A DNA stretch of 64,000 nucleotides from Rhizobium leguminosarum bv. trifolii WSM2297 (GTDB lineage Bacteria > Pseudomonadota > Alphaproteobacteria > Rhizobiales > Rhizobiaceae): positions 4,095,086 to 4,159,085 of the forward strand of contig NZ_JH719395.1 of the NCBI RefSeq assembly GCF_000271845.1, written 5' to 3'. Under the pieces are notes generated by a model, which searched no databases, was not told the DNA's origin, and saw only the letters and a list, made by a program, of their open reading frames with translations. Position numbers and translations under genes: made by a program. This document shows, in pieces, positions 1 through 64,000 of this stretch (position 1 is the first letter of the stretch; every line of letters begins with the position of its first letter).

Positions 1-2
1 TT

Positions 3-689
3 GTCGACGGCCTCGCCACCAAGCATCATGTCATCGCGATCGATTATAGAGGTATCGGCGCCTCGGGCGGCACGGCCCCTCTGACCATCGACGAGATGGC
101 GCGCGATATGATCGCGTTTATCCGAGCGCTTGGGTTCGCAAAGGTCGATCTTTTCGGTTTTTCTCTCGGGGGATTTGTCGCCCAGGACATCACGCTGAAG
201 GCGCCCGATCTCGTGCGGAAACTCATTCTGACCGGAACAGGTCCGGCGGGCGGCAAAGGCATCGAAAAGGTTGGCGCCGTCTCCTGGCCGCTGATGATCA
301 AGGCTCTGCTGACATTGCGCGACCCGAAAACCTATTTGTTTTTCACATCCACCGCCAATGGTCGCCGCGCCGCAAAAGCCTTCCTGGATCGGCTGAAAGA
401 GCGCAAGGCGGGAAGGGACAAGGGCCCGACGCCAAGGGCGTTGCTGCGGCAACTCAAAGCGATCAAAGCCTGGGGACGGCAGGCGGCTCAGGATCTCGGC
501 CGCATCAATATCCCGGTCCTGATCGCCAATGGCAGCAATGATATCATGGTTCCGACGATTAATAGCACCGATCTGGCCCGACGCATTCCGGGCGCGCAGC
601 TGGTTGTCTACGACGACGCCGGACATGGCGGGATTTTCCAGAACCACGCCGATTTCGTGCCGAAGGCTTTGTCGTTCCTCGGCGCCTGA
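3..689 (+). CDS. Alpha/beta hydrolase, 5' end outside window
   Basis: The reading frame is open from the first bases, so the true start lies upstream of the window. The visible part begins with a strand-turn of the type VIAIDYRGIGASGG, followed by a nucleophile elbow GFSLGG (Ser nucleophile) and, near the C-terminus, GSNDIMVP (acid Asp) and DDAGHGG (catalytic His). Together these give the Ser-Asp-His triad of the alpha/beta hydrolase fold. The substrate cannot be told from sequence. The gene is followed after 33 bp by a dehydrogenase on the same strand, so the two are probably cotranscribed as a small detoxification or catabolic unit. The convergent TetR gene at 1881-2462 may control them, which is inference. 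Confidence 0.85.
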   Translation, partial: VDGLATKHHVIAIDYRGIGASGGTAPLTIDEMARDMIAFIRALGFAKVDLFGFSLGGFVAQDITLKAPDLVRKLILTGTGPAGGKGIEKVGAVSWPLMIKALLTLRDPKTYLFFTSTANGRRAAKAFLDRLKERKAGRDKGPTPRALLRQLKAIKAWGRQAAQDLGRINIPVLIANGSNDIMVPTINSTDLARRIPGAQLVVYDDAGHGGIFQNHADFVPKALSFLGA

Positions 690-722
690 CTGCGCAATAA
701 ACTTTGAATTGGAGAAAGCCCC

Positions 723-1727
723 GTGAAGGCGTTTGTCGTTGATAAGTACAAGAAGAAGGGCGCTCTGCGCCTGGCCATCCTGCCGGAACCGGAATTGCAG
801 GACAATGATGTCCTGGTGCGGATTCAGGCCACGGCCGTGAACCTCCTGGACTCCAAGCTGCGGGACGGAGAGTTCAAGCTTATTCTTCCCTATCGCCCGC
901 CCTTTATCCTCGGGCACGACGTTGCCGGAACGGTTGTCAGGACCGGACCCAAGGTCAGGCGGTTCAAGGCGGGTGACGAGGTCTATGCACGGCCGCGCGA
1001 TCATCGGGTCGGCACATTCGCCGAATTCATTGCCATCGATGAAGCCGATGTGGCGCTGAAACCAAACAATCTCAGCATGACCGAAGCGGCGTCCATTCCG
1101 CTGGTGGGACTGACCGCGTGGCAGGCGCTGGTCGAGGTGGGCAAGGTGAGGCCCGGCCAGAAGGTCTTCATCCAGGCGGGCTCCGGCGGGGTCGGAACTT
1201 TTGCCATTCAGCTCGCCAAACATCTTGGCGCGACGGTGGCGACGACGACCAGCGCTGGCAATGTCGCGCTGGCCAAAAGTCTCGGGGCGGATGTAGTCAT
1301 CGACTACAAGACGCAGGATTTCGAGAAGCTCCTGTCGGGTTACGATCTCGTGCTCAACAGCCAGGATCCAAAGACGCTCGAAAAATCCCTGGCCGTGCTG
1401 AAGCCGGGTGGCCGGCTCATTTCCATTTCCGGCCCGCCCGATCCCGCCTTCGCTGGGCAACTCGGACTGAACCTGTTCCTGAAACTGGTCTTGCGCCTGC
1501 TCAGCCGAGGCGTTCGAAAAAAGGCCAAGCGTCTCGGCATCGATTATTCATTCCTGTTCATGGGCGCTGAAGGGCAGCAGTTGGGTGAGATTACCCGCCT
1601 GATCGAACAAGGGGTGATCCGACCGGTCGTGGACAAGGTGTTCCCGTTTGAGAAGGCGGGGGATGCGCTGGCTTATGTCGAGACCGGGCGCGCCAGGGGC
1701 AAGGTGGTCATCGCCGTCGCAGACTGA
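723..1727 (+). CDS. NADP-dependent quinone oxidoreductase-like MDR dehydrogenase
   Basis: This 334-residue protein is of the medium-chain dehydrogenase/reductase superfamily. The N-terminal GroES-like half contains LGHDVAG. The Rossmann half carries AGSGGVGTFAIQLAKHLGA, the nucleotide-binding glycine loop of the quinone oxidoreductase branch. The cysteine cluster of zinc alcohol dehydrogenases is absent, so it is probably a zinc-free NADPH-dependent reductase of quinones or enones in the cytoplasm. GTG is used as start, preceded by a GGAGAAAG ribosome-binding site. It lies 33 bp behind the hydrolase gene, which suggests cotranscription. The substrate is unknown. Confidence 0.85.
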   Translation: MKAFVVDKYKKKGALRLAILPEPELQDNDVLVRIQATAVNLLDSKLRDGEFKLILPYRPPFILGHDVAGTVVRTGPKVRRFKAGDEVYARPRDHRVGTFAEFIAIDEADVALKPNNLSMTEAASIPLVGLTAWQALVEVGKVRPGQKVFIQAGSGGVGTFAIQLAKHLGATVATTTSAGNVALAKSLGADVVIDYKTQDFEKLLSGYDLVLNSQDPKTLEKSLAVLKPGGRLISISGPPDPAFAGQLGLNLFLKLVLRLLSRGVRKKAKRLGIDYSFLFMGAEGQQLGEITRLIEQGVIRPVVDKVFPFEKAGDALAYVETGRARGKVVIAVAD

Positions 1728-1774
1728 TGCGTGGCGCCGAAAAGCGTCGGCGGTTTTCGGGCGACGTGATGCTC

Positions 1775-1880
1775 GCCTAAAATCATCCTGTTCCAGAAGC
1801 GGGCAAAGCGCGTGCTTTTGCCGAGAAATGCGCAAAAAAACAAAAGCGCGAGGAGCGAATTTGAAAGATCGCGACGCGCT
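1775..1880. repeat. Probable rhizobial intergenic repeat remnant
   Basis: The space between the convergent dehydrogenase and TetR genes holds a stretch of short inverted GCGC-containing segments and an A-run (around 1832-1845), ending in CGCGCTTTAAGG. It resembles the mosaic intergenic repeats common in Rhizobium, but no second intact copy in this window confirms it. Confidence 0.3.
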
Positions 1881-2462
1881 TTAAGGTTCCCGCGTCCGAT
1901 TTTCGATGGCGTCGCGGCAATCTGTTCGGCAGGCGTCGAGCAGTTCGTCTGCCAGCGGGGAATCGTCCGGGCAGGCCCTCGACAGCACGATTGCGCCAAC
2001 GGCTTGAGCGAGGATGGTGATGGCTTGCGCCCGCCCGCCGGTGCCGGAAGGGTGATTTCGTGCAATGCCGCCCTCAAGCGCACGCACGAGGTTATCTATG
2101 CCTGCAGCAAAAACGGCCTTGGTTTCCTCAGGCTGCCGCGCTGCGTCGCAACTCAGCGCCGCGGCCGTGCACCCCTGGCCGCGCCCATCCCGGTGTTCGC
2201 GCGCGAGATAAAGTTCCAGAACGGCGAGAACGTCATGACCGGCATAGCGCTTCAGGGTCTCGCTCAAACCATTCTCGGTTGCCTCCGCGATCAGCTCCTC
2301 CTTGGAGCGAAAGTGATTGTAGAAGCCGCCATGGGTGAGGCCCGCGCGCTCCATCAACTCCGCCACCCCGACGCCATCGAAGCCGCGCTCGCGAAACAGC
2401 TCCGATGCGGTGGCGATAATCCGTTCGTAGTTTTCCTGCTTCTTTTCCTTGGTGATCCGCAC
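1881..2462 (-). CDS. TetR/AcrR family transcriptional regulator
   Basis: This 193-residue protein has an N-terminal TetR helix-turn-helix at about residues 10-55 (IIATASELFRERGFDGVGV and LTHGGFYNHFRSKEELI). The C-terminal ligand-binding part is all-helical with no further hint of its ligand. The start is GTG at 2462, with AAGGTAG a few bases upstream. It is convergent with the hydrolase/dehydrogenase pair. Two imperfect palindromes directly upstream (2493-2520 and 2525-2550) are the obvious binding sites and suggest autorepression. Control of the neighbouring dehydrogenase is plausible by proximity only. Confidence 0.88.
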   Translation of the reverse strand: MRITKEKKQENYERIIATASELFRERGFDGVGVAELMERAGLTHGGFYNHFRSKEELIAEATENGLSETLKRYAGHDVLAVLELYLAREHRDGRGQGCTAAALSCDAARQPEETKAVFAAGIDNLVRALEGGIARNHPSGTGGRAQAITILAQAVGAIVLSRACPDDSPLADELLDACRTDCRDAIENRTREP

Positions 2463-2492
2463 GTGTGACTACCTTTTCGACCGCCATGCCCC

Positions 2493-2520
2493 AGCTATGA
2501 TGTCGTATGTCATTATAGCT
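2493..2520. promoter_or_regulatory. Imperfect 28-bp palindrome, candidate TetR operator 1
   Basis: The outer arms AGCTAT/ATAGCT are perfect, and most inner bases also pair across the dyad (ATG..CAT). It lies 31 bp upstream of the TetR start codon, in A+T-rich promoter-like DNA. Autoregulation of the TetR gene is inferred. Confidence 0.5.
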
Positions 2521-2524
2521 TGAG

Positions 2525-2550
2525 TTATTGATGATGTATATCATTAATAA
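2525..2550. promoter_or_regulatory. Imperfect 26-bp palindrome, candidate TetR operator 2
   Basis: The dyad has the core ATGATGTATATCAT and outer arms TTATT/AATAA. It shares the ATGATGT half with the neighbouring palindrome at 2493-2520, so the two look like a pair of sites for the same regulator. Confidence 0.5.
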
Positions 2551-2759
2551 TGGGCGGTCAGCTATAGAGCACGTGATGGCAGACAGGCATTTCACGGCAC
2601 CGATCCGTCGTCATCCTTGACCCCGTGCGCAAGTAACGTCCGGACGATTGCCGAGAGGAAAGAAATTCCCCAATGCATGTCGCCTGGGGAAGTACGGAGC
2701 GGGGGATACGATGTGCATCAAACCAACGAGTGCAAGCGCGTCGTATGAATGCGGCCGCT
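2551..2759. other. Intergenic stretch without recognised feature
   Basis: The remainder of the gap between the TetR gene and the fructose locus shows no credible gene, repeat or terminator. Short open frames here have no ribosome-binding site. Confidence 0.4.
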
Positions 2760-3233
2760 CTAATAAACGAACGGATCCACCTCGGCTGCCTGAGCGCCTA
2801 GCTCCTTCGGATAGATCACCCCCTTGCGCAGGATGATGTTGGCATAGAGCCTCGGCTCGCTGGTCTGGATCAGCGCATGGGCGGTCTTCACTCGGCCGTA
2901 AAAATCCTGGCCGATCAGCGGCACCACCTGGCGGTGCGGCTCGTGGCGGGCGCAGCAGTCGATCATTTCCTCATGCACCGGATCGAGCTTGTCGCGCTCG
3001 GCCTTGACGGTGGAGCGGAAGATTGCTTCGGGCACGAAATCATCGATCGGCAGCACGCTGAGCACGGCATTCAGAACCGGGATCAGGCGGTGGCCGTCGA
3101 GCCGGATCAGTCGGCGGGCATGTTCGACGCCCGGATAATTGCCGTCGACGATGGCGATCTCGTCGCCGTGGCCCATGGCCCGAAGTGTAAAAAGCAACTC
3201 CGGGCTCAACAGCGGGTCAAGTCCTTTCAGCAT
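2760..3233 (-). CDS. RbsD/FucU family sugar mutarotase-like protein
   Basis: This 157-residue protein has the family N-terminus MLKGLDPLLSPELL, the MGHGDEIAIVDGNYP motif with the conserved catalytic-type His and Asp, and the C-terminal YANIILRKGVIYP. Family members interconvert anomers of sugars such as ribose or fucose. Its start overlaps the 3' end of the ROK regulator by 17 bp, so both are translated from one message. A role in anomer conversion of sugars taken up by the adjacent frc system is inferred. It is more divergent from E. coli FucU than the second family member at 37415-37861. Confidence 0.85.
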   Translation of the reverse strand: MLKGLDPLLSPELLFTLRAMGHGDEIAIVDGNYPGVEHARRLIRLDGHRLIPVLNAVLSVLPIDDFVPEAIFRSTVKAERDKLDPVHEEMIDCCARHEPHRQVVPLIGQDFYGRVKTAHALIQTSEPRLYANIILRKGVIYPKELGAQAAEVDPFVY

Positions 3234-4464
3234 GGTCTACCTCCTTGAAGAGAACGTTCTGGTCGGTGAGGTAACGCGCAAAGATCGGCAGGCTGGCGCC
3301 GCCGATGGCGCGTGCCTGGGCGCCGACCGCGCCCTCGATGATTTCGGGCATGACGACGCCCTGCAGGTCGAGCTTGGCGGCTTCGTCGATGGTCGCCTGC
3401 ACCACGCGGCTGCGCACCCAATGGGGAAAACCGCCGTCGATGACGGCGGCGCTGAAATCGACGATCGAGGCGGCAGCGACGATCGCCTGCGCCAGCGCCT
3501 TGGCGCTATCCTGGATCCAGGCTTCCATCGGCTCGCCGAAATCCACCCAGTCGTCGGCCGAATACCATAGCGGCTCGGGATCGATGCCGCGCTCGCGCAG
3601 CATGTTTTCGAGCACGAAGATCGAGGCGATTTCGAGCAATTGCTTGGTTTCGCCGTTCCTGTCGCGCACCGGCAGCGGCCCGATCGCGCCGGCCGTGCCG
3701 GTGCGGCCGGAAAAGATCGCCGAATTGAGGACGATGCCGCCGCCGATGAAGGAGCCGATGAAGAAATAGACGAAATCCGGATAGGACGGCCCGACGCCGA
3801 ACACCAGTTCGGCGCCGCAGGCGCTGGTCGCATCGTTCTGCATGAACACCGGGTGGGAGACGCGTGCGGCGATATCGGCCTGCAGGTCGACATCGCGCCA
3901 GACCTCCATGGCGCCCGCCGGCGCGCCCACCTCTTCGGCCCAGTTCCAAAGCTCGAAGGGTGCTGCGATGCCGAGGCCGGCAATGCGGCCGCGCTGCTTT
4001 TCGTCGAGCCGGCCTTCGAGCTCCTCTATGCCCGAGGTGACGAAGGCGAGGATTTCTTCCGGCAGCGGATAGGCGTAGGTCCGGTGCAGCTGCATGCGGA
4101 TGCGGCCGACGAAATCCATCAGCACCAGATCGGCGCTGCGCCGGCCCATCTTCAGGCCGAAGGAATAGACGGCGTCGGCATTGAGATGCATCGGGATCGA
4201 CGGCTGGCCGACCCGGCCGCGCACCGGCGCGCCCCGCGACAGCAGCCCTTCCTTTTCCAGAACCCGCATGATCACCGAGACGGTCTGCGCCGACAGGCCG
4301 CTGCGGCGCGCGATATCGGCCTTCGACAGCGCGCCGTAGAGACGCACCAGCGACAGCACGAGCCGTTCGTTATAGGCCCGCACCCTGACCTGGTTCGCAC
4401 CTCCGGCCGGATTCTGAATTGGCGGCGGGACCGATGTGTGTTCCGGTCCATCCAAGGACGACAT
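3217..4464 (-). CDS. frcR: ROK family transcriptional regulator of the frc locus
   Basis: This 415-residue protein has an N-terminal winged helix at about residues 28-85 (LSKADIARRSGLSAQTVSVIMRVLEKEGLL type). A ROK sugar-kinase-like domain follows, with FGVG near its middle and GGGIVLN-type phosphate-loop sequence. The zinc-binding cysteine cluster seen in NagC/Mlc is not evident. It is transcribed divergently from frcB, as in other rhizobia where a ROK repressor flanks frcBCAK. It probably represses the transporter until the sugar ligand binds. The gene symbol is assigned by position and family. Confidence 0.85.
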   Translation of the reverse strand: MSSLDGPEHTSVPPPIQNPAGGANQVRVRAYNERLVLSLVRLYGALSKADIARRSGLSAQTVSVIMRVLEKEGLLSRGAPVRGRVGQPSIPMHLNADAVYSFGLKMGRRSADLVLMDFVGRIRMQLHRTYAYPLPEEILAFVTSGIEELEGRLDEKQRGRIAGLGIAAPFELWNWAEEVGAPAGAMEVWRDVDLQADIAARVSHPVFMQNDATSACGAELVFGVGPSYPDFVYFFIGSFIGGGIVLNSAIFSGRTGTAGAIGPLPVRDRNGETKQLLEIASIFVLENMLRERGIDPEPLWYSADDWVDFGEPMEAWIQDSAKALAQAIVAAASIVDFSAAVIDGGFPHWVRSRVVQATIDEAAKLDLQGVVMPEIIEGAVGAQARAIGGASLPIFARYLTDQNVLFKEVDHAERT

Positions 4465-4490
4465 GGCCGCTCCTCCCGAGCGTTGGCCCC

Positions 4491-4537
4491 CTGCATAATT
4501 GCTTAAATCGGAATCGGCTTAAGCAATTATCCAGCAG
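4491..4537. repeat. Palindromic intergenic repeat, CTGCATAATT family
   Basis: Arms ATAATTGCTTAA (4495-4506) and TTAAGCAATTAT (4519-4530) are perfectly complementary around ATCGGAATCGGC. The same design, with different inner bases, recurs at 25168-25211, and a relative is at 63046-63092. Confidence 0.75.
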
Positions 4538-4646
4538 TTCGAAGTGGTACGGCGTCCTTTGCGCCTCTGCAAAGACGCGTGGCGCCGTACGCCTAATTTG
4601 AACGGAGCATGCCACATCGAATTAATAATTCAATTGGATTTATTTA

Positions 4647-4676
4647 TTGACAAGCCGTTTTCTTTTCGCTCTTAAT
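4647..4676 (+). promoter_or_regulatory. Candidate sigma-70 promoter for frcB
   Basis: TTGACA (4647-4652) is followed after 18 bp by CTTAAT (4671-4676), about 115 bp before the frcB start codon. It sits beside A+T-rich DNA that could bind the divergent ROK regulator. Confidence 0.45.
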
Positions 4677-4790
4677 TGCCGTCGTCAAGGGCACGGGACA
4701 GCTTTGGAAGCTTAACAATCCACGGCGAAGTGTCATATCTTAAATTCCGGCCCCGCAAGGGCGGCGCCGGTAAACTCTGGGAGGAGTTCC

Positions 4791-5810
4791 ATGAAGAAAT
4801 CTGTTCTCGCTTTCGGCGCGCTCGCGCTCGGTGTCGCCTTTTCCGCTCCGGCGATGGCGGCTGACGTTTCCGCCTGCCTGATCACCAAGACCGACACCAA
4901 CCCCTTCTTCGTCAAGATGAAGGAAGGTGCGACGGCCAAGGCCAAGGAACTCGGCGTTTCGCTGAAGTCCTATGCCGGCAAGATCGACGGTGACAGCGAA
5001 AGCCAGGTGGCAGCGATCGAAAGCTGCATCGCCGACGGCGCCAAGGGCATCCTGCTCACGGCTTCCGACACCAAGGGCATCGTGCCTGCGGTCAAGAAGG
5101 CCCGTGATGCCGGCCTGCTGGTCATCGCTCTCGACACGCCGCTCGAGCCTGCAGATGCCGCCGACGCCACCTTCGCCACCGACAACCTGCTCGCCGGCAA
5201 GCTGATCGGCCAGTGGGCCAAGGAAACCATGGGCGACAAGGCCAAGGACGCCAAGGTCGGCTTCCTCGATCTGACCCCGTCGCAGCCGACGGTCGACGTT
5301 CTGCGCGACCAGGGCTTCATGATGGGCTTCGGCATCGACCCGAAAAACCCGGACAAGATCGGCGATGAAGATGACAAGCGCATCGTCGGCCATGACGTGA
5401 CCAACGGCAATGAAGAAGGCGGCCGCAAGGCCATGGAAAACCTTCTGCAGAAGGATCCCGGCATCAACGTCATCCACACGATCAACGAGCCGGCCGCTGT
5501 CGGCGCCTATCAGGCGCTGAAGGCCGTCGGCATGGAAAAGAACGTGCTGATCGTATCGGTCGACGGTGGTTGCCCGGGTGTGAAGTCGGTCAAGGAAGGC
5601 GTCATCGGCGCCACCTCGCAGCAATATCCGCTGCTGATGGCGTCGCTCGGCATCGAGGCGATCAAGAAGTTCGCCGACAGCGGTGAAAAGCCGAAGCCGA
5701 CCGAAGGCAAGTCCTTCTTCGACACCGGCGTTTCGCTCGTCACCGACAAGCCGGTCTCCGGCGTCAAGTCGATCGACACCAAGGAAGGCACGGACAAGTG
5801 CTGGGGCTGA
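4791..5810 (+). CDS. frcB: Fructose ABC transporter, periplasmic binding protein FrcB
   Basis: This 339-residue periplasmic binding protein of the ribose/galactose type (cluster B, Peripla_BP_4) has a signal peptide of about 24 residues ending APAMAAD. The binding fold starts at [14 protein letters not shown] and includes [16 protein letters not shown] and [10 protein letters not shown] strong GGGAGGAG site precedes the ATG. In rhizobia FrcB delivers fructose, and also ribose and mannose, to the FrcC/FrcA complex. The gene is separated from frcC by a perfect stem-loop, which probably keeps frcB message in excess over the membrane components. Confidence 0.93.
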
Positions 5811-5830
5811 GCCCTATCTGATTGAAAGAG

Positions 5831-5860
5831 AAACGGCCGGGGCTTGATCCCCGGCCGTTT
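5831..5860 (+). terminator. Stem-loop after frcB
   Basis: A perfect 12-bp stem (AAACGGCCGGGG / CCCCGGCCGTTT) with a six-base loop lies 20 bp after the frcB stop and ends in TTTTC. It probably acts as a partial terminator or mRNA-stabilising element between binding protein and permease. Confidence 0.8.
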
Positions 5861-5966
5861 TCGACGGACGATGCGACGTCGCCTCACGAACCGGCTCAGT
5901 TAAGACCGGATGGATATCGGTGACGGCCCCCGCGCGAGTTCGGCGCGCGGATGCGGAGGAGGAACC

Positions 5967-7031
5967 ATGACCGGAACACAGGAATTCGAACGCGTTCTCG
6001 ACGGCAGCGACAAGAGTGTTGCCTCCTTCGAGCACCAGGATGTCTCGCTGATCAAGCGCGCCCAGCATTTTCTGCACTCGACGCCGGCCGCCGTGCCGCT
6101 GATCGTGCTGGTGCTGGCAATCATCATCTTCGGCATCGCCCTCGGCGGACGGTTCTTCTCGTCCTACACGCTGACGCTGATCCTGCAGCAGATCGCCATC
6201 GTCGGCATTCTCGGCGCCGCCCAGACGCTGGTCATCCTGACGGCCGGCATCGATCTGTCGATCGGCGTCATCATGGTGATCTCGGCGGTCATCATGGGCA
6301 ATGTCGCCATCACCTATGGCATACCGACACCGATTGCGGTTGCAGCCGGCATGTTTGTCGGCGGCCTTTGCGGATTGCTGAACGGCTTTCTCGTCGCCTA
6401 CATGAAACTGCCGCCCTTCATCGTCACGCTCGGCACCTGGAATATCGTCATGGCGACGAATTTCATCTATTCGGCCAACGAGACGATCCGCGACACCGAC
6501 GTCGACGAACAGGCGCCGCTGCTGCATCTTTTCGCCATGAGTTTCAGAGCCGGCACCGCCGTGCTGACGCTCGGCGTCATCGCCATGGTGCTGCTGGTGC
6601 TGCTGCTCTGGTATGTGCTCAATCACACCGCCTGGGGCCGGCATGTCTATGCGGTCGGCGACGATCCGGAGGCCGCCAAGCTCTCCGGCATCCAGACCAA
6701 GAAGGTGCTTTTGACCGTCTACACCATATCGGGCGTCATCGCCGCCTTCGCCGCCTGGGTGTCGATCGGCCGCAACGGCTCGATCTCACCATCCTCGGCC
6801 GTCACCGACTATAACCTGCAGGCGATCACCGCGACCGTGATCGGCGGCATCTCGCTGTTCGGCGGCCGCGGCTCGATCCTCGGCACGCTGTTCGGCGCGA
6901 TGATCGTCGGCGTCGTCTCGATGGGCCTCAACATGCTCGGCGCCGACCCGCAATGGAAAGTGCTTTTAACAGGCGTGCTGATCATTGCCGCCGTCGCCAT
7001 CGACCAGTGGATCAGAAAGGTTTCGGTGTAA
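5967..7031 (+). CDS. frcC: Fructose ABC transporter permease FrcC
   Basis: This integral membrane permease of the RbsC/XylH type (354 residues from this start) has many hydrophobic segments and the typical GQTLVILTAGIDLS-like stretch after the second one. The EAA-like loop VYAVGDDPEAAKLSGI is the contact site for the ATPase. An in-frame ATG at 5910 exists, but the GGAGGAGG at 5955-5962 supports 5967. It follows frcB after the stem-loop and is separated from frcA by 2 bp. It forms the inner-membrane channel for fructose. Confidence 0.92.
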   Translation: MTGTQEFERVLDGSDKSVASFEHQDVSLIKRAQHFLHSTPAAVPLIVLVLAIIIFGIALGGRFFSSYTLTLILQQIAIVGILGAAQTLVILTAGIDLSIGVIMVISAVIMGNVAITYGIPTPIAVAAGMFVGGLCGLLNGFLVAYMKLPPFIVTLGTWNIVMATNFIYSANETIRDTDVDEQAPLLHLFAMSFRAGTAVLTLGVIAMVLLVLLLWYVLNHTAWGRHVYAVGDDPEAAKLSGIQTKKVLLTVYTISGVIAAFAAWVSIGRNGSISPSSAVTDYNLQAITATVIGGISLFGGRGSILGTLFGAMIVGVVSMGLNMLGADPQWKVLLTGVLIIAAVAIDQWIRKVSV

Positions 7032-7033
7032 TC

Positions 7034-7816
7034 ATGGCTCGCGAACCCCTTCTCACCGCCCGCGGTCTGGTCAAGCGTTATGGACGCGTGACCGCGCTCG
7101 ACAATGCCGATTTCGACCTTTACCCGGGCGAAATCCTCGCCGTCATCGGCGATAACGGCGCCGGCAAATCGTCGCTCATCAAGGCGATATCGGGCGCCGT
7201 CACCCCGGACGAGGGGGTGATCACCCTCGAAGGCAAGCAGGTGCAGTTCCGCTCGCCGATGGAAGCGCGTGAGGCCGGCATCGAAACGGTCTATCAGAAC
7301 CTCGCTTTGTCGCCGGCGCTGTCGATCGCCGACAACATGTTCCTCGGCCGCGAGATCCGCAAAAAAGGCCCGCTCGGCTCGATGTTGCGCATGCTCGACC
7401 GGCCGGCGATGGAAAAGCTGGCGCGCAACAAGCTCTCCGAACTCGGCCTGATGACCATCCAGAACATCAACCAGGCGGTGGAAACGCTCTCCGGCGGTCA
7501 GCGCCAGGGTGTCGCGGTTGCCCGCGCCGCCGCCTTCGGCTCCAAGGTCATCATCATGGACGAACCGACGGCAGCCCTCGGCGTCAAGGAAAGCCGCCGC
7601 GTGCTGGAACTGATCCTCGACGTCAGAGCCCGCGGCCTGCCGATCGTGCTGATCTCGCACAACATGCCGCATGTCTTCGAGGTCGCCGACCGGATCCATA
7701 TCCACCGTCTCGGCCGCCGCCTGACGGTGATCGATCCGAAGGAATACACCATGTCCGACGCCGTCGCCTTCATGACCGGCGCCAAGGCGGTGCCGACGGA
7801 GCCCGTCGCGGCATGA
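7034..7816 (+). CDS. frcA: Fructose ABC transporter ATP-binding protein FrcA
   Basis: This single-domain ATPase has 260 residues. It carries Walker A GDNGAGKSS, signature LSGGQRQGV, Walker B VIIMDEPTAAL and the switch His in LISHNMPHV. Most sugar ATPases of this permease class are double-domain proteins. The single-domain form is characteristic of the frc system. The open frame extends upstream into frcC, but the start at 7034 fits operon spacing (2 bp after the frcC stop). Its last four bases overlap frcK. Confidence 0.93.
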   Translation: MAREPLLTARGLVKRYGRVTALDNADFDLYPGEILAVIGDNGAGKSSLIKAISGAVTPDEGVITLEGKQVQFRSPMEAREAGIETVYQNLALSPALSIADNMFLGREIRKKGPLGSMLRMLDRPAMEKLARNKLSELGLMTIQNINQAVETLSGGQRQGVAVARAAAFGSKVIIMDEPTAALGVKESRRVLELILDVRARGLPIVLISHNMPHVFEVADRIHIHRLGRRLTVIDPKEYTMSDAVAFMTGAKAVPTEPVAA

Positions 7817-8445
7817 GCGTACGCATCGATGACATCGCCGGCGAGGTTATCGGCCGCGCCGGCGATGCCAAACGCTTCCTGATCGGCGTCGCCGGGCCTC
7901 CCGGTTCGGGCAAGTCGACCATGGCCGACAATCTGGCGGCGGCGTTGAAAGCCAGAGGCGAAAGTGCTGCAGTTCTGCCGATGGACGGCTTCCACATGGA
8001 TAACGCCATCCTGATCGAACGCGGCCTTTTGGCCCGCAAGGGCATCCCTGAAACCTTCGATGTCCGCGGCTTCCTCGATATCGTCCGCGCCGTCCGGCCG
8101 GCCGATCAGGAGGTTCTGGTGCCGGTCTTCGACCGCGCCCGGGAACTGGCCATCGCATCCGCCCGGCCGATCGATCCCAAGGACCGTTTCATCATCGTCG
8201 AGGGCAACTATCTGCTCTTCACGCAGGGAAAATGGGCCGAACTCGACGGGATCTTCGATTTTTCGATCATGTTGGCGCCGCCGATCGAGGTGCTGGAGGA
8301 ACGGCTCTGGGCGCGCTGGCGCGGTTATAATCTCAGTGAGGAGGCGGCCAGCGCCAAGGTCTACGGCAACGACCTGCCGAACGGCCGGCTGATCCTTGAA
8401 AATCGCCGCCCGGCCGATGTGACGCTGGAGATCGCGCTGGCGTGA
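7813..8445 (+). CDS. frcK: FrcK, P-loop kinase of the uridine kinase/pantothenate kinase fold
   Basis: This 210-residue cytoplasmic protein has Walker A GVAGPPGSGKSTM near residue 28 and an acidic VEGNYLL strand, typical of the phosphoribulokinase/uridine kinase family. It overlaps frcA by ATGA and is the last gene of frcBCAK, so it is translationally coupled to the transporter ATPase. In rhizobia frcK is described as the kinase-like gene of the fructose operon. Its exact substrate cannot be settled from sequence, and the PfkB-type fructokinase at 14745-15671 is the more obvious fructose-phosphorylating enzyme. Confidence 0.88.
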   Translation: MSVRIDDIAGEVIGRAGDAKRFLIGVAGPPGSGKSTMADNLAAALKARGESAAVLPMDGFHMDNAILIERGLLARKGIPETFDVRGFLDIVRAVRPADQEVLVPVFDRARELAIASARPIDPKDRFIIVEGNYLLFTQGKWAELDGIFDFSIMLAPPIEVLEERLWARWRGYNLSEEAASAKVYGNDLPNGRLILENRRPADVTLEIALA

Positions 8446-8517
8446 TCCCACGGTGATTGTTTTCACATAAGGGATAGTGGTATCGAAGCCGCAGACGCAT
8501 CGTTTCGGAGGCCCGCC

Positions 8518-9558
8518 ATGCAATCGATCACCATCCGCCGTCCTGACGACTGGCATCTGCATCTGCGCGACGGCGCCATGCTGGAAGGCGTGATCGCCGA
8601 TACGAGCCGCACCTTCGCCCGCGCCATCATCATGCCCAATCTGGTGCCGCCGGTCGTCACCACGGCAGACGCCACCGCTTATCGCGAACGCATCCTCAAG
8701 GCGCTGCCGGCCGGCCATCGCTTCCAGCCGCTGATGACGCTTTATCTCACCGAACATACCAGCCCCGATGATGTCGAGGCGGGCGCCAGCAGCGGCCTGA
8801 TCACCGCCGTCAAGCTTTACCCGGCGGGCGCCACCACCAATTCGCATGGTGGCGTGCGCGACATGGAAAAGGCGATGCCGGTGCTGGAGCGCATGGCAAA
8901 GATCGGCCTGCCGCTCTGCGTCCACGGCGAGGTGACGACGCCTGATGTCGACATCTTCGACCGCGAGGCCGTCTTCATCGACACCGTGCTCGATCCGCTG
9001 CGCCGGCGCCTGCCCGAACTGAAGGTGACGATGGAGCATGTCACGACATCGGATGGTATCGACTACATCAAGTCCGCCAAATCAAATCTCGCCGGCTCGA
9101 TCACCACCCATCATCTGATCATCAACCGCAACGCCATCCTCGTCGGCGGCATCCGGCCGCATTATTACTGCCTGCCGGTCGCCAAGCGCGAGAACCACCG
9201 GCTGGCCTTGCGGGCTGCCGCCACCAGCGGCGATCAGCGTTTTTTCCTCGGCACCGATTCCGCCCCGCATGTCGACCCGCTGAAGGAATGCGCCTGCGGC
9301 TGCGCCGGCATCTACACCTCGATCAACACGATGAGCTGCCTGGCTCATGTCTTCGAACAGGAGGGCGCTCTGGAACGCCTCGAAGCCTTCGCCTCGCTGA
9401 ATGGTCCGGCCTGGTATGGGCTTCAGCCGAACGAGGAGCGCATTACCCTGTCACGCCAGATCGATCCGGTCGTCTTTCCCGCCAGGATAGAAACCGGCGC
9501 CGGCCCGGTGACGGTGTTCGACCCGATGTTTCCGCTGCATTGGCAGGTGGTGGCGTAA
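8518..9558 (+). CDS. pyrC: Dihydroorotase PyrC
   Basis: This 346-residue class II dihydroorotase interconverts carbamoyl-aspartate and dihydroorotate in pyrimidine synthesis. The metal-binding HLHLRD lies near residue 13. VKLYPAG contains the lysine that is carboxylated to bridge the metals, and HGE, the HVTT region and GTDSAPH supply further ligands. A GGAGG site precedes the ATG. It lies 72 bp after frcK and is probably transcribed separately or by read-through. pyrE is found 4.4 kb downstream. Confidence 0.95.
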
Positions 9559-9726
9559 GCGCCATTTCAGCGTTTTCAATTTTAAATAGAAAATTCATCT
9601 TAAGTTCCGGCGCGACGTTAAACGCGTAACATTTTTATTGTGCAGTGCATCATTTGTTAACGGATGCATAAGACATTCCTCATCGCCGACCCCACTGCCA
9701 ATTCATCTGGCGGAGACTGAAAAAGC

Positions 9727-10905
9727 ATGATGCTTGACTACAACTCCCTTTTGTTGGCGCTCGGCGTCTCCACGGCATGTCTTGCCGTAACCTTGATGGG
9801 CAGCTGGCTTGTCCGACGGGCCGAAACGGTGCTGCTCACCGCTACCATCGGCCTTGTCCTCGTCATCGCCGGCATTTTTGTCTACGGCGCTTATGTGAAC
9901 AGGCCGGAGACAGCGCTGGGTGTGGCCAATTTCGTGCTGTTTCATGCCGGTTTTGCCACCATATGGGGTGCCGCCAGGCAGTTTCTCACCGGGCGTCTGT
10001 CTGTTCCGGCCATCTCGATCCGGGCGCTGGCCGCGATGGTCTTCTCCATCGTGCCGATGTTATCGGGTTATGACGGCCTGGCCTTCATCGCCGACAATCT
10101 TGCCATCGCCCTGCTGCTCTTTGCCACTGCCAGGCAATATTGGCTGGCCCGTGCCGAAGCGCCGGCGCCGATCCTCGGCATCACAGTGCTCTATACGCTG
10201 ACGGCGATCTCCTTCGTCCTCTGCGCCGCGGTGCTGATCTCCGACGGCAAGCTGGTGCTGGGCAAGGCGCCGAGCAACTGGGCCGAAGATCTGAGCCTCG
10301 CCGTCTGCATCGCCGGCATGACCGGGATCGGCGCGCTGTCGCTGGCGCTGCATCAATGGCGGCTTGCCGCCCGCCATCGTCTGGAGGCGATCACCGATCC
10401 GCTGACCGGGCTGCTCAACCGCCGCGCCCTGTTCGATCAATACGGCACGCGCCCGATGGGCTCGACCACCGCCGTCATCGTCTTCGATATCGACCACTTC
10501 AAATCCGTCAACGACCGCTATGGCCATGCGTGCGGCGACCGCGTGATCAAGGTCTTTGCCGCCGAGCTCGCCAGCCATTGCCGCCCCGGTGACATCGCCG
10601 CGCGGTTGGGCGGCGAAGAGTTTGCGCTGGTGCTGAAGGAGATCATGCCCGGCCGCGCCGAACTTGCGGCCGAGCGGATCCGCAGGGCTTTCGAGGCGCG
10701 CGAGATCGATATCGACGGCGAGGTGCTGAAATGCACCGTCAGCATCGGGGTCGCGCCCGGGCGCGCCAAGAGCCTGGATTTCGACGCCATGCTGAGTGCC
10801 GCCGACAAGGCGCTCTACGCCGCTAAGCGCGGCGGCCGCAACCGCGTCGAGCTTGCCGGCCACCTGGAGGCGGTTGCCGTCGAGGTGTCGCGCACCGCGT
10901 CTTGA
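9727..10905 (+). CDS. Membrane diguanylate cyclase with GGDEF domain
   Basis: This 392-residue protein has about seven hydrophobic helices in residues 1-215, then a GGDEF domain (about 225-385). ITDPLTGLLNRRAL, FDIDHFKSVNDRYGH and the active-site GGEEF are intact. An RxxD motif (RPGD) lies five residues before GGEEF, which is the product-inhibition I-site spacing. It is therefore predicted to make cyclic di-GMP with feedback inhibition, with a membrane-embedded sensor of unknown signal. It stands alone between pyrC and a glyoxalase-like gene. No EAL domain is present. Confidence 0.92.
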   Translation: MMLDYNSLLLALGVSTACLAVTLMGSWLVRRAETVLLTATIGLVLVIAGIFVYGAYVNRPETALGVANFVLFHAGFATIWGAARQFLTGRLSVPAISIRALAAMVFSIVPMLSGYDGLAFIADNLAIALLLFATARQYWLARAEAPAPILGITVLYTLTAISFVLCAAVLISDGKLVLGKAPSNWAEDLSLAVCIAGMTGIGALSLALHQWRLAARHRLEAITDPLTGLLNRRALFDQYGTRPMGSTTAVIVFDIDHFKSVNDRYGHACGDRVIKVFAAELASHCRPGDIAARLGGEEFALVLKEIMPGRAELAAERIRRAFEAREIDIDGEVLKCTVSIGVAPGRAKSLDFDAMLSAADKALYAAKRGGRNRVELAGHLEAVAVEVSRTAS

Positions 10906-11106
10906 TCGCCGATTGATCCTCTCCTACTATCGCCCTCGGCCGGATGCGGCCAGCCGCCCCGCGACGCCCGATGTTTCACACTTTGGCGTTATGGTGAATG
11001 CATCCAGAGAACATCCTTCACATCCCTTGCCGTTTGGCGATCGATGGCGAACGGGTCAGCAGACGCGGGCACTGATCGTCCTGTTTGCCGCCAACGGAAG
11101 GATGAC

Positions 11107-11646
11107 ATGATGCGCGATTTTCGCGATGCCAAGCTCATGGCAAAGACATTGCGGCAGGCCCTTGCCGACCGCGACATTTCTCTCACCCACAGCGAGACGC
11201 TCGAAATCGTCGCCCGGCAGTTCGGGCTCGAGCAATGGAATATCCTCGCCGCAAAGATAGAGGAAGCGGGTGCTCCTCGCTCTGCCATCGGCATTGAGCC
11301 GCCGATGCCGATCTTCCGCATCTTCTCCGTGGAAAAGGCGATGGAATTCTATTGCGGCTTCCTCGGTTTCCATCTCGATTGGGAGCATCGCTTCGGCGAA
11401 AACAGCCCGCTCTATTGCCAGGTCTCACGCGACGGCATGGCGCTGCACCTCAGCGAGCATTCCGGCGACGCCAGCCCCGGCGCAAGAGCCTTCGTCCGCG
11501 TCGCCAATGTGCGGGCCTATCACGCCGAACTTGCCGGCAAGGACTACCCCTACATGAACCCCGGCGTGGAGGAGGCGCCGTGGGGACTTGAGATGACCGT
11601 CATCGATCCCTTCAGCAACCGCATCGTCTTCTGCGAGCAGAGGTAG
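11107..11646 (+). CDS. Glyoxalase superfamily protein with N-terminal helical domain
   Basis: The N-terminal 55 residues (FRDAKLMAKTLRQALADR, then SETLEIVARQFGLEQWNILA) match the helical 'glyoxalase-related' domain seen in many rhizobial proteins. A vicinal-oxygen-chelate half (PIFRIFSVEKAMEFYCGFLGF onward) completes it. The C-terminal half contains GLEMTVIDPFSNRI, as in bleomycin-binding and glyoxalase proteins. The in-frame ATG at 11044 lacks a ribosome-binding site. GGAAGG at 11096-11101 favours 11107 (or 11110). The function may be antibiotic sequestration or an enzyme activity, and neither is shown. Confidence 0.8.
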   Translation: MMRDFRDAKLMAKTLRQALADRDISLTHSETLEIVARQFGLEQWNILAAKIEEAGAPRSAIGIEPPMPIFRIFSVEKAMEFYCGFLGFHLDWEHRFGENSPLYCQVSRDGMALHLSEHSGDASPGARAFVRVANVRAYHAELAGKDYPYMNPGVEEAPWGLEMTVIDPFSNRIVFCEQR

Positions 11647-11659
11647 GCGGGGGCGGTTG

Positions 11660-11850
11660 GACTCCCTCTTCTCCCCGCCGGGGGTTAGAAGGACGGGTTG
11701 AGACCCGTGGCTCAACCCCGGGCGGTGGCCCGAAGCCATTCATTGCTCTTCGCTTTTGCTCTGAGCATTCGCGGCTTTGCCGCTCACCCCCTCAACCGCC
11801 TGCCGGCACCTTCTCCCCGCTGGGGAGAAGAGACGCGTAGCTCGCGCCCC
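11660..11850. repeat. Composite REP-like repeat block
   Basis: The gap between the convergent genes is filled by short repeats: a CTCCCCGCCGGGGG hairpin, then GGGTTGAG/CTCAACCC (11695-11702 with 11711-11718). A copy of the CCGCCTGCCGGCACCTTCTC element follows (about 11790-11812), then CCCCGCTGGGGAG. The same pieces recur at 17452-17795 and 56905-57085. Confidence 0.7.
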
Positions 11851-11852
11851 TC

Positions 11853-12335
11853 CTAGATAACCATCAGCGCCCGCACGAAAGCGACCGAGGCAAGCAGCGA
11901 GGCGATCGTCCGCACATGGTTCCACCATGTCCAGTCCCTGAGATAGGTCGCCCAGAGCTGAGCCGCCTCTGCTCCGCCGCCGCTGACCTTTTCCAGCGCA
12001 TCGTTCATCGGCACGTTGAAGATGATGGTCGAGAGGAAGGAGGCGAAGACATAGAGGGCGGCACCTGCCAGCATCAGCGCGGATGCGCCGCCGCGCCAGT
12101 TCATCAGCGCCAGTACTGTGATGACCAGGCAGAGGATTGCCGTCGGCACGAAAAGCGCCATGAAGGGCGAGCGGACGATCGTCACATTGATCGAGTTCAT
12201 CGCGGCAATGCCCTGTTCGGCCGGGATGCGCGAGAAGGCGGTCATGATGAAGGTCGAGAAGGCGAAGAAGATGCCGGCGACGAGGCCGCTGCCGATCGCC
12301 GCGGCGACGAGCGAGAGGATCAGGACGATCTGCAT
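11853..12335 (-). CDS. DUF1772 (anthrone oxygenase-like) membrane protein
   Basis: This 160-residue protein has four hydrophobic segments: at the N-terminus IVLILSLVAAAIGSGLVAGIFF, then around residues 55-75, 85-105 and at the C-terminus. FFAFSTFIM and the NHVRT near the end are typical of the DUF1772 family. ATG at 12335 has GGAG at a good distance and follows the NmrA-like gene after 2 bp. An alternative start 15 bases upstream would overlap that gene. The pair is divergent from a TetR regulator. Catalytic activity is unproven. Confidence 0.8.
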   Translation of the reverse strand: MQIVLILSLVAAAIGSGLVAGIFFAFSTFIMTAFSRIPAEQGIAAMNSINVTIVRSPFMALFVPTAILCLVITVLALMNWRGGASALMLAGAALYVFASFLSTIIFNVPMNDALEKVSGGGAEAAQLWATYLRDWTWWNHVRTIASLLASVAFVRALMVI

Positions 12336-12337
12336 TG

Positions 12338-13162
12338 TCAGGCGCTCCATATTCCGGTGGCCGCCGTCCGGCGAGCATATTGGCTGAAATCCGTGGCGGG
12401 ACGGTCGAGGATTTCGGTGACGCCGCTCATCGTGCTGGAATTGCGGCCGTCGAGCACCTGGCCGAACAGCTCTTCCAGAAGCTCGATCACCCCCTGCGGC
12501 AGGCCGGCGGCGGCAAGCCCGCCGGTGAAATCGGCCATCGACACCTGCTCGTATGCGATCGGCCGCCCGGCGGCCTCGGCGATTTCGGCGACCGCCTGCC
12601 GGAATGTCAGAGCTCGCGGCCCGGTCAGTTCGTAGGTCTTGTTGCGATGCCTGGGATCAGTCAGGGCGGCGACGGCTGCATCGGCAATATCGTCGGCATC
12701 GAGGAACGGTTCGCGGATCTCGCCTGCCGGCAATTGCAGCCTGCCGGCACGGAGCGGTTCCAGAAACGCGCCCTCGCTGAAGTTCTGGCAGAACCACGAG
12801 GCGCGCAGAATGGTGGTGCCGATGCCGGAGGCTTTCAGCGCCGCTTCGCTCCGTAGCGCGCCTTCCTCTCCACGGCCGGAGAGCAGCACGATATGGTCAA
12901 GGCCGCATTCGACCGCGATCCTTGCAAGCACTTCGATCGCCTCGGCCGCCCAGGCGACGGAAAGATCCGGCTGGAAGGCGACATAGGCGCTCGATGCTCC
13001 CTCTAGTGCCCCGCGCCATGTCGACCTGTCCTCCCAGTCGAACGGACGGGCGCTCGAGCGCGATGCCGCGCGCACATTCAGGCCGCGCGCTTCCAGGCGT
13101 TTGAAAATGCGGCCGCCGGTCTTTCCCGATCCACCGACGAGGACGATTTCGGAATTCAGCAT
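12338..13162 (-). CDS. NmrA-like NAD(P)-binding oxidoreductase
   Basis: This 274-residue protein starts with a Rossmann loop VLVGGSGKTGGRIFK, followed by AASRSS at the second strand. It has the general architecture of atypical short-chain dehydrogenases (NmrA, NAD(P)H:quinone oxidoreductase 2-like) and no clear YxxxK catalytic pair. It is the first gene of a pair with the DUF1772 gene and divergent from the TetR gene. The shared promoter region carries two AAGAGA/TCTCTT dyads, so repression by that regulator is likely. Confidence 0.85.
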   Translation of the reverse strand: MLNSEIVLVGGSGKTGGRIFKRLEARGLNVRAASRSSARPFDWEDRSTWRGALEGASSAYVAFQPDLSVAWAAEAIEVLARIAVECGLDHIVLLSGRGEEGALRSEAALKASGIGTTILRASWFCQNFSEGAFLEPLRAGRLQLPAGEIREPFLDADDIADAAVAALTDPRHRNKTYELTGPRALTFRQAVAEIAEAAGRPIAYEQVSMADFTGGLAAAGLPQGVIELLEELFGQVLDGRNSSTMSGVTEILDRPATDFSQYARRTAATGIWSA

Positions 13163-13190
13163 GTCGAAAGCTCCTTCCCTGATTAAAACA

Positions 13191-13231
13191 AGAGAAACTC
13201 TCTTATTTGCAAAAAGAGATAATCTCTCTTA
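13191..13231. promoter_or_regulatory. Two dyad operators for the divergent TetR regulator
   Basis: Half-sites AAGAGA and TCTCTT occur as dyads at 13191-13205 (3-bp spacer) and 13215-13231 (5-bp spacer). The second also reads as AGAGATAATCTCT. They lie midway between the NmrA-like and TetR start codons in A+T-rich DNA, the standard place for a TetR site controlling both directions. Confidence 0.6.
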
Positions 13232-13262
13232 TTTTATTTGTCAACCGCCAGAGGAGAGACGC

Positions 13263-13916
13263 ATGTCGGATCAGCCGGTCGCAACGCGCAGGCGCAATCA
13301 GCAGCATAGCGGCCAGCCGCGGCGGATCCCCAGCCAGCAGCGCGGCCGCGAGCGCTTCGAAAAGATCCTCGCTGTGGCCGCCGAGCTGATCGAAAGCCAT
13401 GGCAGCGACGGCTTGAAGATGAGCGAGATCGTCGAAAAGGCTGGTCTCTCCTTCGGCGCGCTCTACCAATATTTCCCCGACAAGAGCTCGATCATCCGGA
13501 CATTGGCCGAGCGCTTCAACGAGGAGGGCAGGCGCTGCGTGGAAGCGGAGCTGGCGAAGGTGACCGACGCTGCGGCGCTCACCGGCGCACTCGCCACCAT
13601 TGCCGACGAATATTATGCCTTCTTCCGCCGCGAGCCTGTCATGCGCGACATCTGGCATGCGACCCATACCGACAAGCTGCTGCAGCAGATCGATGCCGAG
13701 GACATGGAATTCCATGCCCAGGCATTTCTCGCCGTGCTCCTCCGCCTGTGGCCGGATCGTGACCGCAAGGAGCTTCTGGCAATCGCCCGGCTGACGATGC
13801 AGCTGCTCGCCGCCGCGGTGCGTTATGCCGTTTCGCTGGATGCGGAGGAGGGCGATGCCGCCATTGCCCTGTTCAAGAAGATGCAGGGACCCGATATCGG
13901 TCGCTTGTTGCAGTGA
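13263..13916 (+). CDS. TetR family transcriptional regulator
   Basis: This 217-residue protein has a basic tail of about 30 residues. The TetR DNA-binding domain follows ([42 protein letters not shown]). The C-terminal domain shows [18 protein letters not shown], as in TetR_C groups near drug- and stress-responsive regulators. GAGGAGAG at 13250-13257 supports this ATG over in-frame starts further up, which would read through the operator. It is divergent from the NmrA/DUF1772 pair and probably represses both directions. Confidence 0.88.
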
Positions 13917-13992
13917 TAGGCCGGTCTTCTGTCTGGAAACTGCGGGCTCTTGCTGCTATTGCCGCAGAGACGCAAAGCCGAAGGAGAGCCGC

Positions 13993-14682
13993 ATGATCCA
14001 GACCACGTTTCCCGACCGCGCCGTGATGGCCGAACTGGTGGCCAAGATGCTCTGGGAAATCAAGGCGGTGCATTTCAACGCTGCCCAGCCCTATAAGCTT
14101 GCCTCCGGCATGGCGAGCCCGGTCTATATCGATTGCCGCAAGCTGCTCTCCTTCCCGCGCATCCGCTCGACGGTGATGGATTTCGCCGCCAGCACCTTGC
14201 TGCGCGATGCCGGTTTCGAGCAGTTCGATTGCATCGCCGGCGGCGAGACTGCCGGCATCCCCTTCGCCGCCCTGCTTGCCGACCGCCTTGGCCTGCCGAT
14301 GATCTATGTCCGCAAGCAGCCGAAGGGCCATGGCCGCAATGCCCAGATCGAAGGCAACATGCCGGAAGGCTCGCGTGTGCTGGTCATCGAGGATCTGACG
14401 ACGGCCGGCGGCAGCATGTTCAAGTTCATCGATGCCGTCCGTGCCGCTGGCGGCATCGTCGACCACGGCATCGCGCTGTTCTTTTACGGCATCTTCGGCA
14501 ACCAGCGTTTTGCCGAGGGCAAGGTCCGGCTGCACCACATCGCCACCTGGCGCAATGTGCTGGCGGTCGCCAAGGAGCAGAAGCTGTTCGACGACAAGAC
14601 GCTCGCCGAGGTCGAGGCCTTCCTCGATGCGCCGCTCGCCTGGTCGGGTAGGAATGGTGGGGTCAGTGAGCTTTCGCTCTAG
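13993..14682 (+). CDS. pyrE: Orotate phosphoribosyltransferase PyrE
   Basis: This 229-residue enzyme converts orotate and PRPP to OMP in pyrimidine synthesis. The PRPP-binding motif is [17 protein letters not shown]. The orotate and pyrophosphate contacts lie around [23 protein letters not shown] near the N-terminus is typical of the longer rhizobial PyrE. AAGGAGAG at 13981-13988 sets the start. It is followed by the fructokinase gene after 62 bp on the same strand. pyrC lies upstream, but the two are separated by unrelated genes. Confidence 0.95.
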
Positions 14683-14744
14683 CCAGTTGACAAAAGCTCG
14701 CCAAATCGATTGATGAACATAGACGTCCTGTTGGGAGGAATCCG

Positions 14745-15671
14745 ATGATTTTGTGCTGCGGCGAAGCCCTGATCGACATGCTGCCGAGGGATACGACCCT
14801 TGGCGAAAAGGGCTTTGCGCCCTATGCCGGCGGCGCGATCTTCAATACCGCCATCGCGCTCGGCCGGCTCGGCATTCCCACCGCCTTTTTCACCGGCATT
14901 GCCGATGACATGATGGGCGAAATCCTGCTGGCGACGCTGAAAGCGAGCAATGTCGATTACAGCCCATGCGCCATCACCCAGCGCCCCTCGACGATCGCCT
15001 TCGTCAAGCTGGTCAACGGCCAGGCGACCTATGCCTTCTACGACGAGGGAACGGCCGGCCGGATGATCACCGAGGCCGACCTGCCGACGCTTGGCGATGA
15101 TTGCGAAGCGCTGCATTTCGGCGCCATCAGCCTGATCCCGAGCCCCTGCGGCGAAACCTACGAAGCGCTGCTCGACCGCGAAGCAGAAAAGCGTGTCATC
15201 TCGCTCGACCCGAATATTCGCCCCGGTTTCATTAAGGACAAGCAGGCGCATATGGCTCGCATCAAGCGCATGGCGGCTAAATCCGACATCGTCAAATTCT
15301 CCGACGAGGACCTCGACTGGTTCGGTCTTTCGGGCGACCATGATGCGCTCGCCGCCCACTGGCTCGCCCAAGGCGCCAAGCTCGTCGTCATCACCAAGGG
15401 CGCGGAAGGCGCCTCCGGTTATACCAGCGAGCGCAAGGTGACGGTGCCGAGCGAGCGGGTGACGGTGGTCGACACGGTCGGCGCCGGCGACACCTTCGAT
15501 GCCGGCGTGCTGGCGTCGCTGAAAATGGATGGCCTGCTGACCAAGCGCCAAGTCGCCACGCTCGACGAACAGGCGGTGCGCAACGCCCTGACGCTCGGCG
15601 CCAAAGCCGCCGCCGTCACCGTATCGCGGGCCGGCGCCAACCCGCCCTGGGCGCGTGAGATCGGGCTTTAA
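14745..15671 (+). CDS. frk: Fructokinase (PfkB family)
   Basis: This 308-residue ribokinase-family sugar kinase has the N-terminal GEALIDMLPR, a substrate loop GGAIFNTAIALGRLG, and the signature VVDTVGAGDTFDAG containing the catalytic Asp and anion hole. It should phosphorylate fructose brought in by FrcBCA. The product enters the pathway at Pgi, which is encoded 2 kb away. GGGAGGAAT precedes the ATG. The clustering of frc, frk, otsA and pgi forms a hexose uptake and storage block. Confidence 0.9.
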   Translation: MILCCGEALIDMLPRDTTLGEKGFAPYAGGAIFNTAIALGRLGIPTAFFTGIADDMMGEILLATLKASNVDYSPCAITQRPSTIAFVKLVNGQATYAFYDEGTAGRMITEADLPTLGDDCEALHFGAISLIPSPCGETYEALLDREAEKRVISLDPNIRPGFIKDKQAHMARIKRMAAKSDIVKFSDEDLDWFGLSGDHDALAAHWLAQGAKLVVITKGAEGASGYTSERKVTVPSERVTVVDTVGAGDTFDAGVLASLKMDGLLTKRQVATLDEQAVRNALTLGAKAAAVTVSRAGANPPWAREIGL

Positions 15672-15725
15672 AGCATCGCGGTAGGGGTGGCACCGATCGA
15701 TCAGCAGACTGTCCGGGGAGCCACG

Positions 15726-17117
15726 CTACGGTCGAAGATCGGGAACGGTCACCAGATCCCACAAGAAGTTTTCGCACCAAAGCGAGACGTCGTGAGAGAG
15801 CAGGTGTTCCATCATCATGCTCCAGCGGTCGCGGCGCTCCTCAAGCGACATGGCAAGGCCCCTGGCGAGCGCATTGGCTGTGCCTTCGACATCGTAAGGA
15901 TTGACAAGCAGCGCACCCTTCAACTCCCGCGCCGCGCCGGCGAAGCGTGACAGCACCAAGACGCCCGGGCGATCCGGGTTCTGGGCGGCAACATATTCCT
16001 TGGCGACGAGGTTCATGCCGTCGCGCAACGGCGTGACCAGCCCGATCGTCGCCAGGCGGTAGAGGCCGGCGAGCACGTTGCGGCTGATCGATCGGTTGAC
16101 ATAACGGATCGGCACCCAGTCGACCGTTCCGATGGCGCCGTTCACGCGGCCAGCCTGTTCGGCGACCATCTTTTGCATATGCTCGTATTCGGGCACTTCC
16201 GATCGCGATTTCGGCGTGACCTGAAGATAGGTGACCTTGTTCTGATAGGCAGGATTGTCGGTGAGGAAGCGTTCGAACGCCTCCAGCCGCTGAATGATCC
16301 CCTTCGAATAGTCGAGCCGGTCGACGCCGATGATCATATCCCGGCCTTCAATGCTGCGCCGGGTTTTCTGCACCATGATATTGTTTGCGGCTTTCTCGGC
16401 GAATTCGGCGAAGGCCGCGGTCTCGATCCCGATCGGATAGGCGCCGGCCTTGAAGATCCGCCCGTGGGAATCGAACAATCCGTTTCCGAGGTCGTCGCCA
16501 ATGCCTTCCCTCCTGAGATAGCCGGCGAAGTTCTGCAGGTCGTAGTCCGTCTGAAAGCCGACGAGATCGTAATGGGAGAGGCCGCGCATGATTTCCTCAT
16601 GGACGGGCATGGTGACGAGAATGTCGGCCGGCGGCCAGGGAATGTGAAGGAAGAAGCCGATCCGGTTCTTCAGCCCCATTTGGCGCAGTTCGGCGGCCAG
16701 CGGAATCAGGTGGTAATCATGAACCCAGATGACGTCGTCCGGCTCGATCATCGGCGCCAGACGATGCGCGAAGAAGCGGTTGACGCGGAAATAACCGGCC
16801 ATTTCCTTGCGGCCATATTCGGCGAGGTCCAGGCGGTAATGGCAGATCGGCCAGAGAACGCGGTTTGCAAAGCCGCGATAATATTCCTCGACGTCGGTGT
16901 CGGTGAGATCGGTCAGCGCGTAGGTGATGTTACCCCTGAGCAGCTGCGACAGCGGGCCGGGCTCCCTGTCCCCGCTCGATTCTCCCGACCAGCCCATCCA
17001 GATGCCGCCGCGCTCTTCCAGGGCTGCCTGCAATGCCACGGCGAGTCCCCCGGCGGAGGCGCTCCCATCCTTGGCGGGAATGGGGACACGATTGGAAACG
17101 ACGATAAGACGGCTCAT
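15726..17117 (-). CDS. otsA: Trehalose-6-phosphate synthase OtsA
   Basis: This 463-residue GT20 glycosyltransferase makes trehalose-6-phosphate from UDP-glucose and glucose-6-phosphate. IVVSNRVP at the N-terminus, WVHDYHLIPLA (His of the active site), GVDRLDYSKGI and LRDGMNLVAKEY (donor site) are all present. No otsB phosphatase is seen in the window. It lies downstream of pgi on the same strand, but 690 bp of repeat-rich DNA separates them, so an independent promoter is likely. Trehalose from this route supports osmotic and desiccation tolerance in rhizobia. Confidence 0.95.
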   Translation of the reverse strand: MSRLIVVSNRVPIPAKDGSASAGGLAVALQAALEERGGIWMGWSGESSGDREPGPLSQLLRGNITYALTDLTDTDVEEYYRGFANRVLWPICHYRLDLAEYGRKEMAGYFRVNRFFAHRLAPMIEPDDVIWVHDYHLIPLAAELRQMGLKNRIGFFLHIPWPPADILVTMPVHEEIMRGLSHYDLVGFQTDYDLQNFAGYLRREGIGDDLGNGLFDSHGRIFKAGAYPIGIETAAFAEFAEKAANNIMVQKTRRSIEGRDMIIGVDRLDYSKGIIQRLEAFERFLTDNPAYQNKVTYLQVTPKSRSEVPEYEHMQKMVAEQAGRVNGAIGTVDWVPIRYVNRSISRNVLAGLYRLATIGLVTPLRDGMNLVAKEYVAAQNPDRPGVLVLSRFAGAARELKGALLVNPYDVEGTANALARGLAMSLEERRDRWSMMMEHLLSHDVSLWCENFLWDLVTVPDLRP

Positions 17118-17807
17118 GAACTTCCTTTGGAGACGATGGAGCGTGAAACGCTATGTGACGAGCGTCTCGGGCAATCTCCCGAATTTGACACGGACCTTGA
17201 TCCGGACGCGGTAGCCCGGTGCAAGCGCCAGCGGAACAATGAAATGGAGCGCGTTCCCCGGCATGGCAAGCCATGTCGTCGGAACTACACGGAATTTGCT
17301 TGAATCTAGGGCGTTTGCCGCGAATTGAAAGAATTCATTCTAAAATATTCTATTAGAAGAACGTTCAATCCGATTTTCGCACGACGGCGATGGGCCGGGG
17401 CCGCAGATGTCACTTCGTCATTTGCTGCCGTTATGACGATGTTGGCAGCTGCCCCTCATCCGCCTGCCGGCACCTTCTCCCGGTTCTGACGGGGCGAAGG
17501 GACAAGCTGCAACGTCGCGATTCCCTCTTCTCCCCTCGGGGAGAAGGTGCCCGTAGGGCGGATGAGGGGGCCGGTAACGCCGGCCTCTCCAACGCCCAGC
17601 AGGTGTGCGTCCAGGGCGGTTGTCGGCTTAGCGGCAGAAATGAGTTAGGCAAGACTTGTGCCCCGCGGCCCCCTCATCCGCCTGCCGGCACCTTCTCCCC
17701 GAGGGGAGAAGAGATTTGGGGCGGCCGTCGCCGTTCCTCGCTCATTTTTCGCAGGGCAGTCCCCTCACGCCAACCGGTAGGGCCGGGTGAGGGGCAATCT
17801 TGAGCGC
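17118..17807. other. Long pgi-otsA intergenic region with repeats
   Basis: 690 bp without a credible gene. 17118-17400 includes an A+T-rich segment around 17325-17365 (TTCATTCTAAAATATTCTATTAG), which may carry the otsA promoter. 17452-17795 is a chain of REP-like elements. Open frames running through the repeats lack ribosome-binding sites and composition typical of genes. Confidence 0.6.
17452..17795. repeat. Cluster of CCGCCTGCCGGCACC repeats
   Basis: Direct copies of CCTCATCCGCCTGCCGGCAC occur at about 17454 and 17673, with an inverted copy (GTGCCCGTAGGGCGGATGAG) near 17546-17565. The first and inverted copies would pair as a long hairpin around 17452-17569. Further short GAGGGGAGAAG dyads and a CCCCTCACGCC..GGGTGAGGGGC pair (17761-17795) follow. 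Relatives are at 11660-11850 and 56905-57085. Confidence 0.75.
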
Positions 17808-19433
17808 CTACTTCGCCAGCTTCGCCAGTGCCGCAACCAGGCCCTGCGTCGAGGAATCGTGGCCCGCAGCACTCTCCTTGCCTTCGACGACCGGCAGCAG
17901 GCCTGTTGCCAGTTCCTTGCCGAGTTCGACGCCCCACTGGTCGAAGGAGTTGATGCGGAAGAGCACGCCTTCGACGAAGACGCGGTGTTCGTAAAGCGCG
18001 ATCAGGCGGCCGAGCGCGTAGGGGGTCAGCTTGTCGTAGACGAAGGTGATCGACGGCCGGTTGCCGGTAAAGACGCGATGTGGGGCGATGAAATCGGCCT
18101 TCTTGTCGGCCATGCCCTTATCGGTCAGCTGCTTCTTGGCTTCCGCGAAGGTACGCCCCTTCATCAGCGCTTCCGACTGGGCGAGAACGTTGGAGATCAA
18201 CAGCTGGTGCTGGTGGCGCAGTTCCGGCTCGAAGGCATTGGCGGCGATCATGAATTCGGCCGGGATGATGCTCGTGCCCTGATGGATGAGCTGGTAGAAG
18301 GCGTGCTGGCCGTTGGTGCCGGGTTCGCCCCAGACGACCGGGCCGGAATTGCCCTCGACCGGGGTGCCGTCGATGGTCACACCCTTGCCGTTCGACTCCA
18401 TGTCGAGCTGCTGCAGATAGGCCGGGAAGCGCGACAGGCGCTGGTCGTAGGGCAGGATGGCGCGGGTGGGATAGCCGAGCACGTTGCGGTGATAGAAGCC
18501 GATCAGGCCGAGCAGCATCGGCAGGTTCTCGGTAATCGGCGCCTTACGGAAATGATTGTCGACGGCATGGGCGCCGTCGAGGAATTTGCCGAAATTGTCC
18601 GGGCCGACCGCGATCATCAGCGGCAGGCCGATCGCCGACCAGATCGAGTAGCGGCCGCCGACCCAGTCCCAGAAGCCGAAGACGCGGGCGCTGTCGATGC
18701 CGAAGGCGGAAACCTTGTCGAGCGCCGTCGAGACGGCAGCGAAGTGGTGCTGGACGGCGGCTTCGCCGAGCGCCTTGGCGATGAACTTGCGCGCCGTCTG
18801 CGCATTGGTCATCGTCTCCACCGTCGTGAAGGTCTTCGAGGCGACGATGAACAGCGTCGTCTCCGGCTGAACCAGCTTCAGGATGTCGGCGATATGGGCG
18901 CCGTCGATGTTGGAGACGAAATGCGCGCGCGGGCCGTCATGGAAGGGGGCAAGCGCCAGCGTCGCCATCACAGGACCGAGATCCGAGCCGCCGATGCCGA
19001 TATTGATGACATCGGTGATCGCCTTGCCGGTGGCGCCCTTCAGCGTGCCGGAGCGGATATCGTCGGCAAACCTACCCATGGCGGCAAGCACGGCGTTGAC
19101 GTCGGGCATTACGTCCTTGCCGTCGACCAGCACCGGCGTGTTGGAGCGGTTGCGCAGCGCCGTGTGCAGCACGGCGCGGTCTTCGGTGAAATTGATCGCC
19201 TTGCCGGAGAACATCTCCTCGCGCTTCTTTTCGACACCGCCCTCTTCGGCAAGCTTGACCAGCAGCTTGAGGATCTCGTCATTCACCGCCGTCTTGGAAA
19301 AATCCATCAGCAGGTCGTCAAGCCGGACGGAAAAGCGCGCAAAGCGCTCGGAATCGGCTGCGAAAGCGGCACGGATATCGGTTGCCTTGGTGGCATCAGC
19401 GGTGCTTTTCAGCTGTTCGACGATGGCGTTCAT
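17808..19433 (-). CDS. pgi: Glucose-6-phosphate isomerase Pgi
   Basis: This 541-residue enzyme interconverts glucose-6-phosphate and fructose-6-phosphate. [13 protein letters not shown] (phosphate loop), the WDWVGGRYS segment and [18 protein letters not shown] carry the active-site residues. The ATG at 19433 has GGAG upstream and yields the usual family length. An in-frame ATG 57 bases further up would add a short non-conserved tail. It follows the acyl-CoA ligase gene after 137 bp on the same strand. With frk it links fructose to trehalose and pentose-phosphate routes. Confidence 0.95.
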
Positions 19434-19570
19434 GGGAGGCTCCTTTGGAGGCGGAAAGGTTGCGGAAACTATTCGCTTTATCGGGCGCAAATCAAGTTCA
19501 GCCGCCGTTCCAATATGAAAAAAGCCACCCGCGCGAACGGATGGCCCTCATTTTCATAAAGCTGTCAAAT

Positions 19571-21271
19571 TCAGCCGCGCAGGTCCTTGCGCAGGATCTT
19601 ACCAACAGGCGACTTCGGCAGCTCGGTGCGGAACTCGATGAAACGCGGGCGTTTGTAATTGGTGAGGTTGGCGATGCAATGAGCCTTCACCTCCGCCTCC
19701 GTCAGGTTCGGATCCTTCCTGACCACGAAGAGTTTCACCGCCTCGCCCGAATGCCCGTCCGGCACGCCGACGGCTGCGGCCTCGAGGATGCCGGCATGCA
19801 TGGCGGCGACTTCCTCGATCTCGTTCGGATAGACGTTGAAGCCCGAGACCAGGATCATATCCTTCTTGCGGTCGACGATCTTGGTGTAGCCGCGCGCGTC
19901 CATGAAACCCATGTCGCCCGAGCGGAAATATCCATCGGCGGTCATCACCCGCGCCGTTTCCTCTGGTTTCTGCCAATAGCCGGCCATCACCTGCGGCCCC
20001 CGGATGCAGATCTCGCCGACATCGCCTGATGGCAGCGAATGGCCGTCCTCGTCGCGGATATCGAGATCGGTGGAGGGCATCGGCAGGCCGATCGAGCCGG
20101 TGAATTCGGGCGAATCGAAGCGGTTGGCGGTGGCAACCGGCGACGTTTCGGAAAGCCCGTAGCCCTCCGTTACCGCAGTGCCCGTAATCTTCAGCCAGCG
20201 TTCGGCGACCGGGCGCTGCACCGCCATGCCGCCGCCGAGCGACATGATCAGCGAGGAGAAGTCGAGCTTGGCGAAATCGGCATTGTTCATCAGCGCATTG
20301 AACAGCGTGTTGAGGCCGGGGAAGATATGCACATCGGACTTGCCGAATTCCTTGACGAGGCCGGGAATGTCGCGCGGATTGGCGATCAGGATGTTGCGGG
20401 CGCCGAGCGACATGCCCATCAGCGAATTCACCGTCAGCGCGAAGATGTGGTAGAGCGGCAGGGCGCAGAGGAAATTCAGCACCTCCGGCTGCTTCTTGCG
20501 CTCGAAGGCAGATCGGAGCCAGAGCGACAGCTGCAGCTTGTTGGCAAGCAGGTTTGCATGCGTCAGCACCGCACCCTTGGCAACGCCTGTGGTGCCGCCG
20601 GTATATTGCAGGAAGGCGATATCGCTGCCGGCAAGCGTCACCGGCTGCAGCGGCTTTTTCGCCCCCTCGCGCAGCACCTGGCTGAAGCTCTTATGCTGGG
20701 GGATCGACCAGGATGGAACGAGCTTCTTCACCTTGCGCACGAGCAAATTGACGATCAGTCCCTTCGGTCCCAGCATTTCGCCGAGCGAGGTGACGACGAC
20801 GTGGCGGATGTCGGTCTTGTTCAGAACCTGCTCGACGGTGCGGGCGAAATTCTCCAGCACGAAGATGGCCTTGGCGCCGGAATCGCGCAGCTGATGTTCC
20901 AGCTCGCGCGGCGTATAGAGCGGGTTGACGTTGACGACGATGAGGCCGGCCCTGAGGATGGCGTAGGTCGCGACCGGGTTCTGCAAGACGTTCGGCATCA
21001 TCACTGCGACGCGATCGCCCTTTTCAAGCCCGGTGCTCTGCAGCCAGGCGGCGACCTTGCGCGTCTGGCTTTCCAGCTCGCGGTAGCTCATTGCCTTGCC
21101 CATGCTGGAAAAGGCGGTACGGTCGGCATAACGGGCGCAGGATTTTTCCAGCAGTTCCGCAAGCGAGGCGTGTTCCAGCGGTGGAAGCTCGGCCGGAACC
21201 ATTTCCGGATAGGCGGCAAGCCAGGGCTTCTCGGGCTTGGCGCCATTCGGATGGACGGAAATGCTGTTCAT
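19571..21271 (-). CDS. fadD: Long-chain fatty acid-CoA ligase
   Basis: This 566-residue adenylate-forming enzyme is close in length to E. coli FadD (561). The ATP-binding P-loop is YTGGTTGVAKGAVLTH. Motif GYGLSETSPV and the C-terminal lysine loop (SPVGKILRKDLRG) are intact, so it should activate fatty acids to acyl-CoA. AGAGAGGATAAG precedes the ATG at 21271, and longer in-frame starts lack such a site. A TTGACGTAAACGTCAA palindrome at 21404-21419 lies 130 bp upstream and suggests control by a fatty-acid or branched-chain amino acid regulator. Confidence 0.9.
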   Translation of the reverse strand: MNSISVHPNGAKPEKPWLAAYPEMVPAELPPLEHASLAELLEKSCARYADRTAFSSMGKAMSYRELESQTRKVAAWLQSTGLEKGDRVAVMMPNVLQNPVATYAILRAGLIVVNVNPLYTPRELEHQLRDSGAKAIFVLENFARTVEQVLNKTDIRHVVVTSLGEMLGPKGLIVNLLVRKVKKLVPSWSIPQHKSFSQVLREGAKKPLQPVTLAGSDIAFLQYTGGTTGVAKGAVLTHANLLANKLQLSLWLRSAFERKKQPEVLNFLCALPLYHIFALTVNSLMGMSLGARNILIANPRDIPGLVKEFGKSDVHIFPGLNTLFNALMNNADFAKLDFSSLIMSLGGGMAVQRPVAERWLKITGTAVTEGYGLSETSPVATANRFDSPEFTGSIGLPMPSTDLDIRDEDGHSLPSGDVGEICIRGPQVMAGYWQKPEETARVMTADGYFRSGDMGFMDARGYTKIVDRKKDMILVSGFNVYPNEIEEVAAMHAGILEAAAVGVPDGHSGEAVKLFVVRKDPNLTEAEVKAHCIANLTNYKRPRFIEFRTELPKSPVGKILRKDLRG

Positions 21272-21403
21272 CTTATCCTCTCTCCCTTGCGGCCGCCGTG
21301 CCGGCATTGCGCCGGGAATCGACTGAAGGATCCTCCATCTTCCAGTCCGGCAGCTTATGCCATTGCCTGAACGGTTCAAGCCGAGATTGAAGCTATACTA
21401 ACC

Positions 21404-21419
21404 TTGACGTAAACGTCAA
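21404..21419. promoter_or_regulatory. TTGACGT-AA-ACGTCAA palindrome upstream of fadD
   Basis: Perfect 7-bp arms with a two-base centre, in the promoter region of the acyl-CoA ligase. A longer version (9-bp arms) stands before the nitronate-monooxygenase-like gene at 52927-52948. The pattern resembles sites of MerR-type regulators of acyl-CoA and leucine catabolism (LiuR-like), an attribution from memory of the motif. Confidence 0.6.
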
Positions 21420-21520
21420 TAATCGCCGGTGGCGCAATCGTGCCGAAGACGGAACTTTGAGTCCGCCATGACGTTGATCTTGCATCCCCAAACCGAGGAA
21501 ACACCAAAAGGAGGTGCACA

Positions 21521-21913
21521 ATGTTGAATCAGGAGACCGACGCCAACCGCCGCGACCCGAATAAAACAAGCACGCATTCACTGATCGCCAGTGACCGGGT
21601 CGAAGGCACCCGCGTTTATGGCCCCGACGGCAGGCACATCGGCTCGATCGAACGCCTGATCATCGGCAAGCTTGACGGCCGCGTTGCCTATGCCGTGTTG
21701 AGCTTCGGCGGCTTCCTGGGCATCGGCCACGATCACTATCCGCTGCCCTGGGAAAAGCTGAACTACGACACCCAGCTGGATGGCTATCGCATCGACCTGA
21801 CCAAGGAACAGATCGAAGGCGCCCCGAGCTATTCGGACGATGACGACACCTGGTACAACGATAATGGCCGCCGGGTCTACGACTACTATGGCGTGCCGCC
21901 CTACTGGATGTAA
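21521..21913 (+). CDS. PRC-barrel domain protein
   Basis: This 130-residue cytoplasmic protein has a PRC-barrel at about residues 20-95: LIASDRVEGTRVY, GSIERLIIGKLDGRVAYAVLSFGG and the HYPLPWEKLNYD stretch. The tail is acidic and aromatic (YSDDDDTWYNDNGRR and YDYYGVPPYWM). PRC-barrels of this free-standing kind are often stress-induced in rhizobia, but the role is unknown. A very strong AAAAGGAGGTG ribosome-binding site suggests high expression, and a good terminator follows. It is a single-gene unit, divergent from fadD. Confidence 0.88.
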   Translation: MLNQETDANRRDPNKTSTHSLIASDRVEGTRVYGPDGRHIGSIERLIIGKLDGRVAYAVLSFGGFLGIGHDHYPLPWEKLNYDTQLDGYRIDLTKEQIEGAPSYSDDDDTWYNDNGRRVYDYYGVPPYWM

Positions 21914-21939
21914 CGTCGTTCGATAGGCCGAACTGGAAG

Positions 21940-21964
21940 GGCCCCGCGGGATGCGGGGCCTTTT
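21940..21964 (+). terminator. Rho-independent terminator of PRC-barrel gene
   Basis: GGCCCCGC / GCGGGGCC stem with a five-base loop, followed directly by TTTT. It lies 26 bp after the stop codon. Confidence 0.85.
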
Positions 21965-22028
21965 GGTGTCTAGTGAAGGCTTTCATATTGGCCTCTTGGC
22001 ATGACGAGGGCCCATTGGTTCCCTCAGT

Positions 22029-22147
22029 CCTGTGCTCGTCACAGGAATCCAATCCGCCCAAGTCTTGGGCGCGAGAAACCCTTTGCCGTTACATGAGTCA
22101 TTCACCGCGCGGACGCGCGGTGGCTGGATTCCTGTGACGAGCACAGG
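22029..22147. repeat. Inverted repeat pair CCTGTGCTCGTCACAGGAATCCA
   Basis: Two perfect 23-bp inverted copies (22029-22051 and 22125-22147) enclose 73 bp that contain smaller dyads (CCCAAGTCTTGGGC, CCGCGCGGACGCGCGG). Each copy has its own internal stem CCTGTG..CACAGG. This head-to-head arrangement of two palindromes with a spacer is the layout of REPIN-type elements. It sits between convergent genes. Confidence 0.75.
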
Positions 22148-22180
22148 AATGAGGGAGGTAGAGACCGGATGCGCGACCTC

Positions 22181-24634
22181 TTACTCCCCCGCAACAAGGT
22201 CATTGACCGAGCGCAACACCGTACCGATCATGATATCCGCTGCCCTAATCGTCCTCGCCGTCCTCACCTCAAACACGTGGCTCTCGCCCGGCAGCAGCGT
22301 CACCAGCATCGTGTCGACGACGGCATCCGGGTCGAGCCGATCCGCCATCAGGCAGAGATCTTTGAGGAAATTCTGAGCGGTCACCCTGACCGCATAACCG
22401 CCCTCGATCTGCGTGACATCGACCGCCAGCCGTGGTGCTGCCAGGTTGAGTTCGATATCCTCGACGAAATAATGAAAGGCCCGCCTGTCGAGCATCTCGA
22501 CGACAACCACCTCGTCCTTCGGTAAGCCGGGGCTGACGAGGTCGCTCGGCAGCGGAAATTCCTTGGCTTCGAAGCGGTCGCAGAGCAGGCGCCAGAATTC
22601 GAATTCGGTAAGCACGGTGCCGTCGAGCTTCAAACGTTTGCCGGCAATCCTGGCCCGCCAGAACAGCGTGCGTTCGTTGACCGCGACTGCCGCAAGGCGA
22701 TCACCGCGTGGCTGGATCGTCAGCAGCCTCGGATCATAGGCGGCTTTGAGCGCATACCAGAGCGGCTTGCGGCGCCCGGCCGAATCGAGTGCCGCCCAGG
22801 AGGTCACCGGCCAGCAGTCGTTGAACTGCCAGACCACTGCACCCTTGCAGATATCCCGGTGCGACCGCATGTGCTCGATGGCGAAGCGGATGGCGCGGGC
22901 CTGGTTGAGCTGGGTGGCGAAGTGCCAGTCGTCCATCATTTTGGGTTCCGGCAAGTGGCCGGCAAGGCCGCGGATCAGCTTGTCATTGCCCCCCGTTGCC
23001 TTCTGGTGATGGAAGACGCCGTTCGATTGCGGCGTCAGCGGCTGATCGTGCACGCTCTCTTCGATCGTTGCCCAGGCCGCCGGCGCCTGCCAGCCGAATT
23101 CGGAGCAGAAGCGCGGGATATGATTGCGGTAGACCTCGTAGCCGACATCGTTCCAGACGTCCCAGATGTGTTTGCAGCCATGTCCGTCGGTATTGGGTTC
23201 GATCTCCATCGAGCCGGAATAGGGGCTGCCGGGATAATAGGGCCGGTCGGGATCGAGTTCGCCGCAGAGTTTCGGCAGCAAGTCGAGATAATAACCGAGC
23301 CCCCAGCTTTCGTCGGCCTTGATGATCGGCCGCCAGCCCCATTCGTCGAAGCCCCAGATATTCTCATTGTTGCCGTTCCAGAGGATCAGGCTGGCATGCG
23401 GCATCAGCCGCACGACATTGTCGCGCACCTCTGCCTCGACTTCGCTCTTCAGCGGCTCCTCCTCCGGATAGGCGGCGCAGGCAAACAGGAAATCCTGCCA
23501 GACCAGCATGTCCATGCGGTCGCAGGCCTCGTAGAATTCGTCGCGCTCGAAGATGCCGCCGCCCCAGACGCGCAGCATGTGGATATTGGCGCTCTTTGCC
23601 TCCTCGATCCGCGCGGCATAGCGCTCGGCCGTCACCCGTGAGGGAAAACAATCGTCCGGAATCCAGTTCGCGCCTGCGATGAACAGCGGCACGTCGTTGA
23701 TGACTAAGGTGAAGGCTGAGCCATGCTCGTCGGCTGATGTATCGAGCCTGAGCGAGCGGAAACCGAGCTGCCGTTCATGAGCATCGAGCCGATCGCCGCT
23801 GGCATCGTCGATCAGCTCAAGCGTCAGCGGATAGAGCGGCTGCGCGCCGAGATGGTGCGGCCACCAGAGCTGCGGCGAGGGCACGGCAAGCTCGAAGGCA
23901 ACCTCGTCTTCCCCAGGGGCGATCGTCACCGTCGTCGTCACGCCGCCGATTGCCGCGATAAGCCGGCACGGAGCGTCATTGCCCTGCCGCGCCAGCCGGG
24001 CATGGATCTTCACCAGCCCGTCGCCGCCGGCAAGGCTTGCCGATATCCGTGTCTCGGCAAGTCGCGCCCGCTGCCAGCTTTCCAGCCGCACCGGCTTCCA
24101 GAGGCCTGAAGTCACCAGCGTCGGCCCCCAGTCCCAGCCGAAATTGCAGGCCATCTTGCGCATCAGATTGCCAGGGCCCGGATAGTTGTTGGGACGGTAG
24201 CCGTAATGTTTCTCCATCTCGGCGCCATAGGCATAGGCGGAGTGGAAGGTGACGGTGAGCTCGTTGGCGCCGGGTTTCAGCAGCTTGGAAATATCGAAAC
24301 GGTAGGTGCGGTGCATGTTGAAGCTGCGGCCGATCTCTTCGCCGTTGAGCACGATGACCGCGACCGTATCCAGCCCGTCGAAGACCAGCTCCCGCACCCT
24401 GCCATCATCAGCCGTCGCCTCGAAGCTGCAGCGATAGGTCCAGTCGGTTTTGCCGATCCAGTCGTTGGTGATCTCGTTGACGTCGATATAGGGATCGGGG
24501 ATCAGCCGGCTGGCGAGAAGGTCGAGATGCACACATCCCGGCACCGTCGCGGGGATTGCGTCAGGCAGGCTGGACCTTGCTGTATCGTTACAGGTCTGCG
24601 TCCAGCCGGAATTGAGCTCGGTCTTCTCGATCAT
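22181..24634 (-). CDS. Beta-mannosidase, glycoside hydrolase family 2
   Basis: This 817-residue protein has the GH2 order of domains: a sugar-binding jelly roll (from about residue 15; CSFEATADDGRVRELVFDGLDTVA), an immunoglobulin-like domain, and a TIM barrel with the acid/base Glu in WNGNNENIWG and the nucleophile Glu in FCSEFGWQAP. The MRVWGGGIFE-type stretch (MLRVWGGGIFERDEFYE) is typical of mannosidases rather than galactosidases. AGGAG before the ATG at 24634 supports the start. The frame runs on upstream only because it lies antisense within the next gene. It lacks a signal peptide and so acts on imported oligosaccharides. Confidence 0.88.
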   Translation of the reverse strand: MIEKTELNSGWTQTCNDTARSSLPDAIPATVPGCVHLDLLASRLIPDPYIDVNEITNDWIGKTDWTYRCSFEATADDGRVRELVFDGLDTVAVIVLNGEEIGRSFNMHRTYRFDISKLLKPGANELTVTFHSAYAYGAEMEKHYGYRPNNYPGPGNLMRKMACNFGWDWGPTLVTSGLWKPVRLESWQRARLAETRISASLAGGDGLVKIHARLARQGNDAPCRLIAAIGGVTTTVTIAPGEDEVAFELAVPSPQLWWPHHLGAQPLYPLTLELIDDASGDRLDAHERQLGFRSLRLDTSADEHGSAFTLVINDVPLFIAGANWIPDDCFPSRVTAERYAARIEEAKSANIHMLRVWGGGIFERDEFYEACDRMDMLVWQDFLFACAAYPEEEPLKSEVEAEVRDNVVRLMPHASLILWNGNNENIWGFDEWGWRPIIKADESWGLGYYLDLLPKLCGELDPDRPYYPGSPYSGSMEIEPNTDGHGCKHIWDVWNDVGYEVYRNHIPRFCSEFGWQAPAAWATIEESVHDQPLTPQSNGVFHHQKATGGNDKLIRGLAGHLPEPKMMDDWHFATQLNQARAIRFAIEHMRSHRDICKGAVVWQFNDCWPVTSWAALDSAGRRKPLWYALKAAYDPRLLTIQPRGDRLAAVAVNERTLFWRARIAGKRLKLDGTVLTEFEFWRLLCDRFEAKEFPLPSDLVSPGLPKDEVVVVEMLDRRAFHYFVEDIELNLAAPRLAVDVTQIEGGYAVRVTAQNFLKDLCLMADRLDPDAVVDTMLVTLLPGESHVFEVRTARTIRAADIMIGTVLRSVNDLVAGE

Positions 24635-24698
24635 GCGGGCTCCTGGTTCATGCCGCTGGAAGCTGTGGGATGATGTGTGGGTTGGAAGGGTGGCGCTG

Positions 24699-25085
24699 TC
24701 AGAGAAACCGGCCGTGGCGCTGCAGCACTTCGATCTTGTAGCCATCGGGATCGCTGATGAAGAAGAACAGGCCGAAGAGCTTGCCATCGCGGTTGAGCTC
24801 CACCAGTTCGCCCGGCTTGAGCCCCAGTTTCGCCAGCCGTTGGCGCTCGATGGCGACCTCGTCGACGGAGATGGCGAGATGGCCATAGGCATTGCCGAGA
24901 TCGTAGGGTTCGGTCCGGCCCTTGTTGACCGTCAGCTCCAGCTCGAAGCCGGTCTCGGCATTGCTCAGATAGATCAGCGTGAAGGTTTCGAAATCGACGC
25001 GGTCGGCGACCGAAAACCCGAATGCCCTACTGTAGAATTCGACCGAACGCGCCTCGTTGAGAACGCGGATCATCGAGTGGATCAT
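24699..25085 (-). CDS. VOC family protein, lactoylglutathione lyase-like
   Basis: This 128-residue protein resembles glyoxalase I: MIHSMIRVLNEARSVEFYSRAFGF at the N-terminus with the first metal-ligand His, the FELELTVN segment with Glu, HLAISV with His, and ISDPDGYKIEVLQ with the last Glu. It may detoxify methylglyoxal-glutathione adducts. The start is set by alignment to glyoxalase I (residue 1 before IHSM). A start at 25112 is possible, with GGAGG lying between the two. It is 64 bp upstream of the mannosidase gene on the same strand. Confidence 0.8.
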   Translation of the reverse strand: MIHSMIRVLNEARSVEFYSRAFGFSVADRVDFETFTLIYLSNAETGFELELTVNKGRTEPYDLGNAYGHLAISVDEVAIERQRLAKLGLKPGELVELNRDGKLFGLFFFISDPDGYKIEVLQRHGRFL

Positions 25086-25167
25086 CTTCGCCAATTCTGC
25101 CTCCCATTGCACGACAGCGCCGCGCGTCTTTTTAGACGCGCAAAGGACGCTGTAGCACTTTGAATTA

Positions 25168-25211
25168 CTGCATAATTCCTTAGATCGGAATCGATTTAAG
25201 GAATTATGCAG
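25168..25211. repeat. Palindromic intergenic repeat, CTGCATAATT family
   Basis: Perfect 15-bp arms CTGCATAATTCCTTA (25168-25182) and TAAGGAATTATGCAG (25197-25211) enclose GATCGGAATCGATT. The lead-in CACTTTGAATTA is shared with the degenerate copy at 29099-29124. Confidence 0.8.
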
Positions 25212-25237
25212 TAGGCACCGCAGTGGTAGCGGTCCTC

Positions 25238-25987
25238 TTACGCCGTGCGCAAGCCGATTCTTCGGGTAATCGCCGCTTCGACAAGGCCCATGGCGTCATA
25301 GATCAGCACCGCCATCAGGCCGACGATCAGCCCGCCCTGCAGGATGAAGGCGGTATTGTCGGAGATCAGCCCGGCGATGATCACCTCGCCGAGGCCCTTG
25401 GCCGCAACCGTCGAGCCGATCGTTGCCGTGCCGATATTGATGACGGTCGCGACCTTCAGCCCTTCGAGGATCAGCGGCAGGGCGAGCGGCAGCTCGACGC
25501 GCAAGAGCCGCTGCGTCGCGTTCATGCCCATGCCGTCGGCGGCATCGAGCACCTGCGGCGACACCTGCTTCAGCCCGGCGACGGTGTTTTCGAAGATCGG
25601 CAGCAGGCCGTAGAGAAACAGCGCAATTAGCGTCGGCATGGCGCCGAAGCCGGTGGCGGGCACGGCGAGCGCAAGCACCGCGACCGGCGGAAAAGTCTGT
25701 CCTGCATTGGCGATGGCGCGCGACAGCGGCAGGAAATCAGCCCCGCTTTGCCGCGTCACGAAGATGCCGCCGCAGACTGCGAGAACGGCGCTGCAGACGA
25801 TCGATCCCACAACCAGCTGCAGATGGCCGGCGGCAAGCGAGGCAAGGCTGTTCTGGGTGTAGACGGCAGGCGCATTGTTGTTGGTCAGCGGCACGAACAG
25901 GAAGGAAAGCCATTCGGTCCTGAACAGCAGGATCAACAGCAAGGCGAGCGCCGCCAGGCGGAAGAGATTGGCGACGACGAGCTTCAT
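25238..25987 (-). CDS. yehW: Osmoprotectant-type ABC transporter permease (YehW-like)
   Basis: This 249-residue membrane protein has about six hydrophobic helices and a permease loop LDAADGMGMNATQRLLRVELPLALPLILEG, the EAA motif of glycine-betaine/choline importers. It overlaps the ATPase gene by 4 bp. The gene order binding protein, permease, ATPase, permease equals that of E. coli yehZYXW. This is the second, shorter permease of the complex. Confidence 0.85.
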   Translation of the reverse strand: MKLVVANLFRLAALALLLILLFRTEWLSFLFVPLTNNNAPAVYTQNSLASLAAGHLQLVVGSIVCSAVLAVCGGIFVTRQSGADFLPLSRAIANAGQTFPPVAVLALAVPATGFGAMPTLIALFLYGLLPIFENTVAGLKQVSPQVLDAADGMGMNATQRLLRVELPLALPLILEGLKVATVINIGTATIGSTVAAKGLGEVIIAGLISDNTAFILQGGLIVGLMAVLIYDAMGLVEAAITRRIGLRTA

Positions 25988-26928
25988 GCCTTGCGGCCCA
26001 GTTCGAGCAGCCGCGTCATCGAGATCGATCCGACAGGCGCTTTCTCGCCATCCTGCACCGCCGCCTCATCGACCCCCTGCCAGATCATTTCGGCGAGCGC
26101 ATCACGCAGGCTGAGCGATTGCGGCAGGGCATAGGCGAGGCCGCTCTTGGCCGGCTCCATGCTCTCCTTCAGCGGCAGCAGCGACATCAGCTTCAGCGCC
26201 CGGTCGGAGGTGCCAGTCAATTGCTGCACGAAGGGATCGGCCGGTTCGGTCAGGATTTTTTCCGGCGTCGAGCATTGCAGCAATCGGCCCTCGCTCATGA
26301 CAGCGATCTGGTTGCCGAGATGGAAGGCCTCGTCCATATCGTGGGTGACGAGAATGACGGTCGTGCCGAACTGCTTCTGGATCGCCAGCAGGTCGTCCTG
26401 CGCCTTGCCGCGGATGACCGGATCGAGCGCACCGAACGGTTCGTCCATCAACAGCAATTCCGGTTCGGCCGCCAGCGCCCGGGCGACGCCGACGCGCTGC
26501 TGCTGGCCGCCGGACAGCTGGTGCGGATATTTGTCGGCAAATGTTGCCGGATCGAGGTTGAAAAGCCCGAGCAGCTCCTCGACCCGGCGGGTGATGCGGG
26601 CGGAATCCCAATCGAGAAGCTGCGGCACGGTGGCGATATTCTGCGCCACGGTCCTGTGCGGAAACAGACCGTGCCCCTGGATGGCATAGCCGATCTTGCG
26701 GCGAAGCTCCGTCACCTCAACGCCGGTGACATTCTGCCCGTTGACGAAGATCTCACCCTCGGTGATCGGCACCAGCCGGTTGATCATCCGCATCAGCGTC
26801 GATTTGCCGGAGCCCGAGGTGCCGACGATGACGGTGATCTCGCCCTTCTCGACGCGCATCGAGACATTATCGACGACGGTGGCCGCGCCATAACGCTTGG
26901 TGACGTTCCTGATCTCGATCATGCTCAT
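25984..26928 (-). CDS. yehX: Osmoprotectant-type ABC transporter ATP-binding protein (YehX-like)
   Basis: This 314-residue ATPase has Walker A VGTSGSGKSTLM, the Q-loop region YAIQGHGLFPHRTV, signature [16 protein letters not shown] and Walker B LLLMDEPFGALDP. The switch His is in LVTHDMDEAF. The C-terminal 80 residues contain a degenerate regulatory region rather than clear tandem CBS domains. It overlaps both flanking permease genes by 4 bp, so the three are translationally coupled. Confidence 0.9.
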   Translation of the reverse strand: MSMIEIRNVTKRYGAATVVDNVSMRVEKGEITVIVGTSGSGKSTLMRMINRLVPITEGEIFVNGQNVTGVEVTELRRKIGYAIQGHGLFPHRTVAQNIATVPQLLDWDSARITRRVEELLGLFNLDPATFADKYPHQLSGGQQQRVGVARALAAEPELLLMDEPFGALDPVIRGKAQDDLLAIQKQFGTTVILVTHDMDEAFHLGNQIAVMSEGRLLQCSTPEKILTEPADPFVQQLTGTSDRALKLMSLLPLKESMEPAKSGLAYALPQSLSLRDALAEMIWQGVDEAAVQDGEKAPVGSISMTRLLELGRKA

Positions 26929-28094
26929 GCGGCGGGTCCCCGGATGCTGTCGATGACCGCATCGAGGATGACGGCCGATGAGAAGGCGAAGAAGACGGTC
27001 GGCACGGCGCCGAGCAGGACGAGATCCATCGCCGTCTGGCCGAGCCCCTGGAAGATGAAGATGCCGAAGCCGCCGCCGCCGATCAGTGCTGCGATCGTCA
27101 CCATGCCGATTGCCTGCACCAGCACGATGCGGATGCCGGTGAGGATGACCGGAAAGGCGAGCGGCATGTCGATGCCGGTGAGGATCTGCCGGCGCGTTAG
27201 CCCCATGCCGGCGGCGGCATCGCGCACCGAAGGGTCGACGCCCTCAAGGCCGACGACGGTGTTGGCGACGATCGGCAGCAGCGAATAGAGCACGAGTGCG
27301 ATCAAGGCAGGCGCCGTGCCGATGCCGCGGATGCCGATGGCAGCCGCCAGCGGCACATGGGTGGCGAGATAACCGAGCGGCAGCATCAGCAAGCCGAAGA
27401 GCGCCAGGCTCGGGATCGTCTGGATCAGGCTGAGGCCCTGCAGAACGATCGCCCGCAGCCTCGGCACCCAGAAGCAGAGGATGCCGAGCGGCAGGCCGAG
27501 AATGATGGCGATGGCTAGCGAGCCGAAGGCGAGCAGCAGATGCGAAATCGCTTCGGTCTCGAACTGCGGCGCCCGTGTCGAAAATTCCTTCATGATCGAA
27601 AGGCTGTCGAGCAGGCCGGAAGCGAGGCAGATGAACAGCAGCGCGGCATAGGCGACAAGGGCCGCGACCCGCATCCAGGGCGCCAGCTTGATTTTGACAA
27701 GTGCATCCGAGATGACGAGGCCGATCACCGCGAAGAGAACCCAGAAGCCGCCGCCGGGCGTCATCCGCGCCACCGTGCTGCCGGGCGGCGTCGCCGCGGC
27801 CGAGACGAGGCCGATCGCAACGATCAGCGCCGCCAGGCAGAGTGTGGCGATGGCAAGCCGGGCGAGCGCATTGCGCAGCAACAGCGTGGCGAAAGCGGTG
27901 AGGATGAGAAGGATGGTGAGGATGATGACGGAGGGCTGGGGAAGAAGCTGTGTCAGCAGCATCGGCTTGCCGGCGGCGATGCGGTTCGCCTTGACGTAGA
28001 TGAAGGGCATCAGTGCCGTCGCTGCGATGCCGCCGGCCACCAGAACCACGCCGAGCCGGTCCAGCCTGCGGACCGCTGAGGTTTCTTCCATCAA
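26925..28094 (-). CDS. yehY: Osmoprotectant-type ABC transporter permease (YehY-like)
   Basis: At 389 residues this is the larger permease of the system. The first 180 residues contain extra hydrophobic helices, then a standard permease core follows with the EAA loop RDAAAGMGLTRRQILTGIDMPLAFPVILTG. It follows the binding-protein gene after 67 bp and overlaps the ATPase gene by 4 bp. Length and N-terminal extension match YehY rather than ProW. Confidence 0.88.
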   Translation of the reverse strand: MMEETSAVRRLDRLGVVLVAGGIAATALMPFIYVKANRIAAGKPMLLTQLLPQPSVIILTILLILTAFATLLLRNALARLAIATLCLAALIVAIGLVSAAATPPGSTVARMTPGGGFWVLFAVIGLVISDALVKIKLAPWMRVAALVAYAALLFICLASGLLDSLSIMKEFSTRAPQFETEAISHLLLAFGSLAIAIILGLPLGILCFWVPRLRAIVLQGLSLIQTIPSLALFGLLMLPLGYLATHVPLAAAIGIRGIGTAPALIALVLYSLLPIVANTVVGLEGVDPSVRDAAAGMGLTRRQILTGIDMPLAFPVILTGIRIVLVQAIGMVTIAALIGGGGFGIFIFQGLGQTAMDLVLLGAVPTVFFAFSSAVILDAVIDSIRGPAA

Positions 28095-28161
28095 TCGAAC
28101 CCTGTCCGGTAATCCTCTGGGGAGGGAGGCTCCGCCCGCAACCGGGCGGAGCGAGCGATGA

Positions 28162-29070
28162 TTACTTCAGGAAGCCTTTTTCCTTGAGATAGGCTTCGGC
28201 GACGGATTTTGCCGGCTCGCCGTCAACCTGAATCTTGGCGTTCAGCTTGCGCAACTCGTCGGCGGTCAGGCTCTTGAAGATCGGCGAGAGCACTTCCTCG
28301 ATCTTCGGGTTGGCCTTCAGCACCTCTTCGCGGATGATCGGCGTCGGGGCATAGACCTGCTGCACGTTCTTGTCGTCTTCGAGAACGGTGAGCTCGGCCG
28401 CTTCGATCGCGCCATCGGTGCCGTAGACCATGGCAGTGTTGACGCCATTGGTCTGGTCGGCGGCCGCCTTGATCGTCGCCGCCGTGTCGCCGCCGGAGAG
28501 AACGACCATCTGGTCGGGTTTCAGCTGGAAGCCGTAGGTCGTCTGGAAGGCGGGAAGCGCACCGGCCGAATTGACGAATTCGGCCGAGGCGGCAAGCTTG
28601 GCGGCACCGCCGCCGGCAACCCATTTGCCGAAGTCCGTGAGGCTCTTCAGCTTGTTCGGGCCGGCAACATCGCTGCGCACGGCGAGCGCCCAGGTGTTAT
28701 TCGCCGGCGACGGCGTCAGCCAGACGATCTTGTTGGCGTCGTAATCGAGCTTCTTTGCCAGCTCATAACCCTGGTCGATGTTCTTCCAGGCGGCGTCATC
28801 GGCCTTGTTGAAGAAGAAGCCGGCATTGCCGGTATATTCCGGGTAGATGTCGATTTCGCCGGCGGTGATCGCCTTGCGCACGACCGGCGTCGCACCCAGC
28901 GCGATGCGGTCCTGCGTCTTGATGCCATTGGCTTCGAGCGCAAGCGCGATGACGTTGCCGAGCAGCGTGCCTTCCGTGTCGATCTTCGACGAGACGACGA
29001 CGTCTGCGGCCTGAACCGCGCCCGCCGCGAAGGCGGAGAGCGAGACGGCAAGTGCGAGTTTCTTCAGCAT
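28162..29070 (-). CDS. osmF: Osmoprotectant-type periplasmic binding protein (OsmF/YehZ-like)
   Basis: This 302-residue protein has a signal peptide of 21 residues (MLKKLALAVSLSAFAAGAVQA). The OpuAC-type binding fold includes VVSSKIDTEGTLLGNVIALALE, IDIYPEYTGNAGFFF and YAPTPIIREEVL. It is the first gene of the yehZYXW-like operon. E. coli YehZ binds glycine betaine weakly, so the true ligand here is uncertain (betaine, choline or another quaternary amine). Confidence 0.88.
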   Translation of the reverse strand: MLKKLALAVSLSAFAAGAVQAADVVVSSKIDTEGTLLGNVIALALEANGIKTQDRIALGATPVVRKAITAGEIDIYPEYTGNAGFFFNKADDAAWKNIDQGYELAKKLDYDANKIVWLTPSPANNTWALAVRSDVAGPNKLKSLTDFGKWVAGGGAAKLAASAEFVNSAGALPAFQTTYGFQLKPDQMVVLSGGDTAATIKAAADQTNGVNTAMVYGTDGAIEAAELTVLEDDKNVQQVYAPTPIIREEVLKANPKIEEVLSPIFKSLTADELRKLNAKIQVDGEPAKSVAEAYLKEKGFLK

Positions 29071-29465
29071 GGAAAGTCCCCTTGGTTTGACATCGTTAGC
29101 ACTTTGAATTGCTGCATTATGCAGATGCGCAAGCCCCGGGCGGGAGGTCTGCGCACAGGGAGTCTGCCGGCGAGGGCAGTGAGGCCGCCATCATGCCGGA
29201 ATTGCGTGCGTCATGGAAATAGCGTGCCCGTCCGAAAAATCGATGCAAGCCCCCTCCAGTTTTTACGGTCGCGCCGCGATTATGGCGGCGAATGCACCTC
29301 CGCGCGCGGAAACGCATTCCCTTTTCCAGGGTCGGCGCGATTTGTTTTTGTCCCCTTGCGTGTTTCCACGGCGTTCCGGTGCTTCTCTCGCGGTTTGCCG
29401 CCGCCCGGATTTCTTTATGACGGAAACGATAGCCCGCCTCTTTCGAGGCAGGGATATCTTTTTTC
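29071..29465. other. Divergent osmF / LysR-type promoter region
   Basis: 395 bp between divergent genes. It holds a degenerate palindromic repeat at 29099-29124 and otherwise no recognised element. Open frames across it (both strands) lack ribosome-binding sites. It must contain the promoter of the transporter and that of the regulator. Confidence 0.5.
29099..29124. repeat. Collapsed copy of the CTGCATAATT repeat
   Basis: The leader CACTTTGAATT is the same as before the repeat at 25168. It is followed by CTGCAT-T-ATGCAG, as if the whole inner part of the palindrome had been deleted. Confidence 0.55.
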
Positions 29466-30752
29466 GTGAACACATCATATCGTCCGGTTTTTCCAGCGCT
29501 TTCCGGAGCCGGCCATTTGCATCTCGGTGCCCTGTTCATCGCCCACCAAGTCCTTGGCTCCGGTTCGGTGCGCCAGACCGCGCGGCGTTTCCAGCTGTCG
29601 CCGTCGACTGTCTCGGCGGCCATCCACCATCTCGAGACCGAACTGGCGATGAAGCTGACCGAGCGCGCCTCCGGCGAACTGGTGACGCTGATTGCCAGCG
29701 GCAGGGTGTTTCAAGGCATGGTACCGATTACGGCGGCGATCGGCGAACTCGGCCAGTTGGCCGGTCACGGCGATGCCGACACAGACGAGGCCTGGGCATC
29801 CCGCATTCCCATCAAGATCGTCACCATCGAGCGGTTTCTCGAAGTGGCCGATCAGGGCAGCATCAACCGCGCCGCTCGCCGCCTTCGCCTGGGTCAGCCG
29901 CAGCTTTCGCTGCAGCTTGCCAATCTTGAGACATTCCTGGGTGCTCGCCTGTTCGAGCGGCAGGCGCAGGGTTCGGTGCTGACGGAGGAGGGCAGGCGCG
30001 CCTACCAGATTTTCACGACGATCAGCCAGGCCTGGAACGATCTGAAATCGCAGGCCGACGAGCGTTATCGGCGCACCGCCCGATCGCTGCGCATCGGCTC
30101 GATCATCCCGACCGGCTCGGAAAGCTGGGTGGCGCGCTGCCTGGGCGTGCTGGTCTCCGAATGGAATCTCGGCCGCAACAACAATGCGATCTCACTGGTG
30201 TCGATGACCGCCGACGATCTGCGCGAGGCGCTGAAGAGCGGCCGCATCGATGTGGCGATCCTGGATTCGGTCTTCGGGCTGGAAAGCTTCCGGCATCGCG
30301 AATTGCTGCAGACCGACATGGTGGTGATCGCCCCGCCCGATAGCACCGGGGCAAACGTCGCCGATCTCGTCGCCGCCCACCCGATCTGCATGCCGAGCCC
30401 GCGCACCGGCCTCGGCCACGCCGCCATGGCCTTCAGCGACGGACGTGCGCCCAACCGGCGGCTGCGCAGCCGGGATATCACCGCAGCGGATTCGCTGCCC
30501 GTCATCGTCGACCTCGTCGCCCATCACGGCTACGTTTCCTTCCTCGGCCGCGTCAGCGCCATGCCGATCGCCGATAAGGTGCGCATCGTCGATCTCGACG
30601 AACATCTGCCGATGTCCTATCACGTCGCCTTCAACCATCGCAAAGCCGCCGCCGATGCCTGTGCCGTCATCATCGAGGCGGCGGCCAGAATTACGTCGGA
30701 ACCTGTCGCGCAGACCATGGCGCGCGACAAAGCCAGGGAGAATGCAGCGTGA
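29466..30752 (+). CDS. LysR-type regulator with two N-terminal helix-turn-helix domains
   Basis: At 428 residues it is about 120 longer than a normal LysR protein. A first LysR-like HTH occupies residues 17-80 (VRQTARRFQLSPSTVSAAIHHLE), and a second, better-preserved one lies at 116-175 (INRAARRLRLGQPQLSLQLANLE, then LFERQ). The effector-binding domain follows from about 205 (RSLRIGSIIPTGSESWVARC). The start is GTG. Its last codon overlaps the start of cutC. It is divergent from the osmF operon. Whether it controls that operon or cutC is unknown. Confidence 0.85.
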   Translation: MNTSYRPVFPALSGAGHLHLGALFIAHQVLGSGSVRQTARRFQLSPSTVSAAIHHLETELAMKLTERASGELVTLIASGRVFQGMVPITAAIGELGQLAGHGDADTDEAWASRIPIKIVTIERFLEVADQGSINRAARRLRLGQPQLSLQLANLETFLGARLFERQAQGSVLTEEGRRAYQIFTTISQAWNDLKSQADERYRRTARSLRIGSIIPTGSESWVARCLGVLVSEWNLGRNNNAISLVSMTADDLREALKSGRIDVAILDSVFGLESFRHRELLQTDMVVIAPPDSTGANVADLVAAHPICMPSPRTGLGHAAMAFSDGRAPNRRLRSRDITAADSLPVIVDLVAHHGYVSFLGRVSAMPIADKVRIVDLDEHLPMSYHVAFNHRKAAADACAVIIEAAARITSEPVAQTMARDKARENAA

Positions 30753-31477
30753 CCGTCCTGCTGGAAGTGTGCGTAGACAGCGCCGAGGGACTGGCTGCCG
30801 CGATCGAAGGCGGCGCCGGCCGCATCGAACTCTGCTCGGCGCTGGAACTCGGCGGCCTGACGCCGCTGCCGAGCCTGATGCGGATCGCCGCCAGGGCGCC
30901 GATTCCGGTCTACGCCATGATCCGCCCGCACGCCGGCCCGTTCATCTTCGACCGCCTCGACGAGGAAGCGATGATGCTCGATATCGATGCGGCGCGCGCC
31001 GCAGGCCTCGCCGGCGTCGTCATCGGCGCCAACCGGCCGGATGGCACGCTCGACCTGCCGCTGATCCACCGGCTGAAGGCGCATGCCGCCGGCTTGGGAT
31101 CGACGCTGCACCGCGCTTTCGACCTGGTGCCGGATGCCGATCAGGCGCTGGAACAGGCGGTCGAGCTCGGCGTTGAGCGCATCCTCACCTCCGGCTGCGC
31201 GCTGAAGGCGGCCGACGGTCTCGACACGCTGAAACGCCTCTCGGCGAAGGCGGCGGGGCGTATCTCGATCATGCCCGGCAGCGGCATCCGCCCCGCCAAT
31301 GTCGGCGAAATCCTGCGGGCGACCGGGGCCAGTGAAGTCCACGGTTCCTGCAGCTCACCGGTCGAAAGCGCCGATCCGCGCGCCGTGGCTTTTGGTTTCG
31401 AGGCGAAGAACAAGAACAAGACGGATAGTGCTGTGGTTAGGGAGATGTGCAGGGCGATTGCGTCAATGGAGCGTTAG
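30749..31477 (+). CDS. cutC: CutC family protein
   Basis: This 242-residue TIM-barrel protein has the family N-terminus LLEVCVDSAEGLAAAIEGGA and RIELCSALELGGLTPS-type sequence. VYAMIRPHAGPF and LTSGCALKAADGL are the conserved core. CutC is named for copper homeostasis in E. coli, but its biochemical role is still disputed. The GTG start overlaps the stop of the LysR-type gene (GTGA), so the two are translationally coupled. The C-terminal KNKNK stretch is low complexity. Confidence 0.9.
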   Translation: MTVLLEVCVDSAEGLAAAIEGGAGRIELCSALELGGLTPLPSLMRIAARAPIPVYAMIRPHAGPFIFDRLDEEAMMLDIDAARAAGLAGVVIGANRPDGTLDLPLIHRLKAHAAGLGSTLHRAFDLVPDADQALEQAVELGVERILTSGCALKAADGLDTLKRLSAKAAGRISIMPGSGIRPANVGEILRATGASEVHGSCSSPVESADPRAVAFGFEAKNKNKTDSAVVREMCRAIASMER

Positions 31478-31778
31478 CGGTCTCGCAATTCCGGACGGAA
31501 AGTGTTTTGCGCTTTTGAAACGCGAATGCAGTGCTTGCCGCATGGGTCCTCGGGTCAAGCCCGAGGACGACGGAGAGTGGGGGAGTCTATACGGCAAGAA
31601 CCGTAAATGCAGTGGTTCTGCTGGAATTGGCGCCTTTCGTTTTACGCAATTTCCCACAAATCCGCTCGCTCAGTTGGGCCGGAATCCGCCGGACGTCTCG
31701 CTTCTTGCCAATCGCATCTCCCACCCTCCGTCCTGCTCGGGCTTGACCCGAGCATCCACAACCAAGCACTCTGCGCGC
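31478..31778. repeat. First REP doublet, upstream of GIY-YIG gene
   Basis: The direct-strand element is at 31520-31575 with stem CCTCGGG-tcaag-CCCGAGG (31548-31566). An inverted element at 31721-31778 has stem GCTCGGG-cttga-CCCGAGC (31735-31753). The spacer of about 145 bp carries GGCAAGAA and TTCTTGCC as a further inverted pair. Flanks are conserved too (CCACCCTCCGTC on the inverted side). The inverted element runs up to the start codon of the GIY-YIG gene. No gene other than repeat DNA is present. Confidence 0.8.
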
Positions 31779-32063
31779 ATGGCGGGATATGTTTACATCG
31801 TCACCAACCAGAAAAACGGCACTCTCTATATCGGCGTGACCTCCGATCTGGAGCGCCGCATCTATGAGCATCGCGAAGGGCTGACGCCGGGCTTTGCCTG
31901 GAAATACGGATGCACACGTCTCGTCAGGTACGAGGAGCATTGGGATATCGGCGCTGCGATCCAGCGGGAGAAGTCATTGAAGCGATGGTATCGGCAATGG
32001 AAGATCGATCTGGTCGAGGCGATGAATCCCGACTGGAATGACCTTTATTTGACGCTGTGGTGA
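31779..32063 (+). CDS. GIY-YIG domain nuclease, small single-domain
   Basis: This 94-residue protein is essentially one GIY-YIG domain: GYVYIV (residues 3-8), LYIGVT (16-21), DLERRIYEH with the catalytic Arg27 and His31, and the metal-binding Glu64 in QREKSLKRW. The catalytic set is complete, and the protein resembles the YhbQ/UPF0213-like group. It has no signal peptide or additional domain. The gene lies exactly between two REP-like doublets: the ATG abuts the end of one repeat and the TGA overlaps the first bases of the next. No clear ribosome-binding site is visible. A role in repeat DNA processing is a hypothesis. Confidence 0.88.
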   Translation: MAGYVYIVTNQKNGTLYIGVTSDLERRIYEHREGLTPGFAWKYGCTRLVRYEEHWDIGAAIQREKSLKRWYRQWKIDLVEAMNPDWNDLYLTLW

Positions 32064-32350
32064 CGCGAATGCAGTGCTTGCCGCATGGGTCCTCGGGTCA
32101 AGCCCGAGGACGACGGAGTGTGGTGTGGGCACTGCGGCAAGTAAGCGTCGTAGACACCAAACGACAAGCAAATTGGGACCGCGGGTTCTCCCCATTTTTG
32201 CGCGGTCCCGGACATAAAAACCGGCGCCCATCTTTGATGGAATTGCTCCAAGCGTCCCGGCTCTTGCCGGTCGTTGCCCCCACCCTCCGTCACACTCGGG
32301 CTTGACCCGAGTATCCACGCCGAGCACTCCACGCAGCTGTTGTGCGTCGA
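32063..32350. repeat. Second REP doublet, downstream of GIY-YIG gene
   Basis: 32063-32118 is a perfect 56-bp direct repeat of 31520-31575 (stem 32091-32109). An inverted element at 32280-32340 has stem ACTCGGG-cttga-CCCGAGT (32294-32312). The spacer holds GGGACCGCG/CGCGGTCCC, a separate dyad near 32175-32210. The layout copies that of the first doublet. Confidence 0.85.
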
Positions 32351-33370
32351 CTACCCCCCAACCCGGATCACTGCCTTGATCAACCCGCTCTTCTCATGCG
32401 CCCAGCGCGGGAGGTCGCGCGGTGCGTCGGCAAGCGTCGTGCGGTGGGTAATCAGCTTGTCCACCGGCACCAGGCCTTTGGCGATCGAATCGGCCACGTG
32501 CTCGAAATCGGCGCGGGTGGCGTTGCGGCTGCCGATCAGCATCATTTCGCGTTTGTGGAATTCGGGGTCGGAGAAGCGGATATCGTCCTTGACGACGCTG
32601 ACCAGCACCAATGCGCCGCCATGGGCGACGAAGGAGAAGGCCTTTTCCATCGACGGGCCGTAACCGGTGGCGTCGAAGACCACGTCGAAACCGTCGCCAT
32701 TGGTTTTTTCGCGCACGGCGTCCGCGGTTGCCTCGTTGGCGACGATGCCTGACGTAAAGCCGAAACGCTCGGCGGCCATCTGCAGCCGCTCGGTGCTGGT
32801 ATCGAGCAGCGTCACCTGATGGCCCGCGATGCGCGAGAAGATCGCCGCGCCGAGCCCGATCGGCCCGGCGCCGATGATGAGCGCCCGGGCGCCGGCGGCG
32901 GTCAGCGAGCGGCGCACCGCATGGGCGCCGATGGCCAGAAACTCGACAGTCGCAGCCGCCTCGAGGCTGAGGCCCTTGGCGGGGTAGAGATTGCCTGACG
33001 GAACCGAGATCTCCTCGCAGAAAGCGCCGTCCGTATGGACGCCGAGCACCTTGATGTTGGTGCAGCAATTGGGTTTGCCCTTGATGCAGGCGACGCATTG
33101 GCCGCAGGAGAGATAGGGATTGACGATGACGGGCGTGCCGACGGCCATGGCAACGCCATCGCCCGCTTCCAGCACCGTTGCCGACACCTCATGCCCCATC
33201 ACCCGGGGATATTCGAGAAAAGGATGTTTGCCCTCGAAGATGTGGTAATCGGTGCCGCAGATGCCGACATGGCTGACGGCAAGGCGCACCCAGCCGGGCG
33301 CCGGTGCGGCGGGCGATGGGCGCTCTACCAGGTCGAGCACGCCGGGCTCCCGGCAAACAACTGCTTTCAT
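32351..33370 (-). CDS. Zinc-dependent alcohol/sugar dehydrogenase
   Basis: This 339-residue zinc MDR dehydrogenase has the catalytic zinc site CGTDYHIFEG and GHEV. The structural zinc cluster in SCGQCVACIKGKPNCC is intact, and the NAD loop is GAGPIGLGAA. It is the last gene of the deoxysugar cluster, 64 bp after the permease gene. Candidate reactions are oxidation of L-fucose or of a keto-deoxy acid intermediate. Relatives include L-idonate, sorbitol and galactitol dehydrogenases, so the substrate is inferred only from the neighbours. Confidence 0.85.
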   Translation of the reverse strand: MKAVVCREPGVLDLVERPSPAAPAPGWVRLAVSHVGICGTDYHIFEGKHPFLEYPRVMGHEVSATVLEAGDGVAMAVGTPVIVNPYLSCGQCVACIKGKPNCCTNIKVLGVHTDGAFCEEISVPSGNLYPAKGLSLEAAATVEFLAIGAHAVRRSLTAAGARALIIGAGPIGLGAAIFSRIAGHQVTLLDTSTERLQMAAERFGFTSGIVANEATADAVREKTNGDGFDVVFDATGYGPSMEKAFSFVAHGGALVLVSVVKDDIRFSDPEFHKREMMLIGSRNATRADFEHVADSIAKGLVPVDKLITHRTTLADAPRDLPRWAHEKSGLIKAVIRVGG

Positions 33371-33398
33371 GACGGGTCTCGCATTCTTGGGAAATGGA

Positions 33399-33425
33399 AG
33401 AAGCCGGCTGTTCCGACCGGCTTCT
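33399..33425 (-). terminator. Stem-loop after sugar permease gene
   Basis: A perfect 9-bp stem (AGAAGCCGG / CCGGCTTCT) with a nine-base loop lies in the 64-bp gap between permease and dehydrogenase genes. There is no T-run on the minus strand, so it may be a processing or stability element. Confidence 0.45.
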
Positions 33426-33434
33426 CTTTATCGT

Positions 33435-34409
33435 TCAATTGCTCCGGCGGCGGCGCAGCTGGTCGAAGAAGACGATCACGATGATCAACAGACCGGTGAT
33501 GATGCGCTGCCAGAAGGAGTTGACGTTCAGAAGGTTGGCGCCGTTGTTGATGGTGGCGAGAATGAAGGCGCCGATCAGCGGGCCGTGCACGGAACCGACG
33601 GCGCCGAACAGGCTGGTGCCGCCGATGACCGAGGAGGCGATCGCCTGCAATTCCCAGCCGTCGGCCTGCGTCGCATTGCCGATCGCGATGCGCGAGGCGA
33701 GCAGCACGCCGACGAAGGCGGCAAAGCCGGCCGAGAGGATATAGGCGAGATAGATCATGCCCTTGACGTTGACGCCGGAAAGGCGCGCGGCTTCCGCATT
33801 CGAACCGACCGCGAAGAGATAGCGGCCCCAGCGGCTGAGATGCAGGAAGACGAAGGAGGGCACCGCCACCAGGATGACCATCCAGAAGAGGCTCGGAATG
33901 CTGAGAAAATCGGCGCGGGCAAAATTGCTGAAACTCTCGTCGGTAATGCTGATCGTCGAGCCGTTGGTGATCAACAGGCCGATGCCGCGCAGCGACGTCA
34001 GCGTCGCCAGCGTGATGATGAACGGCGGCAGGCCCATATGTACGATGCCGAACCCATGGAAGGCGCCGATCGCCACGCCGACGAGCAGCGTCAGCACGAT
34101 CGCGCCCCAGAGCGGCACGCCGGCCTGCAACAGCCAGGCGATGATGACGGTGCAGAAGCCGACGATGGCGCCGACCGACAAGTCGATGCCGGCTGTGATG
34201 ATGACGAAGGTCTGGCCGAGCGCCAGGATCGCCGTCATCGCGCCCTGACGGAGCAGGTTGGAGATGTTGAGCGGCGTCCAGAAGCTGGCTGTGGCAAAGG
34301 CGAGCAGGATCCAGAGGAAGAGCAGCAGGCCGATCAGCGTCAGGCCGAACAGGATGTTCATTTTCCGGCGCGGCGGCGGCGCGACGATCTCGGTGGGGGT
34401 GGCGGTCAT
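33435..34409 (-). CDS. Sugar ABC transporter permease (RbsC/XylH type)
   Basis: This 324-residue hydrophobic protein has the class signature ALGQTFVIITAGIDLSVGAIVG and the ATPase contact loop LFAVGSNAEAARLSGVNVKG. About nine transmembrane segments are visible. It forms the channel of the transporter with the ATPase at 34533-36086 and the binding protein at 36217-37206. The 123 bp between it and the ATPase gene are filled by a palindromic repeat. The likely substrate is L-fucose or a related sugar, from context. Confidence 0.88.
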   Translation of the reverse strand: MTATPTEIVAPPPRRKMNILFGLTLIGLLLFLWILLAFATASFWTPLNISNLLRQGAMTAILALGQTFVIITAGIDLSVGAIVGFCTVIIAWLLQAGVPLWGAIVLTLLVGVAIGAFHGFGIVHMGLPPFIITLATLTSLRGIGLLITNGSTISITDESFSNFARADFLSIPSLFWMVILVAVPSFVFLHLSRWGRYLFAVGSNAEAARLSGVNVKGMIYLAYILSAGFAAFVGVLLASRIAIGNATQADGWELQAIASSVIGGTSLFGAVGSVHGPLIGAFILATINNGANLLNVNSFWQRIITGLLIIVIVFFDQLRRRRSN

Positions 34410-34426
34410 GAATTTTTCTCCCTCTT

Positions 34427-34529
34427 AGAGCATTTCCGTTTTTCTCCAATCACGGAAATTCTCTATCTCTTTGTTTTCACGCAATTTCCGAGCGCAAAAC
34501 CGCGACGTACTTTTGCTGGAATTGCCTTA
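34427..34529. repeat. Palindromic intergenic repeat, GCAATTCC family
   Basis: Two hairpins: ATTTCCG (34432-34438) with CGGAAAT (34453-34459), and the nested pairs GCAATTTCC (34481-34489)/GGAATTGC (34518-34525) and GCAAAA (34494-34499)/TTTTGC (34511-34516). The second hairpin is the same design as 38913-38970. The element lies inside an operon between ATPase and permease genes. Confidence 0.7.
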
Positions 34530-34532
34530 CGC

Positions 34533-36086
34533 TCAGACGCCGATCGCTTCGCTGAGCACTTCTTCATGCGTCGCTGCGTGGTAATCATGGCTGGCGACGA
34601 TCTTGCCGCCGCGAAAGACGTGCAGCCGGTCGGCCAGTTCGTAGACCTCGGGCAGGTAGGAGGAGATCAGGATAATGCCGGCACCCTCCTTCAGAAGCTT
34701 GGCGAACAGCCGGTAGATTTCCGCCTTGGTGCCGACGTCGACGCCGACGGTCGGTTCGTCGAAGATGAAAAGCCTGGCGCCATGGCTCAGCCACTTGCCG
34801 ATGACAACCTTCTGCTGGTTTCCGCCCGACATGCTGGAGACGGGAACGCGCCGGCTCGGCGTCTTGATGCTGAGATCGCGGATCTGCTTGTCGGCATTCG
34901 CCGACTCGCGCGTGTGGTTGATAACAGGCCCCTGGCTGAGGCGTCCGAACACCGGCAGGTTGATGTTGAGGCCGATCGACTGATTGAGGCAGAGCCCCTG
35001 GTCGCGCCGGCTTTCCGGCGCCAGAGCAATGCCGAGCTCCATCGCGGTGCGTTCGTTCCGGATGTCGACGCGCTTGCCCATCCAGTGGATTTCGCCGGCG
35101 TTTGTCGGCTGGCGCCCATAGAGCCCGAGCGCGAATTCGCTGCGTCCGGCGCCGATCAGGCCATAGAGGCCGACGATCTGCCCGGCCTTGACGCTCAGCG
35201 ACACGTCCTCGAAGCCCGGGCCGGAAAGGCCGCGGACGTCGACGATCGTTTGGCCGATGGCAATCTCTTCCTTGTGGTAGATCTGTTCGATCGAGCGGTT
35301 GATCATCAGCGCGATCAGCTCGGCATCGTTGGTCTCGCCGATCAGGCGCGTGCCGACATGGGTGCCGTCGCGCAGCACCGAGACCCGGTCGGCAAGCTCG
35401 AACACTTCCTCCATGCGGTGGCTGATATAGACGATGGTGACGCCTTCACCCTGCAGGCGGCGGATCAGCTTGAAGAGCTGCGCCGATTCCTGGCGTGTGA
35501 GATAGGCTGTCGGTTCATCGAAGATCAGGAACTGGGTGCCTCGCATGGCGGCGCGCGCGGTCGCCACCAGCTGCTGCTGGCCGATCGTCAGCGAGCTCAG
35601 CAGTGCGCCTGCCGGCAGTCCGAAGCCGAGATCGTCGAGCACGGCCTGGCCCATCTTTTCCATCTGCTTCTTGCGCATCAGGCCGTAGCGGTTGACCTCG
35701 TCGCCGAGAAAGAGATTGGCGGCGACCGTCAGATGCCGGCAGAGGACGACTTCCTGGTGGACGGCGTTGATGCCGCGGGCGATCGCCTCGTTCGGCGTCG
35801 ACAGCCCCACCGGATGGCCGCACCACAGCACCTCGCCCGCGGTGCGGGTGATGACGCCGGTCAGCAATTTGATCAGGGTGGATTTGCCGGCGCCATTTTC
35901 GCCGACGATGGCGTGGATTTCACCGGCGAGAAAGGTCAGCGTCGCCGGCTTCAGCGCCTGGACAAGACCGTAGTTCTTCTGCAGGCCTTTGAGTTCGAGG
36001 ATAGGCGATCCGGCGGGAATTCGATTGGCTTCCTTCAGCGTCGCGCTGTCATCATGGCGATGACTGACCTCTTCCAGTCCGATCAT
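34533..36086 (-). CDS. Sugar ABC transporter ATP-binding protein, double ATPase domain
   Basis: This 517-residue protein has two ABC domains. The first has Walker A GENGAGKSTLIK, signature LTIGQQQLV and Walker B FLIFDEPTAYL. The second has GLIGAGRSE as a degenerate P-loop, MSGGNQQKVVIGKWL and LFIFDEPTVGVD. This is the RbsA/MglA architecture. GGAGGAGAGG before ATG 36086 supports the start, since the earlier in-frame ATG lacks one. It follows the binding-protein gene after a terminator-like hairpin and a 21-bp tandem repeat. Confidence 0.9.
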   Translation of the reverse strand: MIGLEEVSHRHDDSATLKEANRIPAGSPILELKGLQKNYGLVQALKPATLTFLAGEIHAIVGENGAGKSTLIKLLTGVITRTAGEVLWCGHPVGLSTPNEAIARGINAVHQEVVLCRHLTVAANLFLGDEVNRYGLMRKKQMEKMGQAVLDDLGFGLPAGALLSSLTIGQQQLVATARAAMRGTQFLIFDEPTAYLTRQESAQLFKLIRRLQGEGVTIVYISHRMEEVFELADRVSVLRDGTHVGTRLIGETNDAELIALMINRSIEQIYHKEEIAIGQTIVDVRGLSGPGFEDVSLSVKAGQIVGLYGLIGAGRSEFALGLYGRQPTNAGEIHWMGKRVDIRNERTAMELGIALAPESRRDQGLCLNQSIGLNINLPVFGRLSQGPVINHTRESANADKQIRDLSIKTPSRRVPVSSMSGGNQQKVVIGKWLSHGARLFIFDEPTVGVDVGTKAEIYRLFAKLLKEGAGIILISSYLPEVYELADRLHVFRGGKIVASHDYHAATHEEVLSEAIGV

Positions 36087-36122
36087 GGACCTCTCCTCCT
36101 TCTTGTCGCCTTTGCTCTCCAT

Positions 36123-36164
36123 CCCCTGGTAACCATAGCATGGCCCCTGGTAACCATAACATGG
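36123..36164. repeat. Tandem 21-bp direct repeat (two units)
   Basis: Units 36123-36143 and 36144-36164 differ at one base only. Each contains GGTAACC (a palindrome) and ends in CATGG. The array sits between the hairpin behind the binding-protein gene and the ribosome-binding site of the ATPase gene. Confidence 0.8.
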
Positions 36165-36171
36165 ATGGAAA

Positions 36172-36204
36172 AAGCCGCGCCGGTTTTTGAAGCCGGCGCG
36201 GCTT
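36172..36204 (-). terminator. Stem-loop after sugar-binding protein gene
   Basis: A perfect 12-bp stem (AAGCCGCGCCGG / CCGGCGCGGCTT) with a nine-base loop, followed on the minus strand by TTTCC. It lies 12 bp after the stop of the binding-protein gene and probably reduces read-through into the ATPase gene. Confidence 0.8.
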
Positions 36205-36216
36205 GGTCTTATTGCT

Positions 36217-37206
36217 TTACTTGATCTTCGGGTTCAGCAGCGCGTCGATCTTGGGATCGGCCATATTCGCCTTGGTGACGAGGTTGGCGCCGGTGTCGAC
36301 ATTGGCTTCGACCTTCTCGCCCTTGGAGACGGCAAGCGCGGTCTTGATGCCGTCATAACCCATGCGATAGGGGTCCTGAACGACGAGGCCGGCAATGGCG
36401 CCGTCCTTGAGGAAGCCGACCGTCTTGTCGTCGCTGTCGAAGCCGATGACCTTGATCTTGTCGCCGAGCTTGTTTTCGGCGATTGCCTGGCCGACGCCCT
36501 GCGCCAGGATCAGGTTCGAGGCGAAGACGCCGACAAGTTTCGGGTTAGCCGTGATCAGGTCGGTCATCATGTTGAGGCCGGTGGTTGCCTGGCCGTCGCC
36601 GTACTTGTCGGCAATGACCTTCAGACCGGGATGTTTGGTCTTGATCTGATCCAGGAAGCCTTCGCGGCGCTGTTCCAGCGAGCCGACGCCGGGAAGGTTG
36701 GTGAGGATAACGATTTCACCCTCTTCCTTGCCCGTCATCTCCTTAATGGCGGCGGCCAGGCCGTCGGCGGCGATACGACCGCCCTGAACGTTGTCGGTCG
36801 TCAGGAACGACTTGAACGCCTTGGAGTCGGCGCCGGAGTCGATGCCGATGATCGGAACGGACTTGGCAGCTTCATCGATCGGCTTGCCGAGCGCCTTGAA
36901 TTCGGTCGGCGAAATGACGATGGCAGCCGGCTTGCCGGCAACAGCGTTTTCCAGAATGCTGATCTGGCCGTTGACGTCGGATTCTGCCTGGGCGCCGAGT
37001 TCCGGCACGTTGACGCCGAGATCCTTGCCGGCCTTGCGGGCGCCGGCCAGAACGATCTGCCAGTAGAAGGACGTCGTGTCCTTGACGATGATCGGGATCG
37101 TCACGTCGGCGGCAAAGGACGTAACCGGCATCGCCGTGGCGATGACCGCGGCACCTGCGAGCGCGGTAAAGGCGCGGCGCGACAGAAGGGATTTCACAAT
37201 AGTCAT
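36217..37206 (-). CDS. Sugar ABC transporter periplasmic binding protein
   Basis: This 329-residue cluster-B binding protein has a signal peptide of about 32 residues with a twin-arginine-like start (LLSRRAFTALAGAAV) and ending TSFAAD. Binding-fold elements are IPIIVKDTTSFYWQ, IIGIDSGADSK and VIGFDSDDKTVGFLK. GAGGAGAACCC precedes the ATG at 37206. Longer in-frame starts would place non-secretory residues before the signal. It heads the transporter operon and has its own promoter region with a TTTTTATCGATAAAAA dyad. Confidence 0.9.
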   Translation of the reverse strand: MTIVKSLLSRRAFTALAGAAVIATAMPVTSFAADVTIPIIVKDTTSFYWQIVLAGARKAGKDLGVNVPELGAQAESDVNGQISILENAVAGKPAAIVISPTEFKALGKPIDEAAKSVPIIGIDSGADSKAFKSFLTTDNVQGGRIAADGLAAAIKEMTGKEEGEIVILTNLPGVGSLEQRREGFLDQIKTKHPGLKVIADKYGDGQATTGLNMMTDLITANPKLVGVFASNLILAQGVGQAIAENKLGDKIKVIGFDSDDKTVGFLKDGAIAGLVVQDPYRMGYDGIKTALAVSKGEKVEANVDTGANLVTKANMADPKIDALLNPKIK

Positions 37207-37270
37207 AAGGGTTCTCCTCTCAGGGTGCGTTCTCCTCCAATAAACCGGACCGCTGAACGCTGGCGGAGGG

Positions 37271-37286
37271 TTTTTATCGATAAAAA
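37271..37286. promoter_or_regulatory. TTTTTATCGATAAAAA palindrome, candidate GntR operator
   Basis: A perfect 16-bp dyad, 65 bp upstream of the binding-protein start codon. A related dyad stands before the dehydratase gene at 40532-40550. Both are followed by ACATTT. The divergent GntR/FCD regulator at 40702-41601 is the likely binder. Confidence 0.6.
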
Positions 37287-37414
37287 ACATTTGCAGGGAG
37301 AAGCTAGCTGAGGCGCAATCAAATTGCAAGAGCGCCGATCCGGCTTTTTTGCTTTGGTAAATTCCTCCCAAGCAACTGATTTTATTTCAATACAACGATA
37401 CTCTAAAATAGGTA

Positions 37415-37861
37415 TCAGCCGATGTCGACCTCATGCGGATGCACGACGCCCTTTTTCAAAATCAGGTTGCCATACAAGCGGAATTCCGTCGTCGCGACGA
37501 TGTAGGCAGCCTTGCGGGCCATCGCATAGAAGGCGAAGCGCTCCACCGGCACGATCCGGAAGTCGCCGGCGCGTCTGGCAACGATCTCCTGGAATTCGGC
37601 GCACACCTCCGGCACCGCTTGCGGGTCGCCGACCACCTCCATGCGCCAGGCCGTTTCCGGCACGAAGGTGTCGAGCGGCATGTGGGCGAGGATCGCCTCG
37701 GCCATCGCAGTGGCGCTGACGCCGTCGGCGCGAATGACCGGCGGGCCCATCGAGCCCGAGGGAAAATTGGCGTCCGAGATGACGATGTCGTCGCCATGGC
37801 CCATGGTCTTCAACGCATGGAGCAAATCGGGGCCGAGCAGCGGATGAATACCCTTGAGCAT
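37415..37861 (-). CDS. fucU: L-fucose mutarotase FucU
   Basis: This 148-residue protein is close to E. coli FucU: MLKGIHPLLGPDLLHALKTM, GHGDDIVISDANFP, MGPPVIRADG, RFAFYAMARKA and LYGNLILKKGVV. FucU interconverts alpha and beta anomers of L-fucose. It is 9 bp downstream of the aldo/keto reductase gene and clearly belongs to the same operon. This gene is the strongest hint that the cluster handles L-fucose or a close stereochemical relative. Confidence 0.9.
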   Translation of the reverse strand: MLKGIHPLLGPDLLHALKTMGHGDDIVISDANFPSGSMGPPVIRADGVSATAMAEAILAHMPLDTFVPETAWRMEVVGDPQAVPEVCAEFQEIVARRAGDFRIVPVERFAFYAMARKAAYIVATTEFRLYGNLILKKGVVHPHEVDIG

Positions 37862-37870
37862 ACTGTCTCC

Positions 37871-38890
37871 TCAGACTCGGACGGCTTCGGCGCCGAGCGG
37901 CGGCGCGGTGAGCGTATAGGGTTCGAATTCGGCGTAGATCTCGTCGGCCAGCCGCGGCTCGACGGTCTCCATGTTGCGCGTCAGGCTCGAGGGCTTGGCC
38001 GTGCCGATCAGCACCGAGGCGACGATCGGTTCGCGCAGCGGAAACTGCATGGCGGCAGCTGCGAGCGGCGCGCCGTGGCGTTTGGCGATCGCCTCCATGG
38101 CGCCGACCTTGGCAAGCACGTCCGCATCTGCCGGCATATAATCGAAATGCGATCCCGGCACCGGGCCGGTGGCGAGAATGCCGGAGTTGAAGACGCCGCC
38201 GATCACTAGCGACGTGCCCTTCTGCCGGCAGAGCGGCAGCAGTTCGGCGGCAGCCGAGCGATCAAGCAGCGTGTAGCGGCCGGCCAGCAGGATGCAGTCG
38301 AGATCGGCGTTGCGCATGACGTCGAGGCAGACCGGCACCTCGTTGACGCCGAGGCCGAAGGCGGAGATCGCGCCGGAGGAGCGCAGTTCTTCGAGCGCCT
38401 TGATGCCGGAATCGAGAAGCTGCTTCTGGTAGACCGCGTTCTTCGCCGCGCCATGCGTATAGACGCCGATATCGTGCACATAGAGGATGTCGATGCGGTT
38501 GAGGCCGAGGCGGGCATAGCTGAACTCGACCGAGCGCATGATGCCGTCATAGGAATAGTCGTAATCGGCATCGAAGGAGAGTGGATTGACGTAGCTATAG
38601 TCGGGAACGGTGCCGGTCGGCACCGGGCGCAGCAGCCGGCCGATCTTGGTGGAAAGAACGTAGGCGCCATCAGGCTGGTCGCGCAGGAAATCGCCGACCC
38701 GCCGTTCGGCCAGGCCGAGCCCGTACCAGGGCGCCACGTCGAAATAGCGGATGCCGCTGTCCCAGGCGGCCTGCAGCGTTTCCATCGCCTGATCGCGCGG
38801 GCAATCGCGGTAGAGACCGCCGAGCGGCGCCGCGCCGTAGCTGATTTCGGTCACCTCAAGCTTGGTCTTGCCGATCCGTCTCGTCTTCAT
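37871..38890 (-). CDS. Aldo/keto reductase, likely L-fucose (D-threo-aldose) 1-dehydrogenase
   Basis: This 339-residue protein has the AKR barrel: RRIGKTKLEVTEISYGAAPLGG, FDVAPWYGLGLAERRVGDFL with the catalytic Asp/Tyr, VLSTKIGR with Lys, and DILYVHDIGVYTHG with His. The group including D-threo-aldose 1-dehydrogenase (L-fucose dehydrogenase) and pyridoxal 4-dehydrogenase has this pattern. Two consecutive ATG codons exist (38893 and 38890). GGAGG is better spaced for the second. It is followed by fucU after 9 bp and preceded by the UxaA-type gene after a repeat. Confidence 0.85.
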   Translation of the reverse strand: MKTRRIGKTKLEVTEISYGAAPLGGLYRDCPRDQAMETLQAAWDSGIRYFDVAPWYGLGLAERRVGDFLRDQPDGAYVLSTKIGRLLRPVPTGTVPDYSYVNPLSFDADYDYSYDGIMRSVEFSYARLGLNRIDILYVHDIGVYTHGAAKNAVYQKQLLDSGIKALEELRSSGAISAFGLGVNEVPVCLDVMRNADLDCILLAGRYTLLDRSAAAELLPLCRQKGTSLVIGGVFNSGILATGPVPGSHFDYMPADADVLAKVGAMEAIAKRHGAPLAAAAMQFPLREPIVASVLIGTAKPSSLTRNMETVEPRLADEIYAEFEPYTLTAPPLGAEAVRV

Positions 38891-38912
38891 CATGCCTCCT
38901 CGCCAAGAACGT

Positions 38913-38970
38913 GAAGCAATTCCAGGAAAAGTGTGAAGCGGTTTTCCGTCCGGAATTGCGTAAAACAAAG
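38913..38970. repeat. Palindromic intergenic repeat, GCAATTCC family
   Basis: Nested pairs GCAATTCC (38916-38923)/GGAATTGC (38952-38959) and GGAAAA (38925-38930)/TTTTCC (38942-38947), then GTAAAACAAAG. It lies inside the operon between dehydratase and aldo/keto reductase genes. Confidence 0.75.
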
Positions 38971-38972
38971 AC

Positions 38973-40475
38973 TCAAAGCGTCGCGCCCAAATGCCAGGGC
39001 ACGAATTCATTATCGCCGTAGCCGAACAGTTCGCTCTTGGTCTTCTTGCCCGAGGCGGTGTCGACGATGAGCTCGAAGATCTCGCGGCCCTTTCCGCTGA
39101 TCGTCGCGTCACCGGTGGCGATGGTGCCGCAATCGATGTCCATGTCCTCTTCCATCGAGGCATAGAGTGCGGAATTGCTGGAAAGCTTCAGCGATGGCGC
39201 CGGCCGGCAGCCGAAGCAGCTGCCGCGGCCGGTGGTAAAGGCGATCATATTCGCCCCGCCCGCCACCTGGCCGGTCGCCGAGACCGGGTCGTAGCCGGGC
39301 GTGTCCATGAAGACCAGGCCGGGGGCGGTGACCCGCTCGGCATAACCATAGACCGCCGTCAGCGGCGAGCGGCCGCCCTTGGCAACCGCGCCGAGCGATT
39401 TTTCCAGGATGGTGGTGAGACCGCCGCGCTTGTTGCCGGGCGAGGGGTTGTTGTCGAGTGAGGCGCCGTGCAGGGCAACATAATCCTCCCACCAGGCGAT
39501 CTTCTCGTCGAGCTTCTTTGCGACCTCGTCACTGACGGCGCGGCTGCGCAGCAGATGTTCGGCGCCATAGATTTCCGAGGTTTCCGACAGGATCGCCGTG
39601 CCGCCGGCCGCTGCCAAGAGATCGGCGGCGACACCGAGCGCTGGATTGGCGGTAATGCCGGAAAAGCCGTCCGAGCCGCCGCATTGCAGGCCGATGATGA
39701 TCTCACCGACCGACATCGGCACGCGTTTTTCCCTGCCGACATCGGCGGCAATCTCGCGCAGCATGCCCATGGCGCGCTCGACCGCGCGGCGTGAGCCGCC
39801 GGCATCCTGGATGTTGAAATGCCGCTTCGAGGCGCCGGCACCACTCTGGCCGTAGAGTGTCAGCTGGTTGACCTCGCAGCCGAGGCCGATCATCAGCACG
39901 CCGCCGAAATTGACATGTCTTGTATAGCCGGCAAGGGTCCGGTGCAGCACGTTCATGCCGTCGCCGGTCGAACTCATGCCGCAGCCCTGGTCGTGCACGA
40001 TCGGCACGAACCCGTCGATGCCGTCATAATGCGGCAGGATCGTCCGGTTCGCCTCGTCGGCGATCGCCCGGCAGACCGTGGTGGAACAGTTCACGCTGGC
40101 AATGATGCCGATATAGTTGCGCGTCGCTGCCCGCCCGTCGGCGCGGCGATAGCCCATGAAGGTCCGCGCCTTGTCTTCGCTCGTCGCCGCCTCGGGCGCC
40201 GAATTGGCGGTCGCCGCCAGCCGGTCGTTTTCGAAATGCAGGTTGTGGCTGTGCACGTGGTCACCGGCCTTGACGTCGGCCGTGGTGCGGCCGATCGCCT
40301 GTCCGTATTTCACCACCGGGGAGCCAAGCGGAATATCGGCGATCGCCACCTTGTGGCCGGGGTCGATTTTTTCACGGGTCTCGATGCCGGCAACCGTCGA
40401 ACCCTGGGGGATGGCCGCCGTCGCGACAGCGACATTGTCGCCGGCCGACAGGATGATCCAAGGCAGTTTGTCCAA
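38973..40475 (-). CDS. UxaA family (altronate dehydratase-like) hydrolyase
   Basis: This 500-residue protein has an N-terminal SAF domain (about residues 1-95; IPQGSTVAGIETREKIDPGHKVA, HSHNLHF) and the large UxaA domain with VNCSTTVCRAIADE, IVHDQGCGMSS, GLGCEVNQL, GLQCGGSDGFSG and CFGCRPAPSLKLSSN. The conserved Cys residues fit metal binding. The family dehydrates sugar acids. In this setting the substrate may be L-fuconate, as an alternative to enolase-type fuconate dehydratases. TTG at 40475 with GGGAGAT nine bases upstream is a better start than an ATG 33 bases earlier. Confidence 0.87.
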   Translation of the reverse strand: MDKLPWIILSAGDNVAVATAAIPQGSTVAGIETREKIDPGHKVAIADIPLGSPVVKYGQAIGRTTADVKAGDHVHSHNLHFENDRLAATANSAPEAATSEDKARTFMGYRRADGRAATRNYIGIIASVNCSTTVCRAIADEANRTILPHYDGIDGFVPIVHDQGCGMSSTGDGMNVLHRTLAGYTRHVNFGGVLMIGLGCEVNQLTLYGQSGAGASKRHFNIQDAGGSRRAVERAMGMLREIAADVGREKRVPMSVGEIIIGLQCGGSDGFSGITANPALGVAADLLAAAGGTAILSETSEIYGAEHLLRSRAVSDEVAKKLDEKIAWWEDYVALHGASLDNNPSPGNKRGGLTTILEKSLGAVAKGGRSPLTAVYGYAERVTAPGLVFMDTPGYDPVSATGQVAGGANMIAFTTGRGSCFGCRPAPSLKLSSNSALYASMEEDMDIDCGTIATGDATISGKGREIFELIVDTASGKKTKSELFGYGDNEFVPWHLGATL

Positions 40476-40531
40476 GTTTCTATCTCCCTGACAAAACGCT
40501 CGCTGCATCGGCGAATGCGCATTGATTTTGT

Positions 40532-40550
40532 TTTTTATCTACAATAAACA
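40532..40550. promoter_or_regulatory. TTTAT-N5-ATAAA dyad before the dehydratase gene
   Basis: The inverted repeat TTTAT (40534-40538)/ATAAA (40544-40548) sits in a TTTTTTATC...ATAAACATTTT context that matches the dyad at 37271-37286. It lies between the divergent dehydratase and GntR genes. Confidence 0.5.
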
Positions 40551-40701
40551 TTTTCAAGTCAACGGGAATATTGATCCTGTGGACGAGGGAGGCAATGAGC
40601 CGCAGGCGACCGAAAACAAGCTAAAGGTCGTTTGAACAAGCCCCGGTCCGTTTGCCCTGCTTTGCAGCGGGCGGTGGAAAAAAGGGGGAAAGCGGGGTCT
40701 G

Positions 40702-41601
40702 GTGGCAAGGCAGAATACGGTCTTCAAGGAAGCCTACAACAGGTATGCTGCGGCCCTGCGCACCAATACGGCATTGCCCTCGGAGCCGGAGATCGCCGCC
40801 CAGCTCGGCGTCAGCCGCTCGACTGCACGCGCCATCCTGACGCGGCTTAGCGAAGAAGGCATCATCCGCTGGAACAAACGCCAGAAAACCGTGCTGCGCC
40901 AACCCACAGACCGCGACCTTTTTCCCTCCGAAGAAACCGACTCCCTGCACGACATCATCGAGCGCAGCTTCATGCAGCGCATCCTGGCCGATGATGCCGC
41001 CCCCGGCATGCAGATCAACGAGCTGGAGCTTGCCCGCGAGATCGGCACGGGCACGACAAGCGTGCGCGAATTCCTGATCCGCTTCTCCCGCTTCGGGCTG
41101 ATCGAGAAGCGGCCGAACAGCCACTGGACGCTGAAGGGTTTTACCCGCGAATTCGCCCTTGAACTTGCCGACGTGCGCGAAATGTTCGAGCTGCATTCCG
41201 CCGCCGAATTCGGCCGGCTGCCCGAGGATCATCAGGCCTGGACCGATCTTGCCGCCATCCGCGACGAACATCACACCATGCTTGGCGACATCAACCAGCG
41301 CTTCAGGGATTTCTCCGTCCTCGACGAACGCTTCCACCTGTTGATCCACCGCGCCTCGAAGAACCGCTTCATCGCCGATTTCTACGACGCGATCGCCATC
41401 GTCTTCCATTATCACTACCAGTGGAACAAGACCGCGGCGCGCGAGCGCAACGAGCGCGCCATCCACGAACATCTGGATTATATCGCCGCCCTCGAATCCC
41501 GCGACCAGGCGGCCATCGAAACCGCCTGCCGCGTCCACCTGCGCTCCGCCCGCCAGACCCTGCTGCAGTCCCTGCCGCAACTGGCGACAGAGACTGCTTG
41601 A
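40702..41601 (+). CDS. GntR/FCD regulator with duplicated winged helix
   Basis: This 299-residue protein carries a first GntR winged helix at about residues 8-65 (LPSEPEIAAQLGVSRSTARAILTRLSEEGII) and a second at about 84-147 (INELELAREIGTGTTSVREFLIRFSRFGLIEKR). The FCD effector domain follows from about 150 to 290, with its metal-binding His residues (HLLIHRASKN; HEHLDYIAAL). Standard FadR-group proteins have one winged helix and about 230 residues. The start is GTG after GGGGGAAAGCGGGG. It is divergent from the dehydratase operon and probably represses the deoxysugar genes until a sugar acid binds. Confidence 0.87.
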   Translation: MARQNTVFKEAYNRYAAALRTNTALPSEPEIAAQLGVSRSTARAILTRLSEEGIIRWNKRQKTVLRQPTDRDLFPSEETDSLHDIIERSFMQRILADDAAPGMQINELELAREIGTGTTSVREFLIRFSRFGLIEKRPNSHWTLKGFTREFALELADVREMFELHSAAEFGRLPEDHQAWTDLAAIRDEHHTMLGDINQRFRDFSVLDERFHLLIHRASKNRFIADFYDAIAIVFHYHYQWNKTAARERNERAIHEHLDYIAALESRDQAAIETACRVHLRSARQTLLQSLPQLATETA

Positions 41602-41686
41602 GCGGACGAGCGCAATTTCAGAAACTGTGGTCCAGAGCTGCAGGTCGGCGCACGGAGCAATTCTGCAGCCCATTGAGCTGCCGCGG

Positions 41687-42355
41687 TCATGACGGCAGCG
41701 GTTTGCCGGACTGCTCATTGATTATATATTCGGCGTACCAACTGGGCCACTCGGCATCTCGCTGGCCAGTTCGCTTCTCATGCTCGGCATGGGCGGCCTC
41801 GGCGCGGCGAAAGGCGCTCGCCAGTTCGTCCGGGGAGGCGAAGGTCGTCTGCTCTGCGGCTACACGGCCGGGCAGCCGCGCCGTAACCTCCTGCAGCAGC
41901 CAGCCGTTACCATCCGGATCGCTGAACGAGGCGTAGGAGCGGTAGCTGCCGCGCGCGGGATCGGCGGCGCGCACCCGAAGCCGGCCGAACAGATAGGGTT
42001 CGTCCGGACCGGCATGCACGTCGCCGCCGCCGTGAAATATCTCGCTGACCGCGACGCCATGCTCGAGCAGCTCGTTGCGGGCGGCTTCGATGTCGGAAAC
42101 GATCAGATAGAGGCCCTGGGCGGAGCCGGGTGCCGCTGCCGTAAGATTCCGGCCGAAGATGACCGAGGCGCCGGAGCCCGGCGGCGTAAACTGGATGGCG
42201 CGATAGTCGTCGGGGCCGGCGAAATCGGCGTCGAGCCTCCAGCCAAGGCCGGTGTAAAAGGCCTTGGCACGGTCGACGTCGGAAACGGGGACGACGATGA
42301 CCTCGAGCTTCATGTCGATGGTCTGCTCTCTTGTGGTTTCAATTGCGTTTGTCAT
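41687..42355 (-). CDS. VOC family protein (glyoxalase/bleomycin resistance fold)
   Basis: This 222-residue protein has one VOC unit starting at LEVIVVPVSDVDRAKAFYTGLGWRLD and closing with YASFSDPDGNGWLLQEV. About 60 C-terminal residues are added (FASPDELASAFRRAEAAHAEHEKR, ending in the WPSWYAEYI motif often fused to such proteins). AAAGGAGAAAGCC sets the ATG at 42355. It is third in a run with the epoxide hydrolase and isochorismatase-like genes, all probably under the HxlR regulator. The substrate is unknown. Confidence 0.85.
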   Translation of the reverse strand: MTNAIETTREQTIDMKLEVIVVPVSDVDRAKAFYTGLGWRLDADFAGPDDYRAIQFTPPGSGASVIFGRNLTAAAPGSAQGLYLIVSDIEAARNELLEHGVAVSEIFHGGGDVHAGPDEPYLFGRLRVRAADPARGSYRSYASFSDPDGNGWLLQEVTARLPGRVAAEQTTFASPDELASAFRRAEAAHAEHEKRTGQRDAEWPSWYAEYIINEQSGKPLPS

Positions 42356-42376
42356 GGCTTTCTCCTTTGCTCGCTG

Positions 42377-42424
42377 GAGCATGATGCCGAAACGGGTGAT
42401 TGGTCTTCGCACGTCATCATGCTC
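42377..42424. repeat. Palindromic repeat GAGCATGATG...CATCATGCTC
   Basis: Ten-base arms 42377-42386 and 42415-42424 enclose CCGAAA..TTCG-type sequence. This form of intergenic palindrome is frequent in rhizobia. Here it lies between the epoxide hydrolase and VOC genes. Confidence 0.7.
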
Positions 42425-42471
42425 TATCTGTTTGATTTTTATTAGGATTCATGCAGGCCGATCGCCTGACA

Positions 42472-43809
42472 TCATCCGGACCTCCGCACCGATCTGAAGG
42501 CCGCCCTAAGTTCCCGGGCGAAGATTATCGGTTGTTCCCAGGCTGCGTAGTGGCCGCCCTTGTCCACCTTGTTGTAATAGATGAGGTTGGGGTAGGCGCG
42601 TTCCGTCCAGCTCCTCGGCGCCTGATATTGTTCGCTGGGGAAGACCGTCACGGCGACTGGAATGGAGACGCCCTTGGCGTTGAAGAAGCCGCCCCGGTAT
42701 TCCCAGTAGAGACGCGAGGCGGAGACGCCGGTGTTCGTCAGCCAGTAGAGCGTGATGTCGTCGAGAATTTCGTCACGCGTCAGTTCGCCTGTCGAACTCG
42801 TCGTGCGGTTCAGACCCGCGGTCACCGCGGCCGCCGGCTGTGCGTCGGCATCATTATGGTCGAGAAGCCAGGCGGCCAGGCCGACGGGTGAATCGGCAAT
42901 GCCATACAAGGTCTGCGGGCGCGACGCCATGAACCTGGCGTAGTCGACCTGCTTGAAGGTTCTCACAAGTTGCTCATAGGCGCGCCGTTCCTCGCCAGAG
43001 AGATCCGATGGAGGCGGGCTGCCGGCCTGCAGGGCCTTGTCGACGTCTGCCGGCACGGTGGCGGGCATGTTGCTGTGGATCGCCAGCAGTCCGGCCGGAT
43101 GCTGCAGGCCCATCTGGTCGACGACAAAGGCACCCCAGTCGCCGCCCTGGGCAACGTAGTTGGTATAGCCGAGACGCTTCATCAGTTCCGCCCAGGCGCG
43201 CGCCATGCGCTCGGGCCCCCAGCCGGTGGTCGCAGGCTTGCCGGAGAAGCCGTAGCCCGCCATCGACGGGATCACGATATGAAAGGCATCCGAGGCGCTG
43301 CCGCCGTGCGCCGTCGGGTTGGTCAGCGGCTCGATGATCTTCAACTGCTCGAAGACGGAGCCCGGCCATCCATGCGTGACGATCAGCGGCAGGGCATTCT
43401 CATGCCTAGAGCGGACGTGAATGAAGTGAATGTCCAGCCCGTCGATCTCGGTGATGAACTGGGGAAAGGCGTTGAGTTTGGCCTCGCCCTTGCGCCAGTC
43501 ATAATCCGTCGCCCAGTAACGCGCGAGCGTCTGCATCGTCGCCAGCTGCATGCCCTGTGACTGATCCGCGACGGTTTCCTTCTCCGGCCAGCGTGTTGCC
43601 AGAATGCGCTGGCGCATATCGGCGATTTGCTCGTCCGGGATATTGACCCGGAAGGGGCGGATTGCGTCGGCCGCCGCTGCCGCCCGCAATGTCCGGGGAA
43701 GCAGGCTGGTGGCTGCGATGGCGGCCGTTGCGGTCAACAGCTGACGCCGTGTCGGCGATGGCAACGTCGCTGCGACGGCGCTGCTGTGGTGTGTTGATAT
43801 CTCTCTCAT
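42472..43809 (-). CDS. Exported epoxide hydrolase family protein (Tat signal)
   Basis: This 445-residue protein begins with a twin-arginine signal ([19 protein letters not shown]) and should be exported folded to the periplasm. The epoxide-hydrolase N-terminal domain follows ([20 protein letters not shown], then TRWPE). The alpha/beta hydrolase core has [18 protein letters not shown] (oxyanion) and [12 protein letters not shown] with the nucleophilic Asp. [11 protein letters not shown] near the C-terminus supplies the catalytic His. It lies 42 bp after the isochorismatase-like gene. The natural epoxide is unknown. Confidence 0.9.
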
Positions 43810-43851
43810 TGTCGTTTCCTTTCGGGTTCGGTACGGAGGAGCTTGCGGGCA

Positions 43852-44478
43852 TTACGCCTCGGGCAAGGCTTCGATCAGTTCGGCTGTTGTCAGGATTTCG
43901 TGGGCGAAGGTCGGGCCGTTCAGCTCGTGCGCGGCATGCATCATCTCGTGTGAGAAGGCAGCGGTCGCGTCACGCACCAGGGTCACGTGGTAACCGAGCT
44001 CCATGGCGAAGCGGGCGGTGGATTCGATGCAGGTATTGGCGAGCAGTCCGACAACGATCACATGGGTGATGCCCTTTTGCCTCAACTGCATATCGAGGTC
44101 GGTATTGGCAAAGCCGCTCTGGCCCCAATGCTCCTTGACGACGATATCGCCGGGTTTCGGCGCGAAGTCGGGATGCCATTCGCCGCCCCATTCGCCGCGG
44201 GCGAAGCTGTGGCGCTGCATGATCAGTCGCTGGGTGGGGTTGGGATGGTCCCAATCCTCGTAATCGCCCGGCTCCCATCGCCGGTGCGGGACGATCATCA
44301 CCTGGATGCCCGCCGCCCGCCCAGTGCGGTCCAGCCGGCGAAGGTTACCCAGAAGATCCACCTCATCGGCGATCGGCTTGATGTTGGGATAGACCTTCCC
44401 GCCCTCGGACAGGAAGTCGTTATAGGGATCGACGAGCAGGAATGCGGTCCTCTCGCGGGGATAGCTAACGTCAACCAT
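43852..44478 (-). CDS. Cysteine hydrolase, isochorismatase-like family
   Basis: This 208-residue protein has the family triad: Asp in TAFLLVDPYNDFL, Lys in IVVKEHWGQSGF, and the nucleophilic Cys in VVGLLANTCIESTAR. No signal peptide is present. It is divergent from the HxlR regulator, with a 17-bp palindrome in the shared promoter. Family members hydrolyse isochorismate, nicotinamide or carbamoyl compounds, and the substrate here cannot be assigned. Confidence 0.88.
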   Translation of the reverse strand: MVDVSYPRERTAFLLVDPYNDFLSEGGKVYPNIKPIADEVDLLGNLRRLDRTGRAAGIQVMIVPHRRWEPGDYEDWDHPNPTQRLIMQRHSFARGEWGGEWHPDFAPKPGDIVVKEHWGQSGFANTDLDMQLRQKGITHVIVVGLLANTCIESTARFAMELGYHVTLVRDATAAFSHEMMHAAHELNGPTFAHEILTTAELIEALPEA

Positions 44479-44535
44479 TGGTCATCTCCTTCGGGTCTGA
44501 CGCGGTCAGTTGAATTTCCTTCAACGAGACTCTTG

Positions 44536-44552
44536 GCTATGAAAATCATAGC
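44536..44552. promoter_or_regulatory. GCTATGA-AAA-TCATAGC palindrome, candidate HxlR operator
   Basis: Perfect 7-bp arms with a three-base centre, placed 12 bp before the HxlR start codon and 58 bp from the isochorismatase-like start. HxlR proteins bind as dimers to such dyads and usually control the divergent gene. Confidence 0.6.
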
Positions 44553-44563
44553 TACAAGACCCT

Positions 44564-45082
44564 ATGAAAAAGAAAGTTACTATGACCCAGATCGAAGCCG
44601 AACCCGAAACCCTTTGCCCCGTCGCCCGCGCCGAGACTGTCGTCGGCGACCGCTGGACGGTGCTGATCCTGCGAGAATTGACGATGCACAGTCATCGCTT
44701 CGAAGAGATCCAGGCGCAGACAGGCGCCACGCCGCAAATGATCGCGGCGCGCTTGAAGAAGCTAGAGGCGGATGGGCTGGTCGAGCGGCATGCCTATAGC
44801 CAGCGGCCGTTGCGGCATGAATATCGCCTGACGGAGAAGGGCGATGCCTTCTATCCCGTCCTGCTCGCGCTGCGCGCTTGGGGCGAGACATGGTGCAAAT
44901 CGCCGCAAGAAGGCCGCGCCATCAGCTATACCCACCGGCTCTGCGGCAAGCCGGCAGGCCTTGGCCCAGTCTGCGAGTCCTGCAGCGAACCATTGCGCCG
45001 CGAGGACCTCATCGCCGAACAAAATCCTGCATACCGGGCCGAACGCGAAAGACGGTATGAGGCGTTTAAAGCCAACCGGTAA
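44564..45082 (+). CDS. HxlR family transcriptional regulator
   Basis: This 172-residue protein has the HxlR winged helix at about residues 15-115: CPVARAETVVGDRWTVLILRELTMH, FEEIQAQTGATPQMIAARLKKLEADGLV and YRLTEKGDAFYPVLLALRAWGE. Several Cys residues in the tail (HRLCGKPAGLGPVCESCSEPL) form a possible redox or metal-sensing cluster. ATG at 44582 is an alternative start. It is divergent from the three-gene hydrolase run at 44478-41687 and probably represses it in response to a reactive small molecule. Confidence 0.88.
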   Translation: MKKKVTMTQIEAEPETLCPVARAETVVGDRWTVLILRELTMHSHRFEEIQAQTGATPQMIAARLKKLEADGLVERHAYSQRPLRHEYRLTEKGDAFYPVLLALRAWGETWCKSPQEGRAISYTHRLCGKPAGLGPVCESCSEPLRREDLIAEQNPAYRAERERRYEAFKANR

Positions 45083-45176
45083 CCGGGGAGCCGGAATTTA
45101 CGGGCACGGCGCCAACGATGGTATCGCGCTGCCGTCTCGATCCTGATGCCACACGTCGGCTCCCCGACAAGGCCTC

Positions 45177-47219
45177 ATGAAACCTTCTGATCACCAAACC
45201 GTTATGGTGCTCATGACGGGCGCTAAACTCAATCCGAGATCGGTCGACGGCTTCGAACCGCAAGGTTCCCAAACGTCGTTCGAGGAGAAGGCTACGCCTG
45301 TCGAGCCCGTGCCGCCGCCGGAGGTTGACGAACCCAGCCCGGAACTCACGCCCGAGGAGGCCGAGCAGGCGCGCAAGAAATATCTGCTCAAGCGGTTCTG
45401 GATCAGCGCGCGCCATTATTGGGGCCGCGGTGGCGACAAGCTCGCCTGGCCGTGCACGCTCGGCCTATTGGCGCTGATCGGCATCAATGTCGCCTTCCAG
45501 TACGGAATCAACCTCTGGAACCGAGCAATTTTCGACGCCATCGAGCGACACGATGCCGGCACCGTCTATTTCCTCAGCGCCGTCTTTTTGCCGCTGGTGC
45601 TCGGAACCGTCGCCGTTGTCACCACACAGGTCGCCCTGCGCATGATGATCCAGCGCCGCTGGCGTTCCTGGCTGACGACCGCAGTCATCGGGCGTTGGCT
45701 GGCAAACGGCCGCTATTATCAGCTGAACCTCATCGGCGGTGACCACAAGAACCCCGAAGCGCGCATTTCGGAGGATTTGCGCATTGCCACCGAAGCCCCT
45801 GTCGATTTCATCGCCGGTGTCATATCGGCATTTCTGTCGGCCTCGACCTTTATCGTCGTGCTCTGGACGATCGGCGGGGCGTTGACGCTGCCGATCGCGG
45901 GTATGACTGTCACCATTCCCGGCTTTCTCGTCGTCACGGCGGTGCTCTACGCCGCCATCACCTCCAGCTCGATGGCAGTCATCGGCCGCCATTTCATCCA
46001 GGTCTCCGAGGCCAAAAATCAAACGGAAGCCGAATTTCGCTATACGCTGACGCATGTCAGGGAAAACGGCGAAAGCATCGCATTGCTCGGCGGTGAAGAG
46101 GAGGAGCGCAACGACCTCGACAAGACCTTCACCAAGGTGCTCGGGCAATGGGCGCTCCTTGCCCGCCAGCACATGCGCACAACGCTTGTGTCGCATGGAT
46201 CGATGCTGATTGCGCCTGTTGTGCCGGTCTTGCTGTGTGCGCCGAAGTTTCTCGAAGGCAGTATGAGCCTGGGACAGGTGATGCAGGCAGCCTCTGCTTT
46301 CGCCATCGTTCAGGGCGCGTTCGGATGGCTGGTCGACAACTATCCCCGTCTTGCCGATTGGAACGCCTGCGCACGGCGCATTGCCTCGCTGATGATGTCG
46401 CTCGACGGCCTCGAACGCGCCGAACAGAGCGACGCGCTCGGCCGCATCAAGCGCGGCGAAACCGAAGGCGAGGCGATGCTCAGCCTGAACGATCTCTCCG
46501 TGTCGCTGGATGACGGCACCGCCGTGGTCAAGGAAACCCAGGTGGCGATCGAACCCGGCGAGCGGGTGCTGGTGGCCGGCGAATCCGGTTCGGGCAAGAG
46601 CACCTTGGTGCGGGCGATCGCCGGTCTTTGGCCGTGGGGTGACGGCAGCGTCAATTTCCACGTCGACCGGCGATTGTTCATGCTGCCGCAGCGGCCCTAT
46701 ATCCCTTCCGGCACGCTTCGCCGTGCCGTCGCCTATCCGGGCGCCGCCGATAGCTGGACCTTGGATCAGATCAAGGCGGCCATGGACAAGGTCGGCCTGG
46801 ATTATCTGAACGCCAAGATCGAAGAAGAGGCGCCGTGGGACCAGACCTTGTCGGGCGGCGAAAAGCAGCGGCTCGCCTTTGCCCGCCTGCTGCTGCACAC
46901 GCCCGATATCATCGTGCTGGACGAAGCAACCTCGGCACTCGATGAAAAGAGCCAGGACCGGATGATGCAGATGGTGATCGAGGAATTGCCTGAGGTGACG
47001 ATCATCAGCGTCGCCCATCGCGCCGAGCTTGAAGTCTTCCATAGCCGCAAGATCACCCTGGAGCGGCGTCGGGGCGGCGCCAAGCTCGTCAGTGATGTCG
47101 ATCTCATCAAGCGCAAGAGAAAACCGAACTTGCTGTCCCGCGTTTTGGAAAACCGCCGCGCCCCGCCAAAGGCGAGCACGGCCTCGAACAAGGACGCGCA
47201 GCCCCGGAATGGAAGCTGA
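45177..47219 (+). CDS. YddA/SbmA-type ABC transporter, fused membrane and ATPase domains
   Basis: This 680-residue half-transporter has a Pro/Glu-rich cytoplasmic head (residues 1-65). The ABC_membrane_2 domain (about 75-400) shows LNLWNRAIFDAIERHD-like sequence (INLWNRAIFDAIERHD) and RRWRSWLTTAVIGRWL. The ATPase (about 430-630) has Walker A AGESGSGKSTLVRAI, signature LSGGEKQRLAFARLL and Walker B IIVLDEATSALDE. This family exports or imports long-chain acyl compounds or peptides. The nearest named relatives are E. coli YddA and rhizobial ExsE-like proteins. It forms a single-gene unit. The first ATG may not be the true start, since a second lies ten codons on. Confidence 0.87.
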   Translation: MKPSDHQTVMVLMTGAKLNPRSVDGFEPQGSQTSFEEKATPVEPVPPPEVDEPSPELTPEEAEQARKKYLLKRFWISARHYWGRGGDKLAWPCTLGLLALIGINVAFQYGINLWNRAIFDAIERHDAGTVYFLSAVFLPLVLGTVAVVTTQVALRMMIQRRWRSWLTTAVIGRWLANGRYYQLNLIGGDHKNPEARISEDLRIATEAPVDFIAGVISAFLSASTFIVVLWTIGGALTLPIAGMTVTIPGFLVVTAVLYAAITSSSMAVIGRHFIQVSEAKNQTEAEFRYTLTHVRENGESIALLGGEEEERNDLDKTFTKVLGQWALLARQHMRTTLVSHGSMLIAPVVPVLLCAPKFLEGSMSLGQVMQAASAFAIVQGAFGWLVDNYPRLADWNACARRIASLMMSLDGLERAEQSDALGRIKRGETEGEAMLSLNDLSVSLDDGTAVVKETQVAIEPGERVLVAGESGSGKSTLVRAIAGLWPWGDGSVNFHVDRRLFMLPQRPYIPSGTLRRAVAYPGAADSWTLDQIKAAMDKVGLDYLNAKIEEEAPWDQTLSGGEKQRLAFARLLLHTPDIIVLDEATSALDEKSQDRMMQMVIEELPEVTIISVAHRAELEVFHSRKITLERRRGGAKLVSDVDLIKRKRKPNLLSRVLENRRAPPKASTASNKDAQPRNGS

Positions 47220-47334
47220 CGACTGCTTGGTGACGGACATCAATCGCCCAACGAAGGTTCCGGGATCGCCATCTTTGCACTAACCTGCCAGGGGCATTTT
47301 CCTCGCGACAGCGGACAAGGCAAGCGCTCTTGGT

Positions 47335-47616
47335 GTGAAGAAATTCAATATTATATTCAGAACATCGAGATGTTTCAGAAGGTTGCTTTGCGCCGTGACG
47401 CAAGAAAAACCAACACTTATTCGCCGCTTGATCTCATTGGTCAAAATCGTGTGGACCGTTTCGATCGTCATTATAGCTGCAGCCGTAGGCGCCAGCTACG
47501 GTTGGCAAACTCACGGCTTAGCCGGAGCGTTGGCGCTTGGTTTTGTCGGCCTTGTAGCCGGAGGCTTCCTCAGTTCACCGTCGTTTCTTTTGGAAGCGCT
47601 GGCGGCGCTGATTTAA
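47335..47616 (+). CDS. Small membrane protein of unknown function
   Basis: An open frame of 93 residues with GTG start. A second in-frame GTG at 47395 (73 residues, VTQEKPTLIRRLISLVKIVW) may be the real start. Two hydrophobic segments (IVIIAAAVGASYGW and GLAGALALGFVGLVAGGF) suggest an inner-membrane protein. The base composition is less G+C-rich than its neighbours. No family is recognised, and it could be a non-coding frame. Confidence 0.5.
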   Translation: MKKFNIIFRTSRCFRRLLCAVTQEKPTLIRRLISLVKIVWTVSIVIIAAAVGASYGWQTHGLAGALALGFVGLVAGGFLSSPSFLLEALAALI

Positions 47617-47636
47617 CCTTCTTTCGACCTTGAGCT

Positions 47637-48137
47637 TCAACCTCTGCATTTCGAGAGAATCTCATCGACAACGACGGCGAGCGGACGAGTGGCGTCGATG
47701 ACCGCACCACAGTTCGGAATGTCTTCTTTCGTTGCATGCAGCCGCACAATCAGCTCCCGTTCGGCAGGTCTTCCGCCAAACTCGTCTTCCGGTCTGCCGG
47801 CAAGCCGCCGGTTCAACGTGTCGACATCGACATCGAGAACGAAAACCCCGTCGAGCAAGTCGATAAAGCCGGAAAAGTTTCTGGAACCGCCGCAGAAGAA
47901 GGAGATCGCCTTACCTTGATCGGCGATTACGGATCTGACTTTCTCGACATCCCAGATGTGATGCGCTTGCTTCCATTCGAGACTGTCGGCCACGCTGTCG
48001 TCGGCAGACAACGGTTCCCCGGTATCGGGATCGCCGACATAAGCCAACTCCCTGTCGCCGTGGATGACGTGGTAACCGCGCCGCTGCAATTCCTCAGCCA
48101 CCGTTGTTTTGCCGGTGCCGGAAACGCCTTCGATCAA
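47637..48137 (-). CDS. P-loop nucleoside/nucleotide kinase-like protein
   Basis: This 166-residue protein begins directly at the P-loop: IEGVSGTGKTTVAEELQRRGY, then HGDRELAY and WDVEKVRSVIADQ. A lid-like RRLAGRPEDEFGGRP is present. Homologues usually start a few residues earlier (NYLIEGVSGTGKT). Here the upstream codons read S-G-R-Q-N-Y with no ATG or GTG before a stop, so TTG at 48137 is the only visible start. The substrate is unknown. It is 49 bp downstream of the MFS gene on the same strand. Confidence 0.75.
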   Translation of the reverse strand: MIEGVSGTGKTTVAEELQRRGYHVIHGDRELAYVGDPDTGEPLSADDSVADSLEWKQAHHIWDVEKVRSVIADQGKAISFFCGGSRNFSGFIDLLDGVFVLDVDVDTLNRRLAGRPEDEFGGRPAERELIVRLHATKEDIPNCGAVIDATRPLAVVVDEILSKCRG

Positions 48138-48186
48138 ATAGTTTTGACGCCCACTCGTCGATCCCCCTCATCGTCCAGCCAACCGC

Positions 48187-49677
48187 CTAATGCGACGTCG
48201 CCTCGCTGGCGACGGCCGCGCCCTCTTGGCTCCGGCCAGGCCCGACCGGGATCAGCCAGGTGGTGAAGAAGGTCAGCAGGGCGACGACGACCACGCCCCA
48301 AAAACTCCAATGCAGGGCCGCATTGAAGACGGGGCGGATCGCCGGGTCGGCGGCGAGTGCTGAAAGCCCGGTCGGCTGGTTCAGCGCCTCGTGCAGGCCG
48401 GCCGCCGCCTCGCCGTCCGCATAATGGTTGATGCCGGCATTGAGGATGGCGCCGAGCACGGTGGCGCCGAGCGTATTGCCGAGGCTGCGGGCAAAGATGA
48501 TCGAGGCGGTGGCGCTGCCGCGCATCGACCATTCGACACTGTCCTGCACCAGCACGATGCTGGTGAGGCTGATCAGCCCCATGCCGAACCCCATGAAGAA
48601 GGACCCGGCCCCGGCAAGCGCCGGCGAGCTTTCGGGCGTCAGGAACAGCAGGAAACAGGCGCCGAACGGAAACAGCAGGCTGCCGACACGCAGCGTGCGG
48701 CGGATGCCGAACGCCTTGTAGAAGCGGCTGGAAAGCATCACCGCCAGCGGCCAGCCGACGACCAGCATGGTGAGGGTGAAGCCGGCGACGATCGGCGACC
48801 GGCCGAGCACGCCCTGCACATAGATCGGCAGGATTGTCGAAAGCCCGATCAGCGCCATGCCGGCCAGCAGGGTTGCCGCATTGCTGGTGGCTATCAGCCT
48901 TCGACTCCAGAGCGGGATCGAAATGATCGGCTCCGGCGCCCGCTTCTCCTGGGCGAGGAAGAGAAGCCCGGCGACCACGAAGACGGCAAAGAGCGATATC
49001 AGAATCCAGGCGCTGGCATCGGTTTCGGTCAGCATCACCAGCAGCGCCACGATCGAGATCGAAAACAGCGCCGCACCGAGATAGTCGATCTTTGCCTGCT
49101 TGTGGGCCACGTCCTCCTTCAGGAAGATCATGAAGGCGATGATCGAGATGATGCCGATCGGCAGGTTGATCCAGAAGATCCAGGCCCAGGAAATATTGTC
49201 GACGATGATGCCGCCGGCAAGCGGCCCGACGACGGCCGATGTCGCCCAGACGGTCGCCATCGCGCCCTGCACGCGGCCGCGCTCCTCGAGCTTGAAGAGA
49301 TCGCCGATGATCGTCATCGTCACCGGTTGGATCGCGCCGGCACCCAACCCCTGCAGCAGCCGGAACAGCACCAGCGACATCATCGACCAGGCAAAACCGC
49401 AGAGCAAAGAGCCGACAAGAAAGATCAGGATGCCGCCGATCAGCACCGGCTTGCGCCCGAAAATGTCGGAAAGCTTGCCGTAAATGACCGTCGTTGTCGA
49501 CTGCGCCAGCAGGAAGGCCGAAAACACCCAGCTGTAATAGGAAAAACCGCCGAGCTGTCCGACGATGCGCGGCATCGCCGTTGCCACGATCGTCGCCTCG
49601 ATCGCCACCATGAAGGTCGCGAACATAATGGTCGCGACGACAATCACGCGGTTCGAGCGTTGCGCTGCATTCGACAT
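48187..49677 (-). CDS. MFS multidrug exporter, 14-TM DHA2 type
   Basis: This 496-residue protein has about 14 hydrophobic segments. Motif C-like SAVVGPLAGGII and the A-type loop GKLSDIFGRKPVL are present, with LDSTIVNVALP replaced by EATIVATAMPRI as in the EmrB/QacA group. It is therefore predicted to pump drugs or toxic metabolites out of the cytoplasm using the proton gradient. No MFP partner gene is adjacent. It stands alone on the minus strand. Confidence 0.9.
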   Translation of the reverse strand: MSNAAQRSNRVIVVATIMFATFMVAIEATIVATAMPRIVGQLGGFSYYSWVFSAFLLAQSTTTVIYGKLSDIFGRKPVLIGGILIFLVGSLLCGFAWSMMSLVLFRLLQGLGAGAIQPVTMTIIGDLFKLEERGRVQGAMATVWATSAVVGPLAGGIIVDNISWAWIFWINLPIGIISIIAFMIFLKEDVAHKQAKIDYLGAALFSISIVALLVMLTETDASAWILISLFAVFVVAGLLFLAQEKRAPEPIISIPLWSRRLIATSNAATLLAGMALIGLSTILPIYVQGVLGRSPIVAGFTLTMLVVGWPLAVMLSSRFYKAFGIRRTLRVGSLLFPFGACFLLFLTPESSPALAGAGSFFMGFGMGLISLTSIVLVQDSVEWSMRGSATASIIFARSLGNTLGATVLGAILNAGINHYADGEAAAGLHEALNQPTGLSALAADPAIRPVFNAALHWSFWGVVVVALLTFFTTWLIPVGPGRSQEGAAVASEATSH

Positions 49678-49840
49678 GACGATCCTCTTCGGGTGCTCCG
49701 CATGGCCGGAATACGGCAGGCTGGCGGGGTGTGGGACGATGCGCCATATGCGGAGTGACGGGTAGTTTTACGTCCGCGACGGCGAGTCGTAAAGCCGTTC
49801 TCGCGGCAGCCGTCATTTTCGTCCTCGCTGCCACCGAAGC

Positions 49841-49873
49841 GAAGGCCCCGGCGCCTCTCGGCCCAGGGCCTTC
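49841..49873 (-). terminator. Possible hairpin after the Gly-rich secreted protein gene
   Basis: GAAGGCCC (49841-49848) pairs with GGGCCTTC (49866-49873). It lies 37 bp downstream of the minus-strand gene, and no T-run follows. Confidence 0.35.
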
Positions 49874-49910
49874 ATTCTGTCAGCAGGTCAGGCGGCCATC
49901 CGCCCTATCC

Positions 49911-50276
49911 TCACTGCGGGCAGGCCTCGCTGCCCGAGCCGGTATCGGCCGAACCGGCGGTGCAACCCGGCGTCGGCTGGAGATCAGGATTGACCCCACC
50001 GGGATTGATCGTACTGCGGTCGCTGTTGAGTTCGACGCCGCCATTGCCGCTCGTGCTGCCGGTGGTGCCGGGATCGGTGCCGACAGAACCGGTGCCCGCC
50101 GAGCCCGTGCCGGCGGAGCCGGTACCAGCCGAACCCGCCCCGGAACTGCCCGACCCGCCGATAACAGGCGCCACCGAAAGCCGCCCGCTGGAATTCGCAC
50201 CGCCGGCCGTCTGCGCCAGCGCCGAGCCGGCAAGGCCGATCGAAAGGAGGGATATTGCGATGAGTTTACAGGACAT
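49911..50276 (-). CDS. Small secreted Gly/Ser/Thr-rich low-complexity protein
   Basis: This 121-residue protein has a signal peptide (MSCKLIAISLLSIGLAGSALAQ). A low-complexity body follows with about four tandem units of A/S-G-T-G-S and further Gly/Thr/Asn-rich sequence. Two Cys residues near the C-terminus (PTPGCTAGS, SEACPQ) may form a disulfide. GGAG six bases before the ATG at 50276 fits better than a start 12 bases earlier. No family is recognised. It may be a surface or envelope protein. Confidence 0.7.
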   Translation of the reverse strand: MSCKLIAISLLSIGLAGSALAQTAGGANSSGRLSVAPVIGGSGSSGAGSAGTGSAGTGSAGTGSVGTDPGTTGSTSGNGGVELNSDRSTINPGGVNPDLQPTPGCTAGSADTGSGSEACPQ

Positions 50277-50460
50277 GATTTTCTCCATCCTTGTTGCCTC
50301 AAGGGGAGAAACCTGTTCGGCGGCGGCATGTTCCTGTCGGGGGCTGCGTTTTCACGGTCGTTTGACAGCGGGCGCTGGCCGGGCCCCCTGAATCATTCCT
50401 GCCCCCTGCCGGCCAATGCCCGCATCGCGAGTTTGTTGGCGATGTTACACAGCCATCCTC

Positions 50461-50934
50461 TCATTCGTCATCCATCAAATGAAACTCCCGCGCGGCCTGT
50501 GGGCAGAGAAGCCTGAACTGCTCGATCAGCGGCGGCATCCCCGAAGCGCACGATACGTCTGAATTCTCCGGTAATGGGAAAGTGACATGCAGCGGTTTTC
50601 CGGCAGAAGGTTCGAAGGATAGGGTGCCTTCGCTGCAATTGGCGGTCGAACGGAAAGTGTCTTTCCCATTCTCTTTTGTGTACATCGCCACGCACTGCTT
50701 GACGGTAAGTTTGCCGCCATGGGCTGTGGTCTCCCATCCCGGGTCTCGCTTGCAATATTCCTGGAAGTCGGCCCGAGTGAGCTTGCCTTCCATAACTGCA
50801 GTGCTTGAATCGGTGCCGGTCTTACTGACGAGCGTTCCGTTCCATCCAGCACATGAGGCGAGAGGGAACTCCGCTGCCTGCGCAGCGGACAAGCTAAATG
50901 TGAAAAGCGCGATGCCTAAAAGCGATGTCCTCAT
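50461..50934 (-). CDS. Periplasmic protein of unknown function
   Basis: This 157-residue protein has a signal peptide of about 20 residues (MRTSLLGIALFTFSLSAAQA). The mature part has six Cys residues (in ASCAGWNG, EYCKRDPGW, KQCVAMYT, ANCSEGT, VSCASG and LLCPQ), which suggests disulfides in the periplasm. No family is recognised. It is a single-gene unit upstream of the Gly-rich secreted protein gene, on the same strand. Confidence 0.7.
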   Translation of the reverse strand: MRTSLLGIALFTFSLSAAQAAEFPLASCAGWNGTLVSKTGTDSSTAVMEGKLTRADFQEYCKRDPGWETTAHGGKLTVKQCVAMYTKENGKDTFRSTANCSEGTLSFEPSAGKPLHVTFPLPENSDVSCASGMPPLIEQFRLLCPQAAREFHLMDDE

Positions 50935-51132
50935 AGATCCTCCTAATCGCTAACCGCCTCTCGTTCGATCGATAACGGTCGCGCATATATAGATGAACGG
51001 CAGCCCAGCCCCTTGAGTAAGTAGCTCTCACTGTTGGAGTTTGCCTGCCGCGTGGCGAAAGGGAGACTATAAGGTGGATGCAGAATTTTAAGCGAGGCTT
51101 AAAATGATTTTCAGCACACGATTGAAGAAAAC

Positions 51133-51208
51133 TGGTGCCGCTTGCAGGACTCGAACCTGCGACCCCATCATTACGAATGATGTGCTCTACCACCTGAGCT
51201 AAAGCGGC
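51133..51208 (-). tRNA. tRNA-Thr (anticodon CGU)
   Basis: The 76-nt cloverleaf on the minus strand has acceptor stem GCCGCTT/AAGCGGC, D-arm AGCTCAGGTGGTAGAGC and anticodon stem-loop ATCATT-CGT-AATGAT. The T-arm GCAGGTTCGAGTCCTGC and an encoded 3' CCA complete it. Anticodon CGU reads ACG threonine codons. No integrase or duplicated 3' end is seen beside it. Confidence 0.97.
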
Positions 51209-51492
51209 ATCTTGCGGCCGAACCATGCCGCCCGCGATTTGCATGGCGCTGATACAGCCATTGTCTGAAGATTTCAAGCGCCCTGTCATGCCTTTGGCAA
51301 AAAAGAGGGCAGGGCGGGAGCTAGCCCTCGAAATGTGGAATCCAAGGAGATACTGGTGCCGAATCCCCTTGTGGCATGGGCGTTTGGGGCGATTTATCTT
51401 GCTGGAAATATCTTCGTGAAGCCGTCTGCGCACTCGCCTCGCAAAACTGTCGCTTAAATTGGGATTTTTTCCGACAAGCAGGGAACCGCAAT

Positions 51493-51945
51493 ATGGAAGC
51501 GATTATTGAGATCGGGACTGTAAAAGATATTGAGCCATGGGCGCAGCTTCGCATGGCGCTATGGCCGCATCACTCGCTTGACGATCATCGCGCTGAGTTG
51601 AGCCAGGCGGTTCTTTCACAGAATGGGGAAGCCGTCGCGTTCATCGCGCGCGATGCCGCGAATGAAGCCGTCGGGTTTGCTGAGGCCACCTTGCGACATG
51701 ATTATGTGAATGGATGCAGCAGCTCGCCCGTTCTATTCCTCGAAGGGATTTACGTCCGGCCCGTCGACCGGCGAAAGGGTGTCGCACGATTGCTTTGCAA
51801 TGCCGTTGCCGATTGGGGCAAGCTGCTTGGGTGTATTGAGTTTGGCTCTGACACGCTGCTTGAGAATTCAGCCAGCCATGCGCTGCATACCGCTTTAGGG
51901 TTTGAGGAGACACAGCGCGTCGTGTTCTTCCGAAAGCCGCTGTAG
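51493..51945 (+). CDS. GNAT acetyltransferase, AAC(6')-like
   Basis: This 150-residue GNAT protein resembles chromosomal aminoglycoside 6'-N-acetyltransferases: DYVNGCSSSPVLFLEGIYV, the acetyl-CoA loop VRPVDRRKGVARLL, WGKLLGCIEFGSDTLLEN and HTALGFEETQRVVFF. The ATG at 51493 gives the family length. The open frame upstream is not conserved-looking. It lies alone between tRNA-Thr and a convergent gene. Whether it confers any resistance or acetylates a native substrate is open. Confidence 0.85.
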   Translation: MEAIIEIGTVKDIEPWAQLRMALWPHHSLDDHRAELSQAVLSQNGEAVAFIARDAANEAVGFAEATLRHDYVNGCSSSPVLFLEGIYVRPVDRRKGVARLLCNAVADWGKLLGCIEFGSDTLLENSASHALHTALGFEETQRVVFFRKPL

Positions 51946-51951
51946 GTCGGT

Positions 51952-52911
51952 TTAAAGGCTAAGCCGGGCGCGGGCGGCCTTGTATTCGGCCTCCAGCCGG
52001 TCGACGAGTTTTTCCACCGGCTCGACGGCCTTGATGGCGCTGATGCCCTGGCCGCTGCCCCAGATGTCCTTCCAGGCCTTGGCGCCGCCGACCGCCTGCT
52101 CGAAATCCATCTTCGAGACATCGGCTGCTGGCAGGTTGTCGGGGTCCATGCCGGCAGCGACGATCGAGGGCTTCAGATAGTTGCCGTGCACGCCGGTGAA
52201 ATAGTTGGAATAGACGATATCGGCAGCCACCCCTTCGACGATCGCCTGCTTGTAGGCCTCGGTGGCGCGCGCCTCTTCGGTCGCGATGAAGGGCGAGCCG
52301 ATATAGGCCATGTCGGCGCCCATCGCTTGCGCGGCGAGGATGGCGCCGCCGGTGGAGATGGCGCCGGCAAGCAGCAGCGGCCCGTCGAACCATTCGCGGA
52401 TTTCCTGGATCAGCGCAAAGGGTGAAAGCGTGCCTGCATGCCCGCCGGCGCCTGATGCCACCGCAATCAGCCCGTCCGCACCCTTGCGGATGGCCGAATG
52501 GGCGTGGCGGTTGTTGATAATGTCGTGCAGCACGATGCCGCCATAGGAATGCACGGCGGCATTGACCTCGGGCACGGCGCCGAGCGAGGAGATCACAACC
52601 GGCACCTTGTATTTGACGCAAAGCGAGAGGTCGTGCTCAAGCCGCTTGTTGGACATATGGACGATCTGGTTGACGGCAAAGGGAGCGGCCGGCCTTTCCG
52701 GATGGGTGGCGTCGTGGCGGGCGAGTTCTTCGGTGATCTCGGCCAGCCATTCGTCGAGCTGGCTTTCCGGCCGGGCGTTCAGCGCCGGAAACGCCCCGAT
52801 GACGCCTGCCTTGCATTGCGCCAGTGTCAGCTTCGGATGCGAGATGATGAACAGCGGCGAGCCGATAACCGGCAGTCTCAATCTGTCTTTGAGGATCGGG
52901 GGCAGGGCCAT
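51952..52911 (-). CDS. Nitronate monooxygenase-like FMN protein
   Basis: This 319-residue TIM-barrel flavoprotein of the NMO/2-nitropropane dioxygenase family starts LPPILKDRLRLPVIGSPLFIIS. The FMN phosphate region lies around GADGLIAVASGAGGHAG with the active His, and LLLAGAISTGGAILAAQAMGADMAYIGSPFIAT follows. It oxidises nitronates in known members, and related proteins act in acyl-CoA or quinone chemistry. A 22-bp TTGACGTTT..AAACGTCAA palindrome lies 15 bp upstream, like that before the acyl-CoA ligase gene. Confidence 0.88.
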   Translation of the reverse strand: MALPPILKDRLRLPVIGSPLFIISHPKLTLAQCKAGVIGAFPALNARPESQLDEWLAEITEELARHDATHPERPAAPFAVNQIVHMSNKRLEHDLSLCVKYKVPVVISSLGAVPEVNAAVHSYGGIVLHDIINNRHAHSAIRKGADGLIAVASGAGGHAGTLSPFALIQEIREWFDGPLLLAGAISTGGAILAAQAMGADMAYIGSPFIATEEARATEAYKQAIVEGVAADIVYSNYFTGVHGNYLKPSIVAAGMDPDNLPAADVSKMDFEQAVGGAKAWKDIWGSGQGISAIKAVEPVEKLVDRLEAEYKAARARLSL

Positions 52912-52926
52912 GGTTCATCACATCCA

Positions 52927-52948
52927 TTGACGTTTACGAAAACGTCAA
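52927..52948. promoter_or_regulatory. 22-bp TTGACGTTT...AAACGTCAA palindrome
   Basis: Perfect 9-bp arms with a four-base centre lie 15 bp before the nitronate-monooxygenase-like start codon, overlapping its promoter. It shares the TTGACGT/ACGTCAA arms with the site at 21404-21419. Confidence 0.65.
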
Positions 52949-53197
52949 TCTCTTAACAGAGAAGAAAACGCGATAAAAGAGCGGCTGCCATGCCTTCGCC
53001 GATTTCAGCCAGAATACAGAAGCCCGTGAAGGCTGATAGTATAAGGTCGGTGAGCGCCGAAAGCGGCCGATTATCCCTGCCGATCAGCCGAGCCGGGGCT
53101 GCGAGACTTGCGATTTGCCGCACTTGCAGATACCGAATTTTGAGAGAGAACGGCGGGGATTGCAGTCCGATGCCGAATTCAAGGTGAAGGACTTGAA

Positions 53198-54397
53198 GTG
53201 AGCGGATTAGAAACGGCCATCAGAACAGCGCTCGACAATTCCGATCGCGACAATCCGGAGGTTCGAGCGAGGATCTATCAGTCGGCCCGCCAGGCGCTTG
53301 AAGCCGGCCTCCGTAAGCAGGATATCACCGACACCGAGGTCGTTGCCCATCACCGCCATCGCCTGGAAAGCACCATCCACGCCATCGAAGGCGAGGAGCG
53401 CGACCGCCTTCACCCGCGCCAGAGGCCGCCGGAGGTGCCGGTGCCGCCCGTCGTCGAAATGCCGGCGCCGCCGGTTCACCGGGGTGATGTGGCCGATATC
53501 GACAACCTCATCGACAGCCCCGTGCCTGCAGGCGAGACCCGCGGCGCCCCCGAGGTCGCCATGCACCGCGGCGACGATTCGAACCTCGATGGCGTGCATG
53601 CCGGCCATGCGGATCACCTCGCGGCCGCCCCTGTCGGCGAGGAACGCCTGACGCGCGGCCAACGCGCCACCAACATGGATTTCCGCCCGGAGCGGGCGGC
53701 AGGCCGCCGCAAGCCGCGCAAATTCTTTTCGCGGCTGCTCGTCTGGTGCGTGCTGCTCGCCTTCATCGGCATCGGCGCCTGGTGGGCGCATACATCGGGC
53801 CTGCTTTTGACGGCGGCCGAGCGCGACACCAGCGTTGCCAATCCGCCGGCCAGCACCCAGCCGGAGGATTTCACCGGCAATGACGACAGCGCCGGAAACG
53901 CAGCTCCCCAAGATCAGCCGGTGACCATCGATCCGCAGAACAGTTTTTCGGCCGATTGGATCCCCGTCTTCAAGCCCGACGACGCCGACAAGATCAAAAG
54001 CGGTCCGCAGGCCCGCACCGAAAAGATCACCGAGAATGACGGCCCGGCCATCCGCCTGATTTCTGAGAGCGGCGCAGCCGACGGCAATATCGCAATCAGC
54101 GTTCCCGCCGCAGTGCTGCAGCAGCTTGCCGGCAAATCCTCGACGATCGCGCTGACGCTGCAATCCACCACCGACGAGCCGACGCAAGTCACCGTCGAGT
54201 GCAATTTCCAGTCACTCGGCAATTGCGCCCGCCATCGTTTCAACGTCACCCGGGAAAAGTCGGATGCGCTGCTGCAGGTGAAGTTCGACCGCTCGCTGGC
54301 GCCGAATGCGCCGGGCACGCTGACGATCAACAGCGATCTCGACGGCAAGGCGCGCGGCATCAACCTCTTTGCCATCCGCATCCTGCCGGGGCAATAA
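53198..54397 (+). CDS. Single-span membrane protein of unknown function
   Basis: This 399-residue protein has a helical head (residues 1-70; ARIYQSARQALEAGLRK), then a Pro-rich linker (75-95, PPEVPVPPVVEMPAPP). A basic patch at 165-177 is followed by one membrane helix at about 178-199. The remaining 200 residues probably lie in the periplasm and contain a beta-rich unit (WIPVFKPDDADKI, ALTLQSTTDEPTQVTVECNFQ with a Cys pair). The start is GTG. No family is recognised. The topology recalls envelope-stress or regulatory anchors. Confidence 0.75.
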   Translation: MSGLETAIRTALDNSDRDNPEVRARIYQSARQALEAGLRKQDITDTEVVAHHRHRLESTIHAIEGEERDRLHPRQRPPEVPVPPVVEMPAPPVHRGDVADIDNLIDSPVPAGETRGAPEVAMHRGDDSNLDGVHAGHADHLAAAPVGEERLTRGQRATNMDFRPERAAGRRKPRKFFSRLLVWCVLLAFIGIGAWWAHTSGLLLTAAERDTSVANPPASTQPEDFTGNDDSAGNAAPQDQPVTIDPQNSFSADWIPVFKPDDADKIKSGPQARTEKITENDGPAIRLISESGAADGNIAISVPAAVLQQLAGKSSTIALTLQSTTDEPTQVTVECNFQSLGNCARHRFNVTREKSDALLQVKFDRSLAPNAPGTLTINSDLDGKARGINLFAIRILPGQ

Positions 54398-54402
54398 CTC
54401 CG

Positions 54403-54443
54403 CCCCGGCGCAGCCGGTGGCCCAACCCCGGCGCAGCCGGTGG
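54403..54443. repeat. Short direct repeat CCCCGGCGCAGCCGGTGG
   Basis: Two identical 18-bp copies (54403-54420 and 54426-54443), 23 bp apart, each able to fold as CCGGC..GCCGG, lie between convergent genes. They may serve as bidirectional terminators or belong to a repeat family. Confidence 0.6.
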
Positions 54444-54479
54444 TGCCAGCCCCGGCCGCCGCTGGTCTTTTCAGAAAGC

Positions 54480-55361
54480 CTATTTCAAGAATCCCGGTCC
54501 CGAACCGATAATCTCCTCGTCGACCGTGCCGAGCACCTTCTTGTCCTTGCCGTCATAATCCATCCGGTTCAGCATGTGACGGATGAGTTCGAGGCGCGTC
54601 CGCCGCTTGTCGTTGGCGCGGAGCACCGTCCAGGGCGCGAAATCCGTATGGGTTTCCTTCAGCATCCGGTCGCGTTTGTCGCTGTAATCGCCCCATTTCG
54701 TCAGCGCGGCGATGTCCATCGATGACAGTTTCCAGACTTTCAGCGGATCGTGCCTGCGGTCGTGGAAGCGCTTCAGCTGCATTTCGCGGCCGATATCGAG
54801 GTAGAATTTGAAGAAGAAGATGCCCTCATGGGCGATGATCTTTTCGAGCTGCGGCGCCTGTTTGAGAAAATCCTCATATTGCTGCGGCGTGCAGAAGCCC
54901 ATGACCGGTTCGACGCCGGCGCGGTTGTACCAGGAGCGGTCGAACAGCACGAATTCGCCTGCGGTCGGGAACTGCGCGACATAACGCTGGAAATACCATT
55001 GTCCCTGTTCGCGCTCGGTCGGCTTGGTCAGCGCCACGACGCGCGCGAGGCGGGGGTTCATATTCTCCGAGGAGGCCGAGATCGCGCCGCCCTTGCCGGC
55101 CGCATCCCGCCCTTCGAACAGCGCCATCACCCGCTTGCCGGTCGCCTGCAGCCAGAACTGCACCTTGACGAGTTCTACCTGAAGCTTTTCCAGTTGCTCC
55201 ACATAGTCCTCTTCTTTCAGCTTCTTCTTGTGGGGGAAATCGCCGGATTCAAGCGCGTGTTCCTCCACCCAGTCCGGCAGAACGGGATCGTCGACATCGA
55301 AGATGCGCTTCTTTCCGCGGATATCCAGCTCGACCGCCCTGCTTTCGACGTCCTCGGCCAT
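54480..55361 (-). CDS. ppk2: Polyphosphate kinase 2 (PPK2 family)
   Basis: This 293-residue protein has Walker [11 protein letters not shown], the ENMNPR segment and [18 protein letters not shown] with the Walker B Asp. The lid-like [16 protein letters not shown] is typical of PPK2. It transfers phosphate between polyphosphate and nucleoside diphosphates. GAGGATCAC precedes the ATG at 55361, and an in-frame start 45 bases earlier is less likely. It is divergent from phoR, which fits a role in phosphate storage. No full PHO box was seen in the shared promoter. Confidence 0.93.
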
Positions 55362-55570
55362 GTGATCCTCCTGCCTCTGATCATTTCTCTCGGAGCAGGC
55401 GAACATATTTACCGTTGAAAATCAAATCTTTCGCATTCGGCCGATCATTTTTCGCGGGTTTCGGCTGCGGCCTTTCGCATCGGAGGGCACAGCCCGAAAA
55501 CTTCTGTCATGAATTGCCGCTATCAGGCAGAGTTCAAATAAAGAAAAACGAATCGACGCCGCGAGGGCAC

Positions 55571-56827
55571 TTGCTAGACGAAACTCCATGGAGAAAAAGC
55601 CTGTTGGCGCGCATCCGGCGCGAACGGCCGGTGCTGCTGGCGGCGATCCTCAGCGCCCTTGCCGCGCTTGCCGCCGGCATGAACAAGTGGGTTGTGCTTG
55701 GTCTCCTGCTGATCATGATCGTCACCGCGCTTTTCAATGAGGCGCCGGTCATCAAGGATGAACCCGCCGAGCCGGTGGAGATTGCGCCGGAGGCGCCGCC
55801 GAGCCGCCTGCCTGAAGTGTCCGCCACGCTCTCGGGCCTCGATATCCCGGTCATGGTGCTGTCGGACGACGCCTCGGTGCTCTTCCAGAACCGGGCTGCC
55901 GAGAAGGCCTTCGGCGAGGTGGCGCTCGGCGCCCATATATCGGCCCGCCTGCGCTCGCCGGGTGTGCTCGACATGGTGCGCGAAACCATCGCCACCAACG
56001 CCCCGAACCAGATCGAGCATGCCGAGCGGCTGCCTTCCGAGCGCGTCTATATCGTCCGCAGCGCGCCGGTCGAATTTTCGGCCGGAGAGGGCGCGCGCGA
56101 GCGTTATTTCATCCTCTCCTTCCGCGATATTTCAGAGGTCCGCCGCATCGACCGCATGCGCTCGGATTTCGTCGCCAATGCCAGCCACGAGCTGCGCACG
56201 CCGCTGGCGTCGCTGCGCGGCTTCATCGAGACCATCCAGGGGCCGGCGAAGAACGATCTGAAGGCGCAGGCGCGGTTCCTCGCCATCATGTTCGATCAGA
56301 CGACGCGCATGAGCCGGCTGGTCGACGACCTGCTGTCGCTCTCGCGGCTGGAACTGAAATCGCATATCGCCCCGGATGAGAAGATCGACCTGGTGCCGCT
56401 GCTCGGCCATGTAAGAGATGCGCTGGTGCCGCTGGCTAGCGATGTCGGCGTCGACATCAACTTGCACCTGCCGGAAGGCAAGGTCGAGGTGCTCGGAGAC
56501 CGCGACGAGCTTGTCCAGGTCTTCGAGAACCTGATGGAAAATGCCTGCAAATACGGCCAGGAGGGCAAGACCGTCGACGTCTGGCTGAAGAACGGCGCCG
56601 GCCATCCGGTCGAGGTCAGCATCGTCGACAAGGGTCCGGGCATTCCGGCCGAGCACGTGCCGCGGCTGACCGAGCGCTTCTATCGCGTCAGCATCGAAGA
56701 CAGCCGCTCGAAAAAAGGCACCGGCCTCGGCCTCGCCATCGTCAAACACATCCTCACCCGCCACCGCGCCCGCCTGATCGTCAAATCGGAAGTCGGCAAG
56801 GGTACCGATTTTACGGTGCGTTTCTGA
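55571..56827 (+). CDS. phoR: Phosphate regulon sensor kinase PhoR
   Basis: The histidine kinase has 418 residues from TTG at 55571, where GAGGG stands at good distance. An in-frame ATG at 55415 would add 52 residues. A short membrane hairpin lies at about residues 15-55 (VLLAAILSALAALAAG and KWVVLGLLLIMIVTALF). A PAS-like domain follows (about 90-170). The H-box is FVANASHELRTPLASLRGFIE, the N-box NLMENACKYG, and the G-boxes DKGPGIP and GTGLGLAIVKH. It phosphorylates PhoB, encoded after the pst genes. Confidence 0.92.
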   Translation: MLDETPWRKSLLARIRRERPVLLAAILSALAALAAGMNKWVVLGLLLIMIVTALFNEAPVIKDEPAEPVEIAPEAPPSRLPEVSATLSGLDIPVMVLSDDASVLFQNRAAEKAFGEVALGAHISARLRSPGVLDMVRETIATNAPNQIEHAERLPSERVYIVRSAPVEFSAGEGARERYFILSFRDISEVRRIDRMRSDFVANASHELRTPLASLRGFIETIQGPAKNDLKAQARFLAIMFDQTTRMSRLVDDLLSLSRLELKSHIAPDEKIDLVPLLGHVRDALVPLASDVGVDINLHLPEGKVEVLGDRDELVQVFENLMENACKYGQEGKTVDVWLKNGAGHPVEVSIVDKGPGIPAEHVPRLTERFYRVSIEDSRSKKGTGLGLAIVKHILTRHRARLIVKSEVGKGTDFTVRF

Positions 56828-56904
56828 CTGGCCGATGGACCGAATGCCTGGAAACGACCGAATTGCGGGTCTTTCTGGTTGCGCGGGATTAATGGCGTGC
56901 CGTG

Positions 56905-57085
56905 TGATATGCCCCTCACCCTAACCCTCTCCCCGCTCGCGGGGCGAGGGGACGTGCCCTGCGAGAGGTTGGCGAGGGACGGAGAGGTTGCGGCATATCC
57001 CCTTCGCCCCGCAGGCGGGGGTCCGAAGGACGGGTCGAGACCCGTGGCTCGACCCCGGTCGGTGCCGGCAGGCGGATGAGGGGCA
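56905..57085. repeat. Composite REP-like repeat block
   Basis: It holds CCCCTCACCCTAACCCTCTC with GAGGTTGGCGAGGG partners, a CCCCGCAGGCGGGG hairpin, and GGGTCGAG (57032-57039)/CTCGACCC (57048-57055). An inverted GTGCCGGCAGGCGGATGAGG copy ends it. The order equals that of the block at 11660-11850. Confidence 0.75.
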
Positions 57086-57243
57086 AATTCCACGGAACGA
57101 GTTTGATGAAGGGCGCCCTACAACCGGTCGACCATTTCTGACCGTTTTTGCAATGCTAGGTAGATTAACGATCAAGCTCCGCTGCTTTTCGACACGTTCG
57201 ACCGATGTCATCAGAATTTTACATTTAATATCAAACACATAAA

Positions 57244-57272
57244 CTGTCACAAATGTTTCACCGATTTGACAT
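57244..57272 (+). promoter_or_regulatory. PHO box before pstS, three 11-bp units
   Basis: CTGTCAC (57244-57250) and GTTTCAC (57255-57261), each with a four-base spacer, fit the rhizobial PHO box (CTGTCAT-N4-CTGTCAT). A third, weaker TTGACAT (57266-57272) continues the 11-bp phase. PhoB binds such tandem repeats and activates pst transcription under phosphate starvation. Confidence 0.85.
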
Positions 57273-57381
57273 AAAAGGACGAGGCTTAAAGCGTTAAGAG
57301 AGTCCCGCCGATGAAAAAAGGCACTGCGAGGGCCTCTCTAAAGGCCGCACTCACACAAGCCCAAATGCCGGGAGATTTCTA

Positions 57382-58416
57382 ATGAACACCTTCAAGCTCA
57401 CCGTTGCCGCGCTCGCTGCAACTGCTGCTTTCGCTGGCGCTGCCGTCGCCCGCGACCAAATTCAGGTTGCTGGTTCGTCCACCGTCCTGCCTTACGCAAA
57501 GATCGTTGCCGAGTCCTTCGGCGAAACCTTCACCAACTTCAAGACGCCGGTCGTTGAATCCGGCGGCACGGGCGCTGGTCTGAAGGAATTCTGCAAGGGC
57601 GTCGGCGAAGACACCATCGACGTTGCAAACGCTTCGCGTCCGATCAACAAGAACGAAGCCGAAGCCTGCAAGGCTGCCGGCGTGACCGACATCCAGGAAG
57701 TCAAGATCGGTTATGACGGCATCGTCTTCGCAACCGACGCTTCCAACCCGGATGTTGCCTACGTTCCTGCAGACATCTACAAGGCCCTCGCAGCCCAGGT
57801 CGTCGTCGACGGCAAGCTCGTTGCCAACCCTTACAAGAAGTGGTCGGAAGTCAACCCGAAGCTTCCCGCTGTTGATATCGCTGCCTATATCCCGGGCGAA
57901 AAGCACGGCACCCGCGAAGTCTTCGAACAGAACGTTCTCGCCGCCGGCTGCAAGGCTTCTGGTGCTGTCGACGTCATCGCCAAGGAAATCTCCGACAAGG
58001 CTGCCCAGGGCAAGGCTTGCGTCGCAGTTCGCAAGGACGGCGCTGCAGTCGACATCGACGGCGACTATCCGGAAACCCTCGCACGCATCGCCGCCAACAA
58101 GACCGGCGTCGGCGTATTCGGCCTTTCCTTCTATGAAAACAACGCCGACAAGCTCAAGGTTGCCAGCGTCAACGGCATCGTTCCGTCGACCGAAACCATC
58201 GCCAACGGCACCTACCCCGTTTCCCGCCCGCTGTTCTTCTACGTCAAGAAGGCGCATCTCGGCGCCGTTCCGGGCCTGAAGGAATACGTCAACTTCTTCG
58301 TATCCGACCAGATGATCGGCCCTGACGGCCCGCTCGCTGAGTACGGCCTGGTTGCCGCTCCGGATGCCGAACGCGACGCGATCCGCAAGGACGTCGAAGC
58401 CGGTAAGTCCATGTAA
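57382..58416 (+). CDS. pstS: Phosphate-binding protein PstS
   Basis: This 344-residue periplasmic phosphate-binding protein has a signal peptide of about 23 residues (LTVAALAATAAFAGAAVA). Phosphate-contact segments are VAGSSTVLPYAKIVAE, ESGGTGAGLKEFC and IPGEKHGTREVFEQN. Codon choice is visibly more biased than in neighbouring genes, as expected for very high induced expression. It is first in the pst operon, under the PHO box, and is followed by a stem-loop. Confidence 0.95.
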   Translation: MNTFKLTVAALAATAAFAGAAVARDQIQVAGSSTVLPYAKIVAESFGETFTNFKTPVVESGGTGAGLKEFCKGVGEDTIDVANASRPINKNEAEACKAAGVTDIQEVKIGYDGIVFATDASNPDVAYVPADIYKALAAQVVVDGKLVANPYKKWSEVNPKLPAVDIAAYIPGEKHGTREVFEQNVLAAGCKASGAVDVIAKEISDKAAQGKACVAVRKDGAAVDIDGDYPETLARIAANKTGVGVFGLSFYENNADKLKVASVNGIVPSTETIANGTYPVSRPLFFYVKKAHLGAVPGLKEYVNFFVSDQMIGPDGPLAEYGLVAAPDAERDAIRKDVEAGKSM

Positions 58417-58423
58417 TGACTTT

Positions 58424-58454
58424 GCCGGCGCGGTGTTTCAAAACCCGCGCCGGC
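58424..58454 (+). terminator. Stem-loop after pstS
   Basis: GCCGGCGCGG (58424-58433) pairs perfectly with CCGCGCCGGC (58445-58454) around an 11-base loop, 8 bp after the pstS stop. It probably keeps pstS message above that of pstCAB. Confidence 0.75.
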
Positions 58455-58584
58455 ATTGCCTTATCCCCTAGCGCGCCGGCCTTTCCGCTGCCGCAGGGTT
58501 GAATTCATTCCGCATGATTGGAAGCCGAAGGCAGGCTGATGAAGCTGCTGGGCTTTGGGGGCTACGGGCCTGGGGACGTAACGA

Positions 58585-60066
58585 ATGAGCACATCCATCA
58601 TACTTTTGTGCCTTGTGGTGATCGGTGCCGCCGCCTATCTGGTCGCGCGCAGCCGGGCCACGGCCCTTGCCGGCGGCAGATCCTCGGCATTGCATTCACG
58701 GCCGGCCTATTACGGCGCCTATGCGGCGATCTGGGCAGTTCTTCCCGCCCTCATCGTCCTCTGCGTCTGGCTCTCGGTCAGCCCCGGCATCATCCAGTCC
58801 TCGGTTCGCAGCGCTTTCCCCGCCGACGTCAAGGCGCAAGCCGCCGTCGAACAGGATCTCGGCTATTCCATGGTGGCAACGGTTGCCCGCGGCCTGACGA
58901 TGCTGACATCAGATGAAACCGCAGCGGTCGCCGGCGATCCGGCGGCACTCCAGGCCAAGCTCAGCGAAAAGGGCGTGCCGCTTGCCGGCCAACCCCAGCC
59001 TTACATGCTCGACGCCGCCAAGAAGCTTAACACCATGAGCATGACGAGCCGCCTTGCCATGACGGCGGTCGTCTTCATTCTCGCCGTTGCCGGCGCCTTC
59101 TACGCGCTGCGCGCCATCGCGCCCCGCTTCCGCGCCCGCAATCGCGTCGAACGCGTCATGCTCTGTGGCCTGCTGCTCGCCTCGTCGATCGCCATCCTGA
59201 CGACGATCGGCATCGTACTGTCGATGCTGTCGGAGGCCGCGCGCTTCTTTGCCGCCGTTCCCGCCGCCGACTTCTTCTTCGGCACCGTCTGGGATCCGCG
59301 TTTTGCCGGCGCCGGCAGCTCGTCGTTCGGCCAGTTCGGCCTCATCCCGCTGTTGCTCGGCACGCTCTATATCGGTCTGGTCGCCATGCTGGTCGCCGTG
59401 CCGGTCGGGCTCTTCGCCGCCATCTACATGGCCGAATACGCCTCGCCGAAGGTGCGCGGGGTCGCCAAGCCGCTGCTCGAAGTGCTCGCCGGCATTCCGA
59501 CGATCGTCTACGGCTTCTTCGCGCTCGTCACCGTCGGCCCGTTCCTGCGCGATTTCTCCGCGCAGATCAGCGGCCTGCTCTCCGGCAACTACACCAACTT
59601 CATTCAGGCGCAGAGCGTTCTGACCGCCGGTATCGTTATGGGCATCATGCTGATCCCCTACGTCTCCTCGCTGTCGGACGACATCATCACCGCCGTGCCG
59701 CGGGCGCTGCGTGACGGTTCGCTCGGTCTTGGCGCCACGCGCTCCGAAACCATCAAGAAGGTGGTCTTGCCGGCAGCCCTTCCCGGCATCGTCGGCGCAT
59801 TGTTGATGACGGCCTCGCGCGCCATCGGCGAAACCATGATCGTCGTGCTGGCCGCCGGTGTCGCCGCGCGCATCCAGATCAATCCCTTCGAGCCGATGAC
59901 GACGGTGACCGTCAAGATCGTCAACCAGCTGACCGGCGACCTCGAGTTCACCTCGCCGCAGACGCTGGTTGCCTTCGCCCTTGGCATCACGCTGTTCTGC
60001 ATCACGCTTTGCCTCAACATCTATGCGCTCTACATCGTGCGCAAATACCGGGAGCAGTACGAATGA
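58585..60066 (+). CDS. pstC: Phosphate ABC transporter permease PstC
   Basis: This 493-residue permease is longer than E. coli PstC (319) because of a hydrophobic and periplasmic N-terminal extension of about 170 residues, usual in alphaproteobacteria. The core has the permease loop DGSLGLGATRSETIKKVVLPAALPGIVG with the EAA motif, ending at TLCLNIYALYIVRKY. Its stop overlaps the pstA start (ATGA). It forms the membrane channel together with PstA. Confidence 0.93.
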   Translation: MSTSIILLCLVVIGAAAYLVARSRATALAGGRSSALHSRPAYYGAYAAIWAVLPALIVLCVWLSVSPGIIQSSVRSAFPADVKAQAAVEQDLGYSMVATVARGLTMLTSDETAAVAGDPAALQAKLSEKGVPLAGQPQPYMLDAAKKLNTMSMTSRLAMTAVVFILAVAGAFYALRAIAPRFRARNRVERVMLCGLLLASSIAILTTIGIVLSMLSEAARFFAAVPAADFFFGTVWDPRFAGAGSSSFGQFGLIPLLLGTLYIGLVAMLVAVPVGLFAAIYMAEYASPKVRGVAKPLLEVLAGIPTIVYGFFALVTVGPFLRDFSAQISGLLSGNYTNFIQAQSVLTAGIVMGIMLIPYVSSLSDDIITAVPRALRDGSLGLGATRSETIKKVVLPAALPGIVGALLMTASRAIGETMIVVLAAGVAARIQINPFEPMTTVTVKIVNQLTGDLEFTSPQTLVAFALGITLFCITLCLNIYALYIVRKYREQYE

Positions 60067-61385
60067 CGGATATTGTTTCTCCCACAACAGGCGTCACCGT
60101 CTCCAAGGCGCCAGCGCGCCGCGATATCGGCATCAAGCGTCGCTACGCCGCCGAGCGCCGGTTCCAGGCCTATGGCATCGCTGCCATCACCTTCGGTCTC
60201 GTCTTCCTGTTCATCCTGCTGTGGACGGTGATCGGCAAAGGCTACACCGCCTTCCAGCAGACGGCGATCACCCTGCCGATCGAATTTACCGAGAAGACGA
60301 TCGACCCTAACAATAAGCGTGCGACCGACCCTTCGGTGCTGATTGCCGCCAACTATCCGGTCCTGCTGCGCGACGCGATCGTCAAGCAGCTGAACATCAA
60401 TGCTTCAAGCCGTCCCGACGTGCGTGATGCATCCGCCATGCTCTCCAAGGGTGCGCCGGTCCAGCTGCGCGACATGGTCGTCGCCGATCCGTCGATCATC
60501 GGCAAGACGGTCAACGTCACCGTGCTCGCCGACGCCAACGTCGATAGCGCCAACAAGGGCCAGATCGACCTTTCGGCCGATGAGAAGAACCGCAAGGTCA
60601 ACGACAAGCAGGTCGGCTGGATGAACGAGCTGAAGGCGAGCGGCGCTCTCAGCAAGCAGTTCAACACCGGCCTCTTCGTCAACGGCAACTCCAGCCGTCC
60701 GGAAGCTGCGGGCCTTGGCGTTGCCCTCATCGGCTCGCTCTACCTGATGCTGATCGTGCTGGTGCTCGCTCTGCCGATCGGCGTGGCCGCCTCGATCTAT
60801 CTCGAGGAGTTTGCGCCGAAGAACAAGCTGACGGACCTGATCGAGGTCAACATCAACAACCTCGCCGCGGTGCCTTCGATCGTCTACGGTCTGCTCGGCC
60901 TTTCCGTCTTCATCAACTTCATCGGCTTGCCGCGTTCGGCTTCGCTGGTCGGCGGCCTGGTGCTGACGCTGATGACCCTGCCGACGATCATCATCGCCAC
61001 CCGCGCCGCCCTGCGCGCCGTGCCGCCGTCGATCCGCGCCGCAGCCCTCGGCCTCGGCGCCTCGAAGATGCAGATGGTCTTCCACCATGTTCTGCCGCTT
61101 GCCATGCCCGGCATCCTCACCGGCACGATCATCGGCCTGGCGCACGCGCTCGGCGAAACCGCGCCGCTACTCCTGATCGGCATGGTCGCCTTCGTCGCCA
61201 ATGCGCCGACGACGCCGCTCGATCCCTCGACGGCTCTGCCCGTGCAGGTCTATATGTGGGCGAACGAGGCGGAACGCGCCTTCGTCGAGCGTACTTCGGG
61301 TGCCATCATCGTCCTGCTCCTGTTCCTGATCGTCATGAACATGGGCGCCATCCTCTTGCGTCGTCGCTTCGAGCGCCGCTGGTAA
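60063..61385 (+). CDS. pstA: Phosphate ABC transporter permease PstA
   Basis: This 440-residue permease has an N-terminal DUF3333-type region (to about residue 200, largely periplasmic between the first and second membrane helices), as found in alphaproteobacterial PstA. The channel core contains [34 protein letters not shown] and the EAA loop [32 protein letters not shown] at 60063 overlaps the pstC stop. In-frame codons upstream lie within pstC. Confidence 0.93.
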
Positions 61386-61399
61386 ACGGAGTTAAGATC

Positions 61400-62215
61400 A
61401 TGAACATGTTGACCGAAGCTGCAGTTGAAAAGGCGCTGGATCAGAAGATGAGCACCGTCCCTTATAAGATGATCGGCCAGGACGTCTCGGTTTACTACGG
61501 CGAAAAGCGCGCGCTTTTCGACGTGAACCTGAACATCCGCGAAAACACCGTCACCGCATTGATCGGCCCGTCCGGCTGCGGCAAGTCGACCTTCCTGCGG
61601 AGCCTCAACCGCATGAACGACACGATCGACGGCTGCCGCGTCACCGGCAAGATCACCCTTGATACCGACGATATCTATGATCCCGATATCGACGTCGTCG
61701 AACTTCGTGCCCGCGTCGGCATGGTCTTCCAGAAGCCGAACCCGTTCCCGAAGACGATCTATGAAAACGTCTCCTACGGCCCGCGCATCCATGGTCTGGC
61801 CAAGTCGAAGGCCGATCTCGACCAGATCGTCGAGACCAGCCTGCAGCGCGCCGGCCTCTGGAACGAGGTCAAGGACCGCGTGCATGAATCCGGCACCGGC
61901 CTGTCGGGCGGTCAGCAGCAGCGCCTCTGCATTGCGCGCGCCGTCGCCGTCAGCCCCGAAGTTATCCTGATGGACGAGCCCTGCTCGGCGCTCGACCCGA
62001 TCGCCACCGCCAAGGTCGAGGAACTGATCCACGAACTGCGCGAGAACTACACGATCGTCATCGTCACCCACTCCATGCAGCAGGCGGCGCGCGTCTCGCA
62101 GCGCACCGCCATGTTCCACCTCGGCAATCTGGTCGAGGAGAACGACACCGACAAGATGTTCACCAATCCCGACGATCCGCGCACCCAGGACTACATCATG
62201 GGTCGCTTCGGCTGA
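61400..62215 (+). CDS. pstB: Phosphate ABC transporter ATP-binding protein PstB
   Basis: This 271-residue ATPase has Walker [20 protein letters not shown], signature [14 protein letters not shown], Walker [16 protein letters not shown] and the His switch [12 protein letters not shown]. All are typical of PstB. GGAG ten bases before ATG 61400 and the 14-bp distance from pstA fit this start, while the open frame extends back into pstA. It powers phosphate uptake and, with PhoU, reports transport state to PhoR. Confidence 0.95.
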
Positions 62216-62258
62216 TTTTGGCGACACCAAGCCTTCCCGTTATTCGAGGACAAAGCCC

Positions 62259-62972
62259 ATGGCATCGACACATATTTTTTCTGCCTATGATGATGATCTG
62301 AAATTCCTGTCCAGGCGGATTTCCGAAATGGGCGGCCTGGCCGAGCAGATGGTCAGCGAGGCCGTCCGGGCGCTCGTCAATGGCGATACCGCGCTGGCGC
62401 AGAAGGTCATATCAGACGATGTGATACTCGATCACGCGGAGCGCGAAATCGGCGACAAGGCGATCGTCACCATCGCCCGCCGTCAGCCGATGGCCTCGGA
62501 CCTGCGTGAAATCATGGGTTCGATCCGTATTGCCGCCGACCTCGAACGCGTCGGCGACCTCGGCAAGAACACCGCCAAGCGCGTCATCGCCGTGCAGAGC
62601 ACCGGCGTTCCCCGCAAGCTCGCCCGCGGTCTCGAGCATCTGTCCGAGCTGGCGCTTGTCCAGCTCAAGGAAGTGCTCGACGTCTACACGACGCGCGCCG
62701 CCGACAAGGCCAATGCGATCCGTGAACGCGACAACGAGATCGACGCGATGTACACCTCGCTGTTCCGCGAGCTCTTGACCTACATGATGGAAGATCCGCG
62801 CAACATCACCAGCTGCACGCATCTTCTGTTCTGCGCCAAGAACATCGAGCGCATCGGCGACCACGCCACCAACATCGCCGAGACGATCTATTACATGGCA
62901 ACCGGCGCACAGCCGGAAGGCGACCGTCCGAAGGACGATAGCGCCAACACCGTCGGCGCGGTGACCGAATAA
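62259..62972 (+). CDS. phoU: Phosphate signalling protein PhoU
   Basis: This 237-residue all-helical protein has two PhoU repeats, each with the metal-binding E/DxxxD pattern: ISDDVILDHAEREIGDKAIV, then RIAADLERVGDLGKNTAKR, and in the second half RERDNEIDAMYTSLFRELL and CAKNIERIGDHATNIAE. It restrains PhoR/PhoB signalling when phosphate is plentiful. It lies 43 bp after pstB. Confidence 0.94.
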   Translation: MASTHIFSAYDDDLKFLSRRISEMGGLAEQMVSEAVRALVNGDTALAQKVISDDVILDHAEREIGDKAIVTIARRQPMASDLREIMGSIRIAADLERVGDLGKNTAKRVIAVQSTGVPRKLARGLEHLSELALVQLKEVLDVYTTRAADKANAIRERDNEIDAMYTSLFRELLTYMMEDPRNITSCTHLLFCAKNIERIGDHATNIAETIYYMATGAQPEGDRPKDDSANTVGAVTE

Positions 62973-63045
62973 CCGCCCGGACCCGTCAATTGCGTGCGCG
63001 CCCGTCCGGGGCGCGCAAAGAGGTCGCAGCCAATTTTCTGATTTT

Positions 63046-63092
63046 GCGCAGGATGCATTGCTTAAATCACCCCTGGTTTAAGGATCATGCGC
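63046..63092. repeat. Palindromic intergenic repeat before phoB
   Basis: GCGCA (63046-63050) pairs with TGCGC (63088-63092) and CTTAAA (63061-63066) with TTTAAG (63077-63082). It looks like a degenerate relative of the repeats at 4491 and 25168. Its end overlaps the phoB ribosome-binding region (GAGGAGAC). Confidence 0.5.
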
Positions 63093-63108
63093 GAGGAGAC
63101 CGACACGC

Positions 63109-63792
63109 ATGATCCCGAGAGTTGCAGTTGTTGAAGACGAGGAGGCGCTCAGCGTGCTTCTTCGCTACAATCTCGAAGCGGAAGGCTTCGAGGTCGATAC
63201 CATCCTTCGTGGCGACGAAGCCGAAATCAGGCTTCAGGAACGCACGCCCGACCTTCTCATCCTCGATTGGATGCTGCCCGGCGTCTCCGGCATCGAGCTT
63301 TGCCGGCGCCTGCGCATGCGGCCGGAAACCGAGCGCCTGCCGATCATCATGCTGACGGCGCGGGGCGAAGAGAGCGAACGGGTCCGTGGGCTTTCCACAG
63401 GGGCCGACGATTATGTCGTCAAGCCGTTCTCGACCCCGGAACTCGTCGCCCGCGTCAAGGCGATGCTGCGCCGCGCCCGCCCCGAGGTACTGTCGACCGT
63501 GCTGAAATGCGGCGATATCGAACTCGACCGCGAAACCCATCGCGTCCACCGCAAGAGCCGCGAAGTCCGCCTCGGCCCCACCGAATTCCGCCTGCTGGAA
63601 TTCCTGATGTCGTCGCCGGGCCGGGTCTTCTCCCGCTCGCAGCTCTTGGATGGCGTCTGGGGCCACGACATCTATGTCGACGAACGCACCGTCGACGTCC
63701 ATGTCGGCCGCCTGCGCAAGGCGCTGAACTTCTCCAACATGCAAGACGTCATCCGCACCGTCCGTGGCGCCGGTTATTCGATGGAAGCCTGA
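63109..63792 (+). CDS. phoB: Phosphate regulon response regulator PhoB
   Basis: This 227-residue OmpR-type regulator has the receiver acidic pocket VVEDEEAL, the phospho-acceptor Asp in LLILDWMLPG, Thr in MLTARG and Lys in DYVVKPFS. The C-terminal winged helix has LGPTEFRLLEFLMSSPGRVFSRSQLLDGVWG and VDVHVGRLRKAL. It binds the PHO box before pstS. Transcription with pstSCAB-phoU or from its own promoter in the 136-bp gap are both possible. Confidence 0.95.
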   Translation: MIPRVAVVEDEEALSVLLRYNLEAEGFEVDTILRGDEAEIRLQERTPDLLILDWMLPGVSGIELCRRLRMRPETERLPIIMLTARGEESERVRGLSTGADDYVVKPFSTPELVARVKAMLRRARPEVLSTVLKCGDIELDRETHRVHRKSREVRLGPTEFRLLEFLMSSPGRVFSRSQLLDGVWGHDIYVDERTVDVHVGRLRKALNFSNMQDVIRTVRGAGYSMEA

Positions 63793-63873
63793 GGGGTTTC
63801 TGCGGAAGCGTCGCGAGCGCGGATGGCTGCCCCTTGCATGTTCAATTCGCACTAATTGTTGGATGATTGGTGT

Positions 63874-63905
63874 GCGCTCCGGCGGATGGCCATCCGCCGG
63901 AGCGC
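63874..63905. repeat. Perfect 32-bp palindrome
   Basis: GCGCTCCGGCGGATGG is followed immediately by its exact reverse complement, 82 bp after the phoB stop. There is no T-run, so it is not a standard terminator. It may block read-through by hairpin formation or be a repeat unit. Confidence 0.8.
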
Positions 63906-64000
63906 GGACGGCCGGGACCGCAAGCCCCTTGGCTAGAACCGGGGATGAGATTGGTCCGGCCGTCCTCGCGTTTGTCCTGAACAGATGATGGGGAGCAAGT
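63906..64000. other. Downstream edge of window, probable leader of next gene
   Basis: No gene starts inside this stretch. The last bases (TGGGGAGCAAGT) look like a ribosome-binding site for a plus-strand gene that begins just outside the window. Confidence 0.3.

Follow-up and report, generated by a model that had tools for sequence, protein, structure and literature searches.

A GIY-YIG nuclease gene bounded by CGTC-tagged REP hairpins in Rhizobium leguminosarum as a probable small mobile unit

In the analysed window, the whole 64 kb stretch of Rhizobium leguminosarum bv. trifolii WSM2297 DNA, the interval between cutC (30749–31477, plus strand; Pfam PF03932, E 1.8e-70) and a zinc-binding alcohol dehydrogenase gene (32351–33370, minus strand; PF08240 and PF00107), the left and right anchors of the site, is occupied by a GIY-YIG nuclease gene of 94 codons (31779–32063, plus strand; PF01541, E 2e-16) and by CGTC-tagged REP hairpins. 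REP1 (31543–31572, minus strand) and REP2 (31729–31758, plus strand) precede the gene, and REP3 (32086–32115, minus strand) and REP4 (32288–32317, plus strand) follow it. Two different rules applied to the 64 kb returned exactly these four CGTC-tagged REPs, all of them around the one GIY-YIG gene. In each REP, CGTC is followed by a 9-bp stem, whose two arms enclose the loop CTTGA, and then by CCA; as single-strand DNA all four fold into hairpins, with z values of −4.3, −5.1, −4.3 and −2.9 for REP1 to REP4, respectively. The REP pattern with up to three mismatches matched four times in the 64 kb versus zero times in 100 shuffles, which rules out a chance origin of the four. All four exhibit the features of the CGTC REP superfamily, namely a CGTC head outside an 8–9 bp stem, a loop of 4–5 nt and a CCA-type tail. 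A stem starting with A-T is called almost invariable for CGTC REPs in the consulted parts of a 2013 survey (BMC Genomics 2013;14:522, PMC3733652), and a paired A-T at the stem start is absent from the window REPs, whose stems begin with CT, GT, GT and AC; most of the relatives' REPs start with AT, and this start is treated here as typical rather than defining.

The order along the plus strand is REP minus, REP plus, gene, REP minus and REP plus, so that each doublet is arranged heads-in and the gene lies inside a heads-out pair; this inner pair (31729–31758 and 32086–32115), which encloses the gene, is more telling than the heads-in doublets. The gene does lie between two doublets, each of two REPs in opposite orientations, as an earlier sequence-only reading had stated, and two of the measures given in that reading have to be corrected. 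The spacers, put there at 145–160 bp, measure 156 and 172 bp from REP core to REP core (spacer 1, 31573–31728, separating the REP1 and REP2 heads, with related spacers at other genomic sites in relatives; spacer 2, 32116–32287), and the start codon, placed there at the edge of a palindrome, begins at 31779, 20 bp beyond the REP proper, which ends at 31758. The leader between them (31759–31778, plus strand) has its counterpart in the spacing to the upstream REP in the loci of set 1 described below. On the other hand, the 56-bp identity of the first doublet members is exact, with copy 1 (31520–31575, comprising 23 trailer-like bp, REP1 and 3 bp) matching copy 2 (32063–32118, comprising the trailer and REP3), and the last base of the gene's TGA is indeed the first base of the second copy. 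By eye, a likeness to gene trailers is seen on the left side of REP1 and a likeness to gene leaders on the right side of REP4, where a leader-like remnant (32318–32340, plus strand) recalls the leader before the start codon. The GIY-YIG frame stays open upstream through REP2, spacer 1 and REP1 (31299–32063 in the window, 254 codons), and annotation may therefore give a falsely long GIY-YIG protein. With hairpins near each end of the gene, the REPs could be read as its transcription terminators or as RNA-stabilising hairpins, which is highly improbable, since they are found upstream of it as well as downstream, no T run is seen by eye after the window REPs, and gene-less REP pairs occur elsewhere.

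The 94-residue protein exhibits the domain, the conserved Tyr, Arg and Glu and, in its predicted structure, the fold of the GIY-YIG superfamily. Residues Y6, Y17, G19, R27, H31, E64 and N83, which we take to be the catalytic pattern of GIY-YIG, are invariant in 22 sequences including relatives down to 57% identity. The predicted structure (pLDDT 95) found its best solved match in the UPF0213 protein 1zg2 (E 1.2e-4), followed by another UPF0213 protein and then by Slx1 (6seh, E 0.013), a nuclease of branched DNA. The family is large, with a minimum of 7,995 clustered proteins (E 1e-10 or lower) out of 7,999 candidates scored, and the nearest relatives of the window gene are found in R. leguminosarum and R. 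vallis. An HUH tyrosine transposase, the trait of RAYT/REPtron elements, is not encoded between the window REPs, where the gene present is the GIY-YIG gene.

The generality of the pairing was assessed in three sets of loci with a strict REP rule (CGTC or TGTC, stem of 8–10, at most one mismatch, loop of 3–6, CCA tail). Set 1 comprises the best 80 of 128 relatives in genome contigs; set 2 comprises 60 of the 104 places listed (hand count) in 151 family genomes, from which two loci duplicating set-1 places were removed to leave 58 (37/60 flanked before removal); and set 3 comprises 60 of the 148 places listed (hand count) in 249 phylum genomes, none of them with an E value above 1.7e-32. A REP within 400 bp of the gene was observed at 69/80, 35/58 and 26/60 loci, respectively, amounting to 130 of the 198 distinct loci, with random placements in the same loci reaching a REP in 2.8, 1.4 and 3.1% of cases. 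Close to the gene, REP densities per kb were 2.70, 2.38 and 1.49, as compared with 0.050, 0.025 and 0.042 at distances of more than 1 kb (sets 1–3, with the set-2 duplicates included). When a long-loop rule was added, 70/80, 43/60 and 36/60 loci were flanked and random placements rose to 3–7%. The 68 of the 198 distinct loci at which the strict finder detected no REP may be due to hairpins of another type, to decay or to a gene that can live without REPs.

Twenty loci with weaker GIY-YIG matches (E 8e-14 to 2e-9) served as controls; nine came from genomes already represented in set 3, and none of the 20 had a REP within 400 bp. All seven control proteins checked of the 20 are GIY-YIG by Pfam, and the group is called UPF0213-like because one member, compared with solved structures, matched UPF0213 at E 4e-19, the value for the window protein being 9e-4. 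REP flanks as a general trait of small GIY-YIG genes are thus unsupported, and the tie of this particular GIY-YIG group to the repeats, supposed by the sequence-only reading, is borne out by 130/198 loci against 0/20 in the control. That reading had also named a gene usually lying away from the repeats as evidence against such a tie; this is not the case in sets 1 and 2, but fewer than half of the set-3 loci are flanked under the strict rule.

Differential orientation patterns were observed for the nearest REPs of the three sets. For set 1, with REPs counted up to 150 bp from the gene, the first one upstream is plus at 39 loci and minus at 12, and the first one downstream is minus at 32 and plus at 6; the upstream REP ends 19–23 bp before the gene at 28 of the 51 loci that have an upstream REP in this range. 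Set 3 is similar to set 1 (15 to 4 and 14 to 7), and set 2 is mixed (upstream 18 plus and 10 minus, downstream 12 minus and 17 plus), with several of its genes standing between two heads-out pairs. In set 4, drawn from another phylum, that of a Deltaproteobacteria MAG, and scored with a looser REP rule, 20 of 30 loci are flanked, and 51 hairpins lie near the genes versus 3 in 50 kb farther off.

Among named records, five were examined of the 33 with a match. CGTC REPs stand on both sides of the GIY-YIG gene in Azospirillum lipoferum 4B and Aeromonas caviae; Novosphingobium aromaticivorans pNL2 has a heads-out pair with a different tail, detected by the loose rule only; and the Neisseria gonorrhoeae relative of the gene sits in a CGTC-REP array in a record of the plasmid collection. 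The Neisseria gonorrhoeae records NZ_CP119140.1 and NZ_CP119142.1 (2.17 Mb) and the Aeromonas caviae record NZ_AP026896.1 (4.9 Mb) of this collection are chromosome-like in size. The Planktothrix agardhii relative has no CGTC REP at its locus; on p1 of this species (L348, 1489–1773) its neighbours are a gene for a type IIL restriction enzyme on one side and DISARM drmA on the other, and it is flanked by short GTCATTCTGAG repeats that may be another hairpin type. On Azospirillum lipoferum 4B AZO_p3 (L350, 1486–1779), the gene and two heads-out REP pairs are located between sufB and sufC. These two genes usually adjoin, and the placement is a clear-cut insertion.

The left and right stems were compared at loci where heads-out REPs stand both upstream and downstream of the gene, each no more than 150 bp away. 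In this group of 47 distinct loci, to which the window belongs, the two stems are identical at 35 and differ by at most one mismatch at 41; the 23 distinct stem pairs have a mean mismatch of 0.83 versus 3.80 with shuffled partners, the minimum of 5000 shuffles being 2.52. Protein distance and stem distance are likewise correlated among 66 non-redundant proteins (Mantel r 0.53, reached by 0 of 5000 permutations), a value that includes kinship. Within Rhizobium, CCCAGGG stems are found on both sides in one species group and CTCGGG stems in others. At the level of the sequences compared, REP stem sequence varies together with protein sequence.

The region or parts of it are present in 103 of 120 genus genomes, and the gap between cutC and the dehydrogenase gene was examined in 50 loci (L201–L250), of which two lack cutC, leaving 48 other Rhizobium genomes. 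Two of these carry the gene, 18 carry REPs without the gene and 28 have no REP; the gene is absent from 46 of the 48, so that the empty sites suggested for a search by the sequence-only reading do exist. Such sites were also considered with regard to a homing endonuclease gene, which would cut the empty allele and be copied into it. Of the gene-bearing sites, G001 has the arrangement REP-gene-REP, and G515 has one more REP and a frame interrupted by TGA. In the closest relative by DNA (L201, 91–92%), the gap holds one doublet, whose single spacer is resembled by spacer 2 of the window, and is 550 bp shorter; the two 56-bp copies of the window start 543 bp apart. Such single doublets may be precursors, or else scars of gene loss by recombination between direct repeats. 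The REP-less gaps (L219–L226 and L245–L249, and several of L256–L276) often hold another repeat family, of the CCCCTCACCCTAACCCTCTCCCCG type, as if these gaps accepted several repeat kinds.

Evidence bearing on mobility was obtained by comparing window positions 28000–36000 with the 12 closest loci, considering pieces longer than 60 bp. Only one locus, in R. leguminosarum Norway (L002), is syntenic with the window. In the other 11, homology is confined to the gene and its REPs, with the exception of short pieces of 65–81 bp that are mostly REP sequence and of a second gene copy in L006. At 8 of these 11 non-syntenic loci the homology starts at 31699–31726 and ends at 32118–32123, which marks REP2 as the left end and REP3 as the right end of the gene-bearing heads-out unit; the right-hand homology stops earlier in L007 and L008, and L012 has the gene alone. 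Copies within single genomes were also observed. R. leguminosarum Norway carries two copies about 40 kb apart (449 bp at 97.5%) that otherwise have in common only pieces of 28–62 bp, and in the Rhizobium relative G489 the block from first to fourth REP is present in two copies separated by about 605 kb (91.7% over 807 bp), with the fourth REP missed by the strict rule in one of the two block copies. The window aligns with the G489 block over 31528–32322 at 78%, and the G489 pair represents the duplication of a doublet-gene-doublet unit that the sequence-only reading had envisaged. A short target duplication was looked for at the window site and at the second Norway site and none was identified, the junctions being too variable.

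Gene-less forms were searched for as heads-out pairs less than 220 bp apart in the Rhizobium loci L001–L012 and L201–L280, where 18 distinct pairs were found. The inner part of 13 of the 18 measures 64–72 bp and resembles the leader (CAACCAAGCAC) joined to the trailer (GTGCCAGCCGCA); 8 of the 18 match the leader with no more than one mismatch, and the trailer likeness was judged by eye. To that extent, that is in the REP stems, in the leader of 8/18 and by eye in the trailer, gene-less copies with both ends of the gene-bearing unit, as in MITE-like derivatives, are present in Rhizobium. In L339 and L341, a unit with the gene is found within a series of gene-less heads-out pairs. Tandem arrays of gene-less heads-out pairs were seen in L343 and in L342, where they repeat regularly every 352 bp, and L254, L255, L257 and L258 contain a heads-out pair with the tail CTG rather than CCA and no gene nearby, which is a further REP subtype.

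A resident nuclease could also account for part of this picture. A 2025 report is said to describe Ssn, GIY-YIG site-specific single-strand nucleases whose cognate repeat, called NTS, is present in hundreds of copies in Neisseria, and this work reportedly concerns cleavage of single-stranded DNA and transformation. A protein of this kind would cut single-stranded REPs and shape uptake, recombination or repair, with the REPs themselves spread by ordinary recombination, and the gonococcal relative in its CGTC-REP array, 53% identical to the window protein over 93 residues, fits such a role. Taken alone, however, this explanation leaves the REP-bounded copies at new sites, the copies within genomes and the gene-less derivatives unaccounted for, and it is judged rather unlikely as the whole account.

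The co-occurrence of gene and REPs was then considered across genomes with a specific REP pattern whose reversed control gave 0 matches in every genome; a first, broad pattern, which often gave 10–25 matches per genome, mostly non-palindromic in the rows shown, was rejected and replaced. Among the 151 genomes of the family, at least three REPs were found in 44 of the 69 that carry the gene versus 13 of the 82 that lack it (p 1.5e-9). After four REPs were discounted per gene copy, at least five REPs were found in 26/69 versus 9/82 (p 1.8e-4, kinship included), and a rank test on the discounted co-occurrence in the family genomes gave p 0.004. Similarly, among 120 Rhizobium genomes, at least three REPs occur in 13 of 16 with the gene (at least 90% identical) versus 16 of 104 without it, and in 8/16 versus 16/104 after the four-per-gene discount (p 0.004). 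In 8 of 10 relatives' genomes there are 4 to 64 core matches (two mismatches allowed; reversed control 0 to 6), of which the 4 of G009 look like chance, and many copies in opposite-facing pairs, a trait of the CGTC superfamily, are present in relatives' genomes, the window genome being outside this count. No match to the REP pattern was obtained in 19 of the 69 gene-bearing family genomes, in some owing to another REP loop. An abundance of the repeat in genomes lacking the gene, which the sequence-only reading had regarded as speaking against its hypothesis that the protein maintains or moves the repeats, is seen in part: 9 of the 82 gene-less family genomes carry at least five REPs, one of them 38. 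When these nine and four further genomes of the genus sample were re-searched for the family, no match was found in 11 of the 13 and one weak match in each of the other two.

REPs in genomes without the gene, the 56-bp direct repeats round the insert and the ease with which arrays and tandem units can be expanded by ordinary recombination are all compatible with REPs being recombination hot spots at which the gene is carried passively while another enzyme moves the repeats. Such passive carriage is nevertheless improbable, because it has to face the 0/20 flanked loci of the related GIY-YIG group, the covariation of stem type and protein type (kinship included) and the recurrence of the same layout in a second phylum.

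The explanation preferred is that the locus probably represents a small mobile unit, in which a GIY-YIG nuclease gene is bounded by two heads-out CGTC REPs and the nuclease would act on its own REPs. As far as genome comparison can tell, the unit recurs at different sites with its ends at the REPs, it has been copied within genomes, and gene-less derivatives with similar ends exist. GIY-YIG enzymes are hydrolases by family and we know of no strand-joining activity among them, so any movement by such a hydrolytic nuclease would need host repair. In the mechanism proposed, the protein would recognise its own REP as a hairpin, either single-stranded or in a cruciform, and would cut it; repair from another REP-bounded copy could then spread the gene into places that hold a REP, and the same repair, acting in trans, might spread gene-less pairs into places already provided with a REP. 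At the cutC site, where the gene lies between the two 56-bp copies, the difference from the other genomes may reflect either a gain of the gene here or losses elsewhere via direct-repeat recombination. A broader proposition, put forward more tentatively and at somewhat less than even expectation, is that the GIY-YIG protein may be the dedicated enzyme by which the CGTC REP superfamily as a whole is mobilised, acting through hairpin cutting and copying by host repair. The enzyme is a strong candidate for the spreader of one of the two big bacterial hairpin-repeat families, and a specific, widespread and sequence-matched nuclease partner makes the spread of CGTC REPs directly testable. Should it prove to be the agent, then repeat families can be maintained by a nuclease for which no joining activity is known, in contrast to the HUH transposases.

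Among known systems, the UPF0213-like and SLX1 GIY-YIG proteins offer the nearest solved folds (1zg2 and 6seh) to the predicted structure of the window protein, but the UPF0213-like group differs in its lack of REP flanks at all 20 loci. HUH transposases are thought to move GTAG REPs. The likeness to REPIN/RAYT systems, as far as the sources consulted describe them, lies in the presence, on both sides of the gene, of REPs that match its type, in gene-less pairs with similar ends and in a REP type tied to the protein, whereas the GTAG tag and the HUH tyrosine transposase of those systems are replaced here by CGTC and the unrelated GIY-YIG protein; if the broader proposition is true, GIY-YIG would be a second, chemically different solution to the role that RAYT plays for GTAG REPs. 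With the CGTC REP superfamily, as portrayed in the consulted parts of the 2013 survey, the window shares the CGTC head, the 8–9 bp stem, the 5-nt loop, the CCA tail and the opposite-orientation dimers. Those parts place CGTC REPs in many alphaproteobacterial and other genomes, mostly of alphaproteobacteria, name A. lipoferum, N. aromaticivorans and Neisseria among the organisms bearing them, report no dedicated transposase and no link to transposase genes, and leave open which enzyme, if any, spreads them (PMC3733652). The difference is that a GIY-YIG gene is a regular neighbour here, whereas the term GIY-YIG has no occurrence in the text of that survey (PMC3733652); a link between GIY-YIG and REPs was likewise not found among the papers listed, judged mostly by titles and abstracts. 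The Ssn nucleases reportedly share with the present system a small GIY-YIG protein and a cognate repeat, which adjoins the gene and has many further copies in the genome, and the gonococcal protein at 53% identity is a candidate Ssn. If Ssn acts as reported, cutting of hairpins or single strands by the Rhizobium protein becomes likely and the gene-repeat link is less novel. The system described here differs from Ssn, as reported, in the mobile unit with REPs at its ends, in the derivatives that lack the gene and in the connection with CGTC REPs, all of which may be new; subject to the Ssn work, what is added is the evidence for a mobile unit and the tie to the CGTC superfamily.
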